From: Kordiimonadaceae bacterium
GTDB taxonomy: Bacteria; Pseudomonadota; Alphaproteobacteria; Sphingomonadales; Emcibacteraceae
DNA length: 64,000 nt
Assembly: GCA_018660225.1 (NCBI GenBank)
Contig: JABJKT010000137.1
Span: 1 to 64,000, forward strand
Direction of reading: 5' to 3'
Both the position numbers and the translations under genes were made by a program. This document shows, one piece after another, positions 1 to 64,000 of this stretch; positions within the stretch are counted from its first letter, which is position 1, and each line of letters opens with the position of its first letter. The notes beneath the pieces are model-generated. The model ran no database searches. It was not told where the DNA came from and saw only the letters and a program-made list of their open reading frames with translations.

Positions 1-747
1 AATCTTGATTTTCCAATTGTCGCGAGAAACGAATTTGATATCGGTGCCATTGAATATGTAAATACGTTCTTTTTTGATAAGGCCCGTGATAAAAATTATT
101 TGGCTGAACTTAAAACCCGCGCTGATGGGGAAGGGGTAAGAAGCCTTCTTATTATGTGCGACTGGGAAGGGGCACTTGGTGATCCTGATCCAGCGGAACG
201 TACGGCGTCCATCGAGCGACATTATCAGTGGGTTGATGCCGCGGCCTATCTTGGCTGTCATTCTATCAGAGTGAATGCGCAAAGTGCGGGCAGCTGGGAT
301 GAGCAACGTGAGCTTGCCGCGGAAGGATTAGTTCGCCTTGCCGACTATGCTGATAAATCAAATATCAATGTAATAGTTGAAAATCATGGTGGTCAGTCCA
401 GTAATGGCAAATGGCTGGCGTCAGTGATGGATACTGCAAACCATCCACGGGTCGGGACTTTGCCGGACTTTGGTAATTTTGCTATATCTGACACGGAAGA
501 ATATGATAAATACCTCGGCGTTGAAGAACTTATGCCTTACGCCAAAGCGGTTAGTGTTAAATCATTTAACTTTGATGCGGACGGTAACGAGCCGGACATT
601 GATTTTGACCGTCTGCTGAAAATAGTCGCCGATGCGGGATATTCAGGTTATCTAGGCATTGAATATGAGGGCGATGTTTTAAGCGAATTTGACGGCATCC
701 ACGCAACGATTGCCCTGATGAAACGTGTTATTGCTGATATGAGTTAA
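1..747 (+). CDS. Sugar phosphate isomerase/epimerase family TIM-barrel protein (5'-truncated by window start)
   Basis: Frame 1 is open from base 1 ([25 protein letters not shown]...) through the listed ORF at 100; motifs [16 protein letters not shown] and YLGIEYEGD are typical of xylose-isomerase-like epimerases. Confidence 0.8.
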
Positions 748-752
748 ATAAT

Positions 753-1196
753 ATGGAATTAACGATGAGTTTAATTATAAAAATAAGTCTGATAACACTA
801 TTTTCAATCTCAAGCATGGCTCATGCAGCTGATGTGATCACCCCTTCAAAAATCACCAAAGACGAAGTGGCGGGAAAGATATTTGAGCGACCGGGTATGA
901 TCACCGAGGAAAGCGGCGCACTTGATGTGCGCACTATGCTTTCAAGCGATCGGAAGTTCGATACAGGCATGTATAAAGCCGGGGCGAGCCGTTTTGAAAT
1001 AACTGAACCTTACGGCGTCGATGAATTTATGTATTTTATAAAAGGTAGTGTATAACTGACCTCATCCGATGGCTCCGTGCAAACCATAAATGCTGGTGAG
1101 GCGGTAACCATCCCCAAGGAATGGACCGGTATTTGGGAATCCGAAGGATATGAAAAAATTTACGTTATCTATTACCCAGAGGCGGTGCCTGAGTAA
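753..1196 (+). pseudogene. Cupin-domain protein with signal peptide, interrupted by an in-frame TAA at 1053-1055
   Basis: The ORF ends ...DEFMYFIKGSV*, and the same frame continues LTSSDGSVQTINAGEAVTIPKEWTGIWESEGYEKIYVIYYPEAVPE* to 1196, completing a DUF861/cupin_3-like fold. Confidence 0.75.
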
Positions 1197-1201
1197 GGAA
1201 G

Positions 1202-2677
1202 CTAATTCTGCGCTACTCGCCCGAGCGGTCTGATGTTTTCTATTAGGCTTGCGTTAAATTCTTTGGCTAATTGTTCAAGTCTGGCGACCACGTCCGGATG
1301 ATCTTCGCTGCGGTTATATTTTTCGCTTACGTCGCGGTGAAGGTCGTAAAGCTCCACTCCCTTTAGCGGCATAACGGCCCTTCGGTTTTCTTTCTTAAAA
1401 TGAAGTTTCCAGCGACCTTGACGAACGGCCATAAGGTTTGCTTCATTTTCTGCCGGATTACCACCATAATAATAAAATTCGTTATGGGGGCCTTTCATTG
1501 TTTTTCCTGAAAGAAGATCCCAAATATTGCGGCCATCAAGCACCCTGTCCGATGGAAGATCAGCCCCTGCAAGGTGGGCAAAAGTCGGCATCAGGTCCAT
1601 GTTTGACACAATTTCCGATGAGCGTGCGCCGGCAGGTATTTTGCCAGGCCATCTGACAATCCCGGGCACGCGAATGCCTCCTTCATAAACGGTTGCTTTA
1701 CCGTCCCGAAGTGGTCCTGCGGAGCCGGCATCAATACCGTACTGAAGCCACGGGCCATTATCGGATGTAAAGACGACTACAGTGTTATCATCAATGCCGA
1801 GCTCTTTCAGTTTAGCGATAATCTCACCAACGCCCCAATCAATTTCCTCAATAGTATCACCGTAAAGGCCGCGAATTGATTTGCCTTTAAATTTTTCCGA
1901 TGCAAATATCGGCATATGCGGCATGGCATGGGCGAGATAGAGGAAGAATGGCCCGTCTTTATTTTTTTCAATAAAGTCTAACGCGTGTTCGGTGTATCGT
2001 TTGGTGAGCAGGGTTTGGTCGGGATTATATTCAATAATTTCCGAATTGTGATAAAGCGGCAGATCGTTCTTACCTAGGGATTCATCGAAAGGATGCCCTA
2101 TATCAGGAGAACCAGTATAGTTTGCCCTTTCTATTGCTGCAATCAAGCGCGGGTCTGAGTTTTCGGTGCGGGTTATAGCATCATGAAATCGCCACATGTC
2201 GTTTGAATAAGGTATGCCGAAATATTCATCAAAACCGTGCTCAAGAGGCATAAATTCAGCCACATCACCTAGATGCCATTTGCCGAGGTGAATTGTAGCA
2301 TAGCCTTGCTCTTTTAGCATTTCAGCAATGGTTACTTCACCACTATTGATCCCGGTTTTAGCGTTTGGAAAATGATTAAAATCAAGCGCGTTTCGCGGTG
2401 GATAACTTGCCGTCATCAACGCCGCCCGTGAAGGTCCACAAAAAACGGCGGCATAAAAACTGGTAAAAGTCATGCCCTCTGCGGCTATATCATCAATGTT
2501 TGGTGTTCGAATATCCGGTGATCCATAACTTCCCAAATCACCATATCCCTGATCATCAGTGAAAATAACAACAAAATTTGGCCGTTCCTGCGCCTGCGCC
2601 TTTAAACCAATAAACGAAGAAGAGGCCAATATTGCAATAACGACGAGCCAACGACTGAATTCAAAACAATGTATCAT
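1202..2677 (-). CDS. Secreted sulfatase (arylsulfatase family, type I Cys sulfatase)
   Basis: Signal peptide; FTDDQGYGDLGSYG; formylglycine motif CGPSR; GKWHLG; TSDNGPW. Confidence 0.92.
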   Translation of the reverse strand: MIHCFEFSRWLVVIAILASSSFIGLKAQAQERPNFVVIFTDDQGYGDLGSYGSPDIRTPNIDDIAAEGMTFTSFYAAVFCGPSRAALMTASYPPRNALDFNHFPNAKTGINSGEVTIAEMLKEQGYATIHLGKWHLGDVAEFMPLEHGFDEYFGIPYSNDMWRFHDAITRTENSDPRLIAAIERANYTGSPDIGHPFDESLGKNDLPLYHNSEIIEYNPDQTLLTKRYTEHALDFIEKNKDGPFFLYLAHAMPHMPIFASEKFKGKSIRGLYGDTIEEIDWGVGEIIAKLKELGIDDNTVVVFTSDNGPWLQYGIDAGSAGPLRDGKATVYEGGIRVPGIVRWPGKIPAGARSSEIVSNMDLMPTFAHLAGADLPSDRVLDGRNIWDLLSGKTMKGPHNEFYYYGGNPAENEANLMAVRQGRWKLHFKKENRRAVMPLKGVELYDLHRDVSEKYNRSEDHPDVVARLEQLAKEFNASLIENIRPLGRVAQN

Positions 2678-2756
2678 ATAAAAAAACCCTCTAACAAATT
2701 CAATAAACAGTATATATTATAGGTTTATTGTTGCCAATTTTAATCAGGATTGAATT

Positions 2757-3857
2757 ATGAGGTTTTTTTTAAAAATAGCTATATTTATGGTCACTTTGAC
2801 AATTTTTAATGCTGCCTATAGCGCCGAAGAATTAACAGTGGATCAAATCATTGAAGGGCATATTAAAGCGATAGGTGGCATTGAAAATATAAAAGAGTTA
2901 AATAATCTGGTTTATAGTGGGGGTACTTATCAGGAAGGTGACTTTACTGGTAATGGCAATGCTTCTATGTCGCTCGCCAGACCATATTTTAAACTTGTGG
3001 GGAATAAAAATGCCCGGGATAGTTATATGGAAGGATATGATGGTTCCGCATGGGAATATTATAGTTCTCAGGGTGTCGTCATTAGAACGGTCGGCCCTCC
3101 TTCTGAAGCCATCCGCCATTATGCCGGCGTTGAGCATCCATTGGTAAACTACCGAGCTAAAGGCTCAAAAGCGGAAATTGTCAGCGAAGTTCAGTATGAA
3201 GGAAGCGACGTTGTCGTGATCAAGCTAACCAGAATGGACGGCTTTGAAGAATTTTTTTATATTGATCAGCAAAACTATCAATTAAAAGCATCGAGTGCCG
3301 TTATCCCCATTCACGCATTCGGAGAAGCCATCTCACAAATAACAAAAATATCGGATTACCGTAATATCGGCGGCGTGATGATCGCCCATCGCTTCGAAGC
3401 CGTTCAAATGCCGGAAGGTAATGTCTTATCGTCTATGCAGTGGGGTAAGATTGAAGCAAATACGCCACTTGCTGAGGACTGGTTTTCACCGCCTGAGCTT
3501 GACAAAAAACCCGCTCAGCAATTTGCCGAAAAATTATATGAGCAACGCTCAGATATTAATTCCGTCATGTGGACATATAAGAATTTCCGTCAATCCTACC
3601 CCGAGATAAATACTAATAAAATGAGCAATTTTGCAGGATTTCAAATGTTAAAAATGGGGGAAATTGAAACGTCCATTGCCCTTTTGGAACAAAATGCACA
3701 GGATTATCCGGATCAATCTGACGCACGGTTTGAGCTTGGTAGGGCGTATCTTTCGGCGGATCGCAATAATGATGCGCGCGCGCAGTTTAATTTGGCGCTG
3801 GAATTTGATCCGAAAAATGATCAGGCTAAAAGAGAATTGGAAAATTTAAATAATTAA
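2757..3857 (+). CDS. Secreted LolA-like/outer-membrane lipoprotein-sorting-like protein with C-terminal TPR repeats
   Basis: Signal peptide; central beta-rich region; C-terminal FELGRAYLSADRNNDARAQFNLALEFDPKNDQAKRELEN (TPR). Confidence 0.6.
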   Translation: MRFFLKIAIFMVTLTIFNAAYSAEELTVDQIIEGHIKAIGGIENIKELNNLVYSGGTYQEGDFTGNGNASMSLARPYFKLVGNKNARDSYMEGYDGSAWEYYSSQGVVIRTVGPPSEAIRHYAGVEHPLVNYRAKGSKAEIVSEVQYEGSDVVVIKLTRMDGFEEFFYIDQQNYQLKASSAVIPIHAFGEAISQITKISDYRNIGGVMIAHRFEAVQMPEGNVLSSMQWGKIEANTPLAEDWFSPPELDKKPAQQFAEKLYEQRSDINSVMWTYKNFRQSYPEINTNKMSNFAGFQMLKMGEIETSIALLEQNAQDYPDQSDARFELGRAYLSADRNNDARAQFNLALEFDPKNDQAKRELENLNN

Positions 3858-3872
3858 GTGCAAGCTTATAAG

Positions 3873-4643
3873 CTAAACATCAAGCTCACACCAGATCGGT
3901 GTGTGATCCGATGGGCGCTCGCGGCCTCGCGGAGTTCGGTCGATGTCGCATTTGATCAGTTTGTCGGCGGCTGTGGGGCTGAGTAGCAAGTGATCAATCC
4001 TGACACCATTATCTTTTTGCCACGCGCCAGCCTGATAATCCCAGTAGGTATAATTGGTGCCGGATGGATAAAATACCCTCAGCGCATCTGTAAGGCCAAG
4101 GTTTAGCATGGTGAAGTAGCGGTCAATGCTTTCCGGCTGGCATAAGGCGTCACCAGCAAATCTTGACATGTCGTAGCAGTCTTCGTCTTTAGGGCAGACA
4201 TTATAATCACCGCCCAAGACGAAATCTTCTTCCAGTTCAAGAAGGTCTTTCATCCGTGCGATCAGTCGGTCCATCCAAGCGATTTTATAATCGAACTTTG
4301 GCCCCGGTAGCGGATTGCCATTAGGCAGATATAAACCACCAACCCTAACGGTGTTAACTGTTGCTTCTATATAGCGTGCCTGTTCGTCGCTGTCATCGCC
4401 TGGCAGGCCGATCATCACGTCTTCTATCGGGTATTTGGAAAGGATCGCAACACCATTATATGTTTTTTGGCCGTGGGTTTCGACATTATAACCGAGGTCC
4501 TCAATTTCCATGCGCGGAAAGTTCTCATCTGTGCATTTTAGTTCCTGTAGCACGACAACGTCAGGATTAAATTCAGTCAGCCATTCGGTAACCCGAGGAA
4601 GCCGTGCTTTGATCGAGTTCACATTCCAGGAAGCAATTTTCAT
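3873..4643 (-). CDS. xthA: Exodeoxyribonuclease III
   Basis: MKIASWNVNSIKARLPRV..., LQELKCTDENFP, GGDYNVCPKDEDCYD, RIDHLLLSP, SDHTPIWCEL. Confidence 0.95.
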   Translation of the reverse strand: MKIASWNVNSIKARLPRVTEWLTEFNPDVVVLQELKCTDENFPRMEIEDLGYNVETHGQKTYNGVAILSKYPIEDVMIGLPGDDSDEQARYIEATVNTVRVGGLYLPNGNPLPGPKFDYKIAWMDRLIARMKDLLELEEDFVLGGDYNVCPKDEDCYDMSRFAGDALCQPESIDRYFTMLNLGLTDALRVFYPSGTNYTYWDYQAGAWQKDNGVRIDHLLLSPTAADKLIKCDIDRTPRGRERPSDHTPIWCELDV

Positions 4644-4645
4644 CT

Positions 4646-4806
4646 AGGGTCAGTACCTGTTAATTTCATACAATTCTGTCGCATCATAAGGCAAAATAGG
4701 TAGAAAACAAGCGCAGACAATGGTAATTCCATTGGCAAGTTTGTTCTTCGCACATATTTTGTCTTATGCACGAGCAGAATGGATGAAATTAACAGGTACT
4801 GACCCT
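4646..4806. repeat. Imperfect palindrome of about 161 bp with perfect 24-bp terminal inverted repeats (MITE/REP-like hairpin element)
   Basis: AGGGTCAGTACCTGTTAATTTCAT at 4646-4669 is the exact reverse complement of ATGAAATTAACAGGTACTGACCCT at 4783-4806; the central CAATGG-TAATT-CCATTG (4718-4734) shares the same symmetry centre (4726), and intermediate segments are also partly complementary. Confidence 0.85.
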
Positions 4807-5148
4807 TTATACCGCGAAGGAAGAACCGCAGCCGCATGAGGCCGTGGCGTTAGGATTTTTGACAACAAACATTGAACCGGCGAGCTCTTCGGTGAAGTCA
4901 ACCTCGGACCCCATAAGATACATAATGGATAAGCCGTCGACCAGCATAGTAGCACCGTCACGTTTAATAACGAGGTCATCATCTTTGCTATCTTCGACAA
5001 GAGCAAAATCATATTGAAAACCCGAGCATCCGCCGCCATTAATGGAAATACGGAATTTAAGGTCTTTATTGCCTTTGCTATCCACCAAAGTGTTAATGCG
5101 ACGTGCTGCACTTTCGCTTAATGTCACTGGTGAGTTATCGTTTGTCAT
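4807..5148 (-). CDS. erpA: Iron-sulfur cluster insertion protein (HesB/IscA/ErpA family)
   Basis: GGGCSGFQYDF ... ASCGCGSSFAV conserved cysteines. Confidence 0.9.
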   Translation of the reverse strand: MTNDNSPVTLSESAARRINTLVDSKGNKDLKFRISINGGGCSGFQYDFALVEDSKDDDLVIKRDGATMLVDGLSIMYLMGSEVDFTEELAGSMFVVKNPNATASCGCGSSFAV

Positions 5149-5288
5149 GCTTAATATGCCTTCAATTATTTAACCGCTTTAAGGTTTCATAGTATATGTA
5201 TGTTATATGAATGATTTGTCAATACCAATAGAAAATGCTTATGATAGTATTTTATAACTAATTTTTTTAAAATATATGTGATTTATTG

Positions 5289-6488
5289 ATGTCAGAATTT
5301 GAAATTTTTAATCCCCAAGCGGTTTTTGCGCCCTATGCCCTTAACCCTGCAACATCCAGAGGACGGCTGCACGGTGAACAAAGCACCAAAAGCCGTTCGG
5401 ATTATCAGCGGGACAGGGACAGGATTATCCATTCAGGGGCCTTTCGCCGTCTTAAACATAAAACGCAAGTTTTTGTTCATCACGTCGGGGATTATTACAG
5501 AACCCGACTTACTCATTCCATTGAAGTAGCGCAGATAGGTCGCAGCATTGCCAGAACGTTGGGTCTAAACGAAGATGTAACCGAAGCGTTGGCATTAGCC
5601 CATGATTTTGGCCACACACCTTTTGGTCATGCTGGTGAAGAGGCGCTTGATGAAGTTATGAAACCATATGACGGTTTTGATCATAATGCACAGTCGCTTC
5701 GGGTTGTTACAAAGCTCGAAAATAGATATGCCGGTTTTTCAGGTCTTAATCTGACCTGGGATACGCTAGAAGGACTTGCCAAACATAACGGGCCTTTATG
5801 CGAAAAAGATGATTATTCAAATCTTCATGTGAATTTTAAAGAATATAACGATCAGCATGATCTTGAGCTTCATACTTATGCCAGTGCGGAGGCTCAAGTG
5901 GCTGCCATTGCTGACGATATTGCTTATAACAGTCATGATGTGGCGGACGGGCTTAAGGCTGGACTTATTACGTTAGAGCAGCTAGAGGTCGTGCCGCTGG
6001 TCGCGGATAATATAAAACTGGTCCGTGATAAATACGGCAAACTAGATAAGAGCCGCGAGCTGCATGAGATTATAAGACGCCTGATCGGCCAGATGATAAA
6101 TGATGTGATCGATGCAAGCAGAATATCGTTAAATGAGTTAAAGCCACAGTCCGTAGGGGATATCCGCGCGGCTGGTAAAATGACCATTGGTTTTTCTAAA
6201 AATATGAGAAATCAAGATAAAGCATTGAAAAAATTCTTAATGAAGAATATGTATCGTCACTATAAAGTAAACAGGATGTCCAGTAAGGCGAGAAGAGTGG
6301 TTCGAGAACTATTTAATCTTTACATATCTGAGACAGAATGTTTGCCGACGGAGTGGCAGCAAGCACTTGAAAATAATACGGAAATGGAAAAAGCCAGATT
6401 AGTGGCAGATTTTATTGCCGGAATGACGGATCGCTTTGCACTGCTGGAACATAAAAGATTATTTGATACATCAACGTTTGAATTATGA
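5289..6488 (+). CDS. dgt: Deoxyguanosinetriphosphate triphosphohydrolase-like protein
   Basis: [52 protein letters not shown] (HD domain); ATG at 5289 preferred over TTG at 5286. Confidence 0.92.
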
Positions 6489-8236
6489 ATATATTTAAAA
6501 ACTTTCAAAATAATATTAAAGATATCATTACTGCTTTAAGTGATGCGGGTAAACTGCCCGCTGATCTGGAGCTGAAAAATATCACCACCGAAGCGCCCCG
6601 TGATGCAAGTCACGGCGACATTGCCACAAACGCCGCTATGGTTTTGGTTAAACAGGCCAAAATGAAGCCGCGTGATATTGCGCAGTTGATTGAAGGTGAA
6701 CTGATCAAAATTGACACGGTCGAAAGTGTAGAAATTGCCGGCCCGGGCTTTATCAATATTCGCCTAAATGCCGATTTTATTCAAAATCAAATTTCCGAAA
6801 TTCTGGATCAAGGCCTTGATTATGGCAGAAGTGACCTTGGTGCAAATGAAAAGGTCAATGTTGAATATGTTTCGGTTAATCCAACAGGCCCGCTTCATGT
6901 AGGCCATTGCCGCGGTGCGGTATTTGGTGATGCGCTTGCGACCCTGCTTGATCATGTGGGGTATGATGTTACGCGTGAATATTATATCAATGATGCCGGC
7001 GGGCAGATTGATGTGCTCGCGCGCTCAGCATATTTAAGATATCTTGAAGCGCTCGGTGAAGTGGTCGGTGAAATTCCCGAAGGACTTTATCCCGGCGCTT
7101 ATCTTATCCCGGTAGGTGAGGCGCTCGCTGCGCGCGACGGTGATAAATGGAAAGACCGCGACGAGAGCGAATGGTTGCTTCCGGTTCGATCTTTTGCCAC
7201 TGATGCGATGATGAATTTAATTCGTGAGGATCTTAATACACTGGATATTCAGCATGATGTATTTTTCTCGGAACTGAGCCTGCATGAAAATGGCGGCATC
7301 CAAAAAGGACTGGAACAGCTCGAGGAAAAAGGCCTTATTTACACAGGTGTGCTTGAGCCACCAAAAGGAAAACTGCCTGACGACTGGGAAGAACGCCCGC
7401 AAACGCTGTTTAAATCTACGGATTTTGGTGATGATGTTGACCGTGCCCTTAAGAAATCTGATGGGGCATGGACTTATTTTGCCGCTGATGTGGCGTACCA
7501 TAGCGATAAGGTAAGCCGCGGCTTTAACACGATGATCGATGTGTGGGGCGCTGATCATGGTGGTTATGTAAAACGTGTTCAATCAGTTATCACGGCACTT
7601 TCTGACGGAAAAGCGGAGCTGGATGTGCGGCTTTGCCAAATGGTGAAACTGCTTCGTGACGGTGAGCCGGTAAAAATGTCTAAACGTTCCGGTAATTTTA
7701 TCACGCTGCGCGATATTGTTGATGAAGTTGGCAAGGACGTGGTGCGTTTTATTATGTTAACACGTAAAAATGATGCCTCACTGGAATTTGATTTTACTAA
7801 AGTTACCGAGCAATCCAAGGATAACCCGGTATTTTATGTTCAGTATGGTTATGCGCGGGTTTCTTCTGTCATGAAAAAAGCGGCGGCGGCATTTGCGGAT
7901 CTGGATATTTCAGAGGTATCGCTTGCAAAAGCTGACTTAAGCTTACTTAATGATGAAAGTGAACTTAAACTAATCAAAACCATGGTCAATTGGCCGCGCA
8001 TTGTTGAGAGCGCAGCCCTTGCCTATGAGCCACACAGAATTTCATATTATCTATATGATTTGGCATCTGAGTTTCACGCACTTTGGAATAAAGGTAACGA
8101 CAGGGTTGATCTACGTTTTATTATTGATAATAATAAGCAGGTAACCCTTAGCCGCTTGGCGATGATTAAAGCATTTTCAAAAATTATCGCGTCCGGCCTT
8201 AATATACTGGGTGTTGAGCCATTAGATGAAATGTAA
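6485..8236 (+). CDS. argS: Arginyl-tRNA synthetase
   Basis: [24 protein letters not shown] (HIGH region), [15 protein letters not shown]-terminal DALR domain; 4-nt overlap with dgt. Confidence 0.96.
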
Positions 8237-8260
8237 CGTGCAAATAAGAGGTGGAATAAT

Positions 8261-8959
8261 TTGACCAAAAAAAATGTTGATAACGCGTCTTGGTTGCGGC
8301 CTCTGCCTGAAGAATTTGCAAATAATAAAGGTATTACATCCAAAAGACGGCTTATTTTATCATCAATTACATTTACCGTGCTTGCAGGATTTAGTGCTCT
8401 TGTCTGGATGAGCTATACGTCTGAGAATACCCCTATGGGCCCGATACCTGTGGTTCGCGCTGATAATAGTGTGGTCAAAGAAAAACCCGATGATCCCGGC
8501 GGAAAAGAAATACTTTTTCAGGATAAAGAAATATTTGACCGGGTCGATAATATGGCCACTGAAAAAGAAGACGTTATTGCGCCGAGTTCAGAAATCCCCC
8601 TAAAGCGACCAGTGCCCGAAGTAACTGAAGAACAAGTACAGGTCGCCGCAGAAAAAGCGGAAGAAATTATCCCTGCTGCAGCACCAGTAAAACAGGCCGT
8701 GGTTACTAAGGGTGATTTTATGATTCAGATTGCGGCGATCGGTGATAAAAGTAAAGCCGAGGCGATCTGGGCAGATGTAAAGAAAAAGAACAGTTCTGCC
8801 TTAAGTAAACTTGCCCCGACTTATATGGCGGTTGATTTGGGTGACAAGGGTGTGCTTTACCGGGTTCGCGGTGGCATGTTGGAGACAAGAAAAGCAGCAG
8901 ATGATGTCTGCGCAAAACTTAAAAGCAATAATCAGAACTGCTTGGTGGTAATCAAATAA
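8261..8959 (+). CDS. SPOR-domain membrane protein
   Basis: One N-terminal TM; C-terminal GDFMIQIAAIGDKSKAEAIWADV...VLYRVRGGMLETRKAADDVCAKLKSNNQNCLVV is SPOR-like. Confidence 0.85.
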   Translation: MTKKNVDNASWLRPLPEEFANNKGITSKRRLILSSITFTVLAGFSALVWMSYTSENTPMGPIPVVRADNSVVKEKPDDPGGKEILFQDKEIFDRVDNMATEKEDVIAPSSEIPLKRPVPEVTEEQVQVAAEKAEEIIPAAAPVKQAVVTKGDFMIQIAAIGDKSKAEAIWADVKKKNSSALSKLAPTYMAVDLGDKGVLYRVRGGMLETRKAADDVCAKLKSNNQNCLVVIK

Positions 8960-9976
8960 ATGTATCATCCCGTCATCATAGATGTAGAGGGTTTTGAGAT
9001 AAATGCCGAAGAGAAGGCACTCTTTAATGAATTTCGTCCTTTCGGATTTATATTATTCAAAAGAAATTGCGACACTCCCGAACAATTAAAGGCACTGACG
9101 GATCAGATGCGCGACATTACTGGAAATGCTGATGTTCCCATTCTTATCGATCAGGAAGGCGGAAGGGTAGCAAGGCTTGGCCCGCCGCACTGGAGAAAAT
9201 ATCCCAGTGCAGAAATTTATTCACATATTTATGAAACAAGTCCTGATCTTGCTATAACGGCAGTACAGGTCCATGCCAGTTTGATGGCTGCGGAACTTAC
9301 CAATGTCGGTATAAATATTGACTGTTATCCGGTCGCTGATCTGCTTTTTGAAGGGGCCGATAAAGTGATCGGTGATCGTTCTTATGGCGACCGGCCCAAC
9401 AAAGTGTCTTTTTTGGCCCGTGCCGCATCAGAAGGCATGATTTCAAACGGTGTTATACCGATTATCAAACATATTCCCGGTCATGGCCGCGCGGATGTGG
9501 ATAGTCATTTGAAATTGCCTGTCGTTGAAACGCCGCTCGATATTTTAAGAGAAACAGATTTTATCCCCTTCACTAATCTTAACGATATGCCGTGCGCCAT
9601 GACGGCTCATGTTATTTATAGTGCTATTGATGCGGATAAGTGCGCCACCATTTCACCTAAGGTAATTAACGATATCATTCGCGGTGAAATGGGCTTTGAA
9701 GGTGTGCTTGTTTCCGATGATATATCTATGAAAGCCCTTAGGGGGACACCTGCTGAAAATGCGCTTGAGGCGCTTGAGGCAGGGTGCGATCTGGCCCTTC
9801 ACTGTAATGGCACGTTTGAAGAACGACGGGCTGTGCTTGCGGCAACGAAAGATCAGTTGCTTGGTGAAGATAACCGGATCATTAATATCCTGAAAAAGAA
9901 ACGTGCCCCTAGAGATATCAATCAGGAAATGTTATATGATTGGTTATTAGAAGTTATTAAAGGGTACTCGTCATAA
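8960..9976 (+). CDS. nagZ: Beta-N-acetylhexosaminidase (GH3)
   Basis: PILIDQEGGRVARLGPPHW, KHIPGHGRADVDSH, GVLVSDDISMKAL. Confidence 0.95.
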   Translation: MYHPVIIDVEGFEINAEEKALFNEFRPFGFILFKRNCDTPEQLKALTDQMRDITGNADVPILIDQEGGRVARLGPPHWRKYPSAEIYSHIYETSPDLAITAVQVHASLMAAELTNVGINIDCYPVADLLFEGADKVIGDRSYGDRPNKVSFLARAASEGMISNGVIPIIKHIPGHGRADVDSHLKLPVVETPLDILRETDFIPFTNLNDMPCAMTAHVIYSAIDADKCATISPKVINDIIRGEMGFEGVLVSDDISMKALRGTPAENALEALEAGCDLALHCNGTFEERRAVLAATKDQLLGEDNRIINILKKKRAPRDINQEMLYDWLLEVIKGYSS

Positions 9977-10657
9977 ATGTCAGACATAATGGTAAATATA
10001 TCAGTTTGGGCCTTGCCGCTCCTGTTTGCAATAACTTTACATGAAGCCGCTCACGCCTGGGTCGCATGGAAGCTTGGCGATAATACGGCAAAATCAATGG
10101 GCCGGGTAAGTTTTAATCCTTTAGTTCATGTCGATCCATTTGGAACAGTGCTGCTTCCTTTGATGCTGCTTATATCAGGATCAGGTTTTATGTTTGGTTA
10201 TGCTAAACCAGTGCCGGTAAATTTCGCTAGGCTCAACAATCCCCGTATGGATATGGTTTGGGTGGCCCTTGCGGGACCGGGGGCCAATATTTTGCTGCTT
10301 TTAATGTCGGCTTTTTTGTTAAATTTTCTTGGACTTATTCCTGAATTTGCCCAAATATGGCTTCGGGATAATCTGGTTAACATGATTTTGATTAATGCAA
10401 TACTTGCTGTTTTTAACATGTTGCCAATTCCGCCACTTGATGGCGGAAGGGTGGCCGTTGGACTGTTGCCTAACTTTTTAGCCCGCCCCCTTAGCCGCCT
10501 TGAACGTTATGGAATGCTGATTATTATTATGATGATTTTCATTATTCCTGCCGGCGGAAGCTATTTAGGTTTAAATTTGAATGTATTTCAGTATATTATT
10601 TTTCCTCCAGTTGAGGTTATATTGGGAATTGCAAATAACTTGGCGAATTTGATTTAA
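9977..10657 (+). CDS. Site-2 protease family membrane metallopeptidase (M50)
   Basis: ITLHEAAHAWVAWKLGD (HExxH), NMLPIPPLDGGRV. Confidence 0.9.
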   Translation: MSDIMVNISVWALPLLFAITLHEAAHAWVAWKLGDNTAKSMGRVSFNPLVHVDPFGTVLLPLMLLISGSGFMFGYAKPVPVNFARLNNPRMDMVWVALAGPGANILLLLMSAFLLNFLGLIPEFAQIWLRDNLVNMILINAILAVFNMLPIPPLDGGRVAVGLLPNFLARPLSRLERYGMLIIIMMIFIIPAGGSYLGLNLNVFQYIIFPPVEVILGIANNLANLI

Positions 10658-10658
10658 T

Positions 10659-11495
10659 ATGAATGACAAAGTAGATAGTGACATAGACAGCTTTGAAATG
10701 CCCGACCCCCGACTAAGCAGGGGCGAGGACATTGATGACGAAGAACGGCTGATCGTTGATATCGAAGGTTTCGAAGGGCCGCTCGATGTGCTTCTCGCGC
10801 TGTCACGAACACAAAAAGTGGACCTTAAGCAAATATCTATTTTAGAACTGGTCAAACAGTATCTTGAATTTGTAACGGAAGCCCGTGCCCTGCGCCTTGA
10901 GCTTGCAGCGGATTATTTGGTGATGGCGGCATGGTTGGCTTATCTAAAATCAAAACTACTTCTGCCCGAAGAAGAAAATGATGATGAGCTATCCGCAGAA
11001 GAAATGGCCGCGCGCCTTACTTATCAACTAGAGCGACTTGGTGCTATTCGTGAGAGGGCAGCGATTTTAATGTCGCGAAATCAAATGGGCCGCGATATGT
11101 TTGCCCGCGGTGCTCCCGAAGCGGTCATTATAAAACAGCATCATACTTATGATCTTAGTATGTATGAACTACTCAAAGCATATGCCCAACATAAAACCCG
11201 TGAGGCCGTTGCTGATATTCGCATTCGTAAAAAGGCGGTTTTTACGCTTGATCAAGCGATCGAAAGACTATCGGGAATGCTGGGTCTTGCTCTTGACTGG
11301 ACGAGCTTAGAGCAATTTTTACCGGATGATCTAATTGATCCGCAGCTTATAAAGTCTGCTAAAGCCAGTATGTTTTCCGCCACTCTTGAACTAGCAAAGG
11401 TCGGTAAAGCTGATCTTGTACAAAAACAGGCTTTTGGCCCGATGTTTATTCGTGCGAGAGCACAAGATAATAAAAAAACAGAGGACGATAATTAA
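10659..11495 (+). CDS. scpA: Segregation and condensation protein A
   Basis: VDIEGFEGPLDVLLALSRTQKVDLKQISILELVKQYL. Confidence 0.95.
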   Translation: MNDKVDSDIDSFEMPDPRLSRGEDIDDEERLIVDIEGFEGPLDVLLALSRTQKVDLKQISILELVKQYLEFVTEARALRLELAADYLVMAAWLAYLKSKLLLPEEENDDELSAEEMAARLTYQLERLGAIRERAAILMSRNQMGRDMFARGAPEAVIIKQHHTYDLSMYELLKAYAQHKTREAVADIRIRKKAVFTLDQAIERLSGMLGLALDWTSLEQFLPDDLIDPQLIKSAKASMFSATLELAKVGKADLVQKQAFGPMFIRARAQDNKKTEDDN

Positions 11496-11496
11496 A

Positions 11497-12129
11497 ATGG
11501 ATAATCAGGAACAATTAAGGATTTGTGAGGCTCTATTATTTGCATCCGACCGGCCATTATCTTCAATTGCTCTTGCCGAACAGTTACCCGAAGGAAGTGA
11601 CGTCGAGGCGATTCTTTTAGAACTACAAAAAAAATATCAGGATAGTGGTGTAAATCTGGTTGAAGTTGCTGGTAAATGGATGTTTCAAACGGCTTCTGAT
11701 CTGGCATTTTTGCTACGAAAAGAGCAGGAAAAAGAAAGAAAATTATCGCGAGCGGCTGTCGAGACATTGGCGATTATCGCTTATCACCAACCAGTAACGC
11801 GCGCCGAAATAGAAGATATTCGCGGCGTTGGCGTTAGCAAGGGAACGCTCGATGTTTTGATGGAAGCAGTATGGGTAAGGCCCGTTGGAAGACGAAGAAC
11901 GCCAGGTAGACCAATGACTTACGGCACGACTGAAGATTTTCTTGTACAGTTTGGATTAAATAGTGTAAAAGACTTACCTGGTCTTGCGGAGCTTAAAGCA
12001 GCAGGTTTTCTTGATAACGTGAATACGGCAAGATTAAACCTTTTAAGCGATGAAGAACCAAAAGAAGAGCAACCCGACCTGCCGATGGATGATGATGAAA
12101 GCAGTTCTGAGGAGCAGGTAATCTCTTAA
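11497..12129 (+). CDS. scpB: Segregation and condensation protein B
   Basis: MDNQEQLRICEALLFASDRPLS..., LSRAAVETLAIIAYHQPVTRAEIEDIRGV; start chosen at ATG 11497 rather than the upstream ORF extension. Confidence 0.94.
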   Translation: MDNQEQLRICEALLFASDRPLSSIALAEQLPEGSDVEAILLELQKKYQDSGVNLVEVAGKWMFQTASDLAFLLRKEQEKERKLSRAAVETLAIIAYHQPVTRAEIEDIRGVGVSKGTLDVLMEAVWVRPVGRRRTPGRPMTYGTTEDFLVQFGLNSVKDLPGLAELKAAGFLDNVNTARLNLLSDEEPKEEQPDLPMDDDESSSEEQVIS

Positions 12130-12158
12130 AAAAATATATTTCTATTGATTTCCTATCC

Positions 12159-12175
12159 AAGATCGTCGATCTTTT
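12159..12175 (+). terminator. Small hairpin AAGATC-GTC-GATCTT followed by TT between scpB and tatA
   Basis: 6-bp perfect stem, 3-nt loop, short T run; weak. Confidence 0.25.
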
Positions 12176-12233
12176 GCGTGAAAAAATGCCTCTGTGTAAG
12201 CATGAGGGAAATTGAATTTTTAGGAGATATACC

Positions 12234-12467
12234 ATGGGTATAGGTTGGCCACAGATTTTAATTATAGTTGTATTACTAGTTCTTTTATTTGGACGGGGAA
12301 AAATTTCCGGACTGATGGGGGATGTCGCTCAGGGAATTAAGAGCTTTAAGAAGGGTATCGCGGAAGACGATGACGAACCCGAAGATGAAGCACCTAAAAA
12401 CCTTGAAAAAAAATCAGACACTGTTGTTTCTGAAGAAAAAACTGAAAAATCAGATAGCGCAAGCTAG
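12234..12467 (+). CDS. tatA: Sec-independent protein translocase subunit TatA
   Basis: Short N-terminal [28 protein letters not shown]. Confidence 0.93.
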
Positions 12468-12492
12468 TTTTAAATTTTGCTAGGTATGTTTG

Positions 12493-13065
12493 ATGCTTGA
12501 TATTGGATTTCCAGAATTATTTATCGTCGCGGTGCTGGCCATTATAGTGGTCGGCCCGAAAGACTTGCCAAAAGTCATTCGCTCAGGAATGAAGATGGTG
12601 CGTAAAGTTCGTGAAATGGGAAGTGAGTTCCAGGCCGGGGTCAAAAAAATGGCCGACGAAGTGGAACTTGATGATGTTACCCGTAAGCTAAATGAGGCCG
12701 GTAATATTTCTCTTGATGATGTGGGTAAGAAGAAGAAAAAGCCTGCTGTCGATCCGACTGCTGAATTTTCAGATTATGAAGAATTTGATTATGATCAGTA
12801 TGACTATGAAGGTGGCGGAACACATTCGCCGTCCAAACCGGATATAAAAGAAGAAAAAAAACCAGAAACTTCTGATAATGAAGAGCCGAAAGCTGAAGAA
12901 GTAGTAGCCAAAGCTGAGCCGCCTAAAGCTGAACCAACTAAGGCTAAGCCAACTAAGGCTAAGCCGGCCAAAGCTAAGTCAACTAAGGCTAAACCAACTA
13001 AGGTTGAACCTGTCGCTACTGCAGAAGCTTCTGAAACTGAAGTAAAGAGTAAGTCAGATGAGTGA
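12493..13065 (+). CDS. tatB: Sec-independent protein translocase subunit TatB with K/A/P/T-rich repetitive tail
   Basis: MLDIGFPELFIVAVLAIIVVGPKDLPKVIR; C-terminal tandem KAKPTKAKPAKAKSTKAKPTK repeats. Confidence 0.93.
   Translation: MLDIGFPELFIVAVLAIIVVGPKDLPKVIRSGMKMVRKVREMGSEFQAGVKKMADEVELDDVTRKLNEAGNISLDDVGKKKKKPAVDPTAEFSDYEEFDYDQYDYEGGGTHSPSKPDIKEEKKPETSDNEEPKAEEVVAKAEPPKAEPTKAKPTKAKPAKAKSTKAKPTKVEPVATAEASETEVKSKSDE
12900..13010 (+). repeat. Degenerate tandem 12/15-bp repeats (ccaactaaggctaag-like) inside tatB
   Basis: Repeated aa(g)gctaagcc / ccaactaaggct units encoding (P/S)(T/A)KAK. Confidence 0.75.
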
Positions 13066-13873
13066 AGAGGCCGCTGAAGAAAAAATTGAAGAAAGTTCCG
13101 CGCCGCTGTTGGATCATCTGATTGAACTTAGAACACGACTTATCTGGAGTGTGGCTTATATTCTGGTTGCGTTTTGTGTCTGTCTTGTTTTTGCAGATTA
13201 TATTTATAATTTTCTCGCACAACCCTTTGTCGATGTTGCCAAATCATTTGGCAAAGAACCGAAGATGATTTTTACCGGACTTCAGGACAAGTTTTTTGTT
13301 AATATCAGGCTTAGTTTTTATGTGGCGCTTGCAGTGACTTTCCCAATGGTTTCAATACAAATATGGAAATTTGTCGCGCCAGGTCTTTATAAAAATGAAA
13401 GAAATGCTTTCTTGCCTTTCTTAGCCGGAACACCAATTCTTTTCGTTCTTGGTGCCTCAATCGCTTATTATCTGGTTATTCCAAATGCATGGGCTTTCTT
13501 TATGTCCTACGAAGTGGGCGGTGTTGGTGAACTTGTTGCCGGTGAGCTTAATAATGCATCATCGCTGCAAATTCAGTCACTTCCCGCCGTTAAAGAATAT
13601 TTGTCACTGACTATTCTGCTTATGTTTGCCTTCGGACTTAGCTTCCAACTGCCGATCCTGCTTTTGTTGCTTGCCCGGGTTGGTTTTGTAACGGCCAAAG
13701 GACTCGCTGAAAAAAGAAAATATACTGTCATTGCGGCCTTTTGTTTTGCTGCCTTTATGACGCCGCCAGATCCTATAAGCCAGGTAGGGCTCGCGATACC
13801 TATTTTAATTCTTTATGAAATTTCCATTATCGTTATCAAATTAACAATAAAGCAGCCTGAAGAAGATGTTTGA
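13058..13873 (+). CDS. tatC: Twin-arginine translocase subunit TatC
   Basis: [18 protein letters not shown], six-TM pattern, [24 protein letters not shown]. Confidence 0.95.
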
Positions 13874-15140
13874 TATAAAAGCCATACGTGAAAATGCACA
13901 GCATTATGATAAAGGCTGGGCCCGCCGTGGGATGGAACCACAATCAGCAGCTCTTCTTGGTGTAGATACTGAACTTCGCGCTAAACAAACCGAACTGCAG
14001 GAATGCCAGTCAAAACGCAATGATGCTTCTAAAGCAATCGGAATGGCTAAATCCAAAGGTGAGGATGCATCAGACGCTATTCGTGAAGTAGGTGAGCTTA
14101 AAGATAAAATGGCATTTCTCGAAGAAGAAGTGCGCACTTTATCAGAAAATCTCACCGCAACACTTTCCAAAATCGACAATATTCCAGACCCGGAAGTTCC
14201 TGACGGAAAAAGTGAGGAAGATAATGTTGAGATCAGAAAATGGGGCGATATTCCCAGCTTTGATTTTGAACCTAAACAGCATTTTGATATCGGCGAAGAC
14301 TTGGGTCAGATGGACTTTGAAGGCGCGGCTAAAATGTCAGGCGCGCGCTTTGTTATTTTACGCTCCCATCTAGCCAAACTCGAACGTGCTCTTGCCGCAT
14401 TTATGCTCGATATGCATACGTCAGAATATGGCTACGAAGAAGTATCCGTACCGCTTTTGGTCCGTGATCAGGCGCTTTACGGTACTAGTCAACTGCCAAA
14501 ATTTGAAGAAGATCTCTTTAAAACCACTTCTGGTCATTATCTAATCCCGACCGGTGAAGTGCCGCTCACTAATTTGGTGCGTGAAAGCATTATTGAGGAA
14601 GAAAAGCTTCCGCTTCGCTTTACTTGTCTTAGTAGTTGTTACCGCTCGGAAGCAGGATCAGCGGGCCGCGATACACGTGGCATGATCCGTCTTCACCAAT
14701 TTCAAAAAGTGGAAATGGTAAGTGTTACGGTACCGGAACAATCGAATGATGAACTGGACCGCATGACGGGTATTGCTGAAGAAGTGCTAAAAAGGCTCAA
14801 GCTTCCCTACCGCGCTGTCATTCTTTGCACTGGTGATATGGGTTTTGCTGCTCATAAGACATATGACCTTGAAGTTTGGTTGCCGGGGCAGGATATGTAC
14901 CGGGAAATTTCAAGCTGTTCAAACACCGGCGATTTTCAGGCGCGGCGCATGAAGGCCCGCTTTAAACCTGCAGGCGAAAAGAAAACAAAGTTTGTTCATA
15001 CATTAAACGGCTCCGGACTTGCAGTTGGACGCACACTGGTTGCGGTTCTTGAAAATTATCAGCAAGCAGACGGATCAGTGATCGTACCCGATGTCCTCAG
15101 ACCATATATGGCAGGACAAGAGGTCATAAAGGCCTCTTAA
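13866..15140 (+). CDS. serS: Seryl-tRNA synthetase
   Basis: [23 protein letters not shown]-terminal coiled coil, [25 protein letters not shown]-like motif 2, [20 protein letters not shown] motif 3. Confidence 0.96.
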
Positions 15141-15156
15141 ATATTCAAGAAAACAG

Positions 15157-15804
15157 ATGAATAGCAGTTTAGAAGATAAAAAAAATCAGCTTTTAGCGAA
15201 ATTAAGAAAACAAGGCATCAGTGATGAAGCTGTTCTTGAGGCACTCGCTGAAATTCCACGCGAAGATTTTATTGCTGACTATCTTAGAGCCCAAGCATAC
15301 GAGAATGCGGCACTGCCGATTGAGAGCGAACAAACCATAAGCCAGCCTTTCATCGTTGCCTATATGACCCAAGAACTTCGGGTCGATAAAAGCCATAAAG
15401 TACTAGAGGTAGGCACTGGTTCCGGCTATCAGGCAGCGGTACTTGCCAAACTTTGTAAGCGTCTATTTACCATTGAACGTCATATGCCGCTTCATAAAAC
15501 CGCCGAAGAAATGTTTAAAAAACTGCGGCTTTTTAATGTTACTACATTATTTGGAAATGGTATGCGTGGCTGGAAAGAGCAGGAACCGTTTGACCGAATT
15601 ATGGTAACGGCGGCCGGTGAAGATATCCCCGATGAGCTACTCTACCAATTAAAAGACGGCGGTATCCTGATTATTCCCGTTGGCGGGCAGGAAGAAACAC
15701 AGCATATTATCAGGGTAACCAGACACGGTGATGATTTTGATGTAAAAACATTGCTGCCAGTAAAATTTGTTCCACTACTGTCAGGTATTGTGCATTCGTC
15801 CTAA
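15157..15804 (+). CDS. pcm: Protein-L-isoaspartate O-methyltransferase
   Basis: QTISQPFIVAYMTQELRV, VLEVGTGSGYQAAVLAKL. Confidence 0.93.
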   Translation: MNSSLEDKKNQLLAKLRKQGISDEAVLEALAEIPREDFIADYLRAQAYENAALPIESEQTISQPFIVAYMTQELRVDKSHKVLEVGTGSGYQAAVLAKLCKRLFTIERHMPLHKTAEEMFKKLRLFNVTTLFGNGMRGWKEQEPFDRIMVTAAGEDIPDELLYQLKDGGILIIPVGGQEETQHIIRVTRHGDDFDVKTLLPVKFVPLLSGIVHSS

Positions 15805-15823
15805 TGCCTGCTATAACTTCCCT

Positions 15824-16780
15824 ATGAATATGTTGCCCATAAATCACTTTAAAATGATATGCGGATTTATATCTGCTGTATTTCTTGCGGGCTGTTCACT
15901 TGGTTATGATAGTGAAGGACCTTATCCATATTCGAAGGCAAACCAACCACCGTCAACGACGTATCAAAGTTCTGGTGCAAACACACAAACCGCCAGTAAT
16001 ACACAGACACCTGATATCAGAAACAAACCCGTTTCGCCGCGTGCTAGTGCAACAAACAGCGCTTCATCCATTACGGTTGGCCCAGGTGATACGGTATATG
16101 CTATTTCGCGCCGTTATGGTGTGTCGGTCCGTGCGGTAATTAACAGTAATAAATTGCGCCCGCCTTATCTATTAAACCGGGGGCAAAAACTGAATATTCC
16201 CGCAGGAATAAGTTATGTGGTGAAGCGCGGCGATACGGTTTACGGCATATCACGGGCCAGAGGCACGACCATGAATGATCTGGTGCGTGTTAATAGCCTT
16301 AAGGCGCCTTACGCTTTAAATGTTGGCCAAACATTAAAGCTTCCCGGTGCGTCATCAGCATCAAACAGGCAAGTTGCCTTGGGACCACCACCAAAAATTT
16401 CAGGCAAAGGGTTCATGTGGCCGGTAACGGGCAGTGTCATATCGGGCTATGGCCCCAAACAGGCCGGGTATCATAATGACGGCGTCAATATCCGCGCCCC
16501 AATGGGAAGTTCCGTTGTTGCTGCGGAAAGCGGCGTGGTAGTCCATGCCAGTAATAAGTTAAAAGGATATGGCAACCTGATACTGATAAAACATCAAAAT
16601 GGCTGGGTAACGGCTTATGCTCATAATGATAAAATACTTGTTAAAAAAGGCGATCAGGTTAGCCGTGGCCAGACCGTCGCACAGGTTGGCAGTACGGGAA
16701 GAGTAGATAGCCCGCAGCTCCATTTCGAAATGCGCAAAGGCTCACGCGCCGTTAATCCGACCTTATATCTCAAGAGCTGA
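15824..16780 (+). CDS. Lipoprotein with two LysM domains and a degenerate M23 (LytM/NlpD-like) domain
   Basis: Lipobox FLAGCS; ITVGPGDTVYAISRRYG...; YVVKRGDTVYGISRARG...; YHNDGVNIRAPMGSSVVAAESGVVVHASNKLKGYGNLILIKH. Confidence 0.9.
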   Translation: MNMLPINHFKMICGFISAVFLAGCSLGYDSEGPYPYSKANQPPSTTYQSSGANTQTASNTQTPDIRNKPVSPRASATNSASSITVGPGDTVYAISRRYGVSVRAVINSNKLRPPYLLNRGQKLNIPAGISYVVKRGDTVYGISRARGTTMNDLVRVNSLKAPYALNVGQTLKLPGASSASNRQVALGPPPKISGKGFMWPVTGSVISGYGPKQAGYHNDGVNIRAPMGSSVVAAESGVVVHASNKLKGYGNLILIKHQNGWVTAYAHNDKILVKKGDQVSRGQTVAQVGSTGRVDSPQLHFEMRKGSRAVNPTLYLKS

Positions 16781-16794
16781 AAACCTAAAACCTA

Positions 16795-17967
16795 CTAAAT
16801 AGTGTTAAGAGCGAAATAAGGCTCTCTCCAATCTTTATAACAATTTATGACTTCTACGCCGTCTACGGCCAACAATACCGTGTCGCGCGACCGGTAACGA
16901 AGTACCTTATGCTGTATTAATCCATCCAGAACAAAGACCATATTATCGCCCAGTATTGTTTGATCACCAGAACTTAAAAAGGGTCCTTCCATTGGAGATG
17001 CACCAACGCAGAACCCTAAGGCATGACCATCAATGATCGATATATTCAGATCGGCTGCTTTTGAGATAACATCTTTATAGACTTCGCAGCACTTGCGGCC
17101 GACTTTTAGCGCATCACAAAGAAGATCACGTAAGGTAACTAAGTGGCCGTAGGCGTCTTGTTGGTCTTCGCTCATTTCTTCGGACATGATGGCGATGCGT
17201 GTTGAATTGCTCCAATATCCGTTCTCGTTATTCATAGCATCAGCAATTATCGGGTCGCCGACATTAGTGAAATCACTAGCCGCGAAGCCAAATTTGGGAG
17301 CATAGGCCCATATATTTGAAATGCTATTCCCGATAACACCGCGTGAACATGCATTATAGCCCTCAAGATCGATATCACGTTCCAAGCTATGAATGCGTAA
17401 GTTTTCTGACACACTCATCGATGATTTTGACCTATCGGCGATTAAATGATGAAAATAACCATTAATCGCATGATCCGTTTTCATAGCGATAGATTTTAAA
17501 TGTTTAATTTCGGTTTTGGTTTTTGTTGAGCGGGCCTTCCTTAAATCATCTGTGCAGGAAACATACTCAGCGCCCAGTTCGGCAATAGCATTTCTGATTA
17601 ACCGTGCTATTTTAATGGGTGAAATGTCATCATCACTGCCTAGCCGTTTCGCAGAAGCGCATTGCTTTAATAATTCTTCAATGCCGCTGATGGTTTGATC
17701 ATTTTCTAATGAATAAGAAATGATCTTGGCATTGTAGTTATATTGACTTGCGGCATTTTCCCAGCACTTCGGCACTATGACAATTGGCGCTGAATTTCTT
17801 TCAATATAGGCAAATATTCTTAAATCAGTTTGGGCATGGGCGCAGGGTATTTTTACCCCGGTAGCATATTGGATGTTGTAAATGTCGGAAATAATCAGCC
17901 CATCAAGATTTTGATCTTCAATGATTTGATTAATTTTGTTTGTTACTTCTTGAGCAAGGTTTTTCAT
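16795..17967 (-). CDS. M24-family (aminopeptidase P/creatinase fold) protein, metal-ligand positions degenerate
   Basis: MKNLAQEVTNKINQIIEDQNLDGLIISDIYNIQYATG creatinase-N-like start; ENGYWSNSTRIAIM and GHALGFCVG motif equivalents. Confidence 0.75.
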   Translation of the reverse strand: MKNLAQEVTNKINQIIEDQNLDGLIISDIYNIQYATGVKIPCAHAQTDLRIFAYIERNSAPIVIVPKCWENAASQYNYNAKIISYSLENDQTISGIEELLKQCASAKRLGSDDDISPIKIARLIRNAIAELGAEYVSCTDDLRKARSTKTKTEIKHLKSIAMKTDHAINGYFHHLIADRSKSSMSVSENLRIHSLERDIDLEGYNACSRGVIGNSISNIWAYAPKFGFAASDFTNVGDPIIADAMNNENGYWSNSTRIAIMSEEMSEDQQDAYGHLVTLRDLLCDALKVGRKCCEVYKDVISKAADLNISIIDGHALGFCVGASPMEGPFLSSGDQTILGDNMVFVLDGLIQHKVLRYRSRDTVLLAVDGVEVINCYKDWREPYFALNTI

Positions 17968-17985
17968 GTTTTTAAATTTCCTTCA

Positions 17986-19182
17986 TTAACCGTGACGCGC
18001 TGATGTGCCGTAAAGAACGTAAAGATCTTCCCAATTTTTATACCAATTAAGCAACTTCGGCTCACCGTCCGTAATCAAATAGACATCTTTATTGCAGATT
18101 AATTCTTCTTTTGGCCCGTAGGTATAAATCCCTAAGGCAATCACCATGCCGGCCTTTAATTCAGTGTCGTCATAAGGGGCAAGATAGGGGAGTTCTCGTT
18201 CACTTGTTCCGACACCGTGCCCTAAATCGGCACCTTGCCAAAATGGAATATTGCTCTCTTCGCTTGCTTTTAAAACTGCTGAATAGACTTCATTAGCCTT
18301 TACGCCAGTGCGCAGTTTTTTAAGGGCTATATTTTTTAAGGTTTGATTATTTGACCATGCAATTTCGGCTTGCTGATTGCTCTCTCCTAAATACACGGTT
18401 CTTGAGCCGGTGATCCAATAGCCTGAATTATGAAGTGAATATTCCAGCCGGACAAAGCCTTGCTCATTTAAAACGGCGCGTGGTTCGCATCTTGCGTATA
18501 AATCTTTACAATCGTCGCCTTGTGCAACGACCATATTACCGACGCCGGATCCGCCATATTCTCCCACATGAACGCGAAACCGTTCTGCATATTCCCAGAG
18601 TGGATAACTAAGGGTGTCTAAGGCCGCCCCTTCACTGTGATTTAACGCACTGACAAAACCACGGTCCCCCATGCGACAAGAAATCTCAAGCAATCTTATT
18701 TCGGCTTCTGTTTTAATCATCTTTAAATCCGCAAACGCTTGATCACCACTGAGCGAAATTAAACCATCAATACTCGTCTCTAATTCCCTTAGCTGCGCCG
18801 CGGACATATAGTTTTCGTCAATGGCTACTTTTCCCGTGACATGGTTTTTAAGGGAGGCTGCGATTGAGCTTTCCGGGGAATGCTGGTTAAGTTCATAGAT
18901 GACCACATCGCCGTCCCAGTTTAATTGAAGGGGAATATCAGCAAGATCATTGGTGCATGCGATAAGACGCTTTCCTGTTTTAAAACAAATATAAAGCGCT
19001 ACGGGCTGGACAAGCTTTTGATCCATATAGGGAAAAATAATACCGCAAGATAAATAGCTTAAGTTGCTACTGCCAAAAACGAGAATGCCGTCATAGCCTT
19101 CATTGCTCAATTTTTTCTCTATTTTCTCGTTGAGGATATTTTTCTCATTAGTTGATAAAGAAATGTCATTCATCGTGGACAT
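17986..19182 (-). CDS. M24-family (aminopeptidase P/creatinase fold) protein, metal-ligand positions degenerate
   Basis: EGYDGILVFGSSNLSYLSCG; NSGYWITGSRTVYLG; DLGHGVGTSERELPYL; shares KNWEDLYV / KDWREPYF C-termini with the neighbouring paralogue. Confidence 0.77.
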   Translation of the reverse strand: MSTMNDISLSTNEKNILNEKIEKKLSNEGYDGILVFGSSNLSYLSCGIIFPYMDQKLVQPVALYICFKTGKRLIACTNDLADIPLQLNWDGDVVIYELNQHSPESSIAASLKNHVTGKVAIDENYMSAAQLRELETSIDGLISLSGDQAFADLKMIKTEAEIRLLEISCRMGDRGFVSALNHSEGAALDTLSYPLWEYAERFRVHVGEYGGSGVGNMVVAQGDDCKDLYARCEPRAVLNEQGFVRLEYSLHNSGYWITGSRTVYLGESNQQAEIAWSNNQTLKNIALKKLRTGVKANEVYSAVLKASEESNIPFWQGADLGHGVGTSERELPYLAPYDDTELKAGMVIALGIYTYGPKEELICNKDVYLITDGEPKLLNWYKNWEDLYVLYGTSARHG

Positions 19183-19228
19183 TATTGTTTTTCCTTAAAT
19201 TTTACCTTTGATAATTTTAATATGATAA

Positions 19229-19978
19229 TTATAATATTTTCCCTAAAAACTCTTTAGTTCTTTGGTGGCTTGGATTTTCAATTACTTGATTTGACGGGCC
19301 GTCTTCAATTATTTCACCGTCAACCAGCACCAATACCCGTGATGATGCTTCTTTTATAAAATTAATTTCATGGCTAACGACTATCATGGTCATACCGTCC
19401 TTTGCAAGCGAGACCATAACATCAAGCACTTCGCGAACCATTTCAGGGTCAAGGGCTGATGTCGGTTCATCAAAAAGAAGTATCTTGGGATCCATAGCAA
19501 GTGATCTTGCAATGGCGACGCGCTGCTGCTGTCCGCCGGAAAGCTGTTCAGGATAACTGCTCGCTTTATCTTCAAGTCCCACGCGTTTTAGGAGGGCTAA
19601 GGCTGTTTCTTTTGCATCTGCTTTGGATTTTTTTTTCACTTTTGTCGGCGCTAGCATGATATTTTCCAGCGCCGTTAAATGAGGGAATAACGCAAAGTTC
19701 TGAAACACCATCCCAATATCACGCCTAATATTGCTGATGTTGTTGTCCGGGCCCGTAACCTCAATATCACCAAAGAATATTTGCCCGGATGTCGGTTCTT
19801 CTATTCGGTTGATGCATCTGATAAAGGTGCTTTTTCCGCTGCCGGAAGGGCCCATTATTGCAACAACTTCACCTTTATGAATGGTGGTCGTTAATGATTT
19901 TAAAATATGCAAATCATCAAAATATTTATTTAGACCTTCAATATGAAGAATTGGTTTTTCTTGAGGTTCGTTGGTCAT
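19229..19978 (-). CDS. Amino-acid-type ABC transporter ATP-binding protein (GlnQ/HisP class)
   Basis: GPSGSGKSTFIRCINRIEEPTSG, LSGGQQQRVAIARSLAMDPKILLFDEPTSALDPEMVREVLDVM. Confidence 0.94.
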   Translation of the reverse strand: MTNEPQEKPILHIEGLNKYFDDLHILKSLTTTIHKGEVVAIMGPSGSGKSTFIRCINRIEEPTSGQIFFGDIEVTGPDNNISNIRRDIGMVFQNFALFPHLTALENIMLAPTKVKKKSKADAKETALALLKRVGLEDKASSYPEQLSGGQQQRVAIARSLAMDPKILLFDEPTSALDPEMVREVLDVMVSLAKDGMTMIVVSHEINFIKEASSRVLVLVDGEIIEDGPSNQVIENPSHQRTKEFLGKIL

Positions 19979-20664
19979 TTTTTTAAACCCGCTTTTCTTT
20001 CAAGTTTCATGGTGAATATGGTCAGTGGAATAAGGATCAGAAGATAGAGTAATGTGCTCATAACAAGCGGGGTTGGGTTTGCTTTCCATGCGGCAACAAT
20101 TTGCGCGGCTTTTAAAAGTTCGGTAATGGCTAAAATAGTACAAATTGACGTGTCTTTTATAATCCCCGTCCATTGATTGGAAAGGGTTGGCAGCACAATG
20201 CGAAAAGCTTGCGGCACCAGAATATATCGATAGGTTTGCAGTTGGGTCAGACCTAGCGACTGTGCGGCTTCCGACTGTGCGATGTTAATGGCTAATATCC
20301 CTGATCTAAAAGCTTCGCCAATATAAGCGGCGTGTACAAAGACAATAACGATCACCGCCGATTGAAAGGGTGAAAATGTGATGTTCAAAAAAGGCAGCCC
20401 GAAATAGACCACAATCAATGCGACGACGATCGGTGTTGCACGGCAAAATTCCAGGTAGCCAATTAAAAGTGCATTGGTAAAAGCATTACCCTTTAACCTT
20501 AAAATCGAGACGAGAAGTCCGAGTGCCGTAGACGCTATTATAGCAACAACAGCAATTTTAACGGTCATCCATAATCCGGAAAAAAGCAGTCCCCACTGGC
20601 CTTCCATTACCTGCATATTGAAAAAAATATATCTTATTTCATCTATGTCGAAAGCTCCGTCCAT
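19975..20664 (-). CDS. Amino-acid-type ABC transporter permease (HAAT)
   Basis: GYLEFCRATPIVVALIVVYFGLP, EAAQSLGLTQLQTYRYILVPQAFRIVLP. Confidence 0.92.
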   Translation of the reverse strand: MDGAFDIDEIRYIFFNMQVMEGQWGLLFSGLWMTVKIAVVAIIASTALGLLVSILRLKGNAFTNALLIGYLEFCRATPIVVALIVVYFGLPFLNITFSPFQSAVIVIVFVHAAYIGEAFRSGILAINIAQSEAAQSLGLTQLQTYRYILVPQAFRIVLPTLSNQWTGIIKDTSICTILAITELLKAAQIVAAWKANPTPLVMSTLLYLLILIPLTIFTMKLERKAGLKK

Positions 20665-21471
20665 CTAACTTTTACTCCAACGGCGACTGCGCTTTTCAAG
20701 TCGACTTGAAAATATTACAACGGGTAAAATAATTAGAAAATACAGAAAAGAAACAAATATCAAGGGTGTTACCGATCCAATTACCCCTTCCATTTGACGC
20801 GCTCTAGCGATCAATTCAGGCACCCCGACCACATAGGCAATAGAGGTGGTTTTTAATATATCAATAAGAACGGAAGTTAGCGGAGGAATGATAACTCTTA
20901 AGGCTTGCGGCAGGATAACCCACCTCATTGACTGTAAACTTCCTATACCGAGTGATTTGGCGGCATCAACTTGTGCGCGGTCAACCGAATTTATTCCTGA
21001 GCGAAAAATTTCAGTTGTGTAGGCACTAAAGAGCAGCGAAAGAGAGGCTATCACCGAGTTTGTTGAAACCAGATTTAAGCCCACATAAGGCAAAGTAAAA
21101 TATACCAGAACAACAAGCACCATCGCAGGAATGGAACGAAATAATACAATGTAAGCCGTAATTATACCGTTTAAAAACATGTTGTTATAATTTCTGATAA
21201 TGGCCATGCTTAGCCCGATGGCGGTGGCCCAAAAGCAGCTATAAAAGGATATTTTTAAAACGAGCAGCAGCGGGGAGACAAAAATATGGTAACGGCCTTC
21301 CATTTTTTCAAAATTTAAAAACTGCTCCTTAAATAGTGACCAATCAGCGCCTGAGAAAAACATCACATATATTACCAAGGCCAGAAATGCAGCTATGCTC
21401 CCACCATAGGCTATATCTTTATAGTTTTTTGAAGAGATAATCTTAATTCTCCCCTTCATCATAAAGCACAT
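20665..21471 (-). CDS. Amino-acid-type ABC transporter permease (HAAT)
   Basis: YIVLFRSIPAMVLVVLVYFTLP, DAAKSLGIGSLQSMRWVILPQALRVIIPP. Confidence 0.92.
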   Translation of the reverse strand: MCFMMKGRIKIISSKNYKDIAYGGSIAAFLALVIYVMFFSGADWSLFKEQFLNFEKMEGRYHIFVSPLLLVLKISFYSCFWATAIGLSMAIIRNYNNMFLNGIITAYIVLFRSIPAMVLVVLVYFTLPYVGLNLVSTNSVIASLSLLFSAYTTEIFRSGINSVDRAQVDAAKSLGIGSLQSMRWVILPQALRVIIPPLTSVLIDILKTTSIAYVVGVPELIARARQMEGVIGSVTPLIFVSFLYFLIILPVVIFSSRLEKRSRRWSKS

Positions 21472-22282
21472 AAGCGGAAGTGTTTTTATCGGGATAGACG
21501 CCGTGATATTTTTTGTAAATTTCGCCGATTGTTCCGTCTTTTTTCATTTCGCGAATTGCTTTGTTGAAGTCTTTGATAAGCGGTGAATTATTCCTAAAGG
21601 CAAAACCAACATTATAAGCCTCACCAAGCGTTGTTCCTCGTCTTAAACGTGATTTATGGCTAGCGATATACCAGTCGATAATACTAAGATCAGAAACCCC
21701 GCCGTCCAAGCGCCCTGTCTGAACATCCAGAAAAACATCGGGCGTACCATTATAGGATTGAATTGTGTAAGGGCCGTAGCGGTCCATATTTTCACGCAGC
21801 CAAACTTCAGCACCGGAACCTATATCTACCCCGAGTATTTTACCTTTGATATCTTTAAGCGACGAAATATCAGAATTAATGCCAACCAACATACCCATGC
21901 CGGTATCAAAATGCGGTTCCGAGAAATCCATCATGGCTTGGCGTTCTTCATTGATAAAGATATTTGACGCTGCCACATCCCATTTTTGTGAAAGAAGTCC
22001 TGTAAAAAGACCGGCCCACGCTACATCATAATAGACAATTTCTTTGTTAAGTCTTTTCGCCACTTCATTTAAAATGTCAGGCTCGTATCCTATCAAAGGC
22101 TGTGATGGATCGGAATTGGTGTAATATGAGCGTGGTGGTGTGGTGATAACTAGTCCCACATGAAGTAGGACATTACCAAGTGTGGATTTATCAGTACCGG
22201 GCGATACGATGGTTTGTGCATTTGATAAACTCGTGCAAAACATTGAAACGCAAAAAATTAAGCTGTGTATAAATACTTTCAT
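21443..22282 (-). CDS. Periplasmic amino-acid-type ABC transporter substrate-binding protein (SBP_bac_3)
   Basis: Signal peptide from M at 22282; GYEPDILNEVAKRLNKEIVYYDVAWAGLFTGLLSQKWDV; FNKAIREMKKDGTIGEIYKKYHG. Confidence 0.9.
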   Translation of the reverse strand: MKVFIHSLIFCVSMFCTSLSNAQTIVSPGTDKSTLGNVLLHVGLVITTPPRSYYTNSDPSQPLIGYEPDILNEVAKRLNKEIVYYDVAWAGLFTGLLSQKWDVAASNIFINEERQAMMDFSEPHFDTGMGMLVGINSDISSLKDIKGKILGVDIGSGAEVWLRENMDRYGPYTIQSYNGTPDVFLDVQTGRLDGGVSDLSIIDWYIASHKSRLRRGTTLGEAYNVGFAFRNNSPLIKDFNKAIREMKKDGTIGEIYKKYHGVYPDKNTSAYVLYDEGEN

Positions 22283-22292
22283 CTGCTTCCCA

Positions 22293-23726
22293 TCATGAAT
22301 ACCGTGTCTGGCCCCAAAAGCCGTCCGGTAATTCAAGAAACTCTTTCGCATCCATTCGTTCAATCATTGCGTCTGTTTCGCGCCCGGCTTCTTTTAAAAT
22401 ATCATCCTTATTGACCCGGGTCGGTATTTTATCTTCCATCATTATTTCCCCGCCAACAATCACCGTATCAACGTCATTGCCATTGGCATAGCATGCTAGG
22501 CGGAAAGCTTCCATATGAACTGGATACATATGAGCGGATTGCATATCTACTATGGTTATATCAGCGCGCTTGCCGACTTCTAAAGACCCAATTTCATCAC
22601 CTAAGCCAAGGGCGTTTGCCCCGTCAATAGTCGCCATTTCAAGCGCTTTACCGGGCGGCATATATGACGCGTCCCCGTAATGGGTGCGGTGGTAATGCAT
22701 TAATTGTTGAATGTGGCGAAACATATCGGATGAACGGTCAGGTGCCGTCGCATCGGAGCCAAGCCCAACAGTAACACCAGCATCAATTAAGTCGATTACG
22801 GGACAATATCCATAAATGGACGCAACAGCCGATGGATTATGGGCGATACGGGTATTTGTTTCGGCGCAAATGGCAATTTCTTCATCTGACAAGTTTGTTG
22901 CATGTGATAACAAAGCATCCGGCCCTAAAAGCCCTAGATCATGGGCCCGTTTTACGGAACCACCTGTATGTCCATCCTGAGTGAATAACACGCTCGCCTC
23001 TTTGGATATGGCGCGGACATGCTGGGCTTGGCGTTTTGCTTCTTCATAGTTGGTATCGGTCATTTTTTCTTGATGTTCATTGCGAAGAACGGGATAAATC
23101 ATCGCAATATTGATACAGTCATTTCCCGCTTTATGCCAGCGCGACAAAACATTTTCGCATGTGGCTATTTGCCTCTCGAAATCAACTGGATACTTGGTGC
23201 ATTGATCACCGTCCCACTTGGCATATGTTAAGGGGTGCGGCGCGCGGGTAGGGCCAACGGCAACTATGGAGCGGGTACCAACCTCTAGTACGCCTTGGCA
23301 GTGCGCATCTGCGTAAACGGGATCATCGGTTCGCATGATGGTATCGCCGCCACCCAGTAAGGACACGCCGCACGTTACGCCAAACCGCAACCTTTCCAGT
23401 GCGGCTAGCCTTGCTTCCGCATACCAATATTCAGGTGTTGATCCTGATGTATATACCTTGCCGCAAAATTCTTCCCAGTCACCATTCATGGCGATGGTTT
23501 TAACCAAGGCGTGACCGGCATGGGCGTGTACATCAATAAGTCCGGGAATAATGACTTTACCTGTCGCGTCAATAACGCGCTGCGCAGTGTAGCTATCGCT
23601 GATGGTTTTGGCGGGACCAATAAAAATGATGCGGTCTTTATCAATGACAATCGCACCCTCATTAATGATCTGCCGGCTTTTATCTATCGTGATAACCGTC
23701 CCGCCAGTAATTATAAGATCCGCCAT
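22293..23726 (-). CDS. Amidohydrolase family metal-dependent hydrolase (SsnA/TrzA/guanine deaminase-like)
   Basis: VIDATGKVIIPGLIDVHAHAGH, GLGSDATAPDRSSDMFRHIQ, ANALGLGDEIGSLEVGKRADITIVD. Confidence 0.9.
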   Translation of the reverse strand: MADLIITGGTVITIDKSRQIINEGAIVIDKDRIIFIGPAKTISDSYTAQRVIDATGKVIIPGLIDVHAHAGHALVKTIAMNGDWEEFCGKVYTSGSTPEYWYAEARLAALERLRFGVTCGVSLLGGGDTIMRTDDPVYADAHCQGVLEVGTRSIVAVGPTRAPHPLTYAKWDGDQCTKYPVDFERQIATCENVLSRWHKAGNDCINIAMIYPVLRNEHQEKMTDTNYEEAKRQAQHVRAISKEASVLFTQDGHTGGSVKRAHDLGLLGPDALLSHATNLSDEEIAICAETNTRIAHNPSAVASIYGYCPVIDLIDAGVTVGLGSDATAPDRSSDMFRHIQQLMHYHRTHYGDASYMPPGKALEMATIDGANALGLGDEIGSLEVGKRADITIVDMQSAHMYPVHMEAFRLACYANGNDVDTVIVGGEIMMEDKIPTRVNKDDILKEAGRETDAMIERMDAKEFLELPDGFWGQTRYS

Positions 23727-23860
23727 CCATTCCTTCTTTATTTTTTAATCTATTAATTTCAAACATAGTACGAGAAATTATTGAGATATGCGATATAAAA
23801 AACAAGTGTTTATCAGAATATATTATTGGGCTACACTGGCCTTATCTTAGGGAGCATTAC

Positions 23861-25639
23861 ATGAAAATTCGCAGCATTATTATATTTTTTACAGTTTTAA
23901 TTGGTGGAAGCCTGACCTCAATCGCGCAGGAAAGTGCTGAACACCTTAATAAAGGTGGTGGGGACCGGATATACGGTGAACCATGGGCGACTAGAAGCGC
24001 GGTGCTTGGTACCCATGCTATGGTGGCAACCAGTCATCCACTGGCCAGTCAAATCGCCATTGATATATTAAAATCCGGCGGCAATGCTGTAGACGCGGCT
24101 ATTGCCGCTAATGCTACGCTTGGTTTGATGGAACCGACAGGTAATGGCATTGGCGGTGATCTGTTTGCGATTATTTGGGATCCGAAGACTGAAAAATTAC
24201 ACGGCCTTAATGCATCAGGTCGTTCGTCCATGAGCCAGACACTTGATCAGCTAAAAGCTAAGCTTGGCCCCGATAGGCGCACTATTCCAGGACGCGGGGT
24301 ATATTCCGTGTCAATCCCCGGTGCTGTTGATGGCTGGGATATGCTGCGTAAGCGTTTTGGATCAATGGACATGGCGGAGCTGATGGCGCCGGCGGTAGGT
24401 TACGCCCGCGAAGGATTCCCAATGACGCAAGTGATTGGGAGTGATATGGCGAATAACATGGTTTCTTATGGTCGCAGCTTTGCAAACGGATCTATTGAAG
24501 AATTTGATAATTTTAGCAACCTTTATTTCAAAGGTGGAAAAGCGCTAGCTGAAGGCGAAATTTTCAAAAATCCTGATCTGGCGAACACGCTGGAAACAAT
24601 TGGCCGCGAAGGAAGGGATGCTTTTTATAAAGGCAGTATTGCCCGCACTATGGCCGCCTATATGGAACGTAATGGCGGGCCGCTTACATATGATGATTTT
24701 GCTGCCCATAGTGGAAACTGGATAGAGCCGGTGTCCGTTAATTACCGCGGGCTTGATGTGTGGGAACTTCCACCAAACGGGCAGGGCATTGCCGCACTAC
24801 AGATACTGAACATAATGGAAGGCTATGATGTTGCATCGATGGACCGCGCAGGTGCAGATTATTGGCATCTGTTCGTTGAAGCATCGAAAGTGGCCTATGC
24901 GGACAGGGCTAGATTTTATGCCGATCCAGATTTTTATAAAGTGTCCGTTGAAACTCTGCTTTCAAAGGAATATGCCGCTGATCGGGCTAAGCTGATTGAT
25001 ATGAATAAGGCCGCGACCAAAGTTGATCACGGCGATCCAAAACTGATGGAAGGGGATACAATTTACCTGACCATTGCCGATGAAGACGGTATGATGGTAT
25101 CTCTTATCCAGTCAAACTATTCGCAGATGGGCTCAGGTCTTGTGCCGGACGGTCTTGGTTTTGCGTTTCAAAATCGCGGTGCGCTCTTTTCACTTGATGC
25201 AAATCATCCCAATGCTTATGAGCCAAACAAGCGACCCTTCCATACCATTATTCCGGCGTTCGTTACCAAGGACGGCAAACCATGGATGAGCTTTGGCCTT
25301 ATGGGCGGTGCGATCCAGCCGCAGGGTCACGCGCAGATCATTGTTGATATGGTAGATTTTGGTATGACGGTACAAGAAGCCGGTGACGCGGCACGCTTTT
25401 TTCACACAGGGTCAACAGAACCCACCAGTAATGGCCGCGAAATGGAAGACGGCGGCACTCTGCTAATTGAAAAAGGTATTTCCCTTGAAATTGCCGAAGA
25501 ACTCCGCCGCCGTGGTCACAAAGTCAGATACACAACCGGACCTTTTGGTGGTTATGAAGCGATCTATAAAGATCCTGTGACAGGCGTATACTGGGGCGCT
25601 ACTGAAATGCGCAAGGACGGTACAGCGATCGGTTATTGA
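23861..25639 (+). CDS. ggt: Gamma-glutamyltransferase (periplasmic)
   Basis: Signal peptide; GGNAVDAAIAANATLGLMEPTGNGIGGDLFAIIWD; GDTIYLTIADEDGMMVSLIQSNYSQMGSG. Confidence 0.92.
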   Translation: MKIRSIIIFFTVLIGGSLTSIAQESAEHLNKGGGDRIYGEPWATRSAVLGTHAMVATSHPLASQIAIDILKSGGNAVDAAIAANATLGLMEPTGNGIGGDLFAIIWDPKTEKLHGLNASGRSSMSQTLDQLKAKLGPDRRTIPGRGVYSVSIPGAVDGWDMLRKRFGSMDMAELMAPAVGYAREGFPMTQVIGSDMANNMVSYGRSFANGSIEEFDNFSNLYFKGGKALAEGEIFKNPDLANTLETIGREGRDAFYKGSIARTMAAYMERNGGPLTYDDFAAHSGNWIEPVSVNYRGLDVWELPPNGQGIAALQILNIMEGYDVASMDRAGADYWHLFVEASKVAYADRARFYADPDFYKVSVETLLSKEYAADRAKLIDMNKAATKVDHGDPKLMEGDTIYLTIADEDGMMVSLIQSNYSQMGSGLVPDGLGFAFQNRGALFSLDANHPNAYEPNKRPFHTIIPAFVTKDGKPWMSFGLMGGAIQPQGHAQIIVDMVDFGMTVQEAGDAARFFHTGSTEPTSNGREMEDGGTLLIEKGISLEIAEELRRRGHKVRYTTGPFGGYEAIYKDPVTGVYWGATEMRKDGTAIGY

Positions 25640-25710
25640 TTTTACTAATTAACCTTGACCCTCTTATACATTTAGGCAATGATTTCCCCATAAAATAAAA
25701 GGAGGATATC

Positions 25711-27264
25711 TTGCATAAATCATTAGCTTTTTTCACGGGGCTTTTCTGTGCCCTTTTAATGTCGGCTTCGGCGCTGGCGCAAACAAATGTGCATTTCTTA
25801 AATTCATCACCGATGAGCGGTAATATTGTCCTTGGTATTCATGAAGACGGCGAACTTGGCAGTTTCGCGGGTACTATTGACGGTGATACAAATGGTGGAC
25901 TTTCTCATATCCTAAAAGCTTCCGGGTTTAGCGGTAAAGCCCAGACCACTAAACTGGTTCCTGCACCAATGGGATCAGATTATGCTCAAATATTGCTTGT
26001 CGGCCTTGGCGCAAAAGATGGCGAAATAAGCGACCTGATTTTGCAGAAAATTGGCGGAAATGCCGTGCAAAAAGCGGTTACGGCTTTTAAGGTGGCCCCG
26101 CCGATGATTTTTGATGTATCGCCTGAAGTGGCCGCTCATATTGCTTATGGTGCGAAGCTTGGCAGTTATTATTTTGATAAATATTATACCGCTGAAAAAC
26201 GTCATAAAAGTCAGGAAAGCCTGACTATAGTTACCAATGATAGCACTTCGACGAGCGAATTTTATCTAGCGGAACTCGACCCGGTGGCCAATGCCATGTG
26301 GCACACTCGTGATATATCCAATGAACCGGCTAATGTTATTTACCCTGAAAGCTTTGTGGAACGTTGGAGTGCCCATTTTGAGGGTATGGAAAATGTTACT
26401 ATCAAAATCATTGATGAAAATGAAATGCTCGAGCGTGGTATGGGGGCAATTTATGGCGTCGGACGTGGTAGCACGCGCCCGCCGCGCATGATGATTATTG
26501 AGTATATGGGCGGTGATGAGGGCGATAATCCTGTTGTCATCGTTGGTAAGGGGATAACATTTGATAGTGGCGGTATAAGCCTTAAAAATCCACTTAATAT
26601 GTGGAACCAGAAATTTGATATGTCAGGCGCAGCGAGCGCAATTGGAACGGTACATGCCTTAGCTGGGCGCGGTGCAAAAATAAATGCGGTCGGCATTGCG
26701 GCGCTGGCGGAAAATATGCCCGGTGCCAATGCACAGCGACCGGGTGATGTGGTAAAATCCCTGTCCGGTAAAACGATCCAAATTCGCTCTACGGACGCAG
26801 AAGGTCGTTTGGTTCTTGCCGATGCAATGTATTACGGTGATATGACCTATAACCCGCCTTTACTTGTGGATATGGCGACCTTGACCGGGGCAGCCCGCGG
26901 GGCGCTCGGGGCAGATTACGGGGCACTTTTTTCACGTCATGATGATCTGGCCGAAAAGCTTTTTGAAATGGGTAAAATAACCGGTGATGATGTATGGCGA
27001 CTTCCGTTAAATGATAAACATTTTAAGGCCATTCAAAATAATGTCGCGGATGTTATGAATTCCGGGCCTTCTGCGCCCGGGGCGAGTGCGGGTGCCGCTT
27101 TTGTCGGCACATTCGTGCGCGACACGACTAATTGGCTTCATTTGGATTACGCAGGAATTGCTTATTCCGATGTGCCGTCACCAACAAAATCATCACCCGG
27201 ATCAAGAGCCTTTGGTGTAAGGCTCCTAAACGGATTTATTAAAAAATATTACGAGGAAAAGTAA
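25711..27264 (+). CDS. M17 leucyl aminopeptidase with signal peptide
   Basis: VGKGITFDSGGISLKNPLNMWNQKFDMSGAA, RSTDAEGRLVLADAMYYG; N-terminal signal sequence ...SASALAQ. Confidence 0.92.
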   Translation: MHKSLAFFTGLFCALLMSASALAQTNVHFLNSSPMSGNIVLGIHEDGELGSFAGTIDGDTNGGLSHILKASGFSGKAQTTKLVPAPMGSDYAQILLVGLGAKDGEISDLILQKIGGNAVQKAVTAFKVAPPMIFDVSPEVAAHIAYGAKLGSYYFDKYYTAEKRHKSQESLTIVTNDSTSTSEFYLAELDPVANAMWHTRDISNEPANVIYPESFVERWSAHFEGMENVTIKIIDENEMLERGMGAIYGVGRGSTRPPRMMIIEYMGGDEGDNPVVIVGKGITFDSGGISLKNPLNMWNQKFDMSGAASAIGTVHALAGRGAKINAVGIAALAENMPGANAQRPGDVVKSLSGKTIQIRSTDAEGRLVLADAMYYGDMTYNPPLLVDMATLTGAARGALGADYGALFSRHDDLAEKLFEMGKITGDDVWRLPLNDKHFKAIQNNVADVMNSGPSAPGASAGAAFVGTFVRDTTNWLHLDYAGIAYSDVPSPTKSSPGSRAFGVRLLNGFIKKYYEEK

Positions 27265-27266
27265 CC

Positions 27267-29075
27267 ATGTCAGATAAAACAAAATTAAACAGAAGAAAAT
27301 TTCTTAAAACAGTGCCTGTTGGCGCAGCAGCGACGTTGGGAGCCGCTAGCGTCGCTAGCGCTCAAAACGCAGGAACGCGTATCAGCTATAATCACGGCGT
27401 GGCAAGCGGTGATCCGCTTCAGGACAGGGTGATCATCTGGACGCGTGTTACACCTAGCGAAAGCAATCATAACGGCATCGTTCATATAAACTGGGACATT
27501 GCCACTGATAGCGGTTTTTCAAATATCGTAACGTCGGGTCATATCCATACCGGACAAGGCAGTGATTATACCGCAAAAGCCGATGCCGATGGACTAGAAG
27601 CGGGGCAAAGTTATTTCTATCGCTTTCGTGTAGGTGATCAGGTGTCACCAATTGGTGAAACACGTACTTTGGCCGCATCAGGAAAAAAACCTGTTCGTCT
27701 GGCCATTGTATCCTGTTCCAATTATCCCTTCGGATATTTCAATGCGTATCGTGCGGTTTGCGATAATGGTCCGTTTGATGCGGTACTTCATTTGGGTGAT
27801 TATATATATGATTATCAACAGGGCCGTTATCAGTCGCCAAATGCTGAAAAAATGGGTCGCTTGGTAGACCCGCCCCATGAAATAGTGACGATTTCTGATT
27901 ACAGACGCCGTTATGCGCAATATAGAACCGACCCTGATCTTCAGGAAATCCACAAAAAATTCCCATTTATTTGTGCATGGGATGACCACGAATTTGCCAA
28001 CAACACCTATTTTGAGGGCGCCGAAAATCATAATGGCGGTGAGGGAGATTGGCATACTCGTAGGGCGGCGGCTAATCAAGCCTATTTCGAATGGATGCCT
28101 ATGCGCGAAGAGCAGTTGTTTGTCAGCTATCGTTCGTTTGATTTTGGTGATCTTGCAACGCTCGCCATGCTCGATACCCGCCTTATTGGTCGGGAACGGG
28201 GCCTTGAATATGGCAGAGATGCAGATTGGATCAAAACAGCGGTTGATGATGGCCGTGGCGGCAAAACGACGGTTCCCATCGCTTATGACGCGGATGGTAA
28301 CGAAGTGACCGATGCTAAGACGCTTAGGGAACTGACCCCAAGAACCCTACTCGAAGGATGGGAATATCGCCGTGATTATCCGGCCTTTCACAAACGCTTA
28401 GAAACTGAAGAGCGTTCTATGCTCGGCGCGCCGCAAGAAAGGTGGCTCAAAGAGACGCTCGTGGCATCAAAACGAGCAGACATTCCTTGGCAAATTCTTG
28501 GTCAACAGGTGATTATGAGTTTTCAGGCAAGTCCACCAAGGTCTGACGTTTATACAGCAGAAGAAAGAGAGCAAGCATCGGACGGACAAAAGGCTAACTG
28601 GAAAAGACAAGATGATCTCGGCTTTACGTATAATCCCGATGCTTGGGATGGCTACCAGCCCGCGAGAAAACGCGTTTTAGATATGCTCGAAGAACACGCT
28701 AATAATTCTATCGTTGTGGCTGGGGACACCCATTGCGGGTGGGCCCATTCACTTTGCCACGAAAAGGGCGGTAAACATTACGGTGCGGAATTTGCCGTTC
28801 AAGGTATTACATCACCAGGACAAGGTGACAATAATTCTCATGCCGACGCCATAATGGACAAATATTACAAGGCCAATGACCATATGGCTTATGCGAGTAC
28901 ATATGGGCGTGGATATATGACCGTTACAATATCCGAAGACGCCTCAATCGCCGATTGGTATGTGGTATCTGATATTGAAAGTAAAGACTTCGAAGTCACT
29001 CACAAAAAATCCCTGCGTTATAAAGCCGGTGACGCTCTAGATGGTAAAGTAGAACTGGAAAATATACGGGTATAA
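27267..29075 (+). CDS. phoD: Alkaline phosphatase D (PhoD family) with Tat signal
   Basis: NRRKFLKTVPVGAAATLGAASVASAQ; SGDPLQDRVIIWTRVTP; HLGDYIYDYQQGRY; WDDHEFANNTY; VVAGDTHCGWAH. Confidence 0.9.
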   Translation: MSDKTKLNRRKFLKTVPVGAAATLGAASVASAQNAGTRISYNHGVASGDPLQDRVIIWTRVTPSESNHNGIVHINWDIATDSGFSNIVTSGHIHTGQGSDYTAKADADGLEAGQSYFYRFRVGDQVSPIGETRTLAASGKKPVRLAIVSCSNYPFGYFNAYRAVCDNGPFDAVLHLGDYIYDYQQGRYQSPNAEKMGRLVDPPHEIVTISDYRRRYAQYRTDPDLQEIHKKFPFICAWDDHEFANNTYFEGAENHNGGEGDWHTRRAAANQAYFEWMPMREEQLFVSYRSFDFGDLATLAMLDTRLIGRERGLEYGRDADWIKTAVDDGRGGKTTVPIAYDADGNEVTDAKTLRELTPRTLLEGWEYRRDYPAFHKRLETEERSMLGAPQERWLKETLVASKRADIPWQILGQQVIMSFQASPPRSDVYTAEEREQASDGQKANWKRQDDLGFTYNPDAWDGYQPARKRVLDMLEEHANNSIVVAGDTHCGWAHSLCHEKGGKHYGAEFAVQGITSPGQGDNNSHADAIMDKYYKANDHMAYASTYGRGYMTVTISEDASIADWYVVSDIESKDFEVTHKKSLRYKAGDALDGKVELENIRV

Positions 29076-29093
29076 TAAAGAATATTACGAGGG

Positions 29094-29119
29094 GAATTAA
29101 TTCTGCTCAGAATTAATTC
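29094..29119. repeat. Perfect 11-bp inverted repeat with 4-nt loop (GAATTAATTCT-GCTC-AGAATTAATTC)
   Basis: Direct reading of the phoD-saccharopine dehydrogenase intergenic region; each arm contains the self-palindrome GAATTAATTC. Confidence 0.8.
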
Positions 29120-29192
29120 ACTACTCTTTACAAGGTTAAAATTAAGCTATATTAAGATTATTTTGTACACTTGAACAATTGGATAATTACGC

Positions 29193-30281
29193 ATGAATAG
29201 CTCGGTAATAAAAACCATCTGGTTACGCTCAGAATCGCGCCCGACAGAGCGCCGGACACCGCTTCTCGCAGATGGTGCAAAAGCGCTTCTTGAAGACGGG
29301 TACCGTGTCGTTGTGGAACGGTCGGAAAATCGCATTATTGATGATAGTGAATACGCCGATGCGGGCTGTGAAATGGTTGATGCGGACGGCTGGATGGATC
29401 CGCCGGAAGATGCGCTTATTCTTGGGCTTAAAGAACTTCCGGATGAGCCAGCGGTGATTAAAAATCCTCATATTTTATTTGCTCACGCTTATAAAGAACA
29501 GATGGGTTGGAAAGAAATGCTGACACGGTTTGTTGATGGCGGTGCTGATCTGCTTGATATTGAATATATGACCCGTGAAAACGGAATGCGATATGTGGCC
29601 TTTGGTTACCGCGCAGGTTATATGGGCGCGGCGTTATCGCTTCTTCATTGGTTCAGTAGCCAGTCGGGGAACGGTAGTTACCTTGATAACACTCTGGTGC
29701 CTTTCGAAAATGGCGACCTACTTGATGAAACTATTGCGGGTCTTGCAAAAGGCACTAAAAAACCAAAAGTGCTTATCATTGGGGCGGGCGGACGCTGCGG
29801 TGCTGGGGCCACTGAAATTTATGAGCGCCACGGTGCTGAAGTTACCAAATGGGACTGGGAAGAAACGGTCAATATTGACCGTGAAGCCGTTATGGATCAT
29901 GACATACTGATTAATTGCGCCTTTATCAAAAGCAAAGGTTCACCTTTTATTCGCCGTGAAGACCTTGTGCCGGGCACACGCCTTTCTATTGTCACCGATG
30001 TTTCCTGTGATCCGTTCAGTGATTTTAATCCTGTGCCGATTTATAGTGAGCCGACAAGTTGGGACAAGGCGTATATCGCCGTAGATGGTGAGGGTGATAA
30101 ATCAATTGACCTAATCGCTATTGATAACCTACCGTCACTTCTTCCACGTGAAAGCAGTGAGGAATTTTCAGAGCTTATGCTGCCGCATCTTAAGGTTCTG
30201 AAAACGCGCGAGAATGAACAACCATGGCGCTCTTCCAAGGCCTGCTTTGATGAAGCGGTCGAAAGAATGAATAAAAGCTAA
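29193..30281 (+). CDS. Saccharopine dehydrogenase, NAD+/L-lysine-forming type (LYS1-like; AlaDH/PNT-type fold)
   Basis: IWLRSESRPTERRTPLLADGAKALLEDGYRVVVERSENRIIDDSEY; ILFAHAYKEQMGWKEMLTRF; LIIGAGGRCGAGATEIYERHGAEVTKWD. Confidence 0.85.
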   Translation: MNSSVIKTIWLRSESRPTERRTPLLADGAKALLEDGYRVVVERSENRIIDDSEYADAGCEMVDADGWMDPPEDALILGLKELPDEPAVIKNPHILFAHAYKEQMGWKEMLTRFVDGGADLLDIEYMTRENGMRYVAFGYRAGYMGAALSLLHWFSSQSGNGSYLDNTLVPFENGDLLDETIAGLAKGTKKPKVLIIGAGGRCGAGATEIYERHGAEVTKWDWEETVNIDREAVMDHDILINCAFIKSKGSPFIRREDLVPGTRLSIVTDVSCDPFSDFNPVPIYSEPTSWDKAYIAVDGEGDKSIDLIAIDNLPSLLPRESSEEFSELMLPHLKVLKTRENEQPWRSSKACFDEAVERMNKS

Positions 30282-30305
30282 TTTATAAATAAAAAGAGAA
30301 TAGTT

Positions 30306-31472
30306 ATGTCATCTAAAAAACCTTCAATACACTGGATTGGTGCCGGACTTGCTTCTGGACCGGGACTTGTTTCACTTGCTAATAAATGGGGCGAAGCCAC
30401 CGTTTGGGATTTGGTGCTAAACCGTGCTAATGAATTAAGTAACTACGTTAATGAAGGCTCGACCCTTAATGTTCGCTCTCTTAATCTTGGTGATGAGGCA
30501 TCTCTTAGAAATTTCTCTGACGCTCTTAATATTGGCGACATCATCGTATCCATGTTACCGACGGCTTTTCATGTACAGGCGGCAAAAATTGCGCTCGCTG
30601 AACAGTGTCATATGGTTACGTCGAGCTATTTAAACGATGAAATGCTTGCTCTTAATGATGAAGCGGTCAGTAAAGGTCTTTCTATTGTTAATGAAGTGGG
30701 GCTTGATCCGGGCATTGATCATTTGCTTACTCATGTTCTTGTTAATGAAGCCCGTAACGCAGGAGTTCTAGGTCAAGGCAACGAAATTGAATTTGTTTCC
30801 TATTGCGGTGGTTTTCCGGCAGAGGAAACACCCTTTACCTATAAATTCAGTTGGACACCGCTTGGTGTTCTTTCAGCACTAACCAATCCGGCGCAACTTA
30901 TTAGTAACGGATCCGAAACAACTATTCCAACCGCATGGGAAAATGTTTCAAAACTTCCTGTCCACGGCGAAATGTTCGAAGCCTACGCCAACCGTAACAG
31001 CTTGCCGTTTATCGCGGAATATGGCCTTGACGGGGAAACTAATCTTAAAACTTTTGTGCGCGGTACTTTAAGAATGTCCGGCTGGAAAGAAGCGTGGAAG
31101 GATATCTTCAAGGTGCTTGAGAATATCACACCAGAAGATCTTAAGGCACTATCCGATAAATTAATGGCCGAACATTCATATGATGCCGGTGAAGAAGACC
31201 GCGTGCTTTTATATGTAGCCATTACCTCAAAATCTGAGGGCGGTGAAACATGGGAAAGCTCACTGACCGTTGACGCAAAAGGCAGCGGCTGGCAGTCCGC
31301 TATGGCCAATACGGTTTCTTACACCGTTGCCGAAGCCGTAAATGCATTAATGGCAGGCCGTTTAGCACTAGGCGTACAAGCAGCCCCGCATGATGTAACA
31401 GAAGCACGAACTTGGCTTAAAGGCCTTGAAGCAAACGGCATTGTCGTTAAAGCGGTCAATGTTGATCTTTAA
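30306..31472 (+). CDS. Saccharopine dehydrogenase/reductase family (LYS9-like)
   Basis: IHWIGAGLASGPGLVSLANKWGEATVWD; DIIVSMLPTAFHVQAAKIALAEQCHMVTSSYLNDEM; NEVGLDPGIDHLLTH; YCGGFPAEETPFTYKFSWTPLGVL. Confidence 0.87.
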   Translation: MSSKKPSIHWIGAGLASGPGLVSLANKWGEATVWDLVLNRANELSNYVNEGSTLNVRSLNLGDEASLRNFSDALNIGDIIVSMLPTAFHVQAAKIALAEQCHMVTSSYLNDEMLALNDEAVSKGLSIVNEVGLDPGIDHLLTHVLVNEARNAGVLGQGNEIEFVSYCGGFPAEETPFTYKFSWTPLGVLSALTNPAQLISNGSETTIPTAWENVSKLPVHGEMFEAYANRNSLPFIAEYGLDGETNLKTFVRGTLRMSGWKEAWKDIFKVLENITPEDLKALSDKLMAEHSYDAGEEDRVLLYVAITSKSEGGETWESSLTVDAKGSGWQSAMANTVSYTVAEAVNALMAGRLALGVQAAPHDVTEARTWLKGLEANGIVVKAVNVDL

Positions 31473-31491
31473 TATTACTCTTTAAACATCT

Positions 31492-32889
31492 TTATTCTAC
31501 CGCCTTGAGGACATCCCTTGTGAAAGCGACCACATCAAATCGGGCGACGGTGCTGTCATCATGTCCACGGCGGATAATGACTATATCCCGACTTGGAATG
31601 ACCATGATACGCTGGCCGCGGTTACCGTTTGCCATATACATATCTGCCGGAAGATCAGGGAATTTGCTGACCGGATATAACCACCACTGGGCGCCGTAAC
31701 CGGCTCCTCTTGAAGGCTCAACCTTTGCCGGTGTTGAAACATAGTCGCCCCAACCTTTTGGTAGAATACGTTCGCCCTGCCAAACACCGTCATTTAGGTA
31801 TAATATACCTAGACGGCCAAGATCGCGCGCCGTGGTCCAAACTTGCGATGACATAATGAAGTTGCCATCCCAGTCGGTTTCAAGCTTGGTATCAAGCATG
31901 CCTATTTTATAAAGAACTTCCTTAAAAGGGTATTCAAGATAAGTTTGACGGTCACCAATGGCCCCTCTTAGAGAGCGAACCGCGAGCATGGTGTCATTAT
32001 TAGCATATTTCCACCTTGTGCCGGGTTTTGCTTCCAGTGATAGACCTGTCGACCAGTCACTCATCAGCATGCCGCCGAAATAGACGTCATCAGTTCGGTT
32101 TCCTGCTCTGTTATGGTGAAGGCCACTTCCCATATTAAGTAGATTTTCAAGGGTGATTTTTCCGCGCGGGTCGCCGGGCCGCTTCCATTCAGCTATCTGA
32201 GCAGGGGCTTTTACATCAATAATGCCATCATCAACGGCGGCACCAATAACGGTTACTGCAATTGATTTAGCAACTGACCATGTACGGTGAGCGGTTTTGA
32301 TATTAAAACCGTCCCTATATTCTTCGCCGAGTATTTGATCAGGTGTAGTGACGATAACGGAAGTGGTATAGGTGCCATCGCCGTAAGTTTTACTGTCAAA
32401 GGCATTATGAATTATTTGATTGAGTTTTTGGTTTTTAAATTCGTCTACGTCATTGCCTATTGGCCATGGAGCTTTTGGCGCGATCGGTTTTTCAACATCA
32501 ATACGCGGCATATGTATTGCATCATCTAGGCTTGAGCCAATGGGCATTTGTACACAGCCCAGATGATCACGCCAGATAACAATGCGCGGTGGCATAGTAT
32601 CACTATAATTTGCCGTTACATATTTACCTTGCTCGTTTATAACGGCGTCAGGCAGTTCAGCCATCGCCGCGCGATATGCCGGATAAATGCCAGCAAGATC
32701 TTCGCGGATAATCTGTTCCTGCGATTTGCCACCGTTAAAGGTAGAGGAACAGGTAAAGGCCGCTTTATAACCAGCGACTTGCGCATTTAAATGGTTGTCG
32801 GTTATTGGATTCTGCGCAAGGGCAGAGCTCGAAGATAGCGCCAACAACAATGTCGTTGATTTTATAATTTTTTTCATGGTTTTTCCCAT
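31492..32889 (-). CDS. Secreted serine hydrolase (class C beta-lactamase-like)
   Basis: Signal peptide; HRTWSVAKSIAVTVIGAAVDDGIID (SxxK), KYANNDTMLAVR (YxN), GYGAQWWLYP. Confidence 0.88.
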   Translation of the reverse strand: MGKTMKKIIKSTTLLLALSSSSALAQNPITDNHLNAQVAGYKAAFTCSSTFNGGKSQEQIIREDLAGIYPAYRAAMAELPDAVINEQGKYVTANYSDTMPPRIVIWRDHLGCVQMPIGSSLDDAIHMPRIDVEKPIAPKAPWPIGNDVDEFKNQKLNQIIHNAFDSKTYGDGTYTTSVIVTTPDQILGEEYRDGFNIKTAHRTWSVAKSIAVTVIGAAVDDGIIDVKAPAQIAEWKRPGDPRGKITLENLLNMGSGLHHNRAGNRTDDVYFGGMLMSDWSTGLSLEAKPGTRWKYANNDTMLAVRSLRGAIGDRQTYLEYPFKEVLYKIGMLDTKLETDWDGNFIMSSQVWTTARDLGRLGILYLNDGVWQGERILPKGWGDYVSTPAKVEPSRGAGYGAQWWLYPVSKFPDLPADMYMANGNRGQRIMVIPSRDIVIIRRGHDDSTVARFDVVAFTRDVLKAVE

Positions 32890-35456
32890 TAATTTCTTGG
32901 TCTGTTAAAGGCTTTTGAAAAATAAAGACCGTTTAAGAACATTTTGTTTGATCCGTAAAAATAAGCCCGGAAGTTGGGATTATCAGCAAATAATATTACT
33001 GATCCCTGACCAACCCTTTCGGCTATAACATTTGCTTTTCCAGCAAGGCGCGCTTGATTATCAGCCGATGCAAAGCCGGAGGCGAGTGCATTTTCAGGAA
33101 TGCCGACCACCGTTGCATAAGGATTTTTCGGTGGCTCGAAAGCGATCAGTGTATCGCGGTGGGTATAAACTTCGCGGCTCGTATAGCCAAAACCGATAGG
33201 ATGAGAGTTATCAAGATCACCGCGCATGATCGCGCCGCCGATGATGTTTTCCACTTCATTGGGAATTTTATCGGCGTAGTCTTCGCGTTCTAACGGGTAT
33301 TCTTCCTTTTCATCCTTGATATCGAGCAGTATTTCACCGGCCCATTTTGCCCCCTGACGGTGAGCAATGACCGTGCCGCCGGCCCGAACCCAGCGCGACA
33401 TTTTCCGCTTTAAAGCTTCGTCACTTGCGTTATAGGTTCCACCGACAAAAATGATATGGGTGTAATCTGATATATCCAGCCCGGCCAGTTTATGTTTGTC
33501 ATAAAGCGTTACCGGGATATTCATGCGGTAATCAAGTAGATGCCATACTTCACCGGCATCATAAGCGCGGGTATCTTCACCAACCATCAGCAGAATTTTT
33601 GGTTTTTCGATCACTTTGAAATTATTACTGCCAAGATCCATGCCAGCGGTCGGGGTGCGTCCGCTACCGACAGAATGAATTTTAATGCCGTCTTCGGTGG
33701 CTATGGTCTCCAAAATCTTAGTAAGATCGCCGTGGGCAATACCGCCCTGCCAGCCAACCGGCAACATAATGCTGCCTGGGGCCATTTCAACTTTTCCTTC
33801 AGCGGTGCTTATGCTAAACGGCATGGTGGCGACTTTTGGCTTAAGACCAGCTTGTAGTAGGCGATTTAAAGCGCGCGGCGCGTAATATTCGTTCCATTCA
33901 AAAAGATAAGCGACCGTTGCTTTTTCAGGTGCTGTTTCCGTGCTAAATTCCGGCATGACGATATCACCAGAACTAGCAACTTCGCGTGAGCTTACCTGTG
34001 AATAATCCATGCCGAAAGTAAGCGGCATCGTAAAGCCCGACACATCATAAAATGTGTTGTTATCAAAGGTGGTTATTTTTTCAAATATGCCTTTAATCAA
34101 TGTGTATTGCCGCTGACTGGTTTTAACCAGATAACTGTCACCCGCTAGATAGGTTTTACCGTCAACGGTCACATCTTGGTCAATGATATTCACTTCAATT
34201 TTATGGCGGTCTAACATTTTACGGAAATGATAACTGCGTGCTTTATCCTTGGGGGACGAGAATATATAGCCCTTAACATCATCATCCGCTGCAATATCCA
34301 GGGCATTTTGATAAAATCTTTTCTGATAATCAAGCAGGCGTGGGCGTAGCTCTAACCCAGCGCGGACAATTGAAAGGCTCATATTAAGATAAGTTCTAAT
34401 ATTATCACGAAAAGATAGAACGCCGTGAACCGTATCAACTTCACCAAGGGATCTGGCTTGCTCAAACAGCAGTCCGATACCGGCATTTAAATGGGGGTAG
34501 GTGGCCCCTTTGCCGATATAAAAATTATCGTAACCTTCTTCGCTGAAATAAAGTCTTGCTTCGCTGTCCATAAAATCACGTGGGCGGTCTGTCACTTCTT
34601 CAAGTAACTGCATACTTTCATCGGGAATATAAGGATAGCTGCGGTCTGGCGCACCCGGCGGGATATAAAAGGTGCTGTTGGTGCCCATTTCATGATGATC
34701 AACACTGACATTAGGTTTCCATTCATGGAATTTTCTGACCCAACCCTGCGGTCCTGGATGTTGTTGCAGTAACCACTGACGGTTTAGATCAAACCAGTAA
34801 TGGTTGGTCCGTCCGCCAGGCCAAAATGTATTATGATTGCGGCCGTTAGGATCGGTAATTGAAACCTGTGAGCTGTGCATGGTGTTCCATGCGGATTGGC
34901 GGCTATTACCGTCCGGATTGAAAATAGCAATAAGCAAAATGACACTGTTTTTAAGGGTTTCATCCATATAATCGCTCTGGGCAGCGGCAAGGTAATAAGC
35001 AACCGCCATTGAGCTATCGGTGGAGCTTACTTCCGCACCGTGGACGCCGTAATTAAGCCAGGTAACAACCGGCATATCATCAGATGGTTGCTGGTTGGAA
35101 TTAGGGTCGCTGAGCGCCACATGAGCCGCTTTAATATCATCAATGCGGGCCATGTTTTCAGGCGAAGATATGGTCAGCATTAAAATGTCGCGACCCTCAT
35201 GGGTTTTAGCGATGGTTTCAACCTTAACCCGGTCGGATTTTTCGGCAACTGTGCGCATATATTTTAGAAGCAAATCATGACGAGCGACCCGGTGCCCTAA
35301 GGGATGGCCAATGATCTCTTCCGGTTTTGGGATGTCAGTATTATAAGTAACATTATCAGGATAGAAGCTTCTTCCTCTAACATCTTGAGCATAGCTCAAA
35401 GAAGTGGTTACTATAAGAATTGCACAAGCAATAACCAGATTGATCATTTTCATCAT
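32889..35456 (-). CDS. Secreted M14 zinc carboxypeptidase family protein
   Basis: Signal peptide; NYGVHGAEVSSTDSSMAVAYYLA (HxxE); FNPDGNSRQ; DLNRQW; VDHHEMGTNSTFYIPPG. Confidence 0.88.
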   Translation of the reverse strand: MMKMINLVIACAILIVTTSLSYAQDVRGRSFYPDNVTYNTDIPKPEEIIGHPLGHRVARHDLLLKYMRTVAEKSDRVKVETIAKTHEGRDILMLTISSPENMARIDDIKAAHVALSDPNSNQQPSDDMPVVTWLNYGVHGAEVSSTDSSMAVAYYLAAAQSDYMDETLKNSVILLIAIFNPDGNSRQSAWNTMHSSQVSITDPNGRNHNTFWPGGRTNHYWFDLNRQWLLQQHPGPQGWVRKFHEWKPNVSVDHHEMGTNSTFYIPPGAPDRSYPYIPDESMQLLEEVTDRPRDFMDSEARLYFSEEGYDNFYIGKGATYPHLNAGIGLLFEQARSLGEVDTVHGVLSFRDNIRTYLNMSLSIVRAGLELRPRLLDYQKRFYQNALDIAADDDVKGYIFSSPKDKARSYHFRKMLDRHKIEVNIIDQDVTVDGKTYLAGDSYLVKTSQRQYTLIKGIFEKITTFDNNTFYDVSGFTMPLTFGMDYSQVSSREVASSGDIVMPEFSTETAPEKATVAYLFEWNEYYAPRALNRLLQAGLKPKVATMPFSISTAEGKVEMAPGSIMLPVGWQGGIAHGDLTKILETIATEDGIKIHSVGSGRTPTAGMDLGSNNFKVIEKPKILLMVGEDTRAYDAGEVWHLLDYRMNIPVTLYDKHKLAGLDISDYTHIIFVGGTYNASDEALKRKMSRWVRAGGTVIAHRQGAKWAGEILLDIKDEKEEYPLEREDYADKIPNEVENIIGGAIMRGDLDNSHPIGFGYTSREVYTHRDTLIAFEPPKNPYATVVGIPENALASGFASADNQARLAGKANVIAERVGQGSVILFADNPNFRAYFYGSNKMFLNGLYFSKAFNRPRN

Positions 35457-35614
35457 ATTTTCCCTCTATTTTGCCGTTGTTATTTAAATCCTATTGAAAA
35501 CTATATCATCACGCAAGAGAGGTGATGTTTTTTATTGTTCTTATTTCGCTTCACAATCGAAAAATTATAAAATACTATCCCATTTTGGATATTTAAAATG
35601 AGAATAAAAACACT

Positions 35615-36598
35615 ATGAGTGAGAAACAATTACCGGAATTTAAAGACGTTCTTTCTGCGGCTGATCAAATTGAGGGTTATGCGGCAAAGACACCATTTTT
35701 AAAAGCCTATGACTTATCAGAAAAATTATCGGCGGAAATTTATATAAAGCCTGAATGTTTGCAGCGGGTTGGTGCTTTTAAGTTCCGCGGTGCTTTTAAC
35801 CGTCTTAGCCGCCTTACGGATGCTGAGCGAAAACGCGGCGTTGTTGCTTATTCATCTGGCAATCATGCGCAAGGCGTAGCGGCATCCGCACAGATACTAG
35901 GTATGGATGCGGTAATTGTTATGCCGGAAGATAGTCCAAAAATGAAACTGCAAAATACCAAGGATTACGGCGCAGAGGTTATAACCTATGACCGTGAAAA
36001 CGAAAGCCGTGAGGAAATAGCCGATCAAATATCAGAAGAGCGCGGCTGCATCGTTGTGCCGTCGTTTGAAGATTTTTATATTATTTCCGGACAGGGCACC
36101 GCAGGACTTGAAGCGGTAAAACAAGCTGAAGATATGGGCGTAAAGCTTGATATATTCATGACGCCGGTTGGCGGTGGTGGCCTTATTTCAGGCTGTTCGC
36201 TAGCGGTAAAGGGACTTAGCCCTGATACTGAAATATATGGTGTTGAGCCGGAAGAGTTTAATGACGTACAGCGTTCACTGGAAAGCGGAAAAATTGAAAG
36301 TAACGCGCGGGCGGGCGGCTCCATTTGTGATGCAATCCTAACGGTTCATCCGGAACCGATGACCTATAAAATAATGAGTGATAATCTTGTCGGCGTACTC
36401 ACAGTCAGTGATGCTGAAGTGTTGGTCGCTATGAAATATGCATGGGAAAAACTGAAACTGGTTGTTGAACCGGGCGCATGTGTTGCTCTTGCTGCCGTGC
36501 TTCACGGTAAAATAGATGTTGCGGGCAAAAAAGTATGCATTGTCCTTAGCGGTGGTAATGTGGACGAAGAAACATTTAAGAAAGCACTTGATACATAA
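35615..36598 (+). CDS. PLP-dependent threonine/serine dehydratase (IlvA/serine racemase-like)
   Basis: KPECLQRVGAFKFRGAFNRLS, YSSGNHAQGVAASAQILGMDAVIVMPEDSPKMK, PVGGGGLISG. Confidence 0.9.
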   Translation: MSEKQLPEFKDVLSAADQIEGYAAKTPFLKAYDLSEKLSAEIYIKPECLQRVGAFKFRGAFNRLSRLTDAERKRGVVAYSSGNHAQGVAASAQILGMDAVIVMPEDSPKMKLQNTKDYGAEVITYDRENESREEIADQISEERGCIVVPSFEDFYIISGQGTAGLEAVKQAEDMGVKLDIFMTPVGGGGLISGCSLAVKGLSPDTEIYGVEPEEFNDVQRSLESGKIESNARAGGSICDAILTVHPEPMTYKIMSDNLVGVLTVSDAEVLVAMKYAWEKLKLVVEPGACVALAAVLHGKIDVAGKKVCIVLSGGNVDEETFKKALDT

Positions 36599-37158
36599 TG
36601 GTAATTGAAATTGGTAGAATGGCGAATGGTGGCGGGATGCTCTATCCTTACCAAGGCATATGGCCCGAAATTGCTGAGAATTGTTTTATTGCTCCTGGTG
36701 CACGCATTGTCGGCGATGTTAAAATCGGTGCTGGTAGTAGCATTTGGTTTAACTGCGTGCTGCGCGGTGATGTGGGGGTCATCAGAATAGGCGAGCGCAC
36801 CGTTATTCAGGATGGTAGTGTTGTTCATGTGGATAGCGGGGGTTTTGATACTATTATCGGAAGTGACGTGCTGATCGGTCATATGGCCTTGGTGCACGGT
36901 ACAACCATTGAAAATGATGGCTTTGTCGGAATGGACGCCACAACAATGGACGGATCTATTATAAAACAAAAAGGTATGCTTGCGGCTGGCTCACTCCTTA
37001 GCCCCGGCAAAATAGTCGGCGAAGGCGAAATGTGGATGGGTCGCCCTGCTAAATATAATCGTGATCTGGATGAAAGCGCCTATAAAGCTTTAGCCAAGGG
37101 CGCAAAAAAATACGTTGTTACCGCTGACACATATTTAAAAGAATATAAAGATCTATAA
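36598..37158 (+). CDS. Gamma-carbonic anhydrase family protein (left-handed beta-helix)
   Basis: AENCFIAPGARIVGDVKIGAGSSIWFNCVLRGDVGVIRIGERTVIQDGSVVHVD; IGHMALVHG. Confidence 0.9.
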   Translation: MVIEIGRMANGGGMLYPYQGIWPEIAENCFIAPGARIVGDVKIGAGSSIWFNCVLRGDVGVIRIGERTVIQDGSVVHVDSGGFDTIIGSDVLIGHMALVHGTTIENDGFVGMDATTMDGSIIKQKGMLAAGSLLSPGKIVGEGEMWMGRPAKYNRDLDESAYKALAKGAKKYVVTADTYLKEYKDL

Positions 37159-37172
37159 GAGGAATAATTACG

Positions 37173-37547
37173 ATGAATGAACCTACTTCCTTATTTGAGC
37201 GTTTTTTTTGGTGGCTACCCTTTGGCAGCGTACCGGAGGTGTCCTCGGAAAGCTTAGCAAACAATATAATGGATGCTAAGCTTGCCCCGCAGATCCTTGA
37301 TGTAAGAAGCCCCGGTGAATGGAAGGGTGGGCATATCCCAGGAGCGATCAATGTACCTATTGGGGAACTAAAGGGGAGATTATCATCGCTTGCACTTGAT
37401 AAAGAAAAGCCAGTGGTGGCAATATGCCTTCACGCGCGAAGAAGCATTCCGGCAGTACGTCTTCTTAAGGCTAAAGGGTATCAAAATGTTACCCAGCTTG
37501 AGGGAGGAATGACAGCCTGGCGTTCTCTGAGTTTGATTGAAGAATAG
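37173..37547 (+). CDS. Rhodanese-like domain protein
   Basis: QILDVRSPGEWKGGHIPGAINVPIGELKGRL...VAICLHARRSIPAVRLLKAKGYQNVTQLEGGMTAW. Confidence 0.92.
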   Translation: MNEPTSLFERFFWWLPFGSVPEVSSESLANNIMDAKLAPQILDVRSPGEWKGGHIPGAINVPIGELKGRLSSLALDKEKPVVAICLHARRSIPAVRLLKAKGYQNVTQLEGGMTAWRSLSLIEE

Positions 37548-37635
37548 GTTTTAAGCAGATTTCTCATTGCTTTAAGAAACAATCTCTTTAAAATCAGCAA
37601 AAATAAAATATACAAAATATATTTGGGAGTGATGA

Positions 37636-39045
37636 ATGGAAGCCACGTTAGCGGGCTTAGCAAGCCAACTGTACGGTATAGTCTGGGATGTGATAATGCC
37701 GGTCCTATTGCTAGGAACAGGTGTTTACTTAACTATTGGTCTTAGATTTATGCCGATCAGGCGCTTAAAGGCAGGTTTTTCAAGCCTTTTTAGTAAAAAA
37801 TCAACCACTCACACCGAAGCCCACGATGGCATTACCCCCATGCAATCGCTTATGACGGCATTATCAGGCACCATTGGGGCGGGTAATATCATCGGTGTGG
37901 CATCGGCAATATTAATTGGCGGGCCGGGGGCTATATTCTGGATGTGGATGACAGCCCTTTGCGGTATGGCGACAAAATATGCTGAAGCGCTGATGGCCAT
38001 TAAATATCGCACCCGTGGTGAAGATGGCCTTCTTATCGGTGGGCCCATGTATTATATTAAAATTGGCCTTGCCAAAAAATGGCTTTTTCTTGGAACTTCT
38101 TATGCCGGGATGATGGTTATTGCCGGTTTTGCCACAGGTCATATGATACAGGCGAATGCCATTTCCGTGGTTATGGAAGAAAATTTTGGTGTCGATAATA
38201 TCTACACCGCCGTTATTCTTTCAGTACTGGTATTTTCCGTTATTATTGGGGGGCTTAATTCGATTGCGAAAATGGCGGAGATTACTGTACCGACTATGAG
38301 CATTTTATATCTCGTATGTGGTGCGATCATCTTGTTTTTAAATGCGGATGCCATACCGACTGCATTTGGACTGATTTTTGATGGTGCCTTTAACGGCACG
38401 GCCGCCGTTGGTGGCTTTTCCGGGGCCCTCATTGCCGCTGCTATCGCGCAAGGGGTTTCAAGAGGTCTTTATTCAAATGAAGCCGGCACAGGAAGTGCGG
38501 CGATTGCCCATGCTTCATCAGAAACCCAGGACCCTATTCAGCAAGGCGAAATTGCCATGCTTGGGACAGTCATTGATACTTTAATTATCTGTACCTTTAC
38601 TGCACTGATTATTTTAACGGTGCAAATTGATATTGGTGGTGTTGTTCAAAGCACCTGGATGTTCGGAGAAGAAACTTATTCGGGTGCCGTTCTTACCTCG
38701 CAGGCCTTTGCAGAGGGACTCCCCGGTGGTGGCTATGTAGTGATCATTGGTCAACTTGTCTTTTCATTCACAACGATTATCGCCTGGAGCCTTTATGTGG
38801 AAAGGGCTGGGGTCTTTTTAAGCAGTGAAAAATATAAAATGATCTTTAGAGTGCTCAGTATCGTTTTTGTTTTTGCGGGCTGTATTGGAAGTTTTTCAAC
38901 AATTTGGGCATTTGGTCTTGCGACGCTCGGTATATTGGCCGCGCCAAATCTGATTGCGCTACTAATTAAAAGCAAAGAAATATTTGCCATGACCCGTGAG
39001 GCTCACGAAGCAAGACAAAATATTGAAAATCAAAACGCAGAATAA
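37636..39045 (+). CDS. Sodium:alanine/glycine symporter (AGCS family)
   Basis: GTGVYLTIGLRFMPIRRL; ALSGTIGAGNIIGVASAI; YSNEAGTGSAAIAHASSETQDPIQQGEIAMLGTVIDT. Confidence 0.93.
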   Translation: MEATLAGLASQLYGIVWDVIMPVLLLGTGVYLTIGLRFMPIRRLKAGFSSLFSKKSTTHTEAHDGITPMQSLMTALSGTIGAGNIIGVASAILIGGPGAIFWMWMTALCGMATKYAEALMAIKYRTRGEDGLLIGGPMYYIKIGLAKKWLFLGTSYAGMMVIAGFATGHMIQANAISVVMEENFGVDNIYTAVILSVLVFSVIIGGLNSIAKMAEITVPTMSILYLVCGAIILFLNADAIPTAFGLIFDGAFNGTAAVGGFSGALIAAAIAQGVSRGLYSNEAGTGSAAIAHASSETQDPIQQGEIAMLGTVIDTLIICTFTALIILTVQIDIGGVVQSTWMFGEETYSGAVLTSQAFAEGLPGGGYVVIIGQLVFSFTTIIAWSLYVERAGVFLSSEKYKMIFRVLSIVFVFAGCIGSFSTIWAFGLATLGILAAPNLIALLIKSKEIFAMTREAHEARQNIENQNAE

Positions 39046-39068
39046 GTAAATAATAAGGGTAAAATAAC

Positions 39069-40427
39069 ATGTCAGACACTATTAATCATGGAATGACCTC
39101 TCACTGGAAGTCGCAGCGGGGCTTCCTGTTTGCCGCTGTGGGCGGTGCTGTGGGACTTGGTAATATATGGCGTTTCCCCTTTGAGGCCGGTCAAAATGGT
39201 GGCTCGGCTTTTGTTCTGCTTTATTTTTGTTTTGTGGTCATTATTGGTTTTCCGCTTCTAAGCGCTGAAACCATGCTTGGCCGGTTAAGCAGGCAAGGTG
39301 TCGTGACAGGTTTTGGTCATATTGCAAAATTGGGTGGTTTTAGCCAAAACTGGAAATATATTGGCTGGTTTATTGCCGCTTCCGCCTTTATTTTATGTTC
39401 ATATTATAGTGTGATCGCCGGCACCACGGCGGCCTATGCGCTCGAAGGTCTGCAGGGAAATTTTGCCGGTATTACGCCTGATCAATCTGTTGCGCTTTAT
39501 GCGCAGTACGGCGCAAGTCCACTAAAACTTTCTTTCTGGCACGGGCTTTTTATGATTGGATGTGCTGTGGTGCTCTCTAAACAACTCAATGACGGAATTG
39601 AAAAATTGACGTCGATTGCTATGCCACTGTTTTTTATTCTGCTCTTCTGCCTGATCATTATGGCCGCAGTTATTGGTGATTTTGCCGCTGGTGCGGCGTT
39701 TTTATTCAAACCTGATTTTTCAAAAATTACTCTTGAGCTCGCCGCCGCCGCCATGGGTCATGCGTTCTTTTCTATTGGTGTTGCGCTTGGTATTATGTTT
39801 ACTTTTGGTGCTTATCTGCCAGATGAAATATCCATTACTAAATCGGCTTTTATTGTTTGTATCACCGATACCTTGGTCGCGGTAACGGCTGGCCTTTGTA
39901 TTTTTCCGGTTGTTTTTGCTTTTGATATGGCACCCGACGCTGGACCGGCACTGGTGTTTAACACTATGACCGTGGCCTTTGGACAGCTGGAATATGGTGG
40001 GCTCGTTGCTATGGCGTTTTTCTCGCTATTGGCCATTGCCGGCTTTACAACATTGCTCGCCCTAATGGAACCTATAGTGAGTTATCTTAATAAATTTTAT
40101 GATATAAGCCGTAAAAAATCAGCAATGATAGTAAGTTCATCGGTTTTTGTTGCCGGGTTGCTCGCGGTTTTTTCAACAAATATCCTCGCCTCCGTTAAAA
40201 TTTTCGACATGAATTTTATGGATCTGTTTGACTGGTGGATTAACCGGATAGGTCTGCCGGTTGGCGGCATACTGATTGCCGTATTTGTTGGGTGGGTTGT
40301 TAAAAAAGAACTTGTTATCGAAGCATTTGGTGCTAATGAAATGGCGGTTAATCTGGTTTATTTCCTCATTCGCTATGTTTGCCCGATTGCGACACTTATC
40401 ATTTTGGTTACACCGTTCCTGCAATAA
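39069..40427 (+). CDS. Sodium-dependent transporter (NSS/SNF family)
   Basis: WKSQRGFLFAAVGGAVGLGNIWRFPFEAGQNGGSAFVLLYF. Confidence 0.94.
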   Translation: MSDTINHGMTSHWKSQRGFLFAAVGGAVGLGNIWRFPFEAGQNGGSAFVLLYFCFVVIIGFPLLSAETMLGRLSRQGVVTGFGHIAKLGGFSQNWKYIGWFIAASAFILCSYYSVIAGTTAAYALEGLQGNFAGITPDQSVALYAQYGASPLKLSFWHGLFMIGCAVVLSKQLNDGIEKLTSIAMPLFFILLFCLIIMAAVIGDFAAGAAFLFKPDFSKITLELAAAAMGHAFFSIGVALGIMFTFGAYLPDEISITKSAFIVCITDTLVAVTAGLCIFPVVFAFDMAPDAGPALVFNTMTVAFGQLEYGGLVAMAFFSLLAIAGFTTLLALMEPIVSYLNKFYDISRKKSAMIVSSSVFVAGLLAVFSTNILASVKIFDMNFMDLFDWWINRIGLPVGGILIAVFVGWVVKKELVIEAFGANEMAVNLVYFLIRYVCPIATLIILVTPFLQ

Positions 40428-40508
40428 AGAGTATTTTTTTACAGATAGCCGTTCCCTGAGCGGGATTTTGCTGTTATTAGAGGCCGGAAAATATGTTATC
40501 ATGCCCTT

Positions 40509-41726
40509 TTGATGGAAAGAATGATGGATTCTGAATTTTACAGAATAAAAAGATTGCCGCCTTATGTATTTGCAGAAGTGAATGCCATGAAGGCCGCTGC
40601 GCGCGCGGCCGATGATGATATCATTGATTTTGGTATGGGAAACCCGGATCTGATGCCGCCGCAACATGTAATGGATAAACTTACAGAAACGATGAAAGAT
40701 CCCAAGGCGCACCGCTATTCGGCGTCAAAGGGAATTTTCGGGCTTCGTAAAGCTATGGCTGCTTATTATAAGCGACGCTTTAATGTCACCCTTGACCCTG
40801 AGAGTGAAGTAATTGCAACCCTTGGTTCTAAAGAAGGACTTGCCAACCTTGCTCAGGCTATTACCGCGCCCGGTGATGTGATTTTGGTGCCTAACCCGAG
40901 TTATCCGATCCATCATTTTGGTTTCATTATTGCTGGCGCGACCATTCGTCATCTACCAACCACTAAAGATCACGATTTTATGGAAATGCTAGCGCAGGCC
41001 GTAAAACACAGCGTTCCAAAACCGCTTGCGCTTGTGATTAATTATCCGTCAAACCCAACCGCAGAAGTGGTCGATCTTGATTTTTATAAAGAGGTTGTCG
41101 CCTATTGTATAAAACATGAAATATATATTCTTTCCGATCTGGCTTATGCTGAAATTTATTTTAATGATGTGCCGCCACCATCTATCCTTCAAGTAAATGG
41201 TGCCAAGGATATTGCCGTTGAATTTACATCCATGAGCAAGACATATTCTATGGCCGGATGGCGCATGGGTTTTGCTGTTGGAAATAAAGACCTTATCTCT
41301 GCGCTAACGCGTATGAAGTCCTATGTGGATTACGGCGCTTTTACGCCGATACAGGTTGCAGCGATCGCTGCTCTTAACGGGCCACAGGATTGTATCGATG
41401 TCGCGCGAAACACTTATAAGAAACGCCGCGATGTGCTGGTTGAAGGAATGAAGGGTTCCGGCTGGGAAATCCCGCCCCCCGACGCTACAATGTTTGCCTG
41501 GGTGCCTTTGCCTGCAGCGTGGCAAGAGGCCGGTTCGATGGAATTTTCAAAAGCACTTCTTAGCCATGCCAAGGTTGCGGTGTCGCCTGGTATTGGTTTT
41601 GGTGAATATGGCGATGGTTTTGTGCGAATTGCGTTGGTGGAAAATGAGCAAAGAATTCGACAGGCCGTCAGAAACATGAAGCAATTCATGCAAAATAGTG
41701 ATAAATATTTAAAAGAAATAAAATAA
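40509..41726 (+). CDS. PLP-dependent class I/II aminotransferase (AlaC/LL-DAP aminotransferase-like)
   Basis: DFGMGNPDLMPPQHVMDKL, NYPSNPTAEVVDLDFY, SMSKTYSMAGWRMGFAVG. Confidence 0.9.
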   Translation: MMERMMDSEFYRIKRLPPYVFAEVNAMKAAARAADDDIIDFGMGNPDLMPPQHVMDKLTETMKDPKAHRYSASKGIFGLRKAMAAYYKRRFNVTLDPESEVIATLGSKEGLANLAQAITAPGDVILVPNPSYPIHHFGFIIAGATIRHLPTTKDHDFMEMLAQAVKHSVPKPLALVINYPSNPTAEVVDLDFYKEVVAYCIKHEIYILSDLAYAEIYFNDVPPPSILQVNGAKDIAVEFTSMSKTYSMAGWRMGFAVGNKDLISALTRMKSYVDYGAFTPIQVAAIAALNGPQDCIDVARNTYKKRRDVLVEGMKGSGWEIPPPDATMFAWVPLPAAWQEAGSMEFSKALLSHAKVAVSPGIGFGEYGDGFVRIALVENEQRIRQAVRNMKQFMQNSDKYLKEIK

Positions 41727-41736
41727 GGGTAAAAGA

Positions 41737-43029
41737 TTGAGTGAATCGTTAAAAGTTGCCGTAGCCGGCCTGGGAAATGTTGGCGTAGGCGTTGTGAAAA
41801 TCCTTGAAGAACATAAAGAGCTGATCGCCGAACGTGCTGGACGTGAGATTGTTATTAAAGCAGTTTGTGCCAGAAATCATAATGTTGATCGCGGCGTTGA
41901 TCTGTCAGGATACATTTGGGTGGCTGATGCAACTACGCTGGCTGATATGGATGATGTGGATATCGTTGTAGAACTTATCGGCGGCGAAGATGGTATCGCT
42001 TTTGAAGCCGCTAAAAACACACTGAATAAGAAGAAATCACTGGTAACAGCCAATAAAGCAATGGTCGCCCATCACGGTGCAGAGCTTGCGGACCTCGCCC
42101 AGGATAACGGCGTGGCGCTTCGTTATGAAGCGGCGGTCGCGGGCGGTATTCCGATTATTAAAGCAATCGGTGAAGGTCTTGCCGCCAACAAGCTAAGCCA
42201 AGTTTACGGCATTATGAACGGCACCACCAATTATATGCTTACTCATATGGAAAGCCGTGGCCTTAGCTATGACGAAATTCTTGAGGAGGTTGAAGAACTT
42301 GGCTATCTTGAAGCCGATCCGGCGCTTGATTTAGACGGGATAGACGCCGCTCATAAGCTTGCCATATTAAGCAGTGTGGCTTTTGGTACTAAAACCGATT
42401 TTGATAATGTTTATATTGAAGGTATCCGTAAAATTCAGGGTGTCGATATTGAATATGCCAAGGAACTTGGTTACCGGATTAAACTTCTGGGTATGACAAA
42501 ATTTGAAGACGGCAATTTATCACAGCGTGTCCATCCGGTAATGATTGACCGTAATCTTCCAATCGCCGGGGTTATGGACGGCTTTAACGCACTTGTAGTT
42601 GATGGGGATTATATTGATAGGACTTTTTATCAGGGACGCGGCGCAGGTGAGGGGCCAACGGCTTCTGCTGTTGTTGCGGATATTATTGATATCGCTCGTG
42701 GTCACAGTGGACCTGCGTTCTTTAAGCCGGCGGCAAAACTAGTATCAGCCAATCCGGTTTCGATAAACGCACGAAAAGGCGCTTATTATGTCCGCCTTCA
42801 TGTGAAGGATGAAGCGGGCGTAATTGCTGATATTACTGCCGGTCTAAAAAGTGCGAGTGTGTCAGTGGAAACCATGCTGCAAAAAGGTTCAGAGCAAGAC
42901 GGTACTGTCTATGTGGTGATTACCACTCACGAGACAACAGAAACTGCAATCAAAGATGCACTTAACCGTATCAATGAGCTTTCATCTGTGATAGAAAACC
43001 CGTTATCAATTAGAATTGAAAATTTATAA
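41737..43029 (+). CDS. hom: Homoserine dehydrogenase with C-terminal ACT domain
   Basis: VAVAGLGNVGVGVVKIL; TANKAMVAHHGAELADLA; GIMNGTTNYMLTHME; YYVRLHVKDEAGVIADIT. Confidence 0.95.
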   Translation: MSESLKVAVAGLGNVGVGVVKILEEHKELIAERAGREIVIKAVCARNHNVDRGVDLSGYIWVADATTLADMDDVDIVVELIGGEDGIAFEAAKNTLNKKKSLVTANKAMVAHHGAELADLAQDNGVALRYEAAVAGGIPIIKAIGEGLAANKLSQVYGIMNGTTNYMLTHMESRGLSYDEILEEVEELGYLEADPALDLDGIDAAHKLAILSSVAFGTKTDFDNVYIEGIRKIQGVDIEYAKELGYRIKLLGMTKFEDGNLSQRVHPVMIDRNLPIAGVMDGFNALVVDGDYIDRTFYQGRGAGEGPTASAVVADIIDIARGHSGPAFFKPAAKLVSANPVSINARKGAYYVRLHVKDEAGVIADITAGLKSASVSVETMLQKGSEQDGTVYVVITTHETTETAIKDALNRINELSSVIENPLSIRIENL

Positions 43030-43079
43030 AATTAAGATATATTCTGTTTAAGAATAAAATAAAAAAATAGGAAATAAAA

Positions 43080-44057
43080 ATGGCTATTAATTCGACTTTA
43101 GATCGTGTTTTTGTACTAGAACTCGTTCGTGTCACTGAAGCAGCAGCAATAGCGGCAGCGAAACTAGTAGGAATGGGCGACGAAAAAGCGGCAGATGCTG
43201 CTGCGGTTGAATCAATGCGCAATGAATTTAATCAATTGGATATTAAAGGCCGCATTGTAATCGGCGAAGGTGAACGCGACGAAGCGCCAATGCTTTTTAT
43301 CGGCGAAGAAGTGGGTACGGGCAATGGTCCGGAAATTGATATTGCTCTTGATCCTTTAGAAGGAACTACCATCGCTGCCAAAGCAATGCAAAATTCGCTT
43401 GCTGTTGTAGCGCTTGCTGAAAAAGGCAATCTTCTTAATGCACCAGATGTTTATATGGATAAAATCGCTGTTGGTCCCGGTCTTCCTTTAGGTGTGGTTG
43501 ATCTTGATAATTCCGTTGAAGAAAACGTCAAGGCTGTAGCGAAAGCTAAAGACCGCCCGATAAGTGATATGCTGGTCTGTGTTCTTGACCGTCCTCGTCA
43601 CGCGGATATTATTGAAAAAATTCGTGCAACAGGTGCCCGGGTTAAACTTATTGGTGACGGTGATGTGGCCGGTGTTATTGACACAACGGACCCCGATACT
43701 TCAGTTGATCTTTATATGGGTTCTGGCGGTGCGCCGGAAGGTGTTCTCGCCGCGGCGGCACTTCGCTGCATTGGTGGTCAAATTCAAGGCCGTCTGACTT
43801 TCAGGAATGATACAGAGCGCGGACGTGCTCATAAATGGGGTATTGAAGACCTTGACCGTAAATATTCAACCGAGGATATGGCATCAGGTGACGTGATCTT
43901 TGCCGCAACCGGTGTTACGGACGGCACGCTTCTTCGCGGTGTTCATACTACGCTTGACGGTAAGGGATATACTACGGACACGGTTGTTATGCGTTCGGCG
44001 TCAAAAACGGTCAGAAATATTAAAACCGTTCATAACCGCGAAACCAAACTGTCTTAA
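43080..44057 (+). CDS. glpX: Class II fructose-1,6-bisphosphatase
   Basis: IVIGEGERDEAPMLFIGEEVGTGNGPEIDIALDPLEGTTIAAK; GSGGAPEGVLAAAALRCIGGQIQGRL. Confidence 0.95.
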   Translation: MAINSTLDRVFVLELVRVTEAAAIAAAKLVGMGDEKAADAAAVESMRNEFNQLDIKGRIVIGEGERDEAPMLFIGEEVGTGNGPEIDIALDPLEGTTIAAKAMQNSLAVVALAEKGNLLNAPDVYMDKIAVGPGLPLGVVDLDNSVEENVKAVAKAKDRPISDMLVCVLDRPRHADIIEKIRATGARVKLIGDGDVAGVIDTTDPDTSVDLYMGSGGAPEGVLAAAALRCIGGQIQGRLTFRNDTERGRAHKWGIEDLDRKYSTEDMASGDVIFAATGVTDGTLLRGVHTTLDGKGYTTDTVVMRSASKTVRNIKTVHNRETKLS

Positions 44058-44066
44058 AAAAAATAG

Positions 44067-45875
44067 ATGACAAAAGAAAATAATTCCACAGCTGAACTTG
44101 ATCTTATATTGGCTGTGGAAAGCTCGGTTATGGGCCGCGCTTGGGTCGCGAGACCTGCTGAGCACCGTATCGTTCAGGCTATCTCCCAAAATCATAATCT
44201 TCCTGAAATTTTTGCAAGGGTTGTTGTCGGTCGCGGGATTGATGTTGATACGGCTGAGGTTTTTTTAAAGCCTACATTAAAAGAAACACTGCCTGATCCT
44301 TCCCATTTTAAAGATATGGATAAAGCCTGCACGCGTATTGCTGATGCAATTGTGGCAGGTGAAAAAGTCGCCGTTTTTGGTGATTATGATGTGGACGGGG
44401 CCACTTCATCGGCCATATTCAAACGTTTTTTTAAATCCGTAGGTAGTGATATCACCGCCTATATCCCCGACCGGATGTTGGAAGGTTACGGCCCCAACAC
44501 CAAAGCGCTGCTTGAGCTTAAAGCAGCGGGGCATGATCTGGTAATCACCGTTGATTGCGGCATCGTATCTTATGACCCGCTGAGTGCGGCGACGAAGGCC
44601 GGGCTTGATATGATTGTCGTTGATCATCATCAGGCCGGTGCAGAGCTTCCGGACGCGGTGGCGGTTGTTAACCCGAACCGCCTTGATGAAGAGCCGGGCT
44701 ACGGTCAGCTCGCCGCGATCGGCGTCAGTTTTATCACCATTGTCGGCGTTAACCGTGAACTTCGAAACAGGGGCTGGTATAAAGAAAATGATAAAGCTGA
44801 ACCGGATATTATCCAGTGGCTTGATCTGGTAGCGCTTGGAACGATCTGCGATATGGTGCCGCTAACCGGCGTTAACCGGGCACTGGTCGCGCAAGGTTTA
44901 AAGATCATGGCATCCCGTAAAAATATTGGTCTTAAAGCACTAAGTGATGTTTCCGGCATCACAGAAGAACCAAATACTTATCATTCAGGATTTTTACTTG
45001 GTCCACGTGTTAATGCCGGTGGTCGTGTCGGTCGTTCTGAAGCCGGAACGATTTTATTAAGCACTGAAGATGAGCAGGAAGCGATTAACATATCGCAAGA
45101 ACTTAATACTTATAACGCTGAACGAAAAGCCATTGAAGCCATGGTCCAAGAAGACGCCATGAACCAAGTACTCAATAAAATTGGTGTCGGTGGTGTGGTG
45201 CCACCGGTTATTATTGCTGCTGGTGTAGGCTGGCACCCCGGTGTGATCGGTATTGTCGCCGGTAGGCTTAAAGAACATTTCGCCCGCCCGACCATTGTTA
45301 TTGCTATTGATGATCGGGGGGATGCTAAAGGTTCTGGCCGTTCAATAATGGGGGTTGATTTAGGCTCGGCCATTAGTGCCGCGCGTCAGCTTGAAATCCT
45401 TAGCGCAGGCGGCGGTCATGCCATGGCGGCGGGGCTTAGTATGCGGTCAGAAAAAATAGACGAGCTTAGTGAATTTTTAACCGAACAACTTTCGGCAAAA
45501 GTGGGTGATGCGATCACGTCGCTTAGTTTAAAACTGGACGGTGTTTTAAGTCTATCGGCCGTTAATCCAGAACTGGTTCATACACTTGATAAAATTGGCC
45601 CTTACGGGCAGGGCAACGCCCAGCCGCGTTTTGCGTTTAGTGATGTATTTGTTTCATACGTTGATATTGTTGGCAAAGATCACATCAAATGCAGCTTTAA
45701 AGGCGCAGATGGATCAACGGTTAAGGCGATGGCTTTTCGGTCCGCCGATAAACCACTAGGCCGCTTACTGATAGAATCCCGCGGTAAAAATATAAAAATC
45801 GCCGGAACCATTAGAAATAACCACTGGAATGGCCGTACATCGGCGGAAATTTTCATTGATGACGCCGCAAAATAA
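44067..45875 (+). CDS. recJ: Single-stranded-DNA-specific exonuclease RecJ
   Basis: VAVFGDYDVDGATSSAIFKRFF; IVVDHHQAGAELPDAVAVVNPNR; LSAGGGHAMAAGLSM. Confidence 0.95.
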   Translation: MTKENNSTAELDLILAVESSVMGRAWVARPAEHRIVQAISQNHNLPEIFARVVVGRGIDVDTAEVFLKPTLKETLPDPSHFKDMDKACTRIADAIVAGEKVAVFGDYDVDGATSSAIFKRFFKSVGSDITAYIPDRMLEGYGPNTKALLELKAAGHDLVITVDCGIVSYDPLSAATKAGLDMIVVDHHQAGAELPDAVAVVNPNRLDEEPGYGQLAAIGVSFITIVGVNRELRNRGWYKENDKAEPDIIQWLDLVALGTICDMVPLTGVNRALVAQGLKIMASRKNIGLKALSDVSGITEEPNTYHSGFLLGPRVNAGGRVGRSEAGTILLSTEDEQEAINISQELNTYNAERKAIEAMVQEDAMNQVLNKIGVGGVVPPVIIAAGVGWHPGVIGIVAGRLKEHFARPTIVIAIDDRGDAKGSGRSIMGVDLGSAISAARQLEILSAGGGHAMAAGLSMRSEKIDELSEFLTEQLSAKVGDAITSLSLKLDGVLSLSAVNPELVHTLDKIGPYGQGNAQPRFAFSDVFVSYVDIVGKDHIKCSFKGADGSTVKAMAFRSADKPLGRLLIESRGKNIKIAGTIRNNHWNGRTSAEIFIDDAAK

Positions 45876-45962
45876 GCCAATATCAAAAAAAGATATCTTA
45901 ATAGCAAAAAATATATTGACCGCAGCACCTTGAACGGTTAGAAACCACCCACCGACTAAGAC

Positions 45963-46037
45963 GGCCCCTTCGTCTAGCGGTTAGGACGCGGCCCTTTCAC
46001 GGCTGAAACACGGGTTCGATTCCCGTAGGGGTCACCA
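45963..46037 (+). tRNA. tRNA-Glu (anticodon TTC), CCA encoded
   Basis: GGCCCCTTCGTCTAGCGGTTAGGACGCGGCCCTTTCACGGCTGAAACACGGGTTCGATTCCCGTAGGGGTCACCA: acceptor GGCCCCT/AGGGGTC, anticodon loop CTTTCAC, T-arm GGTTCGATTCC. Confidence 0.95.
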
Positions 46038-46057
46038 ACCTTTCTTAGGTTGGACTA

Positions 46058-47236
46058 TCAGGAAATAATCTCTTCCAACGCCTCAATAAATTTATCAATC
46101 TCACTTTCATCGTTATAATAATGTACTGATGCTCGGACCAAATTCGGCAATCTGTTTTTGGTTGCGTCTAGTAGGGTGCTGCTCGGGTCGGACAGGCTTG
46201 TGTTTATGCCTCGTGAGCGAAGGGCATCGACGATTTCTCCTGCTTCATGGCCATCTATATGGAATGTGGTTATGGCGCATTGTGCTTCGCTTATTGTGTG
46301 AAGGTGAACGCCGGGCAGGGTGCTGAGTTTACTGCGTAGATATCCGGCGAGTTCATCATTGCGGGCTTTGATGTTTTCAAGGCCGATATCAAGGGCGTAA
46401 TTGACGGCGGCACCGAAGCCTAGCTTGGCGGCGCAGTTATCTTCCCAATTTTCAAAACGTCTGGCGTCGGGCCTAAGTTCGTATCTGGTCGGGCTGACCC
46501 ATGTGGCGCTTCTTAGATCAACAATCGGCGGGTGAAGGCTTTCTATCACTGATTTTCTAACATATAAAAAACCAACGCCGCGCGGACCGCGTAGATATTT
46601 GCGGCTGGTGGCGGATAGCATATCGCAGCCCAGCTCTTCCACATCTATCGGCATTTGTCCAACCGACTGGCAGGCATCAAGCAAAAAGAGGATGTTATGT
46701 TTTTTGGCGACCTTGCCAAGTTCGGCGACCGCATTGACTAACCCGCTATTGGTCGGGACATGGGTCGCGGAAATGAGTTTTACTTTGTCATCAATCATAC
46801 TTTCCAAAATATCAATGCACAGATTACCATCTTCACCGCTAGGAATAACTTCAATCGAGACGCCCTTTTCATTGGCCATGTGAAGATAGGCGATGAAGTT
46901 TGATACATATTCCGCTTCAACGGTCAGGATGCGGTCACCGGGTTTAAAATCAATCGCGTAAAAGGCCATGGCCCAGCCAACCGTTGCATTTTCAACGATG
47001 GCAATTTCTTCGGCGCTTGCATTGATTAAACGAGCAACCGATTTATATACATTTTCCACTTGGCTTTGTGACTTTGCAAGTGCTTCATAACCGCCGATCG
47101 ACGCTTCGAGATCAAGATAGTTTTTTTGCGTATCCAGAACCACTTGGGTCACGAGGGAGGCACCAGCATTATTGAAATGAATGACATTCTTTTTGCCGGG
47201 GGTGTCTTCATATATTTTTTCTTTATCAAGTGTCAT
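46058..47236 (-). CDS. Aminotransferase class V (cysteine desulfurase-like) family protein
   Basis: IHFNNAGASLVTQVVLDTQKNYL; LLDACQSVGQMPIDVEELGCDMLSATSRKYLRGPRGVGFLYVRK; start taken as MTLDKEKIYED at 47236. Confidence 0.87.
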   Translation of the reverse strand: MTLDKEKIYEDTPGKKNVIHFNNAGASLVTQVVLDTQKNYLDLEASIGGYEALAKSQSQVENVYKSVARLINASAEEIAIVENATVGWAMAFYAIDFKPGDRILTVEAEYVSNFIAYLHMANEKGVSIEVIPSGEDGNLCIDILESMIDDKVKLISATHVPTNSGLVNAVAELGKVAKKHNILFLLDACQSVGQMPIDVEELGCDMLSATSRKYLRGPRGVGFLYVRKSVIESLHPPIVDLRSATWVSPTRYELRPDARRFENWEDNCAAKLGFGAAVNYALDIGLENIKARNDELAGYLRSKLSTLPGVHLHTISEAQCAITTFHIDGHEAGEIVDALRSRGINTSLSDPSSTLLDATKNRLPNLVRASVHYYNDESEIDKFIEALEEIIS

Positions 47237-47347
47237 TTTTGTTCCTTCAGATCTTAAATGCACTAGATCATAATTTTTACTCTTCCTCAATTGAAATAAT
47301 TGAGTTAGCATCTGCCCTTAATTAAAAAAAATAATGGGAATGTTATA

Positions 47348-48925
47348 TTGCTTAAATCTTTTATTACCTGTGTATTATTTCTATTTAGTGCGCTCAGTGC
47401 TCAGGCGCAAAATTTTCAATTTGTTGAAGCAACTATTGATGATATTCACGCCTCGCTTAAATCCGGCGAAATGTCGTGCCGTGAAATTGTTACCGGCTAT
47501 ATTGAGCGGATTAATTATTATGATCAAGACACGAAACTAAATGCCATTACGGTGATAAACCAAAATGCTTTAGCAAAAGCCGATGCCATTGACGTTAAGC
47601 TAAAAAATGGCGAAACCTTGGGGCCGCTTTATTGTGCACCAATGCTGATTAAAGATAATTATGACACTCATGACCTGCCGACAACTGGCGGCTCTATTGC
47701 CCTTAAAGACAGCTATCCGCCAGATGATGCGTTTATGGTGGGGAAACTGCGTGAAGCAGATGCCATCGTCATTGCCAAAACCAATATGGCCGAATGGGCT
47801 TTTAGCCCGCGCCAATCGGTAAGCTCATCTTTTGGAACCACAGCTAATGCTTACGACCTTGCAAGGGTTCCTGCGGGATCAAGCGGCGGAACGGCGTCTG
47901 GTACAGCGGCAAGCTTCGGTGTGGCCGGAATGGGATCAGATACAGGAAACAGCATCCGCGGGCCGTCTTCTCATTTAGCGCTTTTTGGTATCCGCTCGAC
48001 CATTGGCCTTACGAGCCGCGACGGCGTCATTCCGCTCGCGTGGGACCGGGATGTTGCGGGACCGATGACCCGCACAGTTACTGACGGTGCAAAAGTTTTC
48101 AATGTTGTGGCGGGTTATGATCCCAAAGACAGGATGACCGAACTCGGCCGCGGCAAACGTAAAGATGATTACACAAAATATCTTGATAAAAATGCTCTTA
48201 AGGGAAAACGGATTGGTGTGCTTCGCTCACTGGTTTTTACTGAAGATGCTGATCCTGAAATTACCGCCCTTTTCATTCAGGCAGTGGATGATTTAAAAGC
48301 GGCAGGAGCCATCATTGTTGACTCGTTTGAAATCCCGAATTTTGCAGAACATCGGGACGCGCCAAATTTTTGCATGCGTTTTCGCTATGATATGCATGAA
48401 TATTTAAAAACATTAGGGCCGGATGCACCGTTAAAAGATGTGACGATGGTCTTGGAAACCGGGCAGTATTCGCCGGATGCCAAAGGCGGGTTAGAGCGCT
48501 TTGGCGCGGGGCCGCTTGATATTCATCCTAATGATCAAAATCCGCCCTGTTTGGAATTTCCTAATCATCCTGGGCGTAATGCCTTTAAAGCTGATGTTGA
48601 AAATGCCATGGACGCCCATAATGTTGAGGCGATAATTTATCCAAGCTGGACCAATCCGCCAGCACTGCTTGCTCGTGCTAACGAAGATTATGCAGGCGAT
48701 AACAGCCAAATCGTTGCCCCGGCAACAGGGCTTCCTGCGGTCACCGTTCCTATGGGTTTTTCCCACGGAAACCTACCGGCAGGGCTTCAGATATTAGCGC
48801 GGGCTTATAGCGAGGATATTTTGTTTTCATTTGCCTATGCTTATGAGCAGGCAACAAAACACAGAAAGCCACCAAGACGGTTTCCTGAAATTGAAAAACA
48901 AACAAGATTTGCCGTAAGGAAATAA
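47348..48925 (+). CDS. Secreted amidase (amidase signature family)
   Basis: Signal peptide; GPLYCAPMLIKDNYDTHDLPTTGGS; VPAGSSGGTASGTAASFGVAGMGSDTGNSIRGPSSH (Ser-Ser-Lys motif region). Confidence 0.93.
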   Translation: MLKSFITCVLFLFSALSAQAQNFQFVEATIDDIHASLKSGEMSCREIVTGYIERINYYDQDTKLNAITVINQNALAKADAIDVKLKNGETLGPLYCAPMLIKDNYDTHDLPTTGGSIALKDSYPPDDAFMVGKLREADAIVIAKTNMAEWAFSPRQSVSSSFGTTANAYDLARVPAGSSGGTASGTAASFGVAGMGSDTGNSIRGPSSHLALFGIRSTIGLTSRDGVIPLAWDRDVAGPMTRTVTDGAKVFNVVAGYDPKDRMTELGRGKRKDDYTKYLDKNALKGKRIGVLRSLVFTEDADPEITALFIQAVDDLKAAGAIIVDSFEIPNFAEHRDAPNFCMRFRYDMHEYLKTLGPDAPLKDVTMVLETGQYSPDAKGGLERFGAGPLDIHPNDQNPPCLEFPNHPGRNAFKADVENAMDAHNVEAIIYPSWTNPPALLARANEDYAGDNSQIVAPATGLPAVTVPMGFSHGNLPAGLQILARAYSEDILFSFAYAYEQATKHRKPPRRFPEIEKQTRFAVRK

Positions 48926-49025
48926 AAGCGATATTGAAAAGTCGGGCGATTATATTCCCGCCTTGCGCCCAATAGTGGATTATTCTATAACTTTATAATA
49001 ATAAAAAAAGATATAGGAGCCTTCA

Positions 49026-50048
49026 TTGTTAAAGGGTATGTGCTTTAAAAATATAATTCTCATTATGCTTAGTGCCGCATTATCGTTGATGCCGGTATCG
49101 TCATCACTGGCGGCGCGTAAGCAATTTAACATTGGTACAGGCTTTATCGGCAGCTCCATGCATGCGCTTGGTACAGTGATGGCTAAGCATATGCAAAAAA
49201 ATCTTAGAATGCGTGTTACGGCGAGACCTTATGTGGGGCCGAGCGCATTTTTACCGCTTGTTAATGTCGGGGAGCTTTCAATGGGGCTTTCTTCCATGGG
49301 GGAAGCTCACGCCTCATACCGTGGGCTTGACACGGACCCGATGAAAGATGTTCGCACTGTCGCACGTATTTTTGCTATGCCATTTGCCTTTATTGTTCGA
49401 AAAGACAGCGGCATTAAAACAATTTCTGAACTGCGCGGCAAAAAAGTCGTGCTTAATTTTGCTGCTGCGGGGGCCCTTGGCGATATGTCACAAACCATGC
49501 TTGATGGCGCTGGGCTCAGCAGCGATGATGTGGACGTGATCACCGTTTCCGGTGTTGGGCCGGGCATTGAAGCGGTGGTTGTAGGAAACGCCGATGCGGC
49601 GCCCGGCAGTGTCAGTATGGCTGCGGTCCGAAAAGCCAATGCAACGGCAGGCATTACAGTCTTAACGCTGGCTGCAGAAGGCTTCGAAGAAAGGTTAGAG
49701 CAATCAACATCATCCGACATCAGACCACTTGTGGTGGATGCGGGGGCTTATCCCGGAGTTGAGGAGGAAACAAGAATTTTTGCACTGGATATTTTCCTTG
49801 TGGTGCCAAAAGCATTGGAAGACGAAGATGTGGTGAAAATACTCGACGTGCTTCATAATAACTGGGACGATATGGGAAAGGAATATAACGGACTCTCCAA
49901 TTTTTCAACTGATGAATTTGTTCATGAAACCCAAACCGTGCCTTATCATCCGGCGGCGATAGATTATTATAAAAGCGCTAAAATCGGCGCCATCTGGGAC
50001 GAAGCGGCGGAGCAAAGAAATCAAATGCTGCTTGATGTCTGGAACTGA
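49026..50048 (+). CDS. TAXI-family TRAP transporter solute-binding protein
   Basis: Signal peptide; FNIGTGFIGSSMHALGTVMAKHM; LRGKKVVLNFAAAGALGDMSQTML; downstream fused TRAP permease. Confidence 0.88.
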   Translation: MLKGMCFKNIILIMLSAALSLMPVSSSLAARKQFNIGTGFIGSSMHALGTVMAKHMQKNLRMRVTARPYVGPSAFLPLVNVGELSMGLSSMGEAHASYRGLDTDPMKDVRTVARIFAMPFAFIVRKDSGIKTISELRGKKVVLNFAAAGALGDMSQTMLDGAGLSSDDVDVITVSGVGPGIEAVVVGNADAAPGSVSMAAVRKANATAGITVLTLAAEGFEERLEQSTSSDIRPLVVDAGAYPGVEEETRIFALDIFLVVPKALEDEDVVKILDVLHNNWDDMGKEYNGLSNFSTDEFVHETQTVPYHPAAIDYYKSAKIGAIWDEAAEQRNQMLLDVWN

Positions 50049-50054
50049 TTAACC

Positions 50055-51959
50055 GTGAGCGAGCAAGCAGAAATATCCGAAAAATCAGAATCTTCAGGTA
50101 AAAAACTATTCAATCTTTTCATTTTTGGCCTTCCTATTCTTTGCGGCATTTGTTGGATTATGGGTGTGCCGTTGCAGCTTGGCATCGCTATTCTTAGTGG
50201 TAATTATCTGGCCTTTTTGATCGCCTTTGCTCTTGGGGCGTCTTTTGTTTTTTGGCCTTACGGCGCAAAACCATCCCTGTTTGATTATGGTCTGGCGATT
50301 ATGGCGGCGGGAGTTTGGTTGCTGTGCGCTTATAATTATCAGGAATGGCTGCTTAATCAGCATGATAGGACCCCTTTTAAGATCATAATGGCGGTGTTAG
50401 CGATCGGGCTACTCACCGAAGGGGTGCGAAAAACAACTGGTAACGGTATGGCGGGGGTTATTGTTCTTTCGCTTTTATACGGGGTTTTTGGCCATAACGC
50501 GCCCGGCATATTTGAAGGTGCGCAAAATGATTATGATGCGCTCTTCACTTATTTATATATTGATAGCAGTGCCGTGCTTGGCTTTATCATCATGGTCGCG
50601 GGCACATTGATCCTTGGCTTTTTGGTAATGGGGCAGGTGATGCAGGCAAGCGGTGCAACCAACTTTTTTTCCGATGTAGCCATGGCGGCCATAGGTCACA
50701 GGCGCGGTGGACCGGCAAAAGTGTCAGTGGTCGGTAGCTCGCTTATGGGCATGGTCAGCGGCGCAACGGTTGCTAACATCATGTCAACCGGGATGGTTTC
50801 AATTCCGCTTATGAAAAGAAACGGCTTTAAAGCCTCAATGGCGGCGGGGATTGAGGCCGTTGCCTCAAACGGTAGCCAGCTTGCGCCGCCGGTGATGGGC
50901 GCAACTGCCTTTATCATCGCGGAATATCTTGAGCTTCCCTATACGACAATTGTTGCGGCGGCTATTATTCCGGCGATAGTTTATTATCTGTTTCTATTTT
51001 GCCAGATTGACTTTTATGCTCGTGATAAGGGGCTCGAGGGCTTAAAAAAATCTGATCTTCCGAATTTAGCGAACGTTCTTAAAGCGGGTTGGCTGTTTAT
51101 TATTCCGCTTGGCGTACTTGTTTTTTACCTGTTTGTGCTTAGCTATAATCCCGCTAAATCTGCGCTTTATGCCTCACTTTCTTTGTTGATGTTGGCGCTT
51201 CTCAAATATAGGAAACTGCCCACTTGGGATATGATCTACAAATCAATTGTTCAGCTTGGTAAACCTTTCGTCATGCTGGTGATGATCTGCGGCGGCGCAG
51301 GGATAATTATCGGTGTGATTAATATGAGTGGTCTTGGCTTTAGCCTCGCTCTTGCATTAAGTGATGTGGGGGCGCTTTACGGGCTATTTGTCATGCTGAT
51401 CCTTACTGCTATAATATCGATAATCCTTGGTATGGGAATGCCGACATCGGCGGTATATATCATCGTCGCCATGCTGCTCGCCCCAAGTATTGCTGATATG
51501 GGTGTGCCATTAATAGCAGCGCATTTCTTCGTTTTTTACTTCGGATTAGCATCATTTCTCACTCCGCCGGTGGCCATAGCGTCTTACGCGGCGGCGAGCC
51601 TCGCCAAAGCGGATTTAACAGAAACCAGCATTGCTGGGCTCAAGCTCGGCCTTTCCGCCTTTATCATCCCGTTTTATTTTATCTATAATCCGGAAATTCT
51701 ACTGATCGGCACATGGCAGGAAATCGCTATAGCCGCAACCATGCTCGCCATCGCCGGCGTGTTACTGGCCCGGGCGATTACCTTTTATGGAAGCGATGCT
51801 GATAGTTCCAATCTGCACGGCACAATTGATATCGTAGTCTGCCTTCTCGTCGGCACAGCAACAATCTGGACCCCTGAGGGAAGCCTTTTGATTTACGCTG
51901 TTATGGCTTTTGGTTTTAGCATGATTATTTTTGGCAATCGCTTTTTGAGAAGCAAATAA
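50055..51959 (+). CDS. TRAP transporter permease, fused 4TM/12TM
   Basis: Polytopic; GHRRGGPAKVSVVGSSLMGMVSGATVANIMSTGMVSIPLMKRNGFKASMAAGIEAVASNGSQLAPPVMGATAFI; ILGMGMPTSAVYI. Confidence 0.93.
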   Translation: MSEQAEISEKSESSGKKLFNLFIFGLPILCGICWIMGVPLQLGIAILSGNYLAFLIAFALGASFVFWPYGAKPSLFDYGLAIMAAGVWLLCAYNYQEWLLNQHDRTPFKIIMAVLAIGLLTEGVRKTTGNGMAGVIVLSLLYGVFGHNAPGIFEGAQNDYDALFTYLYIDSSAVLGFIIMVAGTLILGFLVMGQVMQASGATNFFSDVAMAAIGHRRGGPAKVSVVGSSLMGMVSGATVANIMSTGMVSIPLMKRNGFKASMAAGIEAVASNGSQLAPPVMGATAFIIAEYLELPYTTIVAAAIIPAIVYYLFLFCQIDFYARDKGLEGLKKSDLPNLANVLKAGWLFIIPLGVLVFYLFVLSYNPAKSALYASLSLLMLALLKYRKLPTWDMIYKSIVQLGKPFVMLVMICGGAGIIIGVINMSGLGFSLALALSDVGALYGLFVMLILTAIISIILGMGMPTSAVYIIVAMLLAPSIADMGVPLIAAHFFVFYFGLASFLTPPVAIASYAAASLAKADLTETSIAGLKLGLSAFIIPFYFIYNPEILLIGTWQEIAIAATMLAIAGVLLARAITFYGSDADSSNLHGTIDIVVCLLVGTATIWTPEGSLLIYAVMAFGFSMIIFGNRFLRSK

Positions 51960-52047
51960 TACTTCACATAAATGTTATTTCATTTTCTTGATAAATGTTA
52001 TATTATATCAAAAATTATAACAGGGTCTCTAACATAAAGAGGAAATA

Positions 52048-52512
52048 ATGGTAAAATTTACGGTCAATGGCAAGTCTCACACTTTTAATGGTGATGAGGA
52101 AATGCCGCTTCTCTGGTATCTCAGGGACGATGCGAAATTAACAGGTACAAAATTTGGTTGCGGCATCGCCCAGTGTGGTGCTTGCACGGTTCATATTGGC
52201 GGCGAAGCGCAGCGCTCTTGCTCTGTTCCTATTGGCACTCTTGACGGTGAGGATATTGTTACCATTGAAGGACTTGGTACTGCTGAGCGGCTTCATGCGG
52301 TGCAGCGGGCTTGGATTGATGAAGATGTGGCACAATGTGGTTTTTGCCAGTCGGGTCAGATTATGGCGGTTGTTTCTTTTCTTAAAGATTATCCAAACCC
52401 TACCGACGACGATATTGATGAAAATCATACTAATTTATGCCGCTGCGCCAGTTACGCGCGGATGAGAAAAGCCATTCACACGGCCGCCGGTTATTTAAGA
52501 GGGGAGATGTAA
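52048..52512 (+). CDS. (2Fe-2S) small subunit of molybdenum hydroxylase (isoquinoline 1-oxidoreductase alpha-like)
   Basis: GTKFGCGIAQCGACTVHIGG; AQCGFCQSGQIM; NLCRCASYARMRKAI. Confidence 0.92.
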   Translation: MVKFTVNGKSHTFNGDEEMPLLWYLRDDAKLTGTKFGCGIAQCGACTVHIGGEAQRSCSVPIGTLDGEDIVTIEGLGTAERLHAVQRAWIDEDVAQCGFCQSGQIMAVVSFLKDYPNPTDDDIDENHTNLCRCASYARMRKAIHTAAGYLRGEM

Positions 52513-52513
52513 A

Positions 52514-54751
52514 ATGAATAAAATGGATAGAAGACATTTCCTTAAAGTTACCGCCGCTGCTGGTGCATTAGTTATTTCAGCGCCTCATATGAGCTTCGCA
52601 CAAATGGCAGGTAATGATCGTTACCGTAATTTGGCTGCGAACTTAGGATTTTATTTAAAAATTGATGCGGATAACACGGTAACCATTGGTTATTCCGTGC
52701 CCGATGATGGTACTGGCGTTAGCACAGCACTGCCGATGCTTGTCGCAGAAGAGCTTGATGTAGATTTTGATCAAGTCAAAGTGGATAAATTACCACCGCT
52801 TTATAAAGAAAATGATGGCAGTAATCCGCGTGGGGGCAATGATCCTTATATCAATCAGACTTATAAAGATCGTCCCATTCATCAATCAACGGGCGGCAGT
52901 CAGGCCATTCGTCAAAGTTATGAAATGCTCCGCCAAGCGGGTGCAGAAGCACGGGCCCTTCTTATGAAGGCTGCGTCTGATAAGCTTGGTGTTCCTATGT
53001 CCGCTTTAAAAACGGATGGTGGTTTTGTCATAAACGGTGCAAGTAAATTAAGCTATGGATCACTTGCCAGTGAAGCAGCGAAGGCAAAAATTGATTTTGA
53101 GCCAAAATTAAAAACACCGGACGAGTATAAAATTATTGGTACTGACCAAGGGCAGAAAGTCGCTAAAGACATTACCTTGGGCGAGCAAAAATACTGTATG
53201 GATATGGAACTTCCGGGCATGTTAAATGCTGTAATTGCGCGCTGTCCTTATATTGACGGTCTTGTGAAATCATATGATGACACAGAAGCCCTTAAAGTGC
53301 CGGGTGTGCGCCATGTTATTCGCATAAACCGTATTCCAGAAGATTTGTCTGAGCAAAAATATATTGCTGACGGCGTTGCGGTAATTGCCGACAGCCATTG
53401 GGCCGCGCTAAAAGGTCGTGAAGCCCTTGAGATTGAATGGGATAAAGGCCGCTGGTCACATGTGGATAATGCATGGATTGATGCCAATTTCGATGAACTG
53501 GTTGAAAATGGTGAGACGAATGTCCGCCTTGAACATGGTGATTTTGATAAAGCATACGCCGGGGCCGATAAAACCCTTGAGGTTGCTTATGATCAGCCAT
53601 ATTGGGCTCACACGACCATGGAAACACCATGTGGTCTTGTGGATGTTCAAAAGGATAAAGTTGTTGTGATTGCCGGAAATCAAACGGCTGTGCGTGTTAT
53701 GAATGATTTGATGAATGTACTTCCCGGTTATAGCCATGATCAGTTTGACGTAACGCTTATGCGGATCGGATCAGGCTTTGGCCGTAAGTTTATCGTTGAT
53801 GCTGCGACCGAAGCTGCCGTTCTTTCGAAAGAAGTTGGTAAGCCTGTAAAAGTGATCTGGACCCGTGAAGATGATCTCGAGCAGGATTTTTATAATCCGA
53901 AGGGCCGCCATGTTTTCCGTGGTGGAATAGATAAAGACGGTAAGCTCGTGGCGGCAAACTACCTTCATTGTTCAACGGATAATGATTTTGCCACCCACGC
54001 ATTTCCGGCTCATTATGTGGCCAATTATCGCGGTGAAGTTATTAATAGCAAAGTTCTTCCAAGTGGTCCGTGGCGCGGTCCAACGGAAAATGTAGCCGGA
54101 TATGCCATGCAGTCTTTCGTTGATGAAATGGCGCATCTTGCAGGGGAGTGCCCGCTTAAATACCGCATAAATATGTTCCGCGAAACCGGTGATACCCCGC
54201 ATCCGGGCTTTAGTAGTGATTTTATGGTCGCTGAGCGCTTTATCAATGTACTCACTATGGCCGCGAAAAATGCCGGTTGGGGTAAAGAACTTCCCAAAGG
54301 CCACGGTATGGGTGTCGCCAGCTTTATGACGTTCGGTGGTTATGCGGCCTGCGTTGTGGAAGTGAAGGTGGATAGTGACGGAACATTAACGATCATCAAC
54401 GCTTGTGGAGCTGCCGATCCGGGTATCGCTATTAACCCACAAGGCTGCCGTGCACAAATCGAAAGCGGAACCTTGGATGGTTTCAGTGCGGCACTTGGTC
54501 AAAAGGTCGTCATTGAAGGTGGCCGTGTGGTTAATAATAACTTTGATAGCTATGAAATGGCCCGAATTGGTTCGGCGCCACATAAATTTACCGCAGAAGT
54601 AGCAAGAAATACCATCACACCAAAAGGACTTGGCGAAATGTCATTGCCGCCGGCTATTCCGGCGCTCACCAATGCCATATTTGATGCTTGCGGTGTGCGG
54701 ATAAGAAAACTGCCAATTGCTGATCAACTTGAAAAAGCAATGAAGGCCTAG
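52514..54751 (+). CDS. Molybdopterin-binding large subunit, xanthine dehydrogenase family (isoquinoline 1-oxidoreductase beta-like), Tat signal
   Basis: MDRRHFLKVTAAAGALVISAPHMSFAQ; RIGSGFGRKFIVDAATEAAVLSKEVGKPVKVIWTREDDLEQDFYNPKGRH; GPWRGPTENVAGYAMQSFVDEMA. Confidence 0.9.
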   Translation: MNKMDRRHFLKVTAAAGALVISAPHMSFAQMAGNDRYRNLAANLGFYLKIDADNTVTIGYSVPDDGTGVSTALPMLVAEELDVDFDQVKVDKLPPLYKENDGSNPRGGNDPYINQTYKDRPIHQSTGGSQAIRQSYEMLRQAGAEARALLMKAASDKLGVPMSALKTDGGFVINGASKLSYGSLASEAAKAKIDFEPKLKTPDEYKIIGTDQGQKVAKDITLGEQKYCMDMELPGMLNAVIARCPYIDGLVKSYDDTEALKVPGVRHVIRINRIPEDLSEQKYIADGVAVIADSHWAALKGREALEIEWDKGRWSHVDNAWIDANFDELVENGETNVRLEHGDFDKAYAGADKTLEVAYDQPYWAHTTMETPCGLVDVQKDKVVVIAGNQTAVRVMNDLMNVLPGYSHDQFDVTLMRIGSGFGRKFIVDAATEAAVLSKEVGKPVKVIWTREDDLEQDFYNPKGRHVFRGGIDKDGKLVAANYLHCSTDNDFATHAFPAHYVANYRGEVINSKVLPSGPWRGPTENVAGYAMQSFVDEMAHLAGECPLKYRINMFRETGDTPHPGFSSDFMVAERFINVLTMAAKNAGWGKELPKGHGMGVASFMTFGGYAACVVEVKVDSDGTLTIINACGAADPGIAINPQGCRAQIESGTLDGFSAALGQKVVIEGGRVVNNNFDSYEMARIGSAPHKFTAEVARNTITPKGLGEMSLPPAIPALTNAIFDACGVRIRKLPIADQLEKAMKA

Positions 54752-54752
54752 A

Positions 54753-55166
54753 CTATTTTTTATAAAGATCGTCCGGATTTTTAAGAACATCTGCGACGAT
54801 CTTTGTATTTCCGTCTTTGCTAACTTCTTCAAAGAAACAATTTCGCCTTCCGGTGTGGCAAGCGACGCCAGTTTGATCAACAAGCAGTAAAATTGTATCG
54901 CCGTCGCAGTCGATGCGGAATTTTTTTAAGGTCTGGATCTGGCCAGAAGTTTCACCTTTACGCCATAGTTGATTTCTAGATCTTGAAAAATAACAAACCC
55001 GATCATTATTAAGAGTTTCCTGAATCGCCGCTTTGTTCATCCAGGCCATCATCAAGACTTCACGCGAATCAAATTGTTGCGCTATCGCAGGTATTAATCC
55101 ATTTTCATTGAATTGTATTTTACTGAATAATTGTTCTAAAGGGTTGTGATTGTCTGGGTTTGTCAT
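54753..55166 (-). CDS. hisI: Phosphoribosyl-AMP cyclohydrolase
   Basis: LMMAWMNKAAIQETLNNDRVCYFSRSRNQLWRKGETSGQIQ; DCDGDTILLLVDQTGVACHTGRRNCFF. Confidence 0.95.
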   Translation of the reverse strand: MTNPDNHNPLEQLFSKIQFNENGLIPAIAQQFDSREVLMMAWMNKAAIQETLNNDRVCYFSRSRNQLWRKGETSGQIQTLKKFRIDCDGDTILLLVDQTGVACHTGRRNCFFEEVSKDGNTKIVADVLKNPDDLYKK

Positions 55167-55254
55167 AATATTTTCCTGATGACTTGATATTCTATAACAT
55201 TCAGGGCAATATCACATTTAGGGCAACTATGGAATATATAATAAGAAGAGAAAT

Positions 55255-55719
55255 ATGGTGTTGAAACATAAGCATGATCATGACGCGTGTATCGAAACAG
55301 CTCTCGAAGCGGCGCAAAAAATTTGTGAAGAACGTGAAACAAGGTTTACACCGCTAAGGCGCAGGGTACTTGAACTCGTCTGGAGTAAGCATGAGCCGAT
55401 AACGGCTTATGAAGTTCTGGATTTGCTCAGTGAAGGACAAAAAAGAGTTGCTCCACCGACTGTATATCGCGCACTAGACTTTCTTATTGAAGAAGGTTTT
55501 GTTCACAGAATCGAATCTTTAAATGCATTTGTTGGCTGCAGTGATCCTGCCCATAAGCATCAGGGCCATTTCATGATTTGCACAAAATGCAGCAACGTAA
55601 CAGAAATGAACGAACGCTCCCTTCATGATGTGATTGAAGCAGCGGCGAAAGCAAATGGTTATAGTTACGAAAATTCCATTCTCGAAATTGCTGGAATCTG
55701 CGAAAACTGCAGGAACTAA
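55255..55719 (+). CDS. zur: Fur-family transcriptional regulator, Zur-like
   Basis: FTPLRRRVLELVWSKHEPITAYEVLDLL; PPTVYRALDFLIEEGFVHRIESLNAFVGC; CTKC/CENC zinc ligands; directly precedes znuCB. Confidence 0.88.
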   Translation: MVLKHKHDHDACIETALEAAQKICEERETRFTPLRRRVLELVWSKHEPITAYEVLDLLSEGQKRVAPPTVYRALDFLIEEGFVHRIESLNAFVGCSDPAHKHQGHFMICTKCSNVTEMNERSLHDVIEAAAKANGYSYENSILEIAGICENCRN

Positions 55720-55724
55720 GCGAG

Positions 55725-56492
55725 ATGAGCGACGGTCCTAATCAACTACTCAGGTTAGATAATGTATGTAAAAGCTATCACAAGAACCTTGTGCTGGAAA
55801 ATATTTCCTTTTGCGTAAATAGTGGTGAAACCGTTACGCTTATTGGCCCTAATGGCGCCGGTAAAAGCACCCTGATGAAAATATCACTTGGTATACTTGA
55901 GGTCAGTTCAGGTGAAGTTCACCGTTCAAAATCAATATCAGTTGGTTATATGCCGCAAAAAGTTATGATCGATGAGGTGTTGCCGCTTAGCGTACGTGAT
56001 TTTCTCTATCTTAGGCCTGGAATAAATTATGATGATGTGGAAGAGGCGCTTGAGACCGTTCGGCTTTCTCATTTAGCAATGCAGCCTGTTCAAAGCGCAT
56101 CAGGCGGTGAGATGCAGCGGATATTGCTGGCGCGGGCGCTGCTTGGTAAACCGGATTTACTCGTGCTTGATGAACCAGTGCAAGGCATTGATATTATGGG
56201 CCAGCAAGAAATATATGGCTTGATCGCCAAAGTTCGTGATGAAACGGGCTGCGGGGTATTGATGATATCCCATGATCTGCATCTTGTTATGGCCTCAACC
56301 GATCAGGTGCTTTGTCTGAACCGCCATATTTGCTGTAGCGGAACGCCGGAATTTGTACAGGACAATCCTGAATATCACGCCATGATGGGTAGACCTATGG
56401 AGGGTGTTGCTATTTATACCCATCATCATGATGCCGAGCATGAGCATAAACATCACGGTCATGAGATAGAGGATCATCACCATCATGATTGA
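55725..56492 (+). CDS. znuC: Zinc ABC transporter ATP-binding protein with His-rich C-terminus
   Basis: LIGPNGAGKSTLMKISLGIL; SGGEMQRILLARALLGKPDLLVLDEPVQGIDIMGQQEIY; tail THHHDAEHEHKHHGHEIEDHHHHD. Confidence 0.92.
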   Translation: MSDGPNQLLRLDNVCKSYHKNLVLENISFCVNSGETVTLIGPNGAGKSTLMKISLGILEVSSGEVHRSKSISVGYMPQKVMIDEVLPLSVRDFLYLRPGINYDDVEEALETVRLSHLAMQPVQSASGGEMQRILLARALLGKPDLLVLDEPVQGIDIMGQQEIYGLIAKVRDETGCGVLMISHDLHLVMASTDQVLCLNRHICCSGTPEFVQDNPEYHAMMGRPMEGVAIYTHHHDAEHEHKHHGHEIEDHHHHD

Positions 56493-57276
56493 TGAATTTA
56501 TCATAAATGCGTTAATCGCCGGAACTTTGGTGGCCGTTATTGCCGGCCCGCTTGGCTGCTTTATGGTATGGCGAAAAATGGCTTATTTCGGTGATACCGT
56601 ATCCCATTCTGCACTTATGGGGGTCGCGCTTGGCATTGCATTTGATAGCGAAAATCCGCTTATTATGATTGCCACTTGTTCCTGTGTAGCATTATTTTTG
56701 TTATTTCTTCAGCGGGATAGGCGTTTTTCTTCTGATACGCTGCTTGGTATTCTTGCCCATAGTGCGTTATCCATCGGTATGATTATTATATCGATGATGG
56801 ATCATTTCCGTACTGATATGATGTATTATCTGGTTGGGGATATTTTAGCCATTGGCATGGGGGATATTTATACCATTGCCGGGGTGGTGATCATTTCTGC
56901 CATTTGTCTGTTTATGATCTGGCGTCCTTTGCTATCGCTTACTGTACATGAAGACCTAGCGCGAATTGAAGGCATAAATGTCAACGGGATAAAAATCGCC
57001 TATATGCTGCTTATCGCTTTTCTGGTTGCGGTCGCGCTTAAGGTTATTGGTGTGCTGCTTATTACAGCGCTTATGATCATTCCTGCCGCCGCGGCGCGAA
57101 CTATATCAAACACACCGCTGCAAATGATTATTTATTCATCATGCGGCGGGATAATTTCAGTTTTTGCAGGAATTTTCGCATCAAGCCAATGGGACGTTCC
57201 AGCCGGCCCGTCTATAGTGTTAAGCGCAACGGTGCTCTTTTTATGCGGACGTTTTTTTGTGGCTCACCGGGCCTGA
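56485..57276 (+). CDS. znuB: Zinc ABC transporter permease
   Basis: GPLGCFMVWRKMAYFGDTVSHSALMGVALG; ITALMIIPAAAAR; follows znuC with overlap. Confidence 0.93.
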   Translation: MIDEFIINALIAGTLVAVIAGPLGCFMVWRKMAYFGDTVSHSALMGVALGIAFDSENPLIMIATCSCVALFLLFLQRDRRFSSDTLLGILAHSALSIGMIIISMMDHFRTDMMYYLVGDILAIGMGDIYTIAGVVIISAICLFMIWRPLLSLTVHEDLARIEGINVNGIKIAYMLLIAFLVAVALKVIGVLLITALMIIPAAAARTISNTPLQMIIYSSCGGIISVFAGIFASSQWDVPAGPSIVLSATVLFLCGRFFVAHRA

Positions 57277-57278
57277 TT

Positions 57279-58451
57279 TTAGAGCGCTTTATTGAAATGC
57301 TCAAAGCCCTGTGTAAGATCATCAATAAGATCATCCGCATCTTCCAGGCCAACATGCAACCTAATTAAAAGCCCGTAATCATCCCAGTTTGGCATATCAC
57401 GTTCTTTTTTAAGGTTATAAAAGCTCATGACAAGGCTTTCAAAGCCACCCCAGCTAAAGCCCATTTTAAAAAGTTTCAAATTATCAAGAAGGGCGGTTAA
57501 AGCTTCTTCATTTCCCGCTTTTAAAGTGAATGAAAATAGACCGTTAGAGCCGTTAAAATCACGCTTCCAAATTTCGTGGCCGGGACAATCTGGGAAGGCC
57601 GGATGAAGGATTAGGTCAACTTCGTCGCGCGCCTTAAGCCAGTTTGCTATTTTAAGCGCGCTCTGTTCGTGTTGTTTGATCCGTGGCTTGATGGTGCGAA
57701 TGCCGCGCATGGCAAGATTTATATCGTCCGGTGCCGCCGTATAGCCCATGAAAAAGCTATTGTCATATAATTTGGACCAATATTTTTTTGATGCGGTTAT
57801 AGTGCCAAGCATCGCATCCGAATGACCGACAATATATTTTGTTGCTGCCTGTATGGAAATATCAACACCGTGGGCATAGGGATCAAAATTAATCAGATTG
57901 CCGTAAGTGTTATCTAGCATCAGGATAATATCATTAGCGCGCGCCACTTTTGATATGGCGGGGATATCCTGAATATCCATTGTCACCGAGCCAGGGCTTT
58001 CGGTAAAAATAACTTTTGTATTCTCTTGAAGTAATGTTCCAATGCCGCTGCCGATGAGTGGATCATAATAAGTAACCTCGATCCCCATTCTGGTCAGTAC
58101 TTTATTGCATAAAACACGGGTAGGGCCGTAGGCCGTATCAACCATCAAAAGATGATCGCCACTGCTGAGGAATGATAGCAGTGCTGCATTAATGGCGGCA
58201 AGGCCACTTGGATAAATAAGACAGTCATGACCGCCTTCAAGTTCCGTCATCGCTTCACGGAAAGCATAGTGGGTTGGGGTGCCGCGCCGTCCATAATACC
58301 AGATTTTATTTTTAAAGTTTTTAAGGGCGTATTTTAAATCGGCAACGCTGTCATGCAAAATGGTTGAGACGTGATAAACGGGCGGATTTACGGCCTGTCC
58401 GGTCCATTTTTTATCGCGTCCTGCATGAACTATTTTGGTATCTTTTTTCAT
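57279..58451 (-). CDS. metC: Cystathionine beta-lyase (Cys/Met metabolism PLP enzyme)
   Basis: MKKDTKIVHAGRDKKWTGQAVNPPVYHVSTILHDS; YGRRGTPTHYAFREAMTELEGG; IQAATKYIVGHSDAMLG. Confidence 0.92.
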   Translation of the reverse strand: MKKDTKIVHAGRDKKWTGQAVNPPVYHVSTILHDSVADLKYALKNFKNKIWYYGRRGTPTHYAFREAMTELEGGHDCLIYPSGLAAINAALLSFLSSGDHLLMVDTAYGPTRVLCNKVLTRMGIEVTYYDPLIGSGIGTLLQENTKVIFTESPGSVTMDIQDIPAISKVARANDIILMLDNTYGNLINFDPYAHGVDISIQAATKYIVGHSDAMLGTITASKKYWSKLYDNSFFMGYTAAPDDINLAMRGIRTIKPRIKQHEQSALKIANWLKARDEVDLILHPAFPDCPGHEIWKRDFNGSNGLFSFTLKAGNEEALTALLDNLKLFKMGFSWGGFESLVMSFYNLKKERDMPNWDDYGLLIRLHVGLEDADDLIDDLTQGFEHFNKAL

Positions 58452-58456
58452 CAATT

Positions 58457-59302
58457 TTACTTTTCTATTGGTGTGTCGGGATGGGTTCCCCATTCTGACC
58501 ATGAACCGTCATAAAGTGCATTGTCTTTATGATCGATCAGGTGAAGGGCAAATAAAAGAACGCAGGCGGTTACACCGCTACCACAACTCGTGACGATTGG
58601 TCTTGAAAGATCAACGCCGTTATCTTCGAAGCATTCCTTAAGTTCATCAACGGGTAAATACGTGCGGTCATCTTCATCGAGTAGTTCTGTGAAGGGGACA
58701 TTGATACTTCCGGGAATTCTTCCTGATTTCGATTCTGGGCGTGGCTCAGGGGCTACGCCTAAGAAACGACCACGTGCTCTTGCGTCGACCACTTGTTCTG
58801 CTTTGCTTTCGATGTTGCAGGTAATTTGATCCCTACCGCGAATTTTGCTTTCATCCTTTTGGGCATTAAAGTGACTGCTGGGAAATGATTGAAGGGTTGT
58901 TTCCGTCGGATGATTTTCTGAATTCCATTTTTCCAAGCCACCGTTAAGGATAAAAACATTTTCATGGCCGAAGTTTTTAAACATAAACCAAGCGCGGGCC
59001 GCCGTGCTAAAATCACTGTTGTCATAAACGATTATATGGTCGCTATTACTAATGCCCATAGCACTAATGCGACTGGCCATTTTTTCATTGCTCGGCATCA
59101 TGTGGGGAAGGGGATTATCTAAATCGGCTATTTCATCAACATCAAAAAATAAAGCGCCCGGTATATGACTTTCTTCAAATTCTGCTTTTGCATTTCTGTC
59201 AGAATTCGGTAAATGCCATGAACTGTCCAAAACTCTAATATTTTGACCTTCCAGGTTTTTCGATAACCATTCAGTTGAAACGAGCGATGATATTTCCGGC
59301 AT
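58457..59302 (-). CDS. sseA: 3-mercaptopyruvate/thiosulfate sulfurtransferase (two rhodanese domains)
   Basis: LVSTEWLSKNLEGQNIRVLDSSWHLPN; HIPGALFFDVDEIAD; VTSCGSGVTACVLLFAL active-site loop. Confidence 0.92.
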   Translation of the reverse strand: MPEISSLVSTEWLSKNLEGQNIRVLDSSWHLPNSDRNAKAEFEESHIPGALFFDVDEIADLDNPLPHMMPSNEKMASRISAMGISNSDHIIVYDNSDFSTAARAWFMFKNFGHENVFILNGGLEKWNSENHPTETTLQSFPSSHFNAQKDESKIRGRDQITCNIESKAEQVVDARARGRFLGVAPEPRPESKSGRIPGSINVPFTELLDEDDRTYLPVDELKECFEDNGVDLSRPIVTSCGSGVTACVLLFALHLIDHKDNALYDGSWSEWGTHPDTPIEK

Positions 59303-59455
59303 TTTTTATTTCCTGTAATTACGTTGGTTTAAGATATGTTTTATCAGTGTTTACGTCAACAATTGGCTTGATGGATTTTAACTTTTCCATATCAATGATG
59401 ACATTTGGACTAAATTGGATTATAGAATGGGAAAATATCAATACAGGACGAAAAA

Positions 59456-59920
59456 ATGACAAATGAAATTTATGAAGGTTTATCGCAACTTGGTGGCGCA
59501 AACGTGCAGGCAAATAGCCCCGAAGAAGCGGTGCTTGAAAAGGTGCCAAACCCAAGACCAAATTCTGATTATTTTGTGCGCTTTACCTGTCCTGAGTTTA
59601 CATCGCTTTGCCCAGTAACGGGCCAACCTGATTTTGCTCATATGGTTATTGATTATGTTCCGGGCGAGCATTTAGTTGAAAGTAAATCCTTGAAGCTTTA
59701 TATGCATTCTTTTCGCAATCACGCGGGCTTTCATGAAGATTGCACCGTTGGTATTGCGGAACGCCTCGTCAAGGAATTAAATCCTAAATGGCTTCGTATT
59801 GGTGGATACTGGTATCCTCGCGGCGGCATTCCAATTGATGTGTATTATCAAACGGGCGAACCACCGATAGATGTGTGGGTGCCTGATCAGGGTGTTCCGA
59901 CGTATCGCGGTCGCGGATAG
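59456..59920 (+). CDS. queF: NADPH-dependent 7-cyano-7-deazaguanine reductase (single-domain QueF)
   Basis: [63 protein letters not shown]. Confidence 0.95.
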
Positions 59921-59925
59921 ATACA

Positions 59926-59951
59926 AAAAAGGAGGCTTTCGCCTCCTTTTT
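59926..59951. terminator. Bidirectional rho-independent terminator between convergent queF and dctM
   Basis: AAAAAGGAGGC-TTTC-GCCTCCTTTTT: GC stem GGAGGC/GCCTCC flanked by A-run and T-run. Confidence 0.9.
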
Positions 59952-59968
59952 CTTTATTTATGTTTTTC

Positions 59969-61615
59969 TTAACTACCGAATATGATGCTCGGTAACCAAG
60001 TGACCAATCCTTCGAAGTTATAAAGGATGACCAGTGCTATGACCTGTATGACAATATACGGCAGCACCCCTTTATAAATATCCGTCGTTTTAACCAAATC
60101 TTCCGGTGCAACACCACGAAGATAGAAGAGTGCATAGCCAAATGGTGGTGTCAGGAATGATGTCTGCAGGTTCATCGCCATCATAATACCAAGCCAAATC
60201 GGGTTAATATCCATCATGAAGAGCACCGGTGCGACAATCGGCACCACAACGAATACGATCTGAATGAAATCAAGGAAGAAACCAAGGGCAAACATAACGA
60301 GCATTACTACCAAGAAAGCTCCAAGTCGTCCGCCAGGTAAGTTTGTCAGAAACTCAGTAATATAAAAATCACCATTAAATCCAAGAAAGATCAAAGTGAA
60401 AAGAGCGGCTCCAACCATGATGATAAAGATCATTGAGCTGATTTTTGCAGTCATCTGCATCACTTCGTGGATTACATTATTTCGGTAAACGCGCATAAAG
60501 CTATCTGCGATTCCCCAAAACATAGCAATCAGAAGCGGAATAGAAAGGCCAAACGCTATATAATCCATAAATGCGATTTCTTCGCGACCCATACGAAGGT
60601 CAAATACACCACCTAAGAATAGTAGAAGCACTATGGATGTTCCTGCAACAATAACCGGCATTGGTTTTGATTTATCGTTTTTATATCCAGACATCAATAT
60701 CGCACCAACCGCCCCTAAAGCAGCTGCTTCAGTTGGCGTCGCAATGCCGCCAAGGATCGAGCCAAGAACAGCCACCACCAAGATAATTGGCGGAAGGAAT
60801 GCGGCAAGTACAGGCTTAAGATCAATTTTTTCTTTAGTGTCCATTACCGGAGGGCATGAGGCAGGGAAGAAGGTAGCGACTAAAATTTGGTATAAAATGT
60901 ATAAAAGCACAAGACCAAGTCCCGGGATCAAGGCGCCTGCAAATAAGTCGCCCACTGATAGAGGCGTAGGTGAAAAATTACCCATCGCCAGTTGCGATGC
61001 CTGCCAGGCCGATGATAGCTGGTCACCAAGAAGCACAAGCACAATCGAAGGGGGGATAATCTGACCAAGCGTTCCCGCGGCGGCAATACCGCCCGTCGCT
61101 ACAGCAGGGCTATAACCACGTTCAAGCATTGTCGGTAGGGCCATTAGACCCATAATCACCACTGTCGCACCCACGATACCCGTGCTGGCCGCAAGAAGCG
61201 CGCCGACGATGGTAACAGAGATGCCAAGGCCACCTTTCATGCGGCCCATTAATTTACCCATACTATCAAGCAGGTCTTCTGCGATTTGCGAGCGTTCTAA
61301 CATCACGCCCATAAACACAAATAGCGGGACGGCCATCATCACCACATTTGTCATGGTGCCGTATATTCTTTGCGGAACACCGCCTAGGAATGAAAAATCA
61401 AAGATTCCCATTGAAAACCCAAGACCGGCAAACATAAGAGAGACGCCGGGAAGGGTGAAAGCAACAGGGTAACCGACAAGCAAAGAGCCACAGGCTACAA
61501 CAAACATGACAGTGCAAAGAAGCGCATCTAATGGCATACCAGTAAATTCGCTTATCATTATTCCAAAGATAACAAAATCAATCTGAAATCCGAACCAAGA
61601 TAAATCTAAAATCAT
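59969..61615 (-). CDS. TRAP transporter large permease (DctM)
   Basis: Polytopic; MAVPLFVFMGVMLERSQIAEDLLDSMGKLMGRMKGGLGISVTIVGALLAASTGIVGA; GGIAAAGTLGQIIPPSIVLVLLGDQ. Confidence 0.94.
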   Translation of the reverse strand: MILDLSWFGFQIDFVIFGIMISEFTGMPLDALLCTVMFVVACGSLLVGYPVAFTLPGVSLMFAGLGFSMGIFDFSFLGGVPQRIYGTMTNVVMMAVPLFVFMGVMLERSQIAEDLLDSMGKLMGRMKGGLGISVTIVGALLAASTGIVGATVVIMGLMALPTMLERGYSPAVATGGIAAAGTLGQIIPPSIVLVLLGDQLSSAWQASQLAMGNFSPTPLSVGDLFAGALIPGLGLVLLYILYQILVATFFPASCPPVMDTKEKIDLKPVLAAFLPPIILVVAVLGSILGGIATPTEAAALGAVGAILMSGYKNDKSKPMPVIVAGTSIVLLLFLGGVFDLRMGREEIAFMDYIAFGLSIPLLIAMFWGIADSFMRVYRNNVIHEVMQMTAKISSMIFIIMVGAALFTLIFLGFNGDFYITEFLTNLPGGRLGAFLVVMLVMFALGFFLDFIQIVFVVVPIVAPVLFMMDINPIWLGIMMAMNLQTSFLTPPFGYALFYLRGVAPEDLVKTTDIYKGVLPYIVIQVIALVILYNFEGLVTWLPSIIFGS

Positions 61616-62157
61616 TAGACGCCCTCCCCAAGTGGTTCTTCTACGAGGTGTTCATGTCCCATTATAACAAGAAGGGAATGAAGCGAAATAGAAACACCCT
61701 GAAGAAAAGTACTGGCGACAAATAGCAAAATCATAGACTTTAATACATAGACAATATGAAGCCCGCTGGTTTCAATTGATCCCTCTAATATCTGCCATGA
61801 TTGTCCAACGAACGGCAGTGCGTATACCCCAATACAAATAAGCACGGGGAATAAAATAATGAGAGAGCCAATTAGATTAATGTAGGCTTTACCCTTTTCA
61901 TTCATTTTGCTGTAGAAAATATCCACGCGTACATGGCCGTTATGAAGAAGAGTATAGCCAGCCGCTCCTAGAAATACGAGCGAATGCATATACGTCAAGC
62001 TTTCCTGCACAGCGATAATACCTTCACTATAAAGATAATTGATCATCACGATGGTAAACTGTACGAGTACCAGCGTTAATGTTGCCCAAGAGGTGATCTT
62101 ACCGATCATCTCATTTACGGCATCCATGCCGCGGGCTAATTTTGCAATTCCATCCAT
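61615..62157 (-). CDS. TRAP transporter small permease (DctQ)
   Basis: Four-TM protein adjacent to DctM; YLYSEGIIAVQESLTYMHSLVFLGAAGYTLLHNGHVRVDIFY. Confidence 0.92.
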   Translation of the reverse strand: MDGIAKLARGMDAVNEMIGKITSWATLTLVLVQFTIVMINYLYSEGIIAVQESLTYMHSLVFLGAAGYTLLHNGHVRVDIFYSKMNEKGKAYINLIGSLIILFPVLICIGVYALPFVGQSWQILEGSIETSGLHIVYVLKSMILLFVASTFLQGVSISLHSLLVIMGHEHLVEEPLGEGV

Positions 62158-62212
62158 AAAATTGATTGTTCCCGGTTGTTAGTCCCTAATTATTATTTGC
62201 ATGGTCAAACTA

Positions 62213-63373
62213 TTATAGTGCTTGGCCAAATTTATCTGACAAACGACGTGATGCCAAATACGGTTCCTCGGCAATGCCACCCCATTCTTTAGCAATAGCA
62301 AGTGTTTCCATGTAGCTGTTGTAAATTCTGACTGATATGTCATCGGTTTTATCAATATCAGCAGCTACATCAGCGGCTGTATCGGCAAGGGCCTTCATTA
62401 CCTCAGGCGGAAATTGGCGTATTTTAACGCCATGCTCTGTGATTAACGTGCGAAGCGCACCAGCATTGCGGGCATTAAATTCTGCTAATGAGCGTGCATA
62501 ATGCTTCTCAGCAAGTGCCTCGATAATCACTCGCTCTGAATCGCTTAATGAATTCCATACATCAAGGTTCCAACCAGCACAAACAGATGCGCTTGGCTCA
62601 TGATAAGCAGATGTGTAGTAGTATTCTGCGGCCTGATGAAAACCAAGCGTCAGGTCATTCCATGGGCCGATCCATTCAGTAGCATCAATATTACCCTGAG
62701 AAAGCGATAGGAAAATTTCACCACTAGGAAGTGTTACAGGCGTTCCGCCCATGCGCTTAATAATCTCACCGCCAAGGCCGGGGATACGCATTTTAAGACC
62801 TTGGAAGTCTTCAACACTATTAATTTCTTTATTAAACCAACCAGCCATTTGAGGACCAGTAGCATTCGCGAGCATAGGTTTCACGTTGAAGCGAGCAGCA
62901 AGCTCGTCCCAAAGTTCTTGCCCGCCACCATACTGAAGCCACTGTGTCATTTCAGTAGCCGTTAGACCAAATGGTACCGCACCGAAAAAGTTAAACATTA
63001 GATGTTTACCTTGCCAGTAATAATCTGGACCGTGGTAAATGTCTGCGTTGCCTTGTGATACGGCGTCAAATGCTTGAAGCGCTGGAACAAGTTCTTCCGC
63101 GGCATAAACACGAATTTTGATACGGCCGTTTGTTGCTTTTTCAATATCTTCTGCAAATTCAACAGCCCTTGTACCCAAACCAGGGAAGTTTTTACCCCAG
63201 GTTGTCACCATTTTAAGTTCAAGTGTGGGCTGTGTTTGAGTAGCACCAGCCGCACCCTGTACAGTGCCTGATTTTGGGTCTACGGGGCTTGGGCTACACG
63301 CTGCTACTGCGCCAGCAGCGATTGTACTTGCGCCAACGGTAGCAGATTTTTTAAGAAAAGAACGACGTTTCAT
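62213..63373 (-). CDS. TRAP transporter substrate-binding protein (DctP), Tat/lipoprotein-like signal
   Basis: MKRRSFLKKSATVGASTIAAGAVAACSPSP; VTTWGKNFPGLGTRAVEFAEDIEKATNGRIKIRVYAAEELVPALQAFDAVSQGNADIYHG. Confidence 0.93.
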   Translation of the reverse strand: MKRRSFLKKSATVGASTIAAGAVAACSPSPVDPKSGTVQGAAGATQTQPTLELKMVTTWGKNFPGLGTRAVEFAEDIEKATNGRIKIRVYAAEELVPALQAFDAVSQGNADIYHGPDYYWQGKHLMFNFFGAVPFGLTATEMTQWLQYGGGQELWDELAARFNVKPMLANATGPQMAGWFNKEINSVEDFQGLKMRIPGLGGEIIKRMGGTPVTLPSGEIFLSLSQGNIDATEWIGPWNDLTLGFHQAAEYYYTSAYHEPSASVCAGWNLDVWNSLSDSERVIIEALAEKHYARSLAEFNARNAGALRTLITEHGVKIRQFPPEVMKALADTAADVAADIDKTDDISVRIYNSYMETLAIAKEWGGIAEEPYLASRRLSDKFGQAL

Positions 63374-63481
63374 GAGTAAACCTTAATTTTGTTTTCGTGA
63401 TTAATTTATGGTTATAATATATCAGTTACTTATAAACAGGCAATTCAGAAATTTCAATGCTTACTGTGGCGTTAGGTCAAT

Positions 63482-64000
63482 TTATTTATTTAATTTCCAG
63501 CCTGTTGAGGTTAGTAGTTCCAGCGGTCTAAAGTTCATTTTATAGCTCATTTTAGGACTGCCTTTTACAAGGTATCCTAAGTAAACATGATCTAAACCTC
63601 TGGATTCAGCTATGTTTATATGATTTAGAACGATATATACCCCAAAACTGCGCTTGTTAATTTCACCCGATATATCAAAAAAACTATAGACCATAGAAAG
63701 ACTATCGCTCAATTGGTCACTAAGTGCAGCGCCGATAAGCTCGCCACTATTAAGCCTATATTCAATTATCACTGTGCTAATTGGGCTACATTCAACCATA
63801 TCTTTATATTCTTCAAATGATATGCCGGCCATGCCGCCTTCAGTATGTCTAGATTTGATATATTTTTTTAAAAGCTCATATTGTTCACCAGTTGCAATAT
63901 TTGGTTTTATTTCAATAATGATATCTTTGTTTTTATTAAGGATACGTTTTTGACTTTTTGACGGGTTAAAAAGCACCACCGGTACGCGGGCTGATTTACA
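63482..64000 (-). CDS. bpt: Arginyl/leucyl-tRNA--protein transferase (Bpt/Ate family), 5' end beyond window
   Basis: Frame remains open to window end (CKSARVPVVLFNPSKSQKRIL); YIKSRHTEGGMAGISFEEYKDM; LDHVYLGYLVKGSPKMSYKMNFRPLELL. Confidence 0.9.
   Translation of the reverse strand, partial: CKSARVPVVLFNPSKSQKRILNKNKDIIIEIKPNIATGEQYELLKKYIKSRHTEGGMAGISFEEYKDMVECSPISTVIIEYRLNSGELIGAALSDQLSDSLSMVYSFFDISGEINKRSFGVYIVLNHINIAESRGLDHVYLGYLVKGSPKMSYKMNFRPLELLTSTGWKLNK

Follow-up and report, generated by a model that had tools for sequence, protein, structure and literature searches.

A short mobile element between erpA and xthA in a Kordiimonadaceae genome, a probable IS5/IS427-linked MITE with a widely retained Y-shaped interior

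Results

The element described here lies between erpA and xthA in a 64,000-nucleotide stretch of a Kordiimonadaceae genome, which is called the window below. Features of the locus are as follows.

4645..4807, no strand assigned: complete window copy of the element, 163 bp with its terminal TA and TT counted
4646..4669, plus strand: left terminal inverted repeat (TIR) arm, 24 nt, exact reverse complement of 4783-4806
4783..4806, minus strand: right TIR arm, 24 nt, exact reverse complement of 4646-4669
4671..4678, plus strand: inner conserved part of the outer stem, CAATTCTG, pairing with GCAGAATGG and near-invariant among ten long copies
4774..4782, plus strand: inner conserved portion of the outer stem, GCAGAATGG, identical among ten long copies
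4699..4753, plus strand: apical module of hairpin 1 (stem, GCA/AA internal loop, apical stem-loop), covariance model R1
4764..4768, plus strand: deletion scar, the remaining TTATG repeat at the site of the lost hairpin 2
4807..5148, minus strand: erpA, upstream neighbour, an ORF with matches in 32 of the 33 genomes searched
3873..4643, minus strand: xthA, downstream neighbour, an ORF whose start codon directly adjoins the element

The element is short, bounded by TIRs, and contains neither a transposase ORF nor any other. A sequence-only reading of the window had described the 24-nt arms as exact reverse complements and the element as the entire erpA-xthA gap, and both statements hold: the arms match base for base, and the gap is bounded by the erpA end at 4807 and the xthA start at 4643, the two genes being on the minus strand. 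Extended by three bases, the arms reach 27 nt with 96% complementarity, and the left arm is of the same TIR type as that of IS5-family insertion sequences. The proposed hairpin was confirmed by folding, with the 173-nt stretch around the arms giving -83.1 kcal/mol (z = -13.9) on the plus strand and -79.1 kcal/mol (z = -12.8) on the minus strand, and none of 200 shuffles equalled the fold energy of this region. The left end is TA (4645-4646) and its right counterpart TT, i.e. the terminal duplication of the window copy is degraded.

Comparison with relatives showed the erpA-xthA junction to be empty in ten congeneric genomes, with a spacing of 3-6 nt between the genes. In an eleventh (G007, L213) there is a 14-nt TIR remnant, AGGTCCTGACCCTA, between the erpA stop and the xthA start, as if an older copy had once been lost from the junction. 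A second site, occupied in genome G024, has no element in several genomes from the genus to which G024 belongs, with the exact joint blurred by divergence. A clean 2-bp duplication against an empty site was seen neither at the window copy, with its TA and TT, nor at the divergence-blurred G024 site. Within the host genome (an assembly of 3.04 Mb in 219 contigs, 94.6% complete) there are three longer complete copies of about 265-272 bp, on contigs 140, 162, and 218, and one truncated element end on contig 70, for a total of four copies plus the truncated end; the element is thus multi-copy. Because orthologous junctions are empty and copies occur at unrelated loci, the element is mobile, having been inserted between erpA and xthA, and is not a locus-specific RNA. 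Its insertion put a long hairpin between genes that are 3-6 nt apart in relatives. A regulatory structure particular to erpA-xthA and conserved there by selection would explain why a gap between two same-strand genes is filled so exactly, but the ten empty junctions refute it, copies sit at unrelated loci, and we give it practically no credence. The suggestion of a structured RNA between two cotranscribed genes is accordingly unsupported as something specific to this locus, which is empty in relatives, and the alternative offered with it, a non-autonomous MITE, is supported by the multiple copies, the empty sites, TA ends at YTAR, and TIRs common to transposase-bearing insertion sequences. A lone TIR-like sequence, TAGGGTCAGGGCCTATTAAT, was also observed on host contig 199 (L024:2528-2547), close to an ORF end and with no visible partner.

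Relative to the long copy on contig 140, the window copy is missing 109 bp exactly between TTATG direct repeats, and on this alignment it is an internally deleted form of an element of about 272 bp. The deleted 109 bp comprise hairpin 2, the second of two, and the foot of hairpin 1. Short forms of about 160-190 bp are present in other genomes too.

A scan of public genomes with the TIR TAGGGTCAGGACCYATTAAT matched at least 120 stretches, and among the matches listed all had alphaproteobacterial titles (Rhizobiales, Rhodobacterales, Sphingomonadales, Rhodospirillales, and others) with the sole exception of one labelled Pseudomonadota only. In an even draw of 289 alphaproteobacterial genomes, TAGGGTCAGGACCYATTAAT was present at two or fewer mismatches in 21, compared with one match for the reversed control. 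Inverted TIR pairs had two main spacings, 265-283 bp, containing no ORF, and 830-849 bp. Both ends carried TA in 46 of 60 element copies, and 117 of the 120 ends had a pyrimidine as the base just outside, giving a YTAR target. The strict 26-nt TIR pattern used in relatives missed most divergent copies, and plasmid and phage collections had no match to the long form. Two Y-shaped elements, L029:1484-1740 in genome G031 and L048:1371-1645 in genome G019, had a clearly different TIR of TTAGGCAGCGTACTCATTAATTATG type with the arms still matched, which suggests adaptation to another transposase. Unpaired TIR matches, many near contig ends, were seen on contigs of Paracoccus zeaxanthinifaciens (L103, L112, L121, L129, L135, L146), a reported carrier of the IS427-group element ISPze1 (PMC3281130).

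The TIR TAGGGTCAGGACCYATTAAT also flanks insertion sequences of 830-851 bp with a transposase in two overlapping ORFs. This transposase matches PF13340, DDE_Tnp_1, and NCBIfam NF033580 (IS5-family transposase), the last scoring 148.6 bits for the second ORF against a cut-off of 110 and 99 bits for the first ORF by itself, and the same ends occur on transposase relatives within the host's order and family. Members of the IS427 group in Paracoccus are 832-865 bp long with two overlapping ORFs and mostly 2-bp repeats, one member having a 4-bp repeat, and the partner insertion sequence agrees with that group in size (about 830-865 bp), 13-21-bp ends, and a 2-bp repeat (PMC3281130). By TIR TAGGGTCAGGACCYATTAAT, terminal TA, and YTAR target, the element ends can be assigned to an IS5-family insertion sequence of IS427 type. 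Sequence common to the MITE and the insertion sequence is limited to about 20 bp of the end, the interior not being insertion-sequence DNA, and because just these ends are shared, trans-mobilisation by an IS427-type transposase is something we infer. No IS5 transposase of IS427 type was detected in the 219-contig, 94.6%-complete host assembly, nor was there any match to the Y1_Tnp profile, for which five control genomes were positive. With neither enzyme found in the host, the mobilising transposase would have come from elsewhere, have since been lost, or be absent from the assembly. The sequence-only reading had raised possible mobilisation by an IS200/RAYT-like Y1 transposase, and this was contradicted by the missing Y1_Tnp and by a partner that encodes an IS5-family DDE transposase. 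A REP/BIME-type palindrome moved by such a Y1 enzyme would likewise be palindromic, intergenic, and multi-copy, but the long TIRs, the TA at both ends, and the DDE-transposase partner, together with the Y1_Tnp result, make it extremely improbable.

Long copies fold as a Y made up of an outer stem some 30 pairs long, hairpins 1 and 2, and a short CC..GG junction hairpin. The consensus of ten long copies from the host's bacterial family has 109 pairs with 95.8% of cells paired, and pairing among these copies falls to about 40% when partners are slid by 1-3 columns. At 53 of the 109 pairs there is a double compensatory change in at least one copy, a result matched by none of 500 shuffles; cells with two-sided change number 153, and one-sided (wobble) changes are rare beside them. 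Arm positions 21-27 in 61 class-wide copies had an identity of 0.76 within a copy versus 0.38 between copies (permutation maximum 0.49), and insertion-sequence arms, in which pairing does not go beyond position 20, had an identity of 0.19 over the same positions. Three-stem topology was found in the both-strand folds of 43 of 53 long copies, and most full copies keep to a length of 265-283 bp. Copies across Alphaproteobacteria have widely diverged in sequence with the Y fold retained in most, which is unlike an ordinary transposon remnant.

Both hairpins have the same apical design, in which a stem of 8 bp is followed by a GCA/AA internal loop, then by a further stem that begins with G-C and usually G.U, and last by a small loop. 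Class-wide, the distance of this module from the nearer element end is 67-71 nt and in most cases 68-69, and in hairpin 2 the module is inverted relative to hairpin 1, giving the element an approximate two-fold symmetry. Covariation was detected at 14 of 15 module pairs across 34 distinct examples. Covariance model R1, built from distinct module examples with the window copy left out, finds the window module at 4699-4753 with 31.6 bits (E = 3.2e-7), and its matches in the host genome are to known elements only. Among 20 R1 loci inspected in relatives, 16 or 17 had TIR-like sequence, usually beginning exactly 54 nt from the module match, and one of those without it looks like a chance match. 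Genome G046, from another family of the same order, has 19 module matches (L262, L272, L278, L282, L285, L287, L289, L290), and with so many copies this lineage is suited to tracing arm changes.

It could be argued that the element is an ordinary IS5 copy with an internal deletion, its interior being neutral debris and its folding incidental, in keeping with ends common to IS427-type elements and with the existence of deletion derivatives of about 160-190 bp. However, beyond the ends the interior is not insertion-sequence DNA, most full copies are held to the narrow length range above, the identity of element arms at positions 21-27 is not approached by insertion-sequence arms, and the module keeps a fixed position class-wide. 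We regard such an origin as very unlikely.

Discussion

Patterns detected are best accounted for, and in our judgement probably explained, by an IS5/IS427-linked MITE whose Y interior is kept by copying of one arm from the other and by selection on the module. The mismatches counted across distinct contexts were balanced, with 59 G.T versus 58 A.C and no strand preference. Because a single selected RNA strand should show G.U in excess of A.C, this balance points to pairing that seems to be maintained at the DNA level. When hairpins are each read on the module-bearing strand, a choice made post hoc, there is a modest excess of G.T (50 versus 26, p = 0.008), and this excess and the conserved G.U of the module would also fit recognition of a single strand or an RNA.

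An alternative explanation is a mobile structured RNA, spread as DNA, with the Y fold selected as a transcript such as an sRNA, mRNA stabiliser, terminator, or insulator. The deep covariation, the conserved internal loop with its conserved G.U pair, and the G.T excess with each hairpin on its own strand are consistent with this, as is the observation, from a crude ORF test, that 42 of 50 copies leave ORFs uninterrupted and few lie between divergent genes. Nevertheless it would not account for the lack of overall strand preference, and the double Watson-Crick cells are far above the one-sided changes, unlike drift through G.U. Moreover, the two modules are on opposite strands, so that no single transcript has both in the same sense, and the Rfam 15 covariance-model search gave no match at gathering score, with sub-threshold chance matches only. 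Weak matches to miRNA and sRNA models were below gathering scores and were rejected as chance hairpin matches. Overall we consider a selected transcript rather unlikely, though with appreciably more in its favour than the deleted IS5 copy.

Returning to the MITE, several steps in its maintenance may be proposed at least preliminarily. An IS427-type DDE transposase supplied in trans would bind both TIRs and move the element. Arms would most likely stay matched through template switching, in which one arm of a folded-back strand serves DNA polymerase or repair as the template for the other, a process that the portions available of two reports document as a route to matched hairpin arms (PMC8794818, PMC8604942). 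Selection would hold the unpaired GCA/AA loop, the spacing, and the element length; it is invoked for the unpaired module positions because copying alone would erase them. Finally, the reason for such selection would probably be recognition of the extruded hairpins by the transposase or a host protein; what the fold does is the least secure step of the proposal. A further and more tentative reading, which we think possible but would not favour, is that across the class the interior itself is a selected DNA architecture, i.e. a pseudo-two-fold Y or cruciform with two inverted hairpin modules, each with the conserved GCA/AA loop, which the transposase or a host protein recognises as folded single strands, and with arms held identical by self-templating. 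If this reading is true, the family would represent a DDE-type element using folded DNA. The use of folded DNA is usually seen as a trait of IS200/IS605 elements or of integron attC sites.

MITEs are commonly regarded as the decayed ends of transposons. In the family described here, a complex fold and a loop motif persist in several alphaproteobacterial orders despite many changed stem sequences. The family offers a natural experiment on two questions, namely whether the folding of DNA has a bearing on DDE transposition and by what means long inverted repeats remain perfect, its arms changing together with few wobble intermediates. Model R1 is a searchable module for annotating such elements, which no Rfam 15 family covers. 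The terminal sequences TAGGGTCAGGACC and GGGTCAGGACCCATTAAT were not found in the open-access literature, most subscription journals and ISfinder lying outside that search. As a MITE family it is of a known kind; for a class-wide selected or self-correcting Y, no description was found in the open-access literature, and naming in ISfinder is possible.

Several known systems resemble the element in part. REP/BIME elements with RAYT transposases are palindromic, intergenic, and dispersed, as is the window element. They differ from it in that its host has no Y1 transposase and that it has long DDE-type TIRs and TA ends. The partner elements are like the IS427 group of IS5 known from Paracoccus in their 830-851 bp, ends of about 20 bp, TA, two overlapping ORFs, and DDE transposase (PMC3281130), whereas the window element lacks a transposase and has only its ends in common with that group. 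Template-switched hairpins, as described in the portions available of the two reports cited above, are similar in that paired arms change jointly, with no wobble intermediates, but the subjects there are RNA hairpins and yeast genes, and here template switching would be maintaining a mobile element (PMC8794818, PMC8604942). Closest in general form are other bacterial MITEs: MITEPye1 of Paracoccus yeei (PMC11578231) and the MITEs of Coxiella (PMC5896051) are, in the accessible text of these papers, likewise short, gene-less, intergenic, and foldable, with TIRs common to a full insertion sequence. For MITEPye1 the partner is IS1182, of another insertion-sequence family, and an Mfold structure alone is reported in the sections available (PMC11578231). 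Compared with both, as far as those texts describe them, the present family is distinguished by an interior fold conserved class-wide, by compensatory change in its stems, and by a repeated loop module.
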